DNA from: Armatimonadota bacterium | GTDB taxonomy: Bacteria; Armatimonadota; Armatimonadia; Armatimonadales; Capsulimonadaceae | Length of the DNA: 34,197 nucleotides | Assembly (NCBI GenBank): GCA_025354405.1 | Contig: JANXMY010000070.1 | Span: forward strand, 1-34,197 | Reading direction: 5' to 3' | Shown here: positions 1 through 34,197 of the stretch, piece by piece | Numbering within the stretch: the first letter of the stretch is position 1 | Layout: each line of letters begins with the position of its first letter | Program-made: the position numbers and the translations under genes | The notes under the pieces: generated by a model | Told to the model about the DNA's origin: nothing | Seen by the model: the letters and a program-made list of their open reading frames with translations, nothing else | Database searches by the model: none

Positions 1-676
1 CGCCATCGCCGGGAATGAGGCGGTCCAGAAATGATCGGGGGGTACGCCAGTCGCTGATCTGGACGACGAAGATTTTAGGGCCGGAACGGCGGATGGCAGC
101 GTCCAGGTCGGCGTTTTGCCAGACGTTCCAGCAGTCGAGACAGAGGCCGAAGTTGTCCCGGTCAACGGTTTCGATGATCCCCATCGCCTGCCCCACAGTC
201 CAGATCGCGGATTCAATATTTGCGATCGATGCATTCAGGGGTTCCAGGGCAATTCGCGCGTTGTGCTCGGCGGCAAAGTCGGCCAGCTGGCGATATTCGC
301 GCACAGCAGTTTCTACTACTTCCTCTATGCTGCCGTTCGGGGCGATGCCGGTGTTGGTAACGAACGAGGTTCCGGGGGCAAAGGGGGCCAGCCGTTCGAT
401 GCTGTGGCGGAAGCGGGCCATCCGCGCTTCGATGTCTTGCGGCACGGGTTGAGACAGACTTGGGAAAAGTGTCCGAACGACGGGCTGGATACTGGTGATC
501 GCGAGGCCATGGGCTGCCGGAAGGGCCATCTGCTGCTGCCACGTGTCGGCGGAGAGCTTAAACTCACAGACTTCGATGGCCTGGACGCCCAGCCTGGCAT
601 ATACCTCGACATCCTGCTCGAAAGTCCAGGGGTTGGTGGTGAACTGGCTGACACCGAAGAGAAAGTCTGGAGTCAT
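1..676 (-). CDS. Sugar phosphate isomerase/epimerase family protein (partial, C-terminus outside window)
   Basis: The frame is open from an ATG at 676 to the left edge (about 225 codons) and runs off the window, so the C-terminus is missing. The N-terminus (MTPDFLFGVSQFTTNPWTFE) and a TIM-barrel pattern match the xylose isomerase-like/AP-endonuclease-2 superfamily. LEPLN carries the usual metal-binding Glu on a mid-barrel strand, and FGLCLDCWNVW carries the metal-binding Asp. The residue two after DCW is Asn, where many relatives have His (DxxH). A strand reading KIFVVQISDW follows. The ATG has a GAGGA ribosome site 7 nt upstream and lies 15 nt after the stress-protein stop, so the two probably form an operon. 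The substrate cannot be deduced; a soluble epimerase acting on a sugar or sugar acid is likely. Confidence 0.82.
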   Translation of the reverse strand, partial: MTPDFLFGVSQFTTNPWTFEQDVEVYARLGVQAIEVCEFKLSADTWQQQMALPAAHGLAITSIQPVVRTLFPSLSQPVPQDIEARMARFRHSIERLAPFAPGTSFVTNTGIAPNGSIEEVVETAVREYRQLADFAAEHNARIALEPLNASIANIESAIWTVGQAMGIIETVDRDNFGLCLDCWNVWQNADLDAAIRRSGPKIFVVQISDWRTPRSFLDRLIPGDG

Positions 677-691
677 AGGGCTGTCCTCAAG

Positions 692-1186
692 TTAGCGCTC
701 GTTAGCGATGAAGTCCACGATGACCTCGCAGGGGGCGGCAAGAAATAGCTCGCGTGCCATCTCTCGGGGAAGGCCGCGCTGCCGATCCGGCCGTGCGCCC
801 AGAACCAGCAAATCGATATTTTCTTCGGGAATCAGCGAGAGGATCCGATCCTGCGCACTGCGGGTGCGATGGATCACGGACTGCACCTGGATTTTGTAGG
901 GGATCGCGGTTCGCTCGGCGACATTCAGTGAACTGGCGGCGACTTCCTCGGCATCCGGCATATCTGCGCTCAACGACAGGATACGCGGAACTTCGATAAA
1001 GTAGGCAAGCTGGACTCGGGCATTGCTTCTCTGAGCAAGCCGGAAGGCGACTTCCAGGCAGCGCGTGGAAAAGGGCTGGTCAACGGCAGGAACCAATACG
1101 GAGTGCCACTGGGTCTGGGCCGGGCCGCTGCCCGGCTCCGCGGACGCAGCGGTGCGTCCCTTCGAGAAACGGCTAAGAAATGACAT
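692..1186 (-). CDS. Universal stress protein (UspA) family
   Basis: This is a 164-residue single-domain Usp-like protein. After a basic N-terminal tail (MSFLSRFSKGRTAAS), the first strand HSVLVPAVDQPFSTRCLEVA is the usual Usp beta-1/alpha-1 start. The C-terminal part LLVLGARPDRQRGLPREMAR followed by APCEVIVDF matches the last strands. The glycine-rich ATP-binding loop (GxxGx9GS/T) is poorly conserved, so nucleotide binding is doubtful. I chose the ATG at 1186, which has AAAGG 10 nt upstream; a TTG eight codons earlier is possible but has no better ribosome site. It is transcribed divergently from mrp across a 48-bp gap and sits upstream of the sugar isomerase gene. Confidence 0.8.
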   Translation of the reverse strand: MSFLSRFSKGRTAASAEPGSGPAQTQWHSVLVPAVDQPFSTRCLEVAFRLAQRSNARVQLAYFIEVPRILSLSADMPDAEEVAASSLNVAERTAIPYKIQVQSVIHRTRSAQDRILSLIPEENIDLLVLGARPDRQRGLPREMARELFLAAPCEVIVDFIANER

Positions 1187-1234
1187 CGTTTGACGGCCTT
1201 TCGGGTACAATCTTCTTAAGGATTATACCACCCC

Positions 1235-2338
1235 ATGAGCGCAACTAACGACTTACTTATTACAAACGAACAGGTTTTGACTGCTCTGAAGCGCGTCATT
1301 GACCCGGATTTCCATAAAGACCTCGTCACACTTGGCATGATCAAAAATGTTGTCGTGACCGGCACGGTCGTGGCATTCACCGTAGAGCTGACGACGCCGG
1401 CCTGCCCGCTGAAGGAAGAAATCGAGCGGATGTGCCGGGAGGAAGTCGGAACGATTCCCGGGGTCAGCGAAATTCAGATCGAAATGACGGCGGTGGTTCG
1501 TGCGAATACCGGCAAAGGGATTCCCACGCAGCAGGCACTGCCGGGCGTGAAGAATATTATCGCGATCGCGTCGGGCAAAGGCGGGGTCGGCAAGAGCACG
1601 GTCTCGGCAAATATCGCCTGCGCCCTGGCCCAGATGGGGGCGAAAGTCGGACTGATGGACGCCGACATTTACGGGCCTTCCATCCCGATTATTATGGGGG
1701 TCGAAGACCGGCGACCTGAAGTAGATGAAAAAAAAGAAAAGATGCTTCCGATCGAGCAATACGGCGTCAAGATCATCTCGATGGGCTTTTTGCAGCCGGG
1801 CGGTTCGGCGGTGATCTGGCGCGGGCCGATGGTCGCAAAGGCTGTGCAGCAGTTCCTGCGGGATGTTGAATGGGGCGAGATCGACTATCTGATCGTCGAT
1901 CTGCCGCCGGGCACCGGTGACGCTCAGCTGACGCTGGCCCAGGCGATCCCGCTCTCCGGGGCGGTGGTGATTATGACGCCGCAGGATCTCGCCGCGGCTG
2001 TTGCCGTGAAAGCGGTCGCCATGTTCCGTCGTTTGGAAGTGCCGATACTGGGCATTGTCGAGAACATGTCCTACTTTCTCTGTCCGACCTGCAATTCCCG
2101 GCACCATGTGTTCTCGCATGGTGGTGGTCAGCAGGCGGCGGAGGCTTTGGACGTACCGTTCTTCGGGGCCATTCCGCTGGCCCTGGAAATCGGTTCGGAA
2201 GCCGATGAGGGTACGCCCTCAGTCGTCGCCAGCCCGAATGGCCCCTATGCCAAAGTATTTCGGGAGGTCGCCGAGCGTATTGCCCAGGCAGTCAGTATCG
2301 GTGCCCGGACGTTTGTGCCTCTGGCGATGAGTAAGTGA
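1235..2338 (+). CDS. mrp: Mrp/ApbC family iron-sulfur cluster carrier ATPase
   Basis: This 367-residue protein has the standard Mrp architecture. An N-terminal MIP18/DUF59 domain (about residues 10-85) is followed by a deviant Walker A P-loop GKGGVGKS at 114-121 (MinD/ParA class), a switch region VDLPPGTGD near 221-229, and the CPTC motif with Cys283 and Cys286 that bridges a [4Fe-4S] cluster between subunits. The family binds and transfers Fe-S clusters to apoproteins in the cytosol. The start ATG has AAGGA 12 nt upstream. Family membership is clear, but the client proteins are unknown. It stands alone on the plus strand between a divergent stress gene and a repeat-containing spacer. Confidence 0.95.
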   Translation: MSATNDLLITNEQVLTALKRVIDPDFHKDLVTLGMIKNVVVTGTVVAFTVELTTPACPLKEEIERMCREEVGTIPGVSEIQIEMTAVVRANTGKGIPTQQALPGVKNIIAIASGKGGVGKSTVSANIACALAQMGAKVGLMDADIYGPSIPIIMGVEDRRPEVDEKKEKMLPIEQYGVKIISMGFLQPGGSAVIWRGPMVAKAVQQFLRDVEWGEIDYLIVDLPPGTGDAQLTLAQAIPLSGAVVIMTPQDLAAAVAVKAVAMFRRLEVPILGIVENMSYFLCPTCNSRHHVFSHGGGQQAAEALDVPFFGAIPLALEIGSEADEGTPSVVASPNGPYAKVFREVAERIAQAVSIGARTFVPLAMSK

Positions 2339-2378
2339 GGCCCTAGCCTGCACACGAAGACGAACAGACGAAGACGAA

Positions 2379-2524
2379 AAGAGCCACGGATTGGAAATCC
2401 GAGGCTAAGAAGTGCCCACCGTCGAGGCGACGTTTAGAGTGTCACGTGTGGCCGCTCTGATTCTTTCAGGCGTCCCCTGGACGCCGGGCTTTTTCCAGCG
2501 TCGGATTTCCAATCCGTGGCTCTT
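2379..2524. repeat. 146-bp element bounded by 23-bp perfect inverted repeats
   Basis: The arm at 2379-2401 (begins AAGAGCCACGG, ends AAATCCG) is the exact reverse complement of 2502-2524. The 100-bp interior has no ORF and carries a small hairpin with a T-run. It occupies most of the mrp to glycosyltransferase spacer (2339-2602). It could be a miniature mobile element or a large cruciform/terminator structure. There is no transposase, and I see no convincing target duplication. Confidence 0.75.
2469..2495 (+). terminator. Probable intrinsic terminator downstream of mrp
   Basis: GGCGTCC (2469-2475) and GGACGCC (2479-2485) form a perfect 7-bp stem with a 3-nt loop. GGGC and a run of five T follow. 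It lies inside the larger inverted-repeat element, 130 bp after the mrp stop. The distance and the short T-run leave some doubt. Confidence 0.5.
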
Positions 2525-2536
2525 GCCTTTCCTCAT

Positions 2537-2612
2537 AATTTTATGGCCTGCTTCTTGACTCTCTGGCCTCCTCCTTAATTTTATGACCTGCTCAATAAAT
2601 CTATGACCTGGC
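2537..2612 (+). repeat. Three near-copies of a start-codon-containing motif
   Basis: AATTTTATGGCCTGCT (2537-2552) and AATTTTATGACCTGCT (2577-2592) differ at one base. A weaker third copy, AAATCTATGACCTGGC (2597-2612), contains the start codon of the next gene. The first two ATGs open mini-ORFs of 11 and 7 codons that end before the gene start. No Shine-Dalgarno sequence is visible ahead of the third copy. Confidence 0.5.
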
Positions 2613-3430
2613 CTGAATATTTACTGCTGCTTCTCGCTCTTGCGTTTGGTTTTGGCGGGACCGCCTGGTTTGTCAACCGCTTCGCTTTGTACCGGCTGAA
2701 TTTTCAAGGGAAGCGTATCCCGGTGGCAACGGGGCTGGCATTCGTGCTGGGGGGCGAGTTTTTTTACGCATCGGAGTGGCTGATCCAGGGAATTCACTCC
2801 AGCCTGGCGGCCGTCTACTTTCTGGTGACACTGGGATTTGGTGGGCTGGGCCTGCTGGACGATTTGGGGGGGGACCGCAGTGTTGGCGGCTTTCGCGGAC
2901 ATTTCCGGATGCTTGCAAAGCGGAAACTAACTACCGGGGCGGCCAAAGCCCTCGGGGGTGGGGTGCTTAGCCTGACCGCAGGGGTCTTGATCACTCTGCC
3001 GCACCACTGGGGATATGCTCTGGTTGCGGCACTCTTGATCGCACTCTCCGCCAATACACTTAACCTGCTGGACCTGCGGCCTGGCCGCTGCCTCTTTGGC
3101 TTCTTTGTCGGCGTGGGCGTGATATTCTTCCTGCTGCTCGGGCAGCATTCGCTCCTCAGCGGCCTGCTGCTCTGGGCGGCGGTGGCTTTTGCTTTGATCT
3201 TACTTCCACTCGACTCGGGCGGGGCTGTGATGCTGGGGGATACTGGCTCAAACGCCTTTGGAGCGGTGCTGGGGGTGGCCGGGGCGATTTACTTGCCATT
3301 GGGCTGGCAGATTGCCCTGGTGATAGTGCTGGTACTCTTTCATATCTGGTGCGAGCGCTACTCACTCTCGCGCGCGATCGAAAACACCCCCTGGTTACGC
3401 TTCCTCGACCGAAAACTCGGAGTTCGCTGA
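2603..3430 (+). CDS. MraY/WecA-like polyprenyl-phosphate sugar-1-phosphate transferase (GT4 family)
   Basis: This 275-residue polytopic membrane protein has about eight to ten hydrophobic segments. It carries the family's cytoplasmic-loop signatures in order: NFQGKRIPVATG near the N-terminus, the Asp pair in LLDDLGGDRSVGGFRGH, LNLLDLRPGR mid-protein, and MLGDTGSN, whose Asp is the catalytic-site residue in MraY/WecA. The family transfers a sugar-1-phosphate or phospho-MurNAc-pentapeptide from a UDP donor to undecaprenyl phosphate. The LDLRPGR variant and the short length fit the diverged GT4 subgroup better than MraY itself, so the donor is uncertain. The last 36 bp overlap the 3' end of the convergent NlpC/P60 gene. 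The ATG at 2603 has no clear ribosome site. Confidence 0.85.
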   Translation: MTWPEYLLLLLALAFGFGGTAWFVNRFALYRLNFQGKRIPVATGLAFVLGGEFFYASEWLIQGIHSSLAAVYFLVTLGFGGLGLLDDLGGDRSVGGFRGHFRMLAKRKLTTGAAKALGGGVLSLTAGVLITLPHHWGYALVAALLIALSANTLNLLDLRPGRCLFGFFVGVGVIFFLLLGQHSLLSGLLLWAAVAFALILLPLDSGGAVMLGDTGSNAFGAVLGVAGAIYLPLGWQIALVIVLVLFHIWCERYSLSRAIENTPWLRFLDRKLGVR

Positions 3431-4309
3431 AAGCCGAATGGCACCGAGATAGGTCTGGTTGTATTCGGGCAAGTCGCACGAGTCGATTCGGGTGCCCAGG
3501 CCGCCGCGTGCATGGACAAACCGGCCGTCCCCAAGAGCCAGGCCGATATGTGTCGGCTGCTTATCTTCCCGGCGGCTGAAAACAACCAGGTCGCCATCTT
3601 CCAGTGCTGCATCCGACAGTGCCAAGCCTTCTTCCACACGCTCGAATCGCCGATCACTCAGCTGCTGATGGGCATCGCGCAGAAGCTGAATTCCGCTCAG
3701 CTTGTAGGCAAGCTGGGTCAGGCCGGAGCAGTCGATCCCAAAAGGAGAGCAGCCGCCCCAGAGATAGGGCGTGCCGATCAGTCGCTTCGCAGTGTCCGCC
3801 GCCAGTCGCCCGAGAGCCGTAACGATGACTTGCCGGGGCAGATCGGTACCGAGTGCCTGAGTGAGATTTTCCGAAGCGGGTGTGTGGGTGACGCTGAGCG
3901 AGACGCGGTGGACGTAGCCGACCTTGCTGTTCCCGCCTGCGACAGGAAGAAGAAGGGGGACCCAGTCGCCGATTTCGGGACGGCGGGCGATGGCGATTTG
4001 CGTTCCAACAACCAGCTTGGTGAGGATCTCAGAGTGCGCGTCGGCACTGCTGTACACTTCCGCGAAAAGCGTGGCGATCGTAGTTTGGAGATAATCCGAC
4101 GTATCCTGCGGCGTGGCAAGCAGGGCGGTATCGATCCATCCGGTGTAGCGATCTTCCGTAATGATCTGTGTGAAGCCGGAGCTTGTCGCTCCGGCAGTGA
4201 CTAAAGAGCCGAGGAGGGCCTGAGTCGCCAGCGCAGCGGACGAGTCCGGCTCTGTGGTGACATTGGCCACGTTCAAGGTGACAACCCGGCTGTCGGCTTT
4301 TGGTGTCAC
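3395..4309 (-). CDS. NlpC/P60 family cell-wall endopeptidase with SH3-like N-terminal region
   Basis: This 304-residue protein has a C-terminal NlpC/P60 (peptidase C40) domain from about residue 165. The catalytic Cys194 lies in GIDCSGLTQLAY, His254 in PTHIGLALGDGRFVHA, and His266 is the probable third residue. Residues 10-140 form beta-rich repeats (DRYTGWID, VGYVHRV) like the two SH3b domains of YkfC-type gamma-D-glutamyl-L-diamino acid endopeptidases. TPYLWGG before the Cys and RDAHQQ after it also fit that group. The usual role is cleaving peptidoglycan stem peptides or recycled muropeptides. No signal peptide is visible, so cytoplasmic recycling is plausible. The start is GTG at 4309, overlapping the FHA-gene stop as GTGA, so translation is probably coupled. 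Confidence 0.9.
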   Translation of the reverse strand: MTPKADSRVVTLNVANVTTEPDSSAALATQALLGSLVTAGATSSGFTQIITEDRYTGWIDTALLATPQDTSDYLQTTIATLFAEVYSSADAHSEILTKLVVGTQIAIARRPEIGDWVPLLLPVAGGNSKVGYVHRVSLSVTHTPASENLTQALGTDLPRQVIVTALGRLAADTAKRLIGTPYLWGGCSPFGIDCSGLTQLAYKLSGIQLLRDAHQQLSDRRFERVEEGLALSDAALEDGDLVVFSRREDKQPTHIGLALGDGRFVHARGGLGTRIDSCDLPEYNQTYLGAIRLSANSEFSVEEA

Positions 4310-5124
4310 TCGAAGATAATCTCCGTGCGCTCCCCAACGCGAATTCGGTCGCCATGGGCAAGAAGTTTCTCTTCGTGCGGCTTCAGCATTTCGCCGTTGA
4401 GGAGAGTTCCATTGGTGCTGCCGGCATCTATCAGATAATAGTCTTTCTCATGCCGCAGGATCTCGGCATGGCGGCGCGAGACGGCATCATCCAGCTCGAT
4501 TTCGATATCTGGGTAAAAATGCAGATCACTGTCTGGCCGGCCAATCACCATGACCTCTTTGGAGATCTCATAAGTCGCGGAGAGACGCCCGATCCGTACT
4601 TGAAGCGTATGCGGCGTTTCGATGATTTCTTCCTTCGGCAGTATCACCAGGAAAGGAGAAACTGGAGGGATGCTGAAGCCTGACGGCGAAGGAATGGCCG
4701 AGGCCAGCTCACTGGAATCCATCCGCAGGGTCACGTCTGTGAATCCGGGTACCGTGGGAGGAGCTGTCGGGAATATGAGCGTCGGCGGGGCAATCGGCGC
4801 GACTGGGGGAGCGTTGACTTCCGAAATTGGGAGTAAATCGTCCTCAAAATGTGGGACAGCCTCGATGTGTGGGACAGTGTCCGCCGTATCGACCGCTTCT
4901 AGTTCCGGCTCAGCCTTATGTTCCGGTTTAGAGAGGATTGGAGGAGCGACTATGACGGGATCGCCAGGGGCAATCCAGTCTTCCGCGGGTGCTTCCCACT
5001 GCAACTCAGCCGGGGTTTCTTCGCCAGTGGAAATGGCTTCCGAGACCGGTTTTGCTTCCGTGATCGCTTCTTCGCCTGACGTCTCGCCCGATGCTTTATC
5101 TTTGCGTAATTTCCAGCCCGCCAT
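4306..5124 (-). CDS. FHA-domain protein with long acidic/proline-rich linker
   Basis: This 272-residue protein begins MAGWKLRKDK and continues as a disordered acidic, Pro/Ala/Thr-rich region (about 10-170). It ends in a forkhead-associated domain (174-272) with GRPDSD at 195-200, SRRHAE at 216-221 and STNGT at 236-240. These are the phosphothreonine-binding loop residues. FHA domains read Ser/Thr-kinase phosphorylation; no kinase gene is present here. I chose the ATG at 5124 because AGGAG lies 10 nt upstream and a consensus promoter lies at 5183-5211, which excludes an in-frame ATG at 5232. It is the first gene of a two-gene unit with the NlpC/P60 peptidase, suggesting a link to envelope control. 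Confidence 0.9.
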   Translation of the reverse strand: MAGWKLRKDKASGETSGEEAITEAKPVSEAISTGEETPAELQWEAPAEDWIAPGDPVIVAPPILSKPEHKAEPELEAVDTADTVPHIEAVPHFEDDLLPISEVNAPPVAPIAPPTLIFPTAPPTVPGFTDVTLRMDSSELASAIPSPSGFSIPPVSPFLVILPKEEIIETPHTLQVRIGRLSATYEISKEVMVIGRPDSDLHFYPDIEIELDDAVSRRHAEILRHEKDYYLIDAGSTNGTLLNGEMLKPHEEKLLAHGDRIRVGERTEIIFE

Positions 5125-5182
5125 AAGGTGAATGCTCCTGGGAAGTCCGGTGACTATTGTGTTTGTAAAGTGGAATGGGGTT

Positions 5183-5211
5183 AGTATATCACGCCTGACC
5201 GCCTGTGTCAA
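5183..5211 (-). promoter_or_regulatory. Consensus sigma-70 promoter for the FHA-NlpC unit
   Basis: On the minus strand, TTGACA (5206-5211) and TATACT (5183-5188) are separated by exactly 17 nt. The expected start is near 5176, about 50 nt ahead of the FHA-gene ATG. Confidence 0.8.
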
Positions 5212-5233
5212 GCAAAGCGGGGAGAAAAACATG

Positions 5234-5263
5234 TTGCGAAACCAGACGGTTATGTGCTACAAT
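5234..5263 (+). promoter_or_regulatory. Extended -10 promoter for rpmH operon
   Basis: TTGCGA (5234-5239), an 18-nt spacer and TACAAT (5258-5263) preceded by TGC (extended -10). It lies 62 bp before rpmH and diverges from the FHA-gene promoter. Confidence 0.65.
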
Positions 5264-5325
5264 CTGTCTCTCTTTGTCTTTGCATTGAAATCAAACCCAT
5301 AACGCTCACCAGAGGAAACTGATCT

Positions 5326-5490
5326 ATGAAACGACCGTATCAACCGAATGTTCGGCATAAAATGAAGACGCATGGCTTTCGCGAGCGTATGAGCACTGCC
5401 GACGGCCGCAACGTTTTGAAGCGCCGCCGCGCCAAAGGCCGCTATAAACTGTGTGTGACCCATACCGTCCGCATCACCGTCAACAAGTAG
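5326..5490 (+). CDS. rpmH: 50S ribosomal protein bL34
   Basis: This 54-residue, strongly basic protein begins [20 protein letters not shown] and continues through [20 protein letters not shown], the diagnostic bL34 core. The C-terminus has about ten residues beyond the common 44-residue form ([13 protein letters not shown]). AGAGGA lies about 9 nt before the ATG. It opens the rpmH-rnpA-yidD-yidC-khpB gene order conserved in most bacteria, six nucleotides before rnpA. It is a structural component of the large subunit near the exit tunnel. Confidence 0.96.
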
Positions 5491-5496
5491 GCGGGT

Positions 5497-5844
5497 ATGC
5501 TGCCGCGTCCGTCCCGTTTGAAGCGCAGCCGCGACTTTCAGAGCGTCTATAAGAGGCGTCAGTCGTGGGCTTCGCCGCACCTGGCATTTTATGTTCGGTT
5601 TCGAATGCCGCGCGAAGCCTCCGTCTCACGGCTGGGGTTCGTTATCAGCAAAAAAATCGCAAAGCGTGCCCATGACCGCAACCGCCTGAAGCGGCGTTTG
5701 CGGGAGATCTGCCGGAACCAGGTGCTGCCAGCGGCGAATCGTTCGTTTGACGGACTGTTCGTGGCACGTACGGCCTCGACAGACCTCTGTTATGCCGATC
5801 TTTCGCTGGAAGTTGCCGATCTGATGCGGCAGGCAGGAATCTGA
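5497..5844 (+). CDS. rnpA: Ribonuclease P protein component
   Basis: This 115-residue basic protein has the RnpA fold signatures: [18 protein letters not shown] at the N-terminus, [25 protein letters not shown] carrying the RNR motif that contacts the RNase P RNA, and a C-terminal VARTAS followed by a helix. It assists the catalytic RNA in 5' maturation of tRNA precursors. Its stop overlaps the yidD start by one base (TGATG), so the two are translationally coupled. Length and context are typical. Confidence 0.95.
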
Positions 5845-6053
5845 TGCGGCACGTTTTGATCGCCGCGATCCGTATGTATCAGCGGTACATCTCACGGTGG
5901 ACCCCATCTTCCTGTCGTTTCAACCCGACCTGCTCGGAGTATGCGGCGCAGGCGGTGGAGCGATACGGGGCGATTCGTGGCACTTGCCTTGCTCTGGCGC
6001 GTCTGAGCCGCTGTCACCCGTTTCATCGGGGCGGCGATGACCCAGTAAAATAA
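5844..6053 (+). CDS. yidD: Membrane protein insertion efficiency factor YidD
   Basis: This 69-residue protein has the full YidD signature: [26 protein letters not shown], with the conserved Cys/Pro cluster, then a basic patch and [16 protein letters not shown] near the C-terminus. The N-terminal helix is amphipathic, as expected for a peripheral inner-membrane protein that helps YidC insertase. It sits between rnpA and yidC, its standard position. Confidence 0.95.
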
Positions 6054-6076
6054 GTTTTTTGATTCTGGGAGATTGA

Positions 6077-7423
6077 ATGAAGAATTACCTCGCTGCCTCT
6101 CGTTTTTTGATCTGCGCGGCGACTTTAACCTTTTGTATTACGACGGTTCAGGCACAGGCGCTGAATACGCCAGACACGCCTCCCGCATACGCTGTGGCCC
6201 AGCGGCTGACGGCCGAGTCGGCATCAGCGAAAGCGGCGGGTCAGCGGGATACAGCACACAATCGGGCTTACCAGGCGGTTGCCCAGCTCGAAGCGGTCGT
6301 CAAGAGTAAGAAATACGGCCATACGGTTTACGCCCGCGAGTCACTTCGGCAGCAGGCACACTTGCAGGAGTATATTCTTCAAGATAAGAATGCCGCGATC
6401 CAGTCGCTGCAGACTCTGCATAACACGTTCACAGACGACGCCGCTGTCCTGCCGGAAATCAAGCGGGTCGGGAGTGAGCTGGACCAGTGGAACCGCAGTT
6501 TTGCTCCGCCACCGGCACCGCCGTTTCATAATGTTGGTGCAGTGCTTTACCGCGTCATGGACAGCTTGGTCTCACTGACGGGACGCCAGTCGTATTCCTA
6601 TTTCTTTGCAATTCTGCTGATATCCATTCTCGTCAAGCTGCTTCTGACGCCGCTGTCAAACAAGCAGTATGGCTCGATGAAGGAGATGCAAAAGCTGCAG
6701 CCGCTGATCCAGGGACTTCAGGCCAAGCACAAGAACGACAAAGAGCTGCTGGGCCGGAAGATGATGGAGCTTTACAAGGAACACGGGGTCAACCCGGCGG
6801 CAGGCTGTCTGCCGCTGCTGATACAGCTGCCCGTCATGTACTTGCTTTACTATATGATTCGGCTGTACCAATTTCAGTTCACAAATGGCTCCTTTCTGTG
6901 GATTGGCAGCGGGGTGGCGCATCAGTTTCCAACTTACCTGGGAATAAATCTGGGCCAGCCGGACATTCCGATTCTGCTGCTGTACGCCGGCTCGATGTAT
7001 ATCACGCAGAGGATGACTGTCACACCGACAATGGACCCGCAGCAGGCGGAAACGCAGCGCATGATGGCGATTATGACGCCGTTTATGACCACGTATTTCT
7101 TCCTGCAAGCTCACTGGCCTTCGGCGTTCGTGCTGTACTATTTTATCTTCAACCTTCTTTCGGTTGCTCAGCAAAAGTACTACATGCGTAAGCGTGCCGG
7201 GGAGCCGGACTTGATGCCGATCACGGGTGCCCTGCTCCTGGACGATGGGAAAAACGGTAATGCCAGCAAATATGGGAACGGATCCTATACCAGCGGCAGC
7301 TCGGATTCGCCGGTGAAAAACGGCAGTGGCGACAAGTTCTCCCGCCCGACCAATGGCACGGCTCCGGCAGCCAAAGGCGTAATTGCTCCGTCGAAAGTGC
7401 ACCCCAAGAAAAAACGGCGTTAA
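6077..7423 (+). CDS. yidC: Membrane protein insertase YidC/Oxa1 with helical N-terminal domain
   Basis: This 448-residue protein starts with a signal/anchor segment (about 1-28). A soluble helical, TPR-like region (about 30-150) follows, containing pairs such as AHNRAYQAVAQLEAVVKSKK and NAAIQSLQTLHNTF. The Oxa1 core (about 165-380) has ILLISILVKLLLTPLSNKQY, then KLQPLIQGLQAKHKND, ELYKEHGVNPAAGCLPLLIQ and two further membrane spans. The tail is Gly/Ser/Asn-rich and ends KKKRR, probably binding the ribosome. It inserts membrane proteins alone or with Sec. The N-terminal domain is neither the beta-sandwich of proteobacterial YidC nor the bare lipoprotein start of Firmicutes SpoIIIJ. GGGAG lies just before the ATG. 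Confidence 0.94.
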   Translation: MKNYLAASRFLICAATLTFCITTVQAQALNTPDTPPAYAVAQRLTAESASAKAAGQRDTAHNRAYQAVAQLEAVVKSKKYGHTVYARESLRQQAHLQEYILQDKNAAIQSLQTLHNTFTDDAAVLPEIKRVGSELDQWNRSFAPPPAPPFHNVGAVLYRVMDSLVSLTGRQSYSYFFAILLISILVKLLLTPLSNKQYGSMKEMQKLQPLIQGLQAKHKNDKELLGRKMMELYKEHGVNPAAGCLPLLIQLPVMYLLYYMIRLYQFQFTNGSFLWIGSGVAHQFPTYLGINLGQPDIPILLLYAGSMYITQRMTVTPTMDPQQAETQRMMAIMTPFMTTYFFLQAHWPSAFVLYYFIFNLLSVAQQKYYMRKRAGEPDLMPITGALLLDDGKNGNASKYGNGSYTSGSSDSPVKNGSGDKFSRPTNGTAPAAKGVIAPSKVHPKKKRR

Positions 7424-7453
7424 GAAAAGCGGCGCTAAAGGACATTCATCACT

Positions 7454-7972
7454 GTGGCTGAAATGACAACAGAAACTCCGGTTTCCCTAGTAGAGACGAT
7501 CGCGTTTGACCCGGGCGCGACGGCGCTGGCTCATCTGAAAGCGCTGCTTCAAGCCGGAGAGCTGGATGCAGACGCCGCGCTCGAGTCGCACAACGGTGAT
7601 AATGTCACCCTTGCTGTGACCGGGCCGGACGCGGTGATGCTGGTGGGGCAGCACGGGCAGACCCTTGATGCCCTGCAGTTCCTGCTGATGCTGATGACCA
7701 ACAAAGGCCAGGGCCCGCGTCTGCGCCTTATGGTGGATGCCGATGGCTACCGTGCCCGCCGGGCGCAGAAGCTGATTGGCTTCGCCGAAGACCTGGCCGT
7801 GCAGGTCTCGAAAAGCGGTCAGGAAGCGATCACCGACACGCTGAACCCAATGGAGCGGCGGATTATCCACACCGCACTGGCGGATAATCCCGACGTTCAG
7901 ACCTACTCTGAAGGCGACGAGCCGAACCGCTATGTGGTGGTGACACCCCGAATATCGGAGAGCGCTGATTAG
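7454..7972 (+). CDS. khpB: KhpB/Jag-type KH-R3H RNA-binding protein
   Basis: This 172-residue protein has a KH domain (about 50-105, with VGQHGQT as the GxxG-type loop). The R3H domain (about 110-172) has MERRIIHTAL carrying the conserved Arg-x3-His. It lacks the N-terminal Jag_N domain of Bacillus Jag and instead has an acidic 40-residue lead. KhpB pairs with KhpA in an RNA chaperone affecting cell-wall and division genes in Gram-positives. The start is GTG at 7454, with AAAGGA 11 nt upstream; an ATG three codons later is an alternative. It is last in the rpmH operon. Confidence 0.9.
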   Translation: MAEMTTETPVSLVETIAFDPGATALAHLKALLQAGELDADAALESHNGDNVTLAVTGPDAVMLVGQHGQTLDALQFLLMLMTNKGQGPRLRLMVDADGYRARRAQKLIGFAEDLAVQVSKSGQEAITDTLNPMERRIIHTALADNPDVQTYSEGDEPNRYVVVTPRISESAD

Positions 7973-8001
7973 TCCTTTTCTGTCGATATTCATGCAAATT
8001 T

Positions 8002-8035
8002 GGCAGGCTTCCAAGCGGAGTCTGCCTTTTGTTTT
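8002..8035 (+). terminator. Intrinsic terminator of the rpmH-khpB operon
   Basis: GGCAG (8002-8006) pairs with CTGCC (8022-8026), continued inward by CT/AG and CC/GG pairs around an AAGC loop. TTTTGTTTT follows. It lies 30 nt past the khpB stop. Confidence 0.8.
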
Positions 8036-8037
8036 GC

Positions 8038-8067
8038 TTGACTTTTCAGCGCGATACCCCGTATAAT
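8038..8067 (+). promoter_or_regulatory. Sigma-70 promoter for recG and downstream genes
   Basis: TTGACT (8038-8043), an 18-nt spacer and a perfect TATAAT (8062-8067). It starts directly after the terminator and leaves a leader of about 60 nt before recG. Confidence 0.8.
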
Positions 8068-8133
8068 GTTTTGTCTCCCCTTTACGCATTCGAAATATCG
8101 GGAGAGAGTTTTTCTGGGAAGTAAATCGACGTC

Positions 8134-10263
8134 ATGGCGACACGCGCGGCACTGGAACTAGCGGAGGGGGTTGAAGAAGCGATGGCCTCGCCGACGCTCG
8201 ACGACCCGGTGCAGCGGCTGGCGGGTGTCAGCGAATCGTTTGCTGCCACGCTCGGCAAAGGGCTGGGCATCTTTACGGCGGGCGATCTGCTGAAGCACTA
8301 TCCGCGCCGCTACGAGGACCGGACACATTTCAAGCCGATCTGCGATATCCGGCACGGCGAGGCGGTGACGATCAGCGGCAAAGTGGTGAGTGTCGAGAAC
8401 ATTCCGACCCGAACGCGGGTGACGCTAACCAAAGTGGCGATCGACGACCGCAGCGGTATCGCATTTTTGGTCTTCTTCAACCAGTGGTATCTGAAAAAGC
8501 AGTTCGAGAAGCTGCGCGGCAAGACGATTGTTGCCTACGGCAAAGCCTCGCGCTCGGGCCGAGGCGGCCTGGACATGACGGACGTTGAGTGGGAAGCACC
8601 GGAGGACGACGCCGACGCACTCTCTTCGGGCCGTATCGTGCCGGTCTATCCGCTGACCGAAGGCGCTCTGCAGGCGCGGGTTCGCCGTGCGGTCTGGACC
8701 GTGCTTCAGGAGTACGGCGATCTGGCGGAAGAGACCCTGCCGCCGGAAATGCGGGCGCGGCGCGACTTGGTTCCGCTGATCGAAGCATTTCGGAACATCC
8801 ATTTCCCGGAGACGGAAGAGGCACTTCAAGCGGCGCAGCGACGGTTCGTCTTCGACGAGTTTTTTGGACTTCAGCTCGTGCTGGCCGTGCGTAAGCGTCA
8901 GGCAGATAAGATCGTGGGGACTGTCTTTGCGGAGACGTCGGCACCAATTGCGGAGCTGACGGCGGCCCTGCCATATCCACTGACCGGGGCGCAGGCGCGT
9001 GTGATTACGGAAGTCGCCGCGGATATGGCCTCGGCCAAATCCATGAATCGTCTGGTCCAGGGGGATGTCGGTGCGGGCAAGACCGTGATCGCCATGGCTG
9101 CGCTGCTGATTGCCGTGCGTAATGGTCATCAGGCTGCGATGATGGCTCCGACCGAGATTCTCGCTGAGCAGCACTATTTAGGCATCCGGCGCATCATGGA
9201 AGCTATGGGGGTCAAAGTCACCCTGCTCTCCGGCAGCCTCCCGGCGAAAGAGAAGCGGGCCGCGCTGGCCTCGGTGGCGTCAGGCGAGACTCAGATCGCC
9301 ATCGGGACGCATGCGCTGATTCAGGACGATGTGGCATTCCACCGGCTGGGGCTGGCGGTGGTCGATGAACAGCACCGCTTCGGAGTAATGCAGCGGGCGG
9401 CACTGAAGCAAAAAGGCTTCTCGCCGGACATTCTGGTGATGACGGCCACGCCCATCCCGCGCACCCTGACTTTGACAGTTTACGGCGATCTCGACGTCAG
9501 CATCATCGACCAGCTGCCTCCAGGCCGTAAGCCGATCAAGACGCACTGGAAGCGCGGCCACGAGCGCCAGGCGGTCTACGAGACGCTGAGAAAGCTGCTC
9601 CAGGAAGGCCGGCAAGCCTATGTGATCTGCAGCTTGATCGAAGAAAACGAGAAGCTGCAGGCGCGGGCGGCCACGGAGCTTGCCAGCCATTTGCAGCTGC
9701 AAGTCTTCACCGACTATAAAATCGGTCTCCTGCACGGGCAGATGAAGTCCTCGGAAAAAGAAGAGACGATGACCCGTTTTCGTGACAAGGACCTGCACCT
9801 GCTGGTCGCGACTACGGTGATCGAAGTCGGCGTCGATGTTCCGAATGCCTCGGTCATCGTCATCGAGGATGCTGAACGCTTTGGCATGGCCCAGCTGCAC
9901 CAACTGCGTGGGCGGGTGGGGCGCGGCACTACGCAGTCCTATTGCCTGCTGATTGGCGACCCGAAGACGGACGACGGAGCCTCGCGCCTCGCGACGATGG
10001 CCCAGACGACCGACGGTTTCCTGATTGCCGAAGAAGATTTAAAGCTGCGCGGCCCCGGCGACTTCTACGGAACCCGGCAGTCAGGCCTGCAGCCCTTACC
10101 ATTCATCGACGTTCTCCGCGACGTGCCTGTCTTGAAGGAAGCCCGCGAGGAAGCGTTTGCTCTGCTGGAGTCCGATCCGAAGCTGGCTCAGCCCGAGCAT
10201 GCGGCTCTGAAGGCGGTGGTTCGCAGCAAGTACAAGAATGTGCTGGGAGTGTCGGCGAGTTAG
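8134..10263 (+). CDS. recG: ATP-dependent DNA helicase RecG
   Basis: This 709-residue superfamily 2 helicase has an N-terminal wedge/OB domain (about 60-180; KHYPRRYEDRTHF is characteristic). Helicase lobe 1 has Walker A GDVGAGKT at about 310-317 and the DEQH box in VVDEQHRFGVMQR near 410. Lobe 2 has TATPIPRTL, TTVIEVGVDVPNA and QLRGRVGRG. The C-terminal TRQSGLQ region is also present. RecG remodels stalled replication forks and Holliday junctions. The ATG at 8134 has only a weak GGGAAG upstream; an ATG at 8182 would also precede the wedge domain. Length is normal for the family. Confidence 0.96.
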   Translation: MATRAALELAEGVEEAMASPTLDDPVQRLAGVSESFAATLGKGLGIFTAGDLLKHYPRRYEDRTHFKPICDIRHGEAVTISGKVVSVENIPTRTRVTLTKVAIDDRSGIAFLVFFNQWYLKKQFEKLRGKTIVAYGKASRSGRGGLDMTDVEWEAPEDDADALSSGRIVPVYPLTEGALQARVRRAVWTVLQEYGDLAEETLPPEMRARRDLVPLIEAFRNIHFPETEEALQAAQRRFVFDEFFGLQLVLAVRKRQADKIVGTVFAETSAPIAELTAALPYPLTGAQARVITEVAADMASAKSMNRLVQGDVGAGKTVIAMAALLIAVRNGHQAAMMAPTEILAEQHYLGIRRIMEAMGVKVTLLSGSLPAKEKRAALASVASGETQIAIGTHALIQDDVAFHRLGLAVVDEQHRFGVMQRAALKQKGFSPDILVMTATPIPRTLTLTVYGDLDVSIIDQLPPGRKPIKTHWKRGHERQAVYETLRKLLQEGRQAYVICSLIEENEKLQARAATELASHLQLQVFTDYKIGLLHGQMKSSEKEETMTRFRDKDLHLLVATTVIEVGVDVPNASVIVIEDAERFGMAQLHQLRGRVGRGTTQSYCLLIGDPKTDDGASRLATMAQTTDGFLIAEEDLKLRGPGDFYGTRQSGLQPLPFIDVLRDVPVLKEAREEAFALLESDPKLAQPEHAALKAVVRSKYKNVLGVSAS

Positions 10264-10313
10264 CTGGATTTCGATCTTAATTTTTTCTGAGGAAATGATC
10301 ACCGAGGTTGTGC

Positions 10314-10808
10314 ATGATCGCCGTCTATCCCGGCAGCTTTGACCCGGTCACGAGCGGCCATTACGATATTATTGAACGAGCGGCGGGGATGTTCGAGACC
10401 CTGATCGTGCTGGTGGCGGCCAATTCGACCAAGGCGCCGCTGTTTACCGCGGAGGAGCGCACGGCGCTTTTGCGGGAGAGCTGTGCGGCTTTGCCGAACG
10501 TAGAGGTCGCGATTTTGCCGCCGGTGCTGCTGGTTAGCTACGTTGAGTCGTGCGGGGCTAAAGTGATTGTGAAGGGACTGCGAGCCGTTTCGGACTTCGA
10601 GTATGAGTTTCAGATGGCCCTGCTGAACCGGCGCCTGCAGCCGGAGGTGGAGACTATTTTTTTAATGACAGCGGCGGAGTATTCTTACCTGTCGTCGAGT
10701 ATTGTAAAAGAGATCGCCCGCCTGGGCGGAGACATCGTCGGCCTTGTCCCGGAAGCCGTTCGCCAGGCACTAGTGATAAAATACGGCCACAGCACTACCC
10801 AATTATGA
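10314..10808 (+). CDS. coaD: Phosphopantetheine adenylyltransferase
   Basis: This 164-residue enzyme carries the nucleotidyltransferase motif GSFDPVTSGHYDII (TxGH form) at the N-terminus and YSYLSSSIVKEIA as the second signature. It adenylates 4'-phosphopantetheine to dephospho-CoA, the fourth step from pantothenate to CoA. CoA also supplies the ACP prosthetic group used by the fab genes downstream. The start is ATG at 10314 with GAGG 6 nt upstream; a TTG two codons earlier is less likely. Confidence 0.96.
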   Translation: MIAVYPGSFDPVTSGHYDIIERAAGMFETLIVLVAANSTKAPLFTAEERTALLRESCAALPNVEVAILPPVLLVSYVESCGAKVIVKGLRAVSDFEYEFQMALLNRRLQPEVETIFLMTAAEYSYLSSSIVKEIARLGGDIVGLVPEAVRQALVIKYGHSTTQL

Positions 10809-10894
10809 ACACATCTACTGACCAAAATTCAAACTTAAGCACTACACCAATACTTAATACTATTATTCGACCGGACCGAAACCTGGGGAAAACA

Positions 10895-11605
10895 ATGGAC
10901 ATTCTTAAACTTTTGAACGAGCTTGAGCGACTCATCGAGGATCAAAAGACCGTTATGGGTCTGACAGTCAACTTCCATCCTGATGACTACCTGGATATTA
11001 CGAACAAGATCCGCGCGACGCTGCCAGAAGAAGTCAAGCGTGCCAGCCGGGTCACAGCGGAGAGCGATAAGATCGTCGATGGAGCGCGGGAGACTGCCGA
11101 GCAGACTCTGGAAGAAGCTACGTCTGAGGCAGACCAGATCGTTCGTGAGGCTCGGGCCAATGCCGAGCGGATGCTGCGCGAAGCGGAATCGCATACGACA
11201 AAAATGACACTGTCCGCGGAATCCACGTCCGCGCAGACCGTGGACTCTTCCCGGCAGCGAGCCGAGAAAATGCTTGTGGAGAGCCATCAGCAGGTGGAGA
11301 AAATGGCGGCGGACGCCCTGCGGCAATCAGAGCTGCTGGTCAGCCAGAGTGAAGTGGTGCGTCTTGCGACGGCGCAGGCGCATGAGATTATCGCTGCCGC
11401 CGAGCAGGACACGCTGGCTCTGCGCTCCGGCGCGGACGAATATGCGCATGGTGTCATGGCGAGCCTTGAGCAGCAGGTTGCGGATTTGATGGCAACGATC
11501 CAGCGTGGGCGGATGAAGCTGGACCAGCGCGTCGCCGTCGCACCGGTGGCTCATGCCGGAAACGGCAGTGGAAAAGCGCCGGAGATGGTGGGTGGACGCC
11601 GGTAA
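10895..11605 (+). CDS. SepIVA/DivIVA-like coiled-coil protein
   Basis: This 236-residue, almost wholly helical protein starts MDILKLLNELERLIEDQKTV. A long Ala/Glu/Arg coiled coil follows (about 55-160). The C-terminal block LLVSQSEVVRLATAQAHEII leads to MATIQRGRMKL. The layout and this block closely resemble mycobacterial SepIVA (Rv2927c) as I remember it, which has LVSQNEVVQAANAES and a terminal RSVGRGR. In actinobacteria that gene also neighbours a DUF177 gene, as here. SepIVA acts in septation and envelope precursor organisation. The start is uncertain: an in-frame ATG at 10805 overlaps the coaD stop as ATGA, but the extra 30 residues are low-complexity and the conserved start is MDILKLL. 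A generic DivIVA/ATPase-b-like coiled coil is the alternative. Confidence 0.72.
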   Translation: MDILKLLNELERLIEDQKTVMGLTVNFHPDDYLDITNKIRATLPEEVKRASRVTAESDKIVDGARETAEQTLEEATSEADQIVREARANAERMLREAESHTTKMTLSAESTSAQTVDSSRQRAEKMLVESHQQVEKMAADALRQSELLVSQSEVVRLATAQAHEIIAAAEQDTLALRSGADEYAHGVMASLEQQVADLMATIQRGRMKLDQRVAVAPVAHAGNGSGKAPEMVGGRR

Positions 11606-11710
11606 TCCCCGCGGAAACCCGGTAAGGGCCTAGTTTTTACTGATTTTGTGGTAAACTAGAGGGCGTCTTTAGCTGTTCCGATGAGGAAAGCGGACTGGAA
11701 GGAAAGTGCC

Positions 11711-12211
11711 ATGCTGCGCTATGATTTAGCGGAATTGCTGCGGACGCCCGGCATGCGGCAGATATACGATCTGCACGAGCCGCCGTTTGCGGATGAAGAT
11801 GTGGAATACGTGGCACCGATCACCGGGCGCGTGACTGTGACCAACACCGGAACGATGGTGCTGGTGCGCGGGCCAATCGATACGGTCATCGCTCTGGAAT
11901 GCAGCCGCTGCCTGGGGCCGGTGCGGGCACCGATCCATGCCGACCTGGAAGAAGAGTTTGATGTCGCCGTGGTCGAAGACGCAGCGCAGAGAGTTGCTCC
12001 GGTCGTTGAAGAAGAAGTAGGGCGCGTCTTTGAGGGAGCGATCCTCCGGCTGGACGTCTTGATTCGTCAGGCGGCTCTGCTGGCAGCCCCCTTGCAGCCA
12101 TTATGCCGCGAAGCCTGCCCGGGCATCGCCATCAAAGAGACAGGTGACCCGGACGATGGGATTCCATTGAATTCGCCGTTCCGTGCCCTGGGTAAGTTAT
12201 TTCAAGAATAA
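11711..12211 (+). CDS. DUF177 (YceD-family) protein
   Basis: This 166-residue acidic protein has the family landmarks: a beta strand GPIDTVIALECSRCLGPVRA with the CxxC pair, an acidic EEEFDVAVVED segment, VLIRQAALLAAPLQPLC and a C-terminal LCREACPGI Cys motif. DUF177 genes almost always precede rpmF; the family is implicated in 23S rRNA maturation in plants and bacteria. I chose the ATG at 11711, with AAGGA 8 nt upstream, over an in-frame ATG ten codons earlier. rpmF follows after 47 nt. Confidence 0.88.
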   Translation: MLRYDLAELLRTPGMRQIYDLHEPPFADEDVEYVAPITGRVTVTNTGTMVLVRGPIDTVIALECSRCLGPVRAPIHADLEEEFDVAVVEDAAQRVAPVVEEEVGRVFEGAILRLDVLIRQAALLAAPLQPLCREACPGIAIKETGDPDDGIPLNSPFRALGKLFQE

Positions 12212-12258
12212 AAAACGTACGATTTAAGAGTTGAAGTGATCGAAGGAGATAGTTTTTC

Positions 12259-12489
12259 ATGCCACTGCCGAAACGCCGCCATAGTAACTCGCGCACTCGC
12301 AAGCGCCGCACCCATTACAAGCTGACCCCGCCGACCCTGGCCCGGACCAATGTCTGCCCTATCGCCTCCCAGCGCGGCGGCTGCCCCGTCTTTCAGTATC
12401 GCCTGGATCACCATGCGTGCCCGGAATGCGGTTTTTACGATGGCAAACAGGCCATTGTTATTAAAGAGAAAGCTTCCATCGAAGAGTAA
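12259..12489 (+). CDS. rpmF: 50S ribosomal protein bL32, with an altered zinc-binding loop
   Basis: This 76-residue basic protein starts MPLPKRRHSNSRTRKRRTHY, the bL32 signature. The C-terminal CPECGFYDGKQAIV (Cys54, Cys57) matches the second half of the zinc ribbon. The first half is unusual: instead of a CxxC pair the Cys residues are Cys33 and Cys42, separated by PIASQRGG. The protein is thus about 15-20 residues longer than the usual 57-60. An excellent AAGGAG ribosome site lies 10 nt upstream. plsX starts three nt after its stop. The call is secure from sequence and position. Confidence 0.94.
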   Translation: MPLPKRRHSNSRTRKRRTHYKLTPPTLARTNVCPIASQRGGCPVFQYRLDHHACPECGFYDGKQAIVIKEKASIEE

Positions 12490-12492
12490 TCC

Positions 12493-13503
12493 ATGCCCAT
12501 AAAGATCGCCGTTGACGCGATGGGCGGCGATTTTGCGCCCCGAGAGGTCGTCAAAGGGGCGTTGGCGATAGCCCGTGAATCGCCAGACGTTCATATCGTT
12601 CTGGTGGGTGATGAGGGATCTGTCCTCGCTGCACTGGAAGGACAGGGGGAAGCGCCAGCTTCCGTCAGTATCCGGCACACATCCCAGATTATCGAAATGA
12701 CGGAGCATCCCGCTCAGGCGATGCGTCGGAAACGAGATTCATCCCTGGTCGTCTCAGGCCTTATGGTCCGGGACGGCGAGGCGGACGCGACATTCAGCGC
12801 AGGAAGCACCGGAGCGGCGATGGCGATAGCTACGCTGGACATCGGGCGTATTGCCGGAATTGAACGTCCTGCCCTCGCGACGATGATTCCGACGGTACAG
12901 GGCAAAGCACTGCTCCTGGATGCCGGGGCAAACGTCGACTGCTCCTCTAAGAATCTCCTGCAGTTTGCGTTGCTGGGGGCGATCTATGCGGAGCGTGTTT
13001 TGGGAATTCCCACTCCAAAGCTCGGTCTGCTGAATATCGGCTCGGAAGAGACCAAGGGCAATGAGCTGGCGAAAGAAGTCTATCACCTGCTTAAGAAAAC
13101 TCCTCTGAACTTCTTTGGCAACGTCGAAGGAAAAGATGTTTTCGAGCACGCGGTGGATGTCGTCGTCTGTGATGGGTTTGCCGGTAACGTGCTGATTAAG
13201 AGCGGAGAAGGCATGGCCGAAATGGTTTTCGATATTCTTCAGCGCGAAGTCGGAGCGGATCCACGCATGACCGAGTGTTTGGAAGTCTTTACACCGATCT
13301 TTCGACGTGTTGTCCAGTGGGTCCACTATTCCGAATTCGGCGGAGCGCAGCTTCTCGGAGTAAATGGTGTCTCTGTCATTGGACATGGCCGCTCTGATGC
13401 CAAGGCGATCGCCGGGGGAATTCGTGCGGCAATCGCAGGAGCGTCCAGCGGTTACGTCGATGCAATCCGTGATGCGCTTCCCGCCTTCGAGGGCAAGGCA
13501 TGA
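12493..13503 (+). CDS. plsX: Phosphate acyltransferase PlsX
   Basis: This 336-residue protein begins KIAVDAMGGDFAPREVVKGA, the invariant PlsX start. It contains TFSAGSTGAAMA, LLDAGANVDCS, IGSEETKGNELAKE and VVCDGFAGNVLIKS, all family blocks. PlsX converts acyl-ACP to acyl-phosphate for phosphatidate synthesis by PlsY. It is a peripheral membrane enzyme that couples the fab pathway to phospholipids. Its stop overlaps the fabH start as ATGA. Confidence 0.97.
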   Translation: MPIKIAVDAMGGDFAPREVVKGALAIARESPDVHIVLVGDEGSVLAALEGQGEAPASVSIRHTSQIIEMTEHPAQAMRRKRDSSLVVSGLMVRDGEADATFSAGSTGAAMAIATLDIGRIAGIERPALATMIPTVQGKALLLDAGANVDCSSKNLLQFALLGAIYAERVLGIPTPKLGLLNIGSEETKGNELAKEVYHLLKKTPLNFFGNVEGKDVFEHAVDVVVCDGFAGNVLIKSGEGMAEMVFDILQREVGADPRMTECLEVFTPIFRRVVQWVHYSEFGGAQLLGVNGVSVIGHGRSDAKAIAGGIRAAIAGASSGYVDAIRDALPAFEGKA

Positions 13504-14471
13504 CACAGGCCACCCTGCGCCGTGCCGGAATTCTTGGCACGGGGTCGTACGTTCCTCCTCAAATCATTACAAATGATGATCTGGCGGCCCGGATGGAGAC
13601 TTCCGATGAGTGGATTGCCAGCCGTACGGGTATCCGTGCTCGGCGCCTGGCAGAGCCGGGGGTGATGACCTCAGACCTTGCTGCTGCTGCCGGGCAGAAT
13701 GCTCTGGCGGATGCGGGACTTTCCAGCGCAGACATCGACCTGATTATCGTTGCCAGCAGCACTCCGGATTATCCTGGCTCCTTTCCCTCGACTGCCGCAA
13801 TCGTGCAGAATAAGCTTGGGGCAAAGAATGCCGCTGCATTCGATCTCGGAGCAGTCTGCTCCGGCTTCGCCTATGCACTTCATGTTGCGGCTCAAATGGT
13901 GGCTGCAGGGGCCAATCAGCGTGTCCTCGTGATCGGTGCAGAGACCTTGTCCCGCCTGATCAACTGGGATGACCGCAGCACCGCGGTGTTGTTTGGCGAT
14001 GGGGCGGGAGCAGTAGTGGTGGGTGAAGTGGTGGAAGGCGGATACCTAGGGGGTGTCCTCGGTGCGGATGGCGGCGGCGGTCCGCTGCTCTGCGTCTCGC
14101 GCAGCGGTGAAAATCCAAACACGATATTCCAGAATGGCAAAGAAGTTTACAAGTTTGCCGTGACGATCATGGGGCAAATCGCAGTGCAGGCAGTTGAAGC
14201 CGCCGGGCTGAGCCTGAGTGACGTTGACCTGCTCGTGCCGCATCAAGCTAACCAGCGGATCATCGACAAGGCTGCAGAGCGTATGGGCCTCCCCCGCGAG
14301 AAGGTCATGGTCAACCTGGACAAGTACGGCAATACCTCTGCCGCTTCTATCCCTATTGCCCTCGATGAGGCCGTCAAGACCGGTCGTGTCCAGAACGGCA
14401 ATCTTCTAGTTCTGGTCGGTTTCGGTGCAGGTCTGACCTGGGGCGCGAATGTGGTGCGGTGGACCAAGTAG
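13500..14471 (+). CDS. fabH: 3-oxoacyl-ACP synthase III (KAS III)
   Basis: This 323-residue initiating condensing enzyme joins acetyl-CoA (or branched acyl-CoA) to malonyl-ACP. The Cys-His-Asn triad is visible: Cys120 in LGAVCSGFAYAL, His248 in VPHQANQRI and Asn278 in YGNTSAASIP. The GDGAGAVV and GFGAGLTWG loops are intact. The start overlaps plsX by 4 nt. The TAG stop is immediately followed by the ATG of an unrelated small gene instead of fabD. Confidence 0.97.
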   Translation: MTQATLRRAGILGTGSYVPPQIITNDDLAARMETSDEWIASRTGIRARRLAEPGVMTSDLAAAAGQNALADAGLSSADIDLIIVASSTPDYPGSFPSTAAIVQNKLGAKNAAAFDLGAVCSGFAYALHVAAQMVAAGANQRVLVIGAETLSRLINWDDRSTAVLFGDGAGAVVVGEVVEGGYLGGVLGADGGGGPLLCVSRSGENPNTIFQNGKEVYKFAVTIMGQIAVQAVEAAGLSLSDVDLLVPHQANQRIIDKAAERMGLPREKVMVNLDKYGNTSAASIPIALDEAVKTGRVQNGNLLVLVGFGAGLTWGANVVRWTK

Positions 14472-14822
14472 ATGCGTTTGTACCGGGCGGTGTCTGAAGC
14501 CGAACTAGATGATATTGGTGCTTGTGGGGTTTTTCGACCTGACCCAAATGGCTTCCGGTTCTGTAAATGGTTTGCTTTCAGTGCCGAATCTGCGGTAGCC
14601 TGGGGCAGATGGTTCGCAAAGCAAGACGGTCTCAGGTATTATGTCGTAGAGACTGAAACCACTCAGGAGGTAGTAAATGTCCACACAATATGTGACAACC
14701 TTGACAACATTGGGCCTGCTGTTTGCTTGCAAGAGAAGCATCTTTTGACGCTCTCGATTTTATCTGTACCCGAATCATTGATTAGTGCAATTCTCTCTGA
14801 TGACGAAAGAGGCACACAATAA
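14472..14822 (+). CDS. Small protein, possible ADP-ribosyltransferase-like fold (inserted between fabH and fabD)
   Basis: This 116-residue protein has no secure family. It begins MRLYRAVSEAELDDIGACGV and continues KWFAFSAESAVAWGRWF, then a beta strand YYVVETE and NLDNIGPA. The pattern of Arg on strand 1, a short helix, G-x-F, then WFA and AxxWG recalls small ART-like domains in polymorphic-toxin and stress loci. I see no definite catalytic Glu, so this is a guess about fold only. Base composition and codon use are visibly more AT-rich than the fab genes. It abuts the fabH stop (TAGATG) and its own stop overlaps the next start (TAATG), so the trio is transcribed with the fab operon. Confidence 0.7.
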   Translation: MRLYRAVSEAELDDIGACGVFRPDPNGFRFCKWFAFSAESAVAWGRWFAKQDGLRYYVVETETTQEVVNVHTICDNLDNIGPAVCLQEKHLLTLSILSVPESLISAILSDDERGTQ

Positions 14823-15151
14823 TGCAAAATACCTATGCAATGGCAGAACTGTGGTGGCCTGCGGGACTCGAAAGCAGCCTCCAGGCAGGTCGGTTATGCA
14901 CTCCTGCGAGTTTTGAGAGCGATAATGAGAGCGATTGGAGTTTATATGTCTGGCTAGATAAGCCCATCGTTGCAGGAGGCTTTGCTACTGTCCCTGTTAT
15001 GCCACTAGTTTCAGAGGTTGCAGAAGAACTTCTCAAACCTAATGCAGAATTCCGCCTCTTTATTAAGCCAAATATTTACGCCAATGGACGTGTGATTAGT
15101 GTCAAACAGGCCTCAGCAGAAGACTTGCGCTGCGTTTTTCATTTTTGTTAG
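14822..15151 (+). CDS. Small beta-rich protein, resembles a diverged EF-Tu domain III
   Basis: This 109-residue protein has no signal peptide and no membrane segment. The order AELWWPAG, then SLYVWLDKPIV, VPVMPLVSEVAEELLKPNAE and FRLFIKPNIYANGRVISV is the order of strands in small EF-Tu domain III-like proteins: an acidic middle with a buried Leu/Pro run, then FxL and a Gly-x-Val ending. The next gene has the same final pattern (VVEGSHVVAEGIVTKLV), suggesting the two are distant paralogues. The role is unknown. It is translationally coupled to the preceding gene (TAATG) and has AT-rich codon use. Confidence 0.65.
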   Translation: MQNTYAMAELWWPAGLESSLQAGRLCTPASFESDNESDWSLYVWLDKPIVAGGFATVPVMPLVSEVAEELLKPNAEFRLFIKPNIYANGRVISVKQASAEDLRCVFHFC

Positions 15152-15157
15152 GTCGCT

Positions 15158-15478
15158 ATGTCTAACCGCCGCCATGACTTCGAATCCAAATTGTACATTC
15201 TCTCTCACGAAGAGGGTGGGTGTATCAATCCTGTAGGACAAGGGTACGTGCTGACTTCCGTTACTTGGATGATCCAGTCGGACAATCCTGGATGATTCAC
15301 CCCCGTTGCCTTATAGATGAATCGGGGAATGCGCTGCCTGACGATGCCTTCATAAGAACATCGAGTCAGCGAGCATCGCAAACGGATTTCTGTCGGTATG
15401 CTTTTTCAGGTTGTAGAAGGGTCTCATGTTGTTGCGGAAGGAATCGTAACGAAATTGGTTAGTTTGCTCAATGACTAA
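15158..15478 (+). pseudogene. EF-Tu domain III-like gene with two compensating frameshifts
   Basis: Frame 2 from the ATG at 15158 reads DFESKLYILSHEEGG and then INPVGQGY, very like EF-Tu domain III (FxSxVYILSKxEGG...GYRPQF). At about 15247 the homologous reading moves to frame 1 (RADFRYLDDPVGQSWMIHP, through TDFCRYAF). This fits loss of one C between TAC and CGT. At the T5 run 15402-15406 it returns to frame 2 (QVVEGSHVVAEGIVTKLV) and ends TAA at 15478, fitting one extra T. The unshifted frame-2 reading stops after 45 codons. It overlaps the fabD start by 8 nt. It is either decayed, frameshift-expressed, or affected by sequence error. Confidence 0.78.
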
Positions 15479-16415
15479 AATTGCTTATATTTTCCCTGGG
15501 CAGGGTTCTCAGACCGTTGGCATGGGACAGGACTTTTACACGCACTCGGAAGCCGCCCGGACTGTCTTCGATGAGGCTGATGAGGTGATCGGCTCGAAGC
15601 TCAGCTCCTTATGCTTTTATGGGCCGGAAGAGTCGCTGAAGCTGACGATCAACACTCAGCCTGCGCTGTACGTTTCCTCTGTGGCCGCTCTGCGCGTCCT
15701 TCAGGAGGCGGGAGCACCGCTGCCGGAAGCTGTGGCCGGACATTCGGTGGGCGAATACGCCGCACTCTTCGCGGCGGGGGCATTCACGTTTGAGACAGGG
15801 CTGCATCTGGTCCAGCGGCGGGCGCAGGAGATGCACCGGGCCGCTTCCGCCGCTCCCGGAGCAATGGCCGCCGTGCTGGGCCTGACGGGAGCGCAGGTGT
15901 TATCCGCCTGTGCCGAGGCGGCCGAAGCGGGTGTGGTATCCGCGGCGAACTTTAATGGCGGCGGCCAGGTCGTGATCTCCGGCAGCCCGGAAGGGGTCGC
16001 GCGGGCCTCGGAGATTGCGAAAGCGAATGGTGCGAAGCGCGTGATTTCGCTGAACGTCTCTGGTGCGTTTCATTCGCCCCTGATGTCACCGGCGGTTGAG
16101 GCGATGTCGTATGTGCTGCGTGATGCGATCGTTCAAGCCGCTGCAATCCCAGTGGTTGCCAACTTAACGGCGGACTATGAGACCTCTGCGGACGAGATTA
16201 AAACGAACCTCGCTGCGCAGATTGATCATCCCGTGCGCTGGGAAGAAACCATCAGTCGACTGGCCGCCGACGGTTTTGATACGTTTGTGGAAGTCGGTTC
16301 GGGAACAGTGCTGACGGGACTGATGAAACGTCTGGCCCCAGAAGTCAGCGTCTACAGCGTCGGGAACATGGCGGGCGTGCAGGCTTTCGTGGAAGCAGCT
16401 GGGAAGAATTCATGA
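15471..16415 (+). CDS. fabD: Malonyl-CoA:ACP transacylase
   Basis: This 314-residue enzyme begins [18 protein letters not shown]. The nucleophile Ser92 lies in [14 protein letters not shown], and the catalytic His in [12 protein letters not shown]. It loads malonate onto ACP for chain elongation. The start has no clear Shine-Dalgarno sequence and overlaps the end of the EF-Tu-like frame by 8 nt, so its translation may depend on ribosomes coming from upstream. The stop overlaps fabG as ATGA. Confidence 0.96.
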
Positions 16416-17164
16416 TCTTAGAGGGCAAGCGGGCGATCGTCACTGGAATCAGCAAAGGTGGCGGCGGTATTGGTCGTGCGATTGCGCTAGCACTGGCAGA
16501 AGCGGGGGCAGATGTCGCGGTGGCGGGGCACTCTTCTCTGGCGGCGGCGGAAGCTGTGGCGGCCGAGATTACGGCACTGGGCCGTCGCGGTATTGGGGCG
16601 CAGTGCAACGTCGCTGAGGCCGCCGATGTGGAAAAATTCCTGGCGCAGGTCTTGACTTCCTGGGGCGGTTTGGATATAGTAGTGAACAATGCCGGGACGA
16701 CACGCGACGGTTTGCTGCTGCGAATGTCCGAGGATGACTGGGACACGGTCCTCGATAGCAATCTCAAAGGGACGTTCCTGATGACTCGTGCCGCGCTGAA
16801 GCCAATGGTGAAGCAGCGGCGGGGCAAAATCGTGAATATCACTTCGGTGATGGGGCTGATTGCAAACCCCGGACAAGCCAATTATTCGGCCTCCAAAGCG
16901 GGGCTGATCGGATTTACCCGGACTGCAGCAAAAGAAGTGGCCAGCCGCAACATCCAGATCAACGCGGTCGCGCCAGGATTTATCCAGACGGCGATGACCG
17001 AAAAAATGACGGAGGAGTTGAAGGCGACCGTGCAGAAAGACATCCCGGCGGGGCGACTGGGGACACCGGAAGATGTGGCACAGGCAGTGCTGTTTCTGTG
17101 TTCGCCAGCCTCTGATTACATCACGGGACAGACACTGACCGTTGATGGTGGCATGATTTTATAA
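16412..17164 (+). CDS. fabG: 3-oxoacyl-ACP reductase
   Basis: This 250-residue short-chain dehydrogenase has Ser145, Tyr158 and Lys162 in ITSVMGL and NYSASKAG as the catalytic set, NNAG at 92-95, and the usual C-terminal [10 protein letters not shown]. It reduces 3-oxoacyl-ACP with NADPH. The cofactor loop [11 protein letters not shown] has three residues more than the standard TGxxxGIG, giving a glycine-rich variant. It is coupled to fabD by a 4-nt overlap, and acpP follows after 64 nt. Confidence 0.95.
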
Positions 17165-17228
17165 CTGCTGAAGAACCAATGTTACGAAAAGACTCATAGA
17201 ACAGATTGACCTGAGGAGGTACGCGGAT

Positions 17229-17462
17229 ATGTCGACTTTTGATCGTGTGAAAAAAGTGGTAGTGGAACAGCTCGATGTGGCCGAAGACGAGGTCACACCG
17301 CAGGCGTCGTTTGTGGATGATCTGGGCGCGGATTCGCTGGATGTTGTGGAGCTGGTCATGGGCCTCGAAGAGGAATTCGATGTCGAGATTCCTGACGAAG
17401 ATGCCGAGAAGATCACCACGGTTCAGGAAGCGGTCAGCTATATCGACGACAAAGCCAAATAG
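17229..17462 (+). CDS. acpP: Acyl carrier protein
   Basis: This 77-residue acidic four-helix protein carries the attachment Ser36 in [18 protein letters not shown], where 4'-phosphopantetheine is added. It has the typical AcpP helix III ending [11 protein letters not shown] very strong GAGGAGGT ribosome site lies 9 nt before the ATG, consistent with high expression. It carries acyl chains among the Fab enzymes encoded on both sides. Confidence 0.97.
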
Positions 17463-17481
17463 GCAGAGTGGCGGACGCATG

Positions 17482-17529
17482 ACCCGGCCTTCCAAGGCCG
17501 GGCTATTCGGGGAAAGCCCCTCCGGGGCT
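17482..17529. repeat. Dispersed double-hairpin repeat, copy 1
   Basis: This 48-nt unit has two hairpins: CCCGGCCTT/AAGGCCGGG (17483-17502) and AGCCCC/GGGGCT (17515-17529). It matches 29006-29053 at 44 of 48 positions, same orientation. Here it lies just after acpP and contributes the left arm of a terminator. Confidence 0.85.
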
Positions 17530-17574
17530 GGAGATTAGCGATATCGTCTATTCTTCTGCCCTGGAGGGGCTTTT
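17513..17574 (+). terminator. Intrinsic terminator after acpP
   Basis: AAAGCCCCTCC (17513-17523) pairs with GGAGGGGCTTT (17563-17573), extended inward by GGGC/GCCC with small bulges. The sequence ends in TTTT. It separates acpP from fabF, which has its own -10 box. Confidence 0.65.
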
Positions 17575-17608
17575 GCTGTTGGCGGAATAGCCCGACTCTT
17601 AAGGTCGG

Positions 17609-17614
17609 TATAAT
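17609..17614 (+). promoter_or_regulatory. -10 box for fabF, probably leaderless
   Basis: A perfect TATAAT ends six bases before the fabF ATG, so transcription would begin at or next to the start codon. No good -35 box is seen at 17 nt. A short inverted pair CCGAC/GTCGG (17592-17608) sits directly upstream. Confidence 0.55.
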
Positions 17615-17620
17615 GAGATT

Positions 17621-18886
17621 ATGACAAGTAAGCGAAGAGTAGTAATTACAGGCCTGGGAGCGGTGACGCCTCTCGGCATCGGTGCGGAAGAGTACTGGCA
17701 GGGGCTCATCACGGGCCGCAGCGGGGTGAATGCGGTCACTGATTTCGACTGCTCGGCCATCTCCACCCGTATCGCCGCTCAGGTCAAGGGCTTCGTTCCA
17801 GAAGACTACATGGAGCGCAAGGAAGTGAAGCGGATGGACCGCTTCGCCCAATTTGCGGCGGCGGCTTCCAAGCTCGCTCTGGCCGACTCGGGCCTCGCCA
17901 TTACCGACGAAAACCGCACCCGTGTCGGTGTCTTCATTGGCAGCGGCATTGGCGGAATTCAGACATTTGAAGAGCAGCACCGCAAAATGATGGAAGGTGG
18001 TCTGGGACGAGTCAGCCCGTTCTTTATCCCCATGATGATCGCCAACATGGGTACGGGGAACGTCGCCAAGATGCTTGGCGCCCAGGGGCCGAGCGAGACA
18101 GCGGTGACCGCCTGCGCGACCTCGACCAACTCGATCGGCGACGCCTACGAAATCATCAAGCGCGGAGCCGCCGATGCTGCGGTCGCCGGTGGATCCGAGG
18201 CAGCGGTCTGCCGGATTTCCATGGCGGGCTTCTCAAATATGAAGGCCATGTCGACCCGTAACGACGATCCTGAGCATGCATCGCGCCCGTTCGACACCGG
18301 CCGCGATGGCTTCATTCTAGGCGAAGGCGGCGGCATCCTCATTCTGGAAGAGCTCGAGACCGCGTTAGCCCGTGGCGCACGGATATACGCCGAGATCATT
18401 GGCTACGGCATGAGCAACGATGCCTATGATATGGTGCATCCCGCCCCGGAAGGGGCCGGAGCTGCCCGTGCTATGGTCGCAGCCCTGGAGAGCGCGAACA
18501 TCGCGCCCACGGAAGTTGGCTACATCAATGCCCACGGAACCAGTACCCCTGCCGGAGACGTTCTGGAAGTGCAGGCAATCAAGACCGTGTTTGGGGACCA
18601 CGCCCGCAAGTTAGCTGTTTCCTCCACCAAATCCATGACCGGTCACCTCCTTGGTGCGGCTGGGGCAATCGAGGCCATCGCCGTCTCGCTGACTCTGCAT
18701 CACGGCATCCTGCCTCCCACGATGAACATCATTGACCCCGACCCCGAATGCGACCTGGACTTCGTGCCAAACAAGGCCCGCTATCAGCAGGTGGATATCG
18801 CCCTCTCCAACTCCTTCGGCTTTGGTGGCCACAACGCCACGCTGGTGTTTAAGCGTTGGCTGGGCGGCGACGGTTCGAGCGGTTGA
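17621..18886 (+). CDS. fabF: 3-oxoacyl-ACP synthase II (KAS II)
   Basis: This 421-residue elongation condensing enzyme starts KRRVVITGLGAVTPLGIGAE. The triad is Cys165 in TACATSTNSIGDA, His305 in NAHGTSTPAGD and His342 in MTGHLLGAAGAIEA. The C-terminal SNSFGFGGHNATLVFKR is standard. It extends acyl-ACP with malonyl-ACP. There is no Shine-Dalgarno sequence; the -10 box lies six bases ahead. The last codons and stop lie in a 20-bp sequence repeated in inverse orientation at 33741-33760, so the GSSG tail may come from a repeat. Confidence 0.97.
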   Translation: MTSKRRVVITGLGAVTPLGIGAEEYWQGLITGRSGVNAVTDFDCSAISTRIAAQVKGFVPEDYMERKEVKRMDRFAQFAAAASKLALADSGLAITDENRTRVGVFIGSGIGGIQTFEEQHRKMMEGGLGRVSPFFIPMMIANMGTGNVAKMLGAQGPSETAVTACATSTNSIGDAYEIIKRGAADAAVAGGSEAAVCRISMAGFSNMKAMSTRNDDPEHASRPFDTGRDGFILGEGGGILILEELETALARGARIYAEIIGYGMSNDAYDMVHPAPEGAGAARAMVAALESANIAPTEVGYINAHGTSTPAGDVLEVQAIKTVFGDHARKLAVSSTKSMTGHLLGAAGAIEAIAVSLTLHHGILPPTMNIIDPDPECDLDFVPNKARYQQVDIALSNSFGFGGHNATLVFKRWLGGDGSSG

Positions 18887-18896
18887 AAACCACTCG
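18877..18896 (+). repeat. 20-bp repeat spanning the fabF stop
   Basis: GAGCGGTTGAAAACCACTCG overlaps the fabF TGA. Its inverse copy at 33741-33760 differs at one base. Both copies lie at gene ends. Confidence 0.55.
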
Positions 18897-19010
18897 CTAG
18901 GAGAGGCGTCCTTCGGACGTCGGAAATAGGCTGCCGTAAAACAGCCTCTTGTTCTGCTGCCTTACACCCGGAGGGTGCCTTACCTAGCGAGTGACTTTCA
19001 GTCACTCGCT
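18891..19010. repeat. Hairpin cluster downstream of fabF
   Basis: The outer pair CACTCGCTAGG (18891-18901) and CCTAGCGAGTG (18983-18993) encloses smaller hairpins: GTCC/GGAC near 18907, AGGCTG/CAGCCT near 18928 and CACCC/GGGTG near 18967. The right outer arm can instead fold with the next bases as AGCGAGTGACT/AGTCACTCGCT (18986-19010; 11-bp stem, 3-nt loop). No T-run follows, so it is not a standard terminator. No ORF is visible. Confidence 0.7.
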
Positions 19011-19036
19011 CTTACTCTTATCCAGCAAAATCTCTC

Positions 19037-19486
19037 ATGCAGCAAAATCCTGAACAGCTCCAATCCCTCGCGGACCGTATCAATACTGGCCTCGATAATC
19101 CTGAGACTTCCCGGGCCCTGGTTGTCTTCAATCAAACGGATCAGTCTCAGAGCGGCACAGCGGTCTTTCGGGCCTCCATGTCCTGGCCGCTGAATCTGCC
19201 GTTTCCGCCGGTTGCGGTCACGAATGGGGAGGGGAATCTTGTTCCCGCCTTAGTTGGCGGGATGTCCGAGGCTCCCGACCCCAAAGGCCGCGCTACCCAT
19301 GCTTTGCTTTCGCTTGCACTGCGCTTTGACGTCGCCAATATTCCGCCGTCAGGCTGGCGCACCTACTATGCGGCTTACGACGAGAACGCTTCCCCACCGC
19401 TGGAGAACGATGCGGAAAATGCCGATTTAGCTGTTGTAGAGACGACGCGCCACGGCGGTGATCTGCCGCCCACGGGAAACTTTTGA
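19037..19486 (+). CDS. Hypothetical protein, beta-sandwich-like fragment
   Basis: This 149-residue soluble protein has no signal peptide. Its order (RALVVFNQTDQSQSGTAVFR, then WPLNLPFPPVAVTNGEGNLVPA and IPPSGWRTYYAAYDE) recalls the C-terminal beta domain of GH38 alpha-mannosidases, which reads vvfNplsw...G..vp.qv...vPp.Gyrty. It would be only that domain, without any catalytic region. It may be a stand-alone domain or a relic, and function is not assignable. Codon composition resembles its neighbours, supporting real coding. It follows the hairpin cluster and has no clear Shine-Dalgarno sequence. Confidence 0.6.
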   Translation: MQQNPEQLQSLADRINTGLDNPETSRALVVFNQTDQSQSGTAVFRASMSWPLNLPFPPVAVTNGEGNLVPALVGGMSEAPDPKGRATHALLSLALRFDVANIPPSGWRTYYAAYDENASPPLENDAENADLAVVETTRHGGDLPPTGNF

Positions 19487-19513
19487 CTTTGCGGACGCGT
19501 ATTGTGCTATACT
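19483..19513 (+). promoter_or_regulatory. Extended -10 promoter ahead of the secA leader ORF
   Basis: TTGACT (19483-19488), a 19-nt spacer, and TATACT (19508-19513) preceded by TGC (extended -10). The expected start near 19520 is 1-2 nt before the next ATG (19522) and about 435 nt before secA. Confidence 0.6.
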
Positions 19514-19521
19514 AATCTCCG

Positions 19522-19857
19522 ATGCTGTTTCAGACACTGGTACAACTCAATATTCTGATCCTCGCCACGCCTGCACTGGCGGGCTGGATCGCTCTGCCAA
19601 TGGCTCAGCCGGGGGTGGTTCGGGCAGCCTGCGTCGTTCTGCAAATTCGGGCGGTGGAAACCGCTGCGCCGAAGCAGTCCCCTGCGGAGACGCTGAGCAA
19701 AACCGCCGCTACTGTCCGCCCGGTCCCACTCCTTCTGCCGCGATTCGTGCTGGCAAGCAGCGAGAGAGTGGTCGACCAAAAGGTCAACTTTCTGACCGGC
19801 CCCTCGGCGGCAATTACTGCGTTTCCCCCTTTCCCCCATGCCATTCGTGCGCCCTGA
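19522..19857 (+). CDS. Small secretory-type ORF upstream of secA, candidate Sec-monitoring leader peptide
   Basis: This 111-codon ORF opens with a hydrophobic stretch, MLFQTLVQLNILILATPALA, followed by GWIALP. This resembles a signal or anchor segment with an Ala-x-Ala end but no basic N-region. The middle is Ala/Pro/Val-rich. The C-terminus reads AFPPFPHAIRAP-stop. E. coli secM, which sits in the same place, ends in an arrest motif with GIRAGP, and other Sec-monitoring arrest peptides use Arg-Ala-Pro-Pro/Gly. The likeness of IRAP-stop is suggestive only. The ATG lies about 8 nt after a -10 box, so the mRNA is probably leaderless. A plain hypothetical gene, or non-coding leader RNA, is the alternative. 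Confidence 0.5.
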   Translation: MLFQTLVQLNILILATPALAGWIALPMAQPGVVRAACVVLQIRAVETAAPKQSPAETLSKTAATVRPVPLLLPRFVLASSERVVDQKVNFLTGPSAAITAFPPFPHAIRAP

Positions 19858-19870
19858 CAGACTCCACCCT

Positions 19871-19940
19871 GGCGTAAGCGCCGACCCTCGCCTTTCTGAA
19901 GAAGAGGGTTAAGATTCCGAGGTAATTCTGTGCGAAAGGC
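19871..19940 (+). promoter_or_regulatory. Possible attenuator-like stems before secA
   Basis: Three pairings are possible: GGCG/CGCC (19871-19882), ACCCTC/GAGGGT (19884-19909), and GCCTTTC (19890-19896) with GAAAGGC (19934-19940). The last would mask AAAGG, the only ribosome-site-like sequence before secA, 15 nt from the ATG. The second and third pairings compete geometrically. This comes from inspection by eye, without energy calculation. Confidence 0.35.
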
Positions 19941-19954
19941 AATCAATCACGACT

Positions 19955-22900
19955 ATGGATTTTCTGAGAAAACTATTTGACGGCAACGAACGCGATGTTG
20001 CCAAATACCGCAAAGTGGCGGATAAGATCAGCTCGCTCGAAGCCGAGACAAAGACACTGACGGATGAGGCCCTGCAGGCCAAAACGAACGAGTTCAAAAC
20101 CCGTGTTGCCGAGACGCTGGATGCCGAGTGCGAGCGGCGCGGCGTTACGTGGGAAGAGCTGGAGCGAGACGACAAGCGGGCGGTCAGCGATCTGGCACTA
20201 GACGGACTGCTGCCGGAAGCCTTTGCTGTGGTGCGCGAAGCCGCGTTTCGAACGCTCAAGATGCGTCCGTTCGACGTTCAAATGATCGGCGGCATGGTGC
20301 TGCATGATGGGCGCATTGCTGAGATGAAGACCGGCGAAGGTAAGACACTCACGGCGACTCTGCCCATCTATCTCAATGCATTGACCGGGCACGGCGTGCA
20401 CCTGGTGACAGTCAACGACTATCTGAGCAAAGTTGGCGCGGTCGCCATGGGACCAATCTATCACTTCCTGGGGCTTTCAGTCGGGATTATTCAGGGCCAA
20501 AGCCCCGAGACGGGCGACGTCGGTGGAACCTATATCTACGATCCCGAATACCGTCACCCTGATCCGCGCTACGACTTTGCACGCCCGGCGGAAAGCCGAC
20601 GCGAAGCCTACAACTGCGACATCACCTATGGAACCAACAATGAGTACGGCTTCGATTACCTGCGCGACAATCTGGCCGTGCCGGGGCAGGAGCTGAACCA
20701 GCCGGAGCTGACCTTTGCGATTGTCGATGAAGTCGACTCGATTTTGATCGACGAGGCCCGTACCCCTTTGATTATCTCTGGTCAGGCCGAAGCGTCATCT
20801 GACTTGTACGTGAAGATGGATCGCATCATTCGGCAGCTTAAAGACGAACGCGACTTTAAGATCGAAGAAAAGCAAAAGACGGCGGTCTTCACGGAAGACG
20901 GTCAGCGGCGTGTGGAGCTCGCGCTCGGTATCGAGAACCTGTCCGACGCCGAAAACCTCTCGCTGATGCAGCATGCCGGGGCGGCATTGAAGGCCCATGC
21001 CGTCTGGAAGCGGGACATCGACTACCTCGTGAAGAAAAACGAAGAGGGCAAGGAAGAAGTTGTCATCATCGACGAGAATACCGGGCGCTTGATGTTCGGA
21101 CGCCGCTGGTCGGACGGACTGCATCAGGCAGTCGAGGCCAAAGAAGGCGTTAAGATCGAGAACGAGAACCAGACCCTGGCGACGATCACGTTCCAGAACC
21201 TGTTCCGCCTTTATCCGAAGCTTGGCGGCATGACCGGAACCGCGAAAACTGAGGAAGACGAGTTCCGCAAGATCTACGCCCTCGATGTGGTGCAGGTGCC
21301 GACCAACAAGCCGATGATCCGGGGCGACCATCCCGATATTATCTATAAGTCGCAGGAAGCCAAGCTGCGCGGGATTGCCCGCGAAATTCTGACGCACTAC
21401 GCCCGTCAGCAGCCGGTTCTGATTGGAACCCGCAGCGTCGAGATGTCCGAGCGCGTCTCCGACCGCCTGCGCTATGACCGTTTGCAGCTGCTTGCTTTGA
21501 CGGACCTGCTGCGCGACAAGCTTGAGAATACCAAAGGCCTGGACAAGGCTAAATATGCTGAGTGGAGCACGGCACTAAATCAGCGTCTCAGCCCATACGG
21601 TATCCCGAAAGGCTCCGACATCGTCGTGCTGTCGCCGGGCAAGCTGGTGGATGCGGCGAAGCATTTTGGCCTTTCCACTAGCATGGCGGATGTGTCCAAT
21701 CGTGACGCTCTGGCGAAGCTTCTGGAGATCGCCCCGGAGAACCGGGAGCGGCTGGACGAAGCCATGTCGCACGGCATTCCGCACAATATCCTGAATGCCA
21801 AATCGCACGAAAAAGAAGCGCATATCATCGCTGAAGCGGGCCGCAAGGGCAGCGTCACTGTGGCCACGAACATGGCAGGGCGCGGCGTCGATATTCTGCT
21901 GGGCGGAAGCATGGTGAGTGATGCCGAGACGGCCAAAGAGGCCGGGGACGAGTATGAGTATCGGCGCGGCGGCAAACCGATCGTCGGCTTGACCCCCGTG
22001 GGCGAGCGTGGCAGCGCGCAGCATCAGGCCGATGCGGAGGAAGTCCGCCGCCTGGGCGGCCTGGTAATTCTCGGCAGTGAGCGGCATGAAGCACGCCGGA
22101 TCGACAACCAGCTTCGGGGCCGCGCCGGTCGCCAGGGTGATCCGGGCGCGTCCCGCTTCTTCGTCTCCTTGGAAGATGAGCTTTGGCGCCTCTTTGGAGA
22201 CAAAGCTAATTCGCCATTGCTGCAGGGCTGGGCGGAGGATCAGGCGATCGACGCCAAGATGCTGTCGGCAATGATCGCGCGGGCGCAGAAGAAGGTCGAA
22301 GCATTTTACTTCGATCAGCGCAAGTCTACGCTTGACTATGATGACGTGATGAATGTCCAGCGTGCCAACATCTACGGCGAGCGTCGGCGCATCATGGAAG
22401 GCGCGGACCTGCGCGATACGATTGTCGGGTACCTGGGGGAAACGGTCGAAGCCGATATCAGCCAGTATGCGCCTGAGAGTGTCTCGGCGGAAGAGTGGGA
22501 CCTGGAGGGCCTATACAACAGCCTGAATCAGACATTCCCGCTGGCACAGTACGCCGCTTTGGACGATATCAAGAGCAGGAAGCGGCCTGAGCTGGTTCCG
22601 TTTTTGACGGAGCTGGCCGACAAGTCCTACACGGACAAAGAGCAGCACTTTACGGAGACGCTGGGCGAGGAAAACGGGCTTCAGGAGATGCGTGATCTGG
22701 AGCGGCGTGTGACCTTGCAGTCGCTGGACCGGCACTGGATGGAGCATCTATCCAGCATGGACTATCTGAAAGAGGGCATCGGCTGGCGTGGCTACGCGGG
22801 GATCGATCCGCTGGTGCTTTACAAAAAAGAAGCCTACGATATGTTCCAGCAGATGCAGGCCTCCATTCAGGAGGAAGTGGTCCGGGTTATGTCCACGATC

Positions 22901-23074
22901 CAGATCAGCCTCGACCCTCTGGTTCAGCCCGATCCGCTGAGCGGTATTCCCGAGATGCTGCTGCAGGGTGCGGATGAAGACGGCATGGGAGAAGCCGGTC
23001 CGCTCGAAGCCGCCGCCGGCCCCGCTCGGGCTACGCGCCGACGGGTCGCCAAAGGCAAGCCGCGCGGAAAATAA
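19955..23074 (+). CDS. secA: Preprotein translocase ATPase SecA (long form)
   Basis: This 1039-residue SecA has Walker A MKTGEGKT at about 124-131, Walker B VDEVDSILIDEARTPLIIS near 257, the preprotein cross-linking region, LAGMTGT-like KLGGMTGTAKTEEDEF, NMAGRGVDILLGG and QLRGRAGRQGDPG, then the helical scaffold (RKSTLDYDDVMNVQR, SLDRHWMEHL). It drives post-translational export through SecYEG. It is longer than the usual 800-900 residues because about 100 residues (roughly 505-606, Asp/Leu/Lys-rich) interrupt helicase lobe 2 between SVEMSERVSDRLR and GIPHNILNAKSHEKEA. The C-terminus is basic (RRRVAKGKPRGK) and lacks the CxC zinc motif that binds SecB. Confidence 0.96.
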   Translation: MDFLRKLFDGNERDVAKYRKVADKISSLEAETKTLTDEALQAKTNEFKTRVAETLDAECERRGVTWEELERDDKRAVSDLALDGLLPEAFAVVREAAFRTLKMRPFDVQMIGGMVLHDGRIAEMKTGEGKTLTATLPIYLNALTGHGVHLVTVNDYLSKVGAVAMGPIYHFLGLSVGIIQGQSPETGDVGGTYIYDPEYRHPDPRYDFARPAESRREAYNCDITYGTNNEYGFDYLRDNLAVPGQELNQPELTFAIVDEVDSILIDEARTPLIISGQAEASSDLYVKMDRIIRQLKDERDFKIEEKQKTAVFTEDGQRRVELALGIENLSDAENLSLMQHAGAALKAHAVWKRDIDYLVKKNEEGKEEVVIIDENTGRLMFGRRWSDGLHQAVEAKEGVKIENENQTLATITFQNLFRLYPKLGGMTGTAKTEEDEFRKIYALDVVQVPTNKPMIRGDHPDIIYKSQEAKLRGIAREILTHYARQQPVLIGTRSVEMSERVSDRLRYDRLQLLALTDLLRDKLENTKGLDKAKYAEWSTALNQRLSPYGIPKGSDIVVLSPGKLVDAAKHFGLSTSMADVSNRDALAKLLEIAPENRERLDEAMSHGIPHNILNAKSHEKEAHIIAEAGRKGSVTVATNMAGRGVDILLGGSMVSDAETAKEAGDEYEYRRGGKPIVGLTPVGERGSAQHQADAEEVRRLGGLVILGSERHEARRIDNQLRGRAGRQGDPGASRFFVSLEDELWRLFGDKANSPLLQGWAEDQAIDAKMLSAMIARAQKKVEAFYFDQRKSTLDYDDVMNVQRANIYGERRRIMEGADLRDTIVGYLGETVEADISQYAPESVSAEEWDLEGLYNSLNQTFPLAQYAALDDIKSRKRPELVPFLTELADKSYTDKEQHFTETLGEENGLQEMRDLERRVTLQSLDRHWMEHLSSMDYLKEGIGWRGYAGIDPLVLYKKEAYDMFQQMQASIQEEVVRVMSTIQISLDPLVQPDPLSGIPEMLLQGADEDGMGEAGPLEAAAGPARATRRRVAKGKPRGK

Positions 23075-23100
23075 TCCGCTCTCTCATAAGCTAGGAAAAC

Positions 23101-23137
23101 AGCCCGGAATGTCGCTCGCCGCGACCTCTTCCGGGCT
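23101..23137. terminator. Bidirectional terminator between secA and kbl
   Basis: AGCCCGGAA (23101-23109) and TTCCGGGCT (23129-23137) form a 9-bp stem, continued by GTCGC/GCGAC around a TCGCC loop. TTTT follows on the plus strand a few bases later, and TTTT follows directly on the minus strand. It serves the convergent secA and kbl transcripts. Confidence 0.75.
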
Positions 23138-23211
23138 GACGCTTTTCAAGCCTGCCGCCTTCTCTGCCCAGGGTGATTGGGTATCTCTCGGCACAGCCCG
23201 GCATTTGGCTC

Positions 23212-24399
23212 CTAATGCTGAGTCATCAAATCCTTCACTTCCGCGAACTTCTCAATGGCGAAAGTCAGATCCTCGGTGGTATGGGCTGCGGAAATCTGGG
23301 TGCGGATGCGGGCTTTCCCCTGAGGAACTACGGGATAGGAAAATGCAACAACGTAGACGCCTCTCTCCAGCATGGCTTCGGCGATCTTGCCGGCCAGGGC
23401 CGCATCGCCAAGCATGATCGGGACGATTGGGTGCCTGCCGGGCAGAAGATCGTAGCCCAGCCGTTCCATGCCCGCCCGGAAGAAAAGAGTGTTGGCCTCC
23501 AGTGTGTCCCGCAAGGACGTCGAATCGGACAGCATCTCCAGTACCCTAAGTGAAGTGGCGGCGATCGTCGGTGCGAGTGTGTTGGAGAAAAGGTACGGAC
23601 GGGAGCGCTGACGCAGCAGATCGACGATCTCCCGGCGAGCACTGGTATATCCCCCGCTGGCACCGCCCAGGGCTTTGCCGAGCGTGCCGGTGAGAATATC
23701 GACACGGCCCGTGACACCATGGAATTCCGGTGTGCCGCGTCCCTTCTCGCCCAGAAAGCCGACCGCGTGCGAATCGTCTACCATGACCAAGGCGTCATAC
23801 CGCTCTGCCAGGGCGCAGATCCCAGGCAGATCAGCGATGGTGCCGTCCATGGAGAAGACCCCATCGGTGGCAATCAGGCGGGTACGTGCGCCCTGGGCCT
23901 CTATGAGTTTCGCCTCCAGGTCAGCCATGTTGTTATTTCGGTAGCGAAAGCGCTGCGCCTTGCAGAGCCGAATGCCGTCAATGATGCTGGCGTGGTTCAG
24001 CTCGTCCGAGATGACGGCGTCTTCCGCACCAAGAACTGTCTCGAAAAGGCCGCCGTTGGCATCGAAGCAGGAGCCGTAGAGGATCGTGTCCTCCATCTCT
24101 ACGAACTCACTGAGCTTTGCCTCGAGCTGCTTATGAATACCCTGCGTCCCGCAGATGAAGCGTACCGATGCCATTCCGTAGCCCCACCGCTCCAGAGCCT
24201 CGTGTGCTGCGGCCTGCACCTCGGGGTGATCGGCAAGGCCCAGGTAGTTGTTCGCGCACAGATTAAGCAGTGGCTCCCCACTTCCGATACTTACATGGGT
24301 GGCCTGCGGAGTGGTGATGACCCGTTCGTTTTTGAAAAGCCCCGCGACCCGGATGCTGTCCAGCTCCTGCTCCATTCGCGCTTTGGTCGTACCGTACAT
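23212..24399 (-). CDS. kbl: Glycine C-acetyltransferase (2-amino-3-ketobutyrate CoA ligase)
   Basis: This 395-residue PLP enzyme of the alpha-oxoamine synthase family has Lys242, which binds PLP, in [28 protein letters not shown] (about 205-217) at the cofactor site, and [10 protein letters not shown] at the N-terminus. With CoA it splits 2-amino-3-ketobutyrate, the product of threonine dehydrogenase, to glycine and acetyl-CoA. One base separates its ATG from the tdh stop, so the two steps are co-translated. Related BioF and HemA enzymes are less likely because of the tdh partner and the overall Kbl pattern. Confidence 0.96.
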
Positions 24400-24400
24400 C

Positions 24401-25432
24401 TCAGTTCGTCTTCCAATCTAAAATCACTTTGCCCGACTGCCCTGTCGCCATCACCGCGAAGCCCTGCTCCCAGTCGGAGTAGGGGAAGCGGTGCGTGATG
24501 ATGGGCTTCAGGTCCAGGCCGCTTTGCAGCATGACGCTCATCATGTACCACGTCTCGTACATCTCGCGCCCGTAAATCCCCTTGATTGTCAGCATGTTGA
24601 AGACAACTTTGTTCCAGTCGATATCGATCGGCCCGGCAGGGATACCAAGGACGGCGATTTTGCCCCCATGACACATGGCATCGATCATGCCTGGAAGGGC
24701 CGCTGGGCTGCCAGACATCTCCAGGCCAACATCGAACCCCTCCTGCATTCCAAGCTGAGCCTGGACGTCTGCAAGGCTGCGTTCGCGGATATTCAGAGCA
24801 ACCGTAGCCCCGAGTTTTCGCGCGAGTTCCAGGCGGTATTCGTTGACGTCAGTGACAACGACGAACCGCGCCCCGGCGTGGCGCGCGACCGCCGCCGCCA
24901 TGATTCCGATCGGCCCCGCTCCGGAAATCAGTACGTCCTCCCCTAGAACTGGGAAGGAGAGGGCCGTATGTACGGCATTACCGAAGGGATCAAAGATCGC
25001 GGCGATCTCGGGATCGATCCCCGGCCGGTGGTGCCAGATGTTAGTCATCGGCAGGGCAATATACTCGGCAAACGCACCGGGGCGGTTGACGCCCACGCCC
25101 TTTGTATCGCGGCACAGATGCCGCCGTCCCGCCAGGCAGTTGCGGCAATGGCCGCACACGACGTGGCCCTCGCCGCTGACGATTTCACCGGGGAAGAAGT
25201 CGATGACATTGGACCCGACCTCGACGATTTCGCCGACGAACTCATGGCCGATGACCAGTGGCAGAAAGATAGTTCTTTGTGCCCAGGCATCCCACTGATA
25301 GATATGCAGGTCGGTGCCACAAATCCCAGTTTTATCTACCCGGATGAGTACGTCATTGACACCAACCAGCGGCATGGGTACGTCTGCGAGTGTCAATCCC
25401 GGCTCCGACTTTATTTTGACCAGTGCTTTCAT
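24401..25432 (-). CDS. tdh: L-threonine 3-dehydrogenase
   Basis: This 343-residue zinc-dependent medium-chain dehydrogenase has the catalytic zinc ligands Cys38 ([11 protein letters not shown]) and His63-Glu64 (IGHEFVGEI). The structural zinc cysteines are 93, 96, 99 and 107 in [15 protein letters not shown], the same numbering I recall for E. coli Tdh. The NAD loop is [17 protein letters not shown]. It oxidises threonine to 2-amino-3-ketobutyrate. It starts four bases after the pilT stop and precedes kbl, completing the threonine-to-glycine route. Confidence 0.97.
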
Positions 25433-25436
25433 AGGC

Positions 25437-26498
25437 TTAAGGGCGACGCATCATCTGCTTCATTTCGGTGACGTTGCCGGCATTCGCCAGGGCTTCATCT
25501 TCGGAGATCAGACCCGCGCGTACGTACTTGATTAGACACTGGTTCATCGTCTGCATGCCCCAGAAGTTGCCCTCGGCAATGGAGCCGTAAAGCTGCGATG
25601 CACGGCCTTCTTCAATCAATTTGGCGATGGTCGGCGTGACCACCATGATCTCAACCGCCCCGACCCGGCCTGTGCCGTCCAGGCGCGGAGGCAGCTTCTG
25701 CGAGATGACACCCCGCAGAGAGGCTGAAAGACGCAGACAGACCATGTCGCGGTCCTGTGGCGGATACATATTGATGATGCGGTCCAGAGTCTCTGCCGCC
25801 GATGCCGTATGCAGCGTTGAGAAAACGAGGTGACCGGTCTCCGCGGCGGCCAGGCCGACACTCATCGTCTCGATGTCGCGCATTTCTCCAATGAGCAGGA
25901 CGTCCGGGTTCTGACGCATCATATACTTCAGCGCATCGGCAAACGAATCCGTGTCCAGGCCGATCTCGCGCTGAGAGACGATGGACATTTTGTCCGGGTG
26001 CATAAACTCAATGGGGTCTTCGCAGGTAATGATATTTGTTCGGCGCGTTGAGTTGATCAGGTCGATCATGGCCGCCATCGTCGTCGATTTGCCGCAGCCG
26101 GTCGGGCCGGTCACGAGAATCAAGCCCTGGCGCGACTTGGTCAGGTCGGACAGCACCGGGGGCATGCCCAGCTGTTCCAGGGAGAAAATCTTCAGCGGGA
26201 TTAGCCGCAGGACCATGCCCATCGAGCCGCGCTGCTGATGTATATTGCACCGGATACGGCAGACACCTTCGACTTCAAACGCCAGGTCAAGTTCATGGCG
26301 ATGCTCGAATCGGCCGATCTGTTCGTGTGTCATGACGCTATACGCCAGGCTGCGACAATCGTCGGGAGTGAGCGGTGGGGCATCCGTCATCTGGATACGC
26401 CCGCTGATCCGCATCGCGGGGGGGCTGTTGGCCTTGATAAAAACGTCGGAGGCCTTTTTCGTGGCGGCGACTTTCAGCAGCTCATGAAGTTCCAGCAT
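25437..26498 (-). CDS. pilT: Type IV pilus retraction ATPase PilT
   Basis: This 353-residue hexameric secretion ATPase has an N-terminal PAS-like domain (about 1-100). Walker [11 protein letters not shown] is at 131-140, followed by the Asp box ([21 protein letters not shown]), Walker [11 protein letters not shown] and the His box [20 protein letters not shown]. PilT depolymerises pili for twitching. The retraction motif near the C-terminus reads [13 protein letters not shown], closer to PilU/PilT2 variants than the strict AIRNLIRE, so a second retraction ATPase is possible. AAAGGA lies 8 nt before the ATG. No other pilus genes are in the window; the genes on either side are metabolic or unknown. 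Confidence 0.93.
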
Positions 26499-26526
26499 AC
26501 AATTGTCCTTTTGCGTATCGTCTTAG

Positions 26527-27255
26527 TTAACGTCTCGGTCCGAGAGTAGTTTCTTTTTCCTGGGACTTCTCTTCGGCAGAGAGCGGGGCCGGAGTCAGGC
26601 GATTTGCTGCGAAAAAGACCAGCAGCCCAGCAAAGGCCGCGGCCAGCACGATACCCAGCAGAATGAGCAGCGGCGACAGATGCGCTTTCCTCTTCGCAGT
26701 AACTGCTGCGGCAGCCTGCGCCGTTTCAGGCAGGCCCAGATGCTCAAACTGCGAGTTCAGGATCGCTACCCGGTAGGTAAATGCCGCTCCATGCTGTTCC
26801 AGGGTGATCCGCACATTATTATCGGCATATTGTGGCCATCCCTGGAATTGGAAGCTTGAATCGACAATAAAGATCAATGCCAGATTTTTATAGAGGCGAA
26901 ACGCCAAGATAAACGCCTCTACCGGCAGAGCATGTGTCTCATTCTGTACGACATTCGGCGCGGTGAAAGTCGCCCCGGTCAGGTATCGCACCTTCTGGAT
27001 CGGTGCCCGGTCGTTAGTAATCTTGAGGCCTGTCTGCGTCCACCCGGTCGCTTTGCGCAGAGCATCGAGGTCCCGCTGCACCTGAGGACGCGCCACCAGG
27101 CCGCTGTAGGTGATATCGACCTGATCGCCGAGGCCGGGCCGCTGCACGACCAGCACCAGGACATCGGGGGCAGGGGAGGCACTTTGTGCTCGACTCGAAA
27201 CGGAGAGACCGGAGATAAACAAGGTGAGGAAGAGCAGAAAGCCGCAGAACTTCAT
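26527..27255 (-). CDS. Secreted/membrane-anchored hypothetical protein
   Basis: This 242-residue protein has an N-terminal signal peptide (MKFCGFLLFLTLFISGLSV, cleavage near SRAQS). An extracytoplasmic beta-rich domain (about 25-190) has paired phrases DQVDITYSGLVARPQVQRDL and LEQHGAAFTYRVAILNSQFE. One transmembrane helix (about 196-218, LLILLGIVLAAAFAGLLVFF) and a short charged cytosolic tail follow. I do not recognise the family. The start is ATG at 27255, overlapping the photolyase stop as ATGA. It lies 28 nt ahead of pilT, so a surface or pilus-related role is conceivable, but this is only positional. Confidence 0.8.
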   Translation of the reverse strand: MKFCGFLLFLTLFISGLSVSSRAQSASPAPDVLVLVVQRPGLGDQVDITYSGLVARPQVQRDLDALRKATGWTQTGLKITNDRAPIQKVRYLTGATFTAPNVVQNETHALPVEAFILAFRLYKNLALIFIVDSSFQFQGWPQYADNNVRITLEQHGAAFTYRVAILNSQFEHLGLPETAQAAAAVTAKRKAHLSPLLILLGIVLAAAFAGLLVFFAANRLTPAPLSAEEKSQEKETTLGPRR

Positions 27256-28664
27256 GATTTTGAGACTTTCCCGTAGAGTGCCAATGCTCGCCCACGCTGA
27301 ATGGCATGGTCTACGACCGGCTGTGGGTATTCGGAGCAGCCGAGATGTTCCCGCTCGGCTTCCGATAGTTTCCAGGGCTGGTGGATAAACTTGGCGGGAA
27401 CACGGGACAGCTCGGGAACCCATTCCTTGACATAGGTGCCATTGGGATCGAATTTCTCCCCCTGGGAGGTTGGGTTGAAAATCCGAAAGTAGGGCTGGGC
27501 ATCCGTTCCCGTTCCGGCGGCCCACTGCCAGCCGCCGTTATTTGCCGATAGGTCGCCGTCGACTAGCTGCTGCATAAAATATCTCTCACCTTTGCGCCAG
27601 TCGATGAGGAGGTCTTTTGTGAGAAACGACGCCACGATCATACGGCCCCGGTTATGCATCCATGCTTCTGAGTTTAGCTGGCGCATGGCCGCATCTACGA
27701 TAGGATACCCCGTTCGGCCTTCCTTCCAAGCCGCAAACAGCTCTTCGTCGTTTTCCCATTCCAGGGCATCATAGTGCGGGCGGAACGCACCCCCTGCAAC
27801 ATGCGGAAAGTGAACCAGTATCTGCAGATAAAAGTCGTGCCAGGCCAGCTCCGAGAGAAAAGTCGTCCGGCCTGCCGACTCCCTCCCGGCCCGTCGCACT
27901 GTGTCGATGATGAAGCGCGGCGAAATCGTACCCAGATGCAGGTGTCGGGAGAGTCGGGAGGTGCCGTCCGACCCGAGAATATCCCGCTCGGTGTCGTATT
28001 CGTCGATCTTCGTTTTGACAAATTCGTACAGTATTTCATGGGCCGCGTCTTCGCCGCCACACTCGAATTTCTGCGTCGTCGTAAACTTCAGCTCCGCCGC
28101 CGTCGGCAGTGGATCGGATTTGGTCCCTTGCGGCAGAGTAATCGCGTGCGGCGCAGGCAGCGGCCCCTCGGCGGGGCGATCGAACCATTGCCGTTTGTAG
28201 GGACCGAAGACCGTGTAGGGGGTTCTGGCCTGAGAGAGTATCTCCCCCGGCTCAAACAGCGACAGCCCGGAGAATGCCTCGCAGACCTTCCCGCGCTCCG
28301 CCAGTGCCTTCGCCACGGCTTCGTCCCGCGCTTTTCCCATCGGCTCGTATTCCCGGTGGTGGAAGACGCCGTCCGCCCCGAACTCCTCCACGGCCTTCAG
28401 TATCTCTTCCGGCACGCTCCCACGGCGAATTATCAGCCGTCCGCCCGCTTTCTGCAGGTTTGCGTCCAGAACGCCAAGCGCATCCACCAGAAATGTCACT
28501 CGCGCCGCCCCGGTGTCCGCCCGTTCCAGAATGGCCGGGTCGAACACAAACAGCGGAATGACCATTTCCGCCTGGGCGATGGCCTCAAACAGGGCCGCAT
28601 TGTCGTGGAGGCGCAGGTCGCGCCGGAACCATACGATCAGTGTCTTGTATTTCTTGTCCGTCAT
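27252..28664 (-). CDS. phr: Deoxyribodipyrimidine photolyase
   Basis: This 470-residue class I CPD photolyase/cryptochrome-family protein starts LIVWFRRDLRLHDNAALFEA, the antenna-binding Rossmann domain. The FAD domain has RLSRHLHLGTISPRF, WHDFYLQILVHFPHV, GYPIVDAAMRQLNSEAWMHN, RMIVASFLTKDLLIDW and DLSANNGGWQWAAGTG. These include the Trp-rich DNA-lesion pocket. It uses blue light to split cyclobutane dimers. A TATAAT on the minus strand lies about 11 bases before the ATG, so the mRNA would have almost no leader. It is the first gene of a five-gene minus-strand run ending at kbl. Confidence 0.96.
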   Translation of the reverse strand: MTDKKYKTLIVWFRRDLRLHDNAALFEAIAQAEMVIPLFVFDPAILERADTGAARVTFLVDALGVLDANLQKAGGRLIIRRGSVPEEILKAVEEFGADGVFHHREYEPMGKARDEAVAKALAERGKVCEAFSGLSLFEPGEILSQARTPYTVFGPYKRQWFDRPAEGPLPAPHAITLPQGTKSDPLPTAAELKFTTTQKFECGGEDAAHEILYEFVKTKIDEYDTERDILGSDGTSRLSRHLHLGTISPRFIIDTVRRAGRESAGRTTFLSELAWHDFYLQILVHFPHVAGGAFRPHYDALEWENDEELFAAWKEGRTGYPIVDAAMRQLNSEAWMHNRGRMIVASFLTKDLLIDWRKGERYFMQQLVDGDLSANNGGWQWAAGTGTDAQPYFRIFNPTSQGEKFDPNGTYVKEWVPELSRVPAKFIHQPWKLSEAEREHLGCSEYPQPVVDHAIQRGRALALYGKVSKS

Positions 28665-28675
28665 AAGTACTAATA

Positions 28676-28681
28676 ATTATA
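28676..28681 (-). promoter_or_regulatory. -10 box for phr with near-zero leader
   Basis: Read on the minus strand this is TATAAT, ending 11 bases before the phr ATG. Initiation would fall about 5 nt ahead of the start codon. No -35 consensus is seen at the right distance. Confidence 0.5.
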
Positions 28682-28735
28682 CTTGCTCCGAACCGGAAAC
28701 GCCTCACCGTGCCGAAAATAAATACCCTATGCTTT

Positions 28736-28976
28736 CTTATTAACTGATGTTACGCAGGGAGGAACGCAAAGAGCAGAGCGTGGACCGGGCAAGATAGGGG
28801 CCGGACATGATAGGAGCCGGACATGATAGGAGCCGGACATGATAGGGGCCGGACATGATAGGAGCCGGACATGATAGGAGCCGGACAAGACGCAGGAGTT
28901 TACTCCCACGCCTCTTTGGCTCACGCCTCGTCACCGGCACTGACTTGAGATGCCCTGCGTAACATCAGTTACTAAG
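28736..28976. mobile_element. MITE-like element with perfect 19-bp terminal inverted repeats
   Basis: TAACTGATGTTACGCAGGG (28741-28759) is the exact reverse complement of 28953-28971. Allowing one mismatch, the arms extend to 28736 and 28976. The interior has no real gene and holds six 16-bp tandem repeats. The ends resemble those of DDE-type insertion sequences, from memory of similar GATGTTACGC termini; no transposase is present, so it would be non-autonomous. It sits in the gap between the divergently transcribed phr and esterase genes. Confidence 0.75.
28793..28888 (+). repeat. Six tandem copies of a 16-bp unit
   Basis: The unit is GATAGGAGCCGGACAT. Copies 1 and 4 have GGGG in place of GGAG, and copy 6 ends in A. 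They are perfectly in register from 28793 to 28888, inside the MITE-like element. Because 16 is not a multiple of three, any protein repeat seen here is a by-product of the DNA repeat. Confidence 0.92.
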
Positions 28977-28994
28977 TAGTAGCGAAGATGTTTC

Positions 28995-29067
28995 CCGGTA
29001 TTTGGACCCGGCCTTGAAAGGCCGGGCTACTCGGAGAAAGCCCCTCCGGGGCTAAAGAAAATACCGG
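28995..29067. repeat. Dispersed double-hairpin repeat, copy 2, with flanking inverted repeats
   Basis: The core 29006-29053 matches 17482-17529 at 44 of 48 positions and keeps both hairpins (9-bp CCCGGCCTT stem and 6-bp AGCCCC stem). Here the core is also enclosed by CCGGTATTT (28995-29003) and AAATACCGG (29059-29067). Confidence 0.85.
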
Positions 29068-29072
29068 ATTAC

Positions 29073-29102
29073 TTATGCACATATACTTAAATATGTGCAT
29101 AA
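29073..29102. promoter_or_regulatory. 30-bp palindrome, candidate operator
   Basis: TTATGCACATAT (29073-29084) and ATATGTGCATAA (29091-29102) are exact 12-bp inverted arms around ACTTAA. It lies about 120 bp before the esterase gene. It could be a repressor site or a cruciform; no regulator gene is nearby. Confidence 0.5.
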
Positions 29103-29220
29103 ATGCAGTGGGGGTAGGCATCTTGCAAAAATATTATCGTGCAAAATGCCCGGGAGCATTTAGCCCGGTGCGCTTGCAGCAGTGCAGGAATAAGACTGCC
29201 AATCGCGAACTTTAGCGGCA

Positions 29221-30180
29221 ATGATTAGTGCTGTTCTGGAACAAACCCGCGCCCCCGTCCGCCGCCCCGCCGATTTCGCGGCGTACTGGACCCAAGTCAA
29301 AGCCGAGCTGGCCGAGGTACCTGTCGAGTGGGAGCGACTGGCTGGGGTGGGGGGCGAGACGGAGACGCATTCGGTGGACTGGGTGCGCTTTTCGTCGCTG
29401 GGCGATCTGGTGATCTACGGCTGGCTGGCCGTCCCGAAGGTGTTGCCGCCTGGGGGATGCCGAGGGTATCTGTGGCTGCCGGGGTATTCGCTGGGGAACC
29501 CGCCGCCGGGGCCGGAGAGCTTGTATCCGGGGACGGTGACATTCGGCATCAACCTGCATGGAAACCTGCCGGATACGCCGTACAAGCATCCGTCGCTGAC
29601 CGGGGCGGATTATATCACGGCGGGGATCGAGTCGCCGCAGACATATATTTACCGGAATATCGTGGGGCACTGCCAACGCGGTCTGGACGTGCTGGCGGAG
29701 ATGGCCGAAGTCGATCCGGCGCGGCTCATAGTCGGCGGGATGAGCCAGGGTGGGGGGCTGGCGCTGGTTACGGCGGCCCTCGTTCCCTCCGTGCGCCTGT
29801 GCCTTTCGGATATGCCTTGGTTCTGCGCTCTGGAGCTGGCACTTTCGCTGCTCGACCGGACGAAGTACCGGCGCCTGTCTCCTCTCCGTTACCCGGATGC
29901 GCGTGGGCTGGTCGCGGACCTTGCCGAAGCGCACCCGGAACATGCGGCGCAGATTTATGAAACGTTCCACTATTTCGATCCGCTCTCCCATGCCGCGAAT
30001 ATTCTCTGCTCGACGCAGCTGAGTGCGGGCGGACGGGACCCCAGCTGCAAGCCGCCGACGATCTACGCGGTCTTCAACGAACTCATGTGCGAGAAAGAGA
30101 TGCTGTTTCTCCCGAGTACGGGGCATGAGATCGTCCCGGCGATGCGGGAAGCGCACGGGAAGTGGGTAGAACGAGTTTAG
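29221..30180 (+). CDS. Acetyl xylan esterase / cephalosporin-C deacetylase family (AXE1)
   Basis: This 319-residue alpha/beta hydrolase without a signal peptide has the nucleophile Ser175 in VGGMSQGGGLALVTAAL and a probable Asp in GGRDPSCKPPTIYAVFNEL, the AXE1 pattern D-x-x-C/P-P...N. The His is in STGHEIVPAM. The YRNIVGHCQRGLDVLAEM and ADYITAGI blocks are also family-typical. It should deacetylate small acetylated sugars or xylo-oligosaccharides in the cytosol. No clear ribosome site precedes the ATG. It heads a probable operon with a small acidic protein and a ROK kinase, fitting sugar scavenging. Confidence 0.9.
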   Translation: MISAVLEQTRAPVRRPADFAAYWTQVKAELAEVPVEWERLAGVGGETETHSVDWVRFSSLGDLVIYGWLAVPKVLPPGGCRGYLWLPGYSLGNPPPGPESLYPGTVTFGINLHGNLPDTPYKHPSLTGADYITAGIESPQTYIYRNIVGHCQRGLDVLAEMAEVDPARLIVGGMSQGGGLALVTAALVPSVRLCLSDMPWFCALELALSLLDRTKYRRLSPLRYPDARGLVADLAEAHPEHAAQIYETFHYFDPLSHAANILCSTQLSAGGRDPSCKPPTIYAVFNELMCEKEMLFLPSTGHEIVPAMREAHGKWVERV

Positions 30181-30196
30181 AGGAGATATTTTGACT

Positions 30197-30418
30197 ATGG
30201 TTGAGGATAATATCGAAGATCAGGTCGGGCTGACGGAGGCGAATGCATTCGAGCAGACGACCAGTGGCACTTCCGTGACGGGCAAGCATCTGTACGTGGA
30301 TGGGGGTGACGGAGCGGACGAGAAAGAAGCGACAACGCTCAGCCACTCGGCCGGAGCCAGCAGTGAGGCTCCCGCGAGCAGCGGCATTCCCAGTGCGGAG
30401 AAGCAGGCGAAGCAGTGA
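30197..30418 (+). CDS. Small acidic hypothetical protein
   Basis: This protein of about 73 residues is rich in Glu, Ser, Ala and Gly (MVEDNIEDQVGLTEANAFEQ; C-terminal SGIPSAEKQAKQ). It has no predicted membrane segment and is probably disordered. AGGAG immediately follows the esterase stop, 11 nt before this ATG; a TTG two codons earlier is also possible. The ROK kinase gene begins four bases after its stop. The ribosome site and tight packing support expression, but the function is unknown. Confidence 0.6.
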   Translation: MVEDNIEDQVGLTEANAFEQTTSGTSVTGKHLYVDGGDGADEKEATTLSHSAGASSEAPASSGIPSAEKQAKQ

Positions 30419-30422
30419 TTTC

Positions 30423-31349
30423 GTGACAAACAAACTCATTCTCGGGATTGATATTGGCGGCACGAAATCTGCGGTTGTTATCGGCACTCCGAGCGGCGCC
30501 GTTCTGGCGAGGGCGTCGGCGAAAACAGATGCCGAGAACTGGCGTAGTGGGGTGCAGTCGCTTTTTGGGCTGGCGCGAGATGTCTGCCGAGACTACGGCT
30601 GCCAAATGTCGGAGATTACGGCGGTTGGTGTCTCCTGCGGCGGACCGCTGGACTTTGAAACTGGGATTATCTATGCCCCTCCGAATTTGCCGGGCTGGGA
30701 AGCGGTTCCGCTGAAGGCATTGCTGGAAGCGGAGTTTGGTCTGAAAGTTGCCGTGGAGAACGATGCAAATGCCACGGCCATCGCGGAGCACCGCTGGGGG
30801 GCGGGAGCGGGCTGCCGGGATATGGCGTTTCTAACGATGGGGACAGGGATCGGGGCGGGCCTGATCCTCAATAACCAGCTTTATCGCGGGCGTAATGGGC
30901 TGGCCGGAGAGATCGGCCACATGACCCTCGTGCCGAACGGTCCGCTCTGCCTTTGCGGCAGGCGCGGCTGCCTGGAAGCCCTGGCATCGGGCACGGCGAT
31001 CGGGCGCATGGGCCGGGAGCGTTTTGGGGAGAGTACGGTGACGGCTCACGACGTTTGCGATCGTGCCCGACTTGGCGATCCGGTGGCCCGCGAAATTATT
31101 GCCGAGGCGGCTTATTTCATGGGTCTGGGGCTGGCGGGCTTGCTGCAAACGCTTAACTTGGAGCGTATCGTACTCGGGACGCTGGCGGTCCACGCCGCTG
31201 ACCTGCTGCTGGAGCCGATTCGCCGGAGTGCGCAGGAAAATTGCTGGCCGTTAGTCTGGGCAGGCGTCACCATCGTCCCTGCCGCTCTGGGGGATTCGGC
31301 CCAGGATAAGGCGGCATTGGCGGTCGCACTGCCTCTCATCAAAACGTAA
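30423..31349 (+). CDS. ROK-family sugar kinase (glucokinase-like)
   Basis: This 308-residue protein has the ATP phosphate loop LGIDIGGTKSAVVIG at the N-terminus. The catalytic Asp is in VENDANATAIAEH, then TMGTGIGAG and GEIGHMTL, which carries a zinc-ligand His. The ROK zinc signature CLCGRRGCLEALASG is intact. It should phosphorylate glucose or a related hexose with ATP. The best start is GTG at 30423, four bases after the small acidic gene; upstream in-frame codons overlap that gene and do not match the family. It is the last gene of the esterase operon. Confidence 0.92.
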   Translation: MTNKLILGIDIGGTKSAVVIGTPSGAVLARASAKTDAENWRSGVQSLFGLARDVCRDYGCQMSEITAVGVSCGGPLDFETGIIYAPPNLPGWEAVPLKALLEAEFGLKVAVENDANATAIAEHRWGAGAGCRDMAFLTMGTGIGAGLILNNQLYRGRNGLAGEIGHMTLVPNGPLCLCGRRGCLEALASGTAIGRMGRERFGESTVTAHDVCDRARLGDPVAREIIAEAAYFMGLGLAGLLQTLNLERIVLGTLAVHAADLLLEPIRRSAQENCWPLVWAGVTIVPAALGDSAQDKAALAVALPLIKT

Positions 31350-31372
31350 GAAAAAATACTTCAAAAAAGTAC

Positions 31373-31401
31373 TTGACAGAATGCGCGGCCTGTGTTATGA
31401 T
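31373..31401 (+). promoter_or_regulatory. Strong consensus promoter for a small RNA
   Basis: TTGACA (31373-31378), a 17-nt spacer, and TATGAT (31396-31401) with an extended TGT. No ORF with a ribosome site follows in the next 150 nt, and the next gene is on the other strand. Confidence 0.85.
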
Positions 31402-31407
31402 TAGTTA

Positions 31408-31512
31408 ACCCCGGACAATCTCCGGTTGCGCATGGGACTCTCTGAAGGGAGCAAGCCCCGCGTAATGAAAAGCCGTCCCGAGTTCGCGAAAGCAAACAGG
31501 CACGGCTTTTTC
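31408..31512 (+). ncRNA. Candidate small RNA of about 105 nt, unknown family
   Basis: It lies between a consensus promoter and an intrinsic terminator. Visible folds are CCGGA/TCCGG (31411-31425), then CTCTC/GGGAG with a TGAA loop (31438-31451) nested in GGG/CCC and GCG/CGC pairs (31428-31461). A final stem AAAAGCCGT/ACGGCTTTT (31468-31510) runs into T5. No ribosome site with an ORF is present. I could not match it to 6S, SRP RNA, tmRNA or a riboswitch class by eye. Confidence 0.7.
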
Positions 31513-31562
31513 GTCGTTTCGCCTCATTCTTTATTGCGCAAAGCGCCTCACTTAGCGCATCT

Positions 31563-31901
31563 TTAAGATTGCTCCAGAGCCTGCTGAGAACAGTCCCGCT
31601 TGTTTTTCCAGCGGCGGACAGCGACTAGGCCAAAGCCCAAGGTCAGCATGCCGCCAAATCCGACACCGGTACTGGTTTCAGGGACCGGAGAGGCGTGTGA
31701 GCTGACATCGAGTGTCGATTCCGTCAGCGCTGCAGTCTCCGAGCTGTCCGTGATCTGTGTTTGCTTTTCTGCTATCACGCTCTGCGAAGAGACTGTTTCG
31801 CCGTGGGGGAGAGAATGGGCCGCCAGTCTCTGGACGAATATTGCGCCCAGCAGGGCGCCGAGTACGAGACCGAGTTTGATGACGAGACCTGTGCGCTGCA
31901 T
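31563..31901 (-). CDS. PEP-CTERM-type sorting signal protein
   Basis: This 112-residue protein has an N-terminal hydrophobic segment (about 8-27, a signal or anchor) and a Ser/Thr-rich middle. The C-terminal VPETSTGVGFGGMLTLGFGL is followed by VAVRRWKNKR: the PEP-like motif, a transmembrane stretch and basic residues of the exosortase sorting signal. About eight residues follow the basic patch, slightly longer than usual. Such proteins are exported and processed by exosortase, and often belong to extracellular matrix. GGAGGAG lies 6 nt before the ATG. No exosortase gene is in this window. Confidence 0.72.
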   Translation of the reverse strand: MQRTGLVIKLGLVLGALLGAIFVQRLAAHSLPHGETVSSQSVIAEKQTQITDSSETAALTESTLDVSSHASPVPETSTGVGFGGMLTLGFGLVAVRRWKNKRDCSQQALEQS

Positions 31902-31992
31902 AAAATTCTCCTCCGCCGAGCTTCCATCTTGACCTGGTAATAATTACAGTGTCGGTCAGAAGCGCGAAAAAGAAGAGAGGGAAATCAGCGGC

Positions 31993-32490
31993 TCAGAAAT
32001 TCTTTCGTAAGCCGGTCCTGTCGGAGAGAATACGCGTCTTCTTAAGGCGCCAGCCTTCATCGGTCTTTATCCAGTAGTCGCGGGAGACATCCTCCCCAAC
32101 GACTTTGGCCGTTCGTCCCGTGGAGCGGTTGCTGCTGATGAAAATGAAGTGATCTTTGACGACAACGGTGGCATCAGTCTCGCTGCTGGTAATGCTCTTG
32201 ATGGTCGACGTACTTTTGGCCGTATCCATGAGATTCATGACATCCTGAAGTTCCTGGCGCCCGTCCGAGGCTTCGTGAACATGGCCTTTCTTATCGGTCG
32301 TGGTGTGGTCTGGAGTATCGAAATCAAAGACACCGTCTACATTCTTCTGCGCGACGGCTTCATTGATTTTGTTGCAGATCCCCTGCAGCTCCTGCTGAGT
32401 GGTGGAGGCTTTCTTCGGTGCGGCACACGCCGGAGGGCCGACGCAGATAGTAAGTCCCAAAGTTAGCACGAAAAGTTTGCGAGGAATCAT
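31993..32490 (-). CDS. Secreted NTF2-like (SnoaL/DUF4440-type) protein
   Basis: This 165-residue protein has a clear signal peptide (MIPRKLFVLTLGLTICVGPP, cleavage near CAAP). The mature domain follows the NTF2-like order: helix ELQGICNKINEAVAQKNVDG, phrase VFDFDTPDH, strands ATVVVKDHFIF, and the family-typical DYWIKTDEGWRLKKTRIL ending. Such small cone-shaped domains bind ligands or act as orphan enzymes, and no activity can be assigned. It lies 91 nt upstream of the PEP-CTERM gene on the same strand and may share its transcript. Confidence 0.75.
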   Translation of the reverse strand: MIPRKLFVLTLGLTICVGPPACAAPKKASTTQQELQGICNKINEAVAQKNVDGVFDFDTPDHTTTDKKGHVHEASDGRQELQDVMNLMDTAKSTSTIKSITSSETDATVVVKDHFIFISSNRSTGRTAKVVGEDVSRDYWIKTDEGWRLKKTRILSDRTGLRKNF

Positions 32491-32572
32491 GTTCTTATCC
32501 CTTTTGGGCCATCCACCGATTTCCTCCTCATTTCCTTCTCTTTCTCATTTCCTTCCCCGCCTCAGTTCCGGG

Positions 32573-32578
32573 TATAAT
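32573..32578 (+). promoter_or_regulatory. -10 box ahead of the polysaccharide deacetylase gene
   Basis: A perfect TATAAT lies 54 nt before the ATG. The upstream pyrimidine-rich stretch has no -35 consensus, so an activator or another sigma factor may help. Confidence 0.45.
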
Positions 32579-32632
32579 AGGAATAGTCACGACGACCGCG
32601 CCCACGAAGGGCCGGGAAAAGGGTAATCTTCC

Positions 32633-33724
32633 ATGCGTGTCGCTCGAACGATTTTGCTGACCGTCTCCACTGCGTCAGTCGCCGTGTCTCTTACCGGCTG
32701 CCATCTACTTCATCGCCGCCCCGTCCAATCCACCGTGAAACCGAAAGTCTCCGCGCCCTTTGCCCGGCCACCAGTGGCAGCACTGGATCTGGCCAAGGTG
32801 CAGCCGAATGAGGCCGGTATGGTTCCTATCCTTGAGTACCATGACCTGGTACTGACCAGCAAAACCAAAGGGTACCAGTATCCGGCTGCCGCCTTTCGAA
32901 AAGATATTCAGTGGCTATACGACCACAACTATCGTCCGATCAGTCTGCATGACTATGTGCTGGGTGAGATCGATTGCCCCGCCGGAATGTCCCCGGTGAT
33001 TCTTACGTTCGACGATGCTTTGAAAGGCCAGTTCCACTACACTCCTGATGGGAAGATAGATCCTAACTGCGCGGTCGGCATTTTGGACGATTTCCATGCG
33101 AAGCATCCTGACTGGCCGCTCAAAGGGTCGTTTTTCGTCCTGACCAACGGCGACCCGCATCTGCCGCCGCCGTTCTATCAGACCGACACGGCGCAGGGCA
33201 AAATGGAATATCTGGTCCGCGAAGGTTTCGAGATTGGAAATCACACGGTGCATCATCAGCTCGGAATGCGGCACTGGCCGGATGCCCGGGTCCAGCAGGA
33301 GCTTGCGCAGGCAGTGACGAATATTCATACGTTCCTGCCGACGTACGTGGTCGACACATTGGCACTTCCGTATGGTGTATTTCCGAAGAACAAAAAACTG
33401 GTTATCGGTGGTTCGAGCGGCGGCGTTACCTACCATAATATCTGTGCTTTAAAAGCCGGAGCGGAGCCGGCTCTGTCTCCGATGAGTGTCCGTTTTAAGC
33501 CGTATTACATCCCTCGTATCATCCCTGGGTCGGGACGAGACACGATTCGCTTCTGGCTGGACTATCTGGAAAAGAACAAGGGCAGTAAGTTCGTCAGTGA
33601 CGGCGATCCAAACACCTATACGCTGAACGCGATACAGAAGAGCCAGCTGAGCTTACCACGCCTTCAAAAAGGGCACTTCCACCTGCGGACCTATAACGGG
33701 ACGCAGGTAATCGACAGCAAGTGA
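32633..33724 (+). CDS. Polysaccharide deacetylase (NodB-type) lipoprotein
   Basis: This 363-residue protein has a type II signal peptide. The lipobox LTGC puts the acylated Cys at residue 23. The NodB-homology region has the general-base/metal Asp pair in PVILTFDDALKG, the metal-binding HxxxH-type motif in GFEIGNHTVHHQLG, and a late LALPYGVFPK corresponding to motif 3. PILEYHDL is typical of the PgaB/peptidoglycan-deacetylase-like branch. It probably removes N- or O-acetyl groups from cell-wall or extracellular polysaccharide at the outer face. AAGGG lies 9 nt before the ATG. About 80 residues after the domain are unassigned. Confidence 0.9.
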   Translation: MRVARTILLTVSTASVAVSLTGCHLLHRRPVQSTVKPKVSAPFARPPVAALDLAKVQPNEAGMVPILEYHDLVLTSKTKGYQYPAAAFRKDIQWLYDHNYRPISLHDYVLGEIDCPAGMSPVILTFDDALKGQFHYTPDGKIDPNCAVGILDDFHAKHPDWPLKGSFFVLTNGDPHLPPPFYQTDTAQGKMEYLVREGFEIGNHTVHHQLGMRHWPDARVQQELAQAVTNIHTFLPTYVVDTLALPYGVFPKNKKLVIGGSSGGVTYHNICALKAGAEPALSPMSVRFKPYYIPRIIPGSGRDTIRFWLDYLEKNKGSKFVSDGDPNTYTLNAIQKSQLSLPRLQKGHFHLRTYNGTQVIDSK

Positions 33725-33740
33725 GTCATACAGAATAGGA

Positions 33741-33760
33741 CGAGTAGTTTTCAACCGCTC
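33741..33760 (-). repeat. Inverse copy of the 20-bp repeat at the fabF stop
   Basis: The reverse complement, GAGCGGTTGAAAACTACTCG, matches 18877-18896 at 19 of 20 positions. It lies just after the deacetylase stop. Confidence 0.55.
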
Positions 33761-33787
33761 GCTATTGAACCAACCAGGAGAGAAGCT

Positions 33788-34197
33788 ATGCGCCATTTTA
33801 AAACTTCCTCGCTTCCCGCAGTGCTGCTCACGGGAGCGCTGCTGGGTGTCAGCCCCGTCTTTGCGCAGACTGCGGCCGTAACGGCTCCTACCGTGACGGC
33901 TCCGACGGCAAGCCCGGCGGTCAGCAGTCCGGCAGCAACGGTGGTAGTCACACCGAACATGGACACCGGCCTGTCGGCCCCGCTCACGATCCCGATGCCG
34001 CCGGGCAGCAAGCTGCGGGTGGAGATGGACGCTCGCAGCGAAGATGTCCTGGGCATGATGAAATCTTTTTTGAAGGGCATCGGGGAAACCACGACCGCAC
34101 TCCCGCCAGGGCAGCCGATCCCACCGCGCAATCCAGTGGCGGACCTGCTGGTGAACGGCAACCTGGCCGAGATACTTAAAGACGTCAACCATGTCCA
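33788..34197 (+). CDS. Secreted hypothetical protein (partial, C-terminus outside window)
   Basis: The frame is open from an ATG at 33788 to the right edge (136 codons and continuing). A signal peptide is clear: basic MRHFKTS, hydrophobic AVLLTGALLGV and cleavage after VFA-Q. A Thr/Pro/Ala/Val-rich low-complexity stretch follows (about 27-55). The next segment, LRVEMDARSEDVLGMMKSF, leads into PVADLLVNGNLAEILKDV, helical and amphipathic. I do not recognise the family from this part. AGGAG lies about 7-9 nt before the ATG. It follows the deacetylase lipoprotein, suggesting another envelope protein. Confidence 0.75.
   Translation, partial: MRHFKTSSLPAVLLTGALLGVSPVFAQTAAVTAPTVTAPTASPAVSSPAATVVVTPNMDTGLSAPLTIPMPPGSKLRVEMDARSEDVLGMMKSFLKGIGETTTALPPGQPIPPRNPVADLLVNGNLAEILKDVNHV

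Follow-up and report, generated by a model that had tools for sequence, protein, structure and literature searches.

A conserved RAP-stop leader peptide upstream of secA in Capsulimonas-type Armatimonadota, probably a stop-codon variant of the RAPP arrest peptides

The window, by which we mean the whole 34,197-nucleotide stretch of Armatimonadota DNA analysed, belongs to a genome of 3.6 Mb and carries on its forward strand a secA gene (19955-23074) of 1039 amino acids, recognised by the Pfam domains SecA_DEAD (1.5e-118), SecA_PP_bind and SecA_SW and by its place in a SecA tree. Directly upstream on the same strand lies an open reading frame (ORF) of 111 codons plus TGA (19522-19857), the full product of which is MLFQTLVQLNILILATPALAGWIALPMAQPGVVRAACVVLQIRAVETAAPKQSPAETLSKTAATVRPVPLLLPRFVLASSERVVDQKVNFLTGPSAAITAFPPFPHAIRAP; its 3' terminus encodes ...AITAFPPFPHAIRAP and then the stop, and 97 nt separate this stop from the secA ATG. 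The leader matched no Pfam family. The criteria of Fujiwara 2024 (PMC10987492) include a small ORF of unassigned function directly 5' of a sec or yidC gene, and a small ORF directly 5' of secA is found in all seven genomes of the family to which the window belongs. An earlier note on this DNA had described a 111-codon ORF between a promoter and secA, with a hydrophobic, export-like start and the C-terminus FPPFPHAIRAP-stop (read at 19822-19857, forward strand), and each of these elements is indeed present.

The promoter-like sequence (19483-19513, forward strand), read by eye, consists of TTGACT (19483-19488) and a TG-extended -10 box, TATACT (19508-19513), and the same pairing of TTGACT with TGnTATACT is present 6-8 nt 5' of the leader ATG in G000, G001, G002 and G006. 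A consensus promoter scan of the region with spacers of 16-18 nt gave no match, because the spacing in the window is 19 nt (18 nt in G002 and G006). The -10 box ends 8 nt before the ATG in the window and in G001, and 6 nt before it in G002 and G006, and an in-frame TAA sits 9 nt 5' of the ATG, so that no earlier start is available and the leader mRNA is probably leaderless. Two leaders of another Armatimonadota family, f4 (L021, L023), have a GTG start likewise 6-8 nt after a -10-like box (compare window 19508-19524), which suggests leaderless initiation of the putative arrest peptides in both families. Further upstream, strong terminator-like stem-loops (18890-19010; AGCGAGTGACTTTCAGTCACTCGCT and others) follow a fabF-like gene and separate it from the leader and from an intervening ORF of 149 aa (19037-19486), whose function is unassigned; this ORF is kept in G001, G002 and G006 with 44-68% identity, and was not found at the same place in the other genomes of the family or in its sister family.

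The product begins with a hydrophobic segment, MLFQTLVQLNILILATPALAGWIALPM (19522-19602, forward strand), with a Kyte-Doolittle 15-residue maximum of 2.15 at residue 11 and a possible ALA cleavage site. All seven leaders of the family behave alike, with maxima of 2.0-2.3 starting at residues 11-16, and so by hydropathy they have the N-terminal secretion signal or transmembrane segment that Fujiwara 2024 looks for, with the positive N-region missing: none of the seven has a K or R ahead of this segment, whereas a signal peptide usually begins with positive charge. We speculate that such an uncharged, weak signal could make a sensor respond early to SecA shortage. From the hydrophobic segment to the C-terminus there are 72-86 residues in the seven leaders, beyond the more than 30 specified by Fujiwara 2024; published distances between signal and arrest site include 71 for the short class of SecM and 54 for MifM (PMC10987492), and the distance seen here fits Sec-monitoring rather than YidC-monitoring peptides.

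SecA searches across 61 and 291 Armatimonadota genomes yielded seven genomes, mostly metagenome-assembled and representing five genera, of a Capsulimonas-type family (NCBI places Capsulimonas in the Capsulimonadales, Armatimonadota). The earlier note had proposed that absence of the ORF or its C-terminus from relatives would speak against an arrest peptide; instead, every one of the seven has an ORF of 101-111 aa directly 5' of secA that ends exactly in RAP-stop (HAIRAP, YAIRAP, HAARAP, QAARAP, HAARAP, HACRAP and ASTRAP). The arginine is encoded by CGT, CGC or AGG, the alanine by GCG, GCC or GCT and the proline by CCC, CCT or CCG, while the stop is TGA in two genomes, TAG in four and TAA in one. 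Since all four codons vary, the target of selection is the encoded peptide together with its stop, and not the DNA. The ending is also rare: a census of all the sequence retrieved, which took in 4,619 distinct ORFs of 60 or more aa, gave eight that end in RAP-stop, and seven of these are the secA leaders of this family. The genes upstream vary among genomes, and the leader stays linked to secA; in the genome of the window, no RAP or RAPP leader was found at secDF (contig C102) or at yidC (within the window).

The one further family that represents this order in the collection of genomes (f2) has a leader at the same position that ends in RAPP followed by one to five residues. Nine genomes have tails of one to four residues (RAPPV, RAPPFA, RAPPRG, RAPPATR, RAPPHAA and RAPPVSRS), and in a tenth, G014, where the frames of both leader and secA are broken, the ending reads RAPPFVPFA; this count takes in every genome of the family with a readable secA region, plus G014. 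In the SecA tree the RAP-stop family (SH-aLRT 98) and the RAPP family (100) are sister clades (94), and in several genomes of the latter the next gene upstream runs the opposite way. Both f4 leaders are also of the RAPP kind, and no such leader was found in f24, f9 and f5, the families nearest to the two sisters in the tree. The earlier note had regarded the locus as an independently evolved case; because the sister family carries RAPP at the same place, the RAP-stop leader looks instead like a variant of that type with a stop codon, and is probably not an independent invention.

We consider it likely that the leader monitors Sec export as an arrest peptide, a stop codon having taken the place of the A-site proline of RAPP and causing arrest at termination. 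In our model, the stalling, export-release and RNA steps of which we infer, the ribosome would translate the (probably leaderless) leader while its hydrophobic segment engages the Sec pathway. With R-A-P at the end of the chain and a stop codon in the A site, hydrolysis of the peptidyl-tRNA would be slow, and the ribosome would stall at termination some 72-86 residues past the export segment. Where export is efficient, pull on the nascent chain would free the ribosome; where SecA is limiting, the stall would persist over the end of the leader, expose the start region of secA and raise SecA synthesis. In the published structures of RAPP peptides the P-site tRNA carries R-A-P, and the alanine carbonyl holds the single N-H of the A-site proline (PMC10951233); in ApdA and ApdP, arrest in vivo was impaired whichever residue was put in place of that proline (PMC7897499). 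Given both of these requirements, RAP-stop must work somewhat differently. Our further suggestion, held with less assurance though we lean towards it, is that within one order the RAPP core was switched from elongation to termination arrest by the change from proline to stop, and that the identity of the stop (UGA, UAG or UAA) is irrelevant.

The stop codon follows RAP at once in all seven genomes, while the RAPP tails of the sister family vary in length, and for this reason the stop is most simply taken as part of the arrest signal; Pro-stop stalling would fit both this fixed position and, by analogy, the published NSP-stop and NAP-stop precedents. Arrest could alternatively occur one codon earlier, RA occupying the P site and proline the A site while the stop is incidental, as RAPP peptides do stall with an A-site proline (PMC10951233), the RAG/P of SecM is of the same kind (PMC10951233) and the leader ends are also readable as (I/A/C/T)RA/P. 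An incidental stop should drift, however, as the one to five residues after RAPP have done. Nor is any characterised peptide known to us to have RA at the P site when it stalls, which also counts against this alternative, and we think it unlikely.

The pattern of selection along the leader bears on what the ORF is for. The leaders of G000 and G001 differ by 45 synonymous and 41 nonsynonymous changes (dS 0.81, dN 0.195, dN/dS 0.24), distributed as one nonsynonymous against 19 synonymous changes in the first 45 codons, 36 against 23 in the middle and 4 against 3 in the last 14, giving nonsynonymous proportions of 0.01, 0.32 and 0.13; changes by codon position 1/2/3 number 26/15/45. A second close pair, G002 and G006, gives a dN/dS of 0.23 and proportions of 0.09, 0.21 and 0.03 for the same segments. 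The last codons are thus conserved above the middle in both pairs, the comparison that the earlier note had proposed as a check, and together with the invariant RAP-stop this is the C-terminal conservation that Fujiwara 2024 also looks for. Conserved ends around a drifting middle are what would be expected of a peptide composed of a targeting signal and an arrest sequence. Purifying selection and a hydrophobic N-terminus would also be expected if the ORF encoded a small membrane or exported protein, transcribed together with secA, whose function is unrelated to arrest. Against this, the middle is nearly unconserved in the alignment while the last residues and the stop are kept, the C-terminal RAP core is all that these leaders have in common with those of the RAPP family, and the leader matches no Pfam family; we judge this explanation improbable, and more so than arrest one codon earlier. 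That the ORF is a chance product of a long untranslated region, in which another frame is open for 139 codons, can be dismissed given its conservation in all seven genomes, the dN/dS of 0.24, the codon-position bias and the enrichment of RAP-stop.

The nearest characterised analogues are the RAPP peptides ApdA and ApdP and the RQH family (Sakiyama 2021, PMC7897499; Fujiwara 2024, PMC10987492; structures in PMC10951233), which are likewise leaders of sec genes with an N-terminal targeting segment and a C-terminal R-A-P. ApdA and ApdP accept only proline in the A site, where all seven leaders have a stop codon; with R-A-P for the P site present and the A-site proline lacking, we class the leader as a variant and not within the RAPP type proper. 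ApcA (RAPG), unlike ApdA and ApdP, tolerates several A-site residues (PMC7897499) and has the R-A-P core in common with our leaders, but it precedes yidC genes. In the available text of Fujiwara 2024 (PMC10987492), RAP-stop appears as a variant clustered with ApcA and as a RAPP-like query motif, to which the leaders conform, and that text was not found to describe a test of the clustered variants; the present leaders differ from that cluster in that RAP-stop is fixed across a family, 5' of secA and in Armatimonadota.

Arrest at NSP-stop and NAP-stop has been demonstrated in Bacteroidota, according to Fujiwara 2024 (PMC10987492), and these peptides also have a C-terminal proline directly before the stop; one of them, uA_NSP-stop, is also located 5' of secA. 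Their toeprints, as presented there, show the A site occupied by the stop codon. They differ in ending with N-S-P or N-A-P instead of R-A-P and in belonging to a different phylum, and the text available reports no RAPP sister group for them. The arrest-critical K, N and P of uA_NSP-stop, at -5, -3 and -1 counted back from the stop, are not matched by the leaders, the terminal Pro-stop alone being common. E. coli SecM resembles the leader in lying upstream of secA and in having an export signal and a C-terminal arrest sequence with RA.P, but it arrests in elongation; membership of the E. coli SecM type was rejected since FxxxxWIxxxxGIRAGP is absent from the leader. Finally, CliM of Clostridioides difficile arrests at termination while a homologue does so in elongation (PMC13183943), which is the contrast we propose between the two sister families, although CliM lies 5' of yidC and shows a KYxIW motif and helical compaction (PMC13183943).

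Other secA leaders occur within the phylum. The known uA_RQH_Fimbriimonadales is, like ours, a secA leader in Armatimonadota, but it has RDGP or RAGP followed by further residues and belongs to a different lineage in the SecA tree. Consistent with it are the leaders of f14 (L029, L158-L167), in which R(D/A)GP lies near the C-terminus in 11 of 11 sampled genomes; this family is probably the Fimbriimonadaceae, a name suggested by the motif. In f16 (L145, L146, L150) the leader ORFs encode 115-120 aa with a conserved N-terminal QxEWxRRQxQR, a hydrophobic segment and the ending (F/W)L(S/A)RFxRPPxx-stop, of which RPP is a candidate arrest motif, absent from the motifs named in the literature as available. 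The secA leaders of f6 (L142, L143, L147) have a hydrophobic N-terminus and a conserved C-terminal LSGxxTNxxL(N/E)-stop, the rest being variable, and are candidates for another arrest peptide, one that has no terminal proline.

Our search of the literature on Armatimonadota arrest peptides returned nothing relevant, and none of the literature searched was found to describe a secA leader family in this phylum that is fixed for RAP-stop and has a sister with RAPP; individual sequences may possibly be listed in the supplementary tables of Fujiwara 2024. What was already known, from the available text of that paper, is the RAP-stop motif and arrest at NSP-stop and NAP-stop, and what appears to be new is the family-wide RAP-stop secA leader next to its RAPP sister. 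The poorly studied Armatimonadota are thereby added as a phylum with secA leaders of several C-terminal kinds. Structural studies at present ascribe RAPP arrest to the secondary amine that only proline can bring to the A site, and the two families form a natural pair in which the role of the R-A-P core by itself can be examined. The pair also bears on how peptides of this kind pass between arrest in elongation and arrest at termination. If the switch suggested above is true, the geometry of the R-A-P chain would suffice to obstruct the peptidyl transferase centre, towards release factors no less than towards prolyl-tRNA.

In our model a stalled ribosome would act on secA through the spacer (19858-19954, forward strand), for which pairing is predicted in the free state. 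The likely ribosome-binding site of secA, AAAGG (19935-19939, forward strand), stands 15 nt from the ATG, further than usual and further than in the relatives (7-9 nt), and GAAAGG or CAAAGG precedes secA in five of the seven genomes. In free RNA, folding predicts that GCGAAAGGCA ahead of secA pairs with the leader codons for A-I-R. With a ribosome modelled as stalled at the stop and masking the RNA there, the unpaired fraction of the site, whose exact value varies with where the folded segment begins and ends, rises from 0.25-0.38 to 0.67-0.78. The unpaired probability increased in five of the seven genomes when both states were modelled, namely in the window, G001, G002, G006 and, weakly, G004, with little change in G003 and none in G005. 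Compared with 100 dinucleotide shuffles of the 5' segment, natural pairing was not stronger at the 5% level in any genome, shuffled segments pairing equally or more strongly in 8-49% of cases (fractions 0.08-0.49). Because shuffles match the predicted pairing, the masking of AAAGG by stems that the earlier note had proposed is suggestive only, and a secA ribosome site hidden in RNA structure is a plausible element of the model. The spacer of G001 (L003, 1334-1450) is some 90 nt longer and contains two palindromic copies of ACCCTCTCCTT...AAGGAGAGGGT, the counterpart of which in the window is a degenerate ACCCTC...GAGGGT hairpin (19883-19911); these look like small mobile palindromes.
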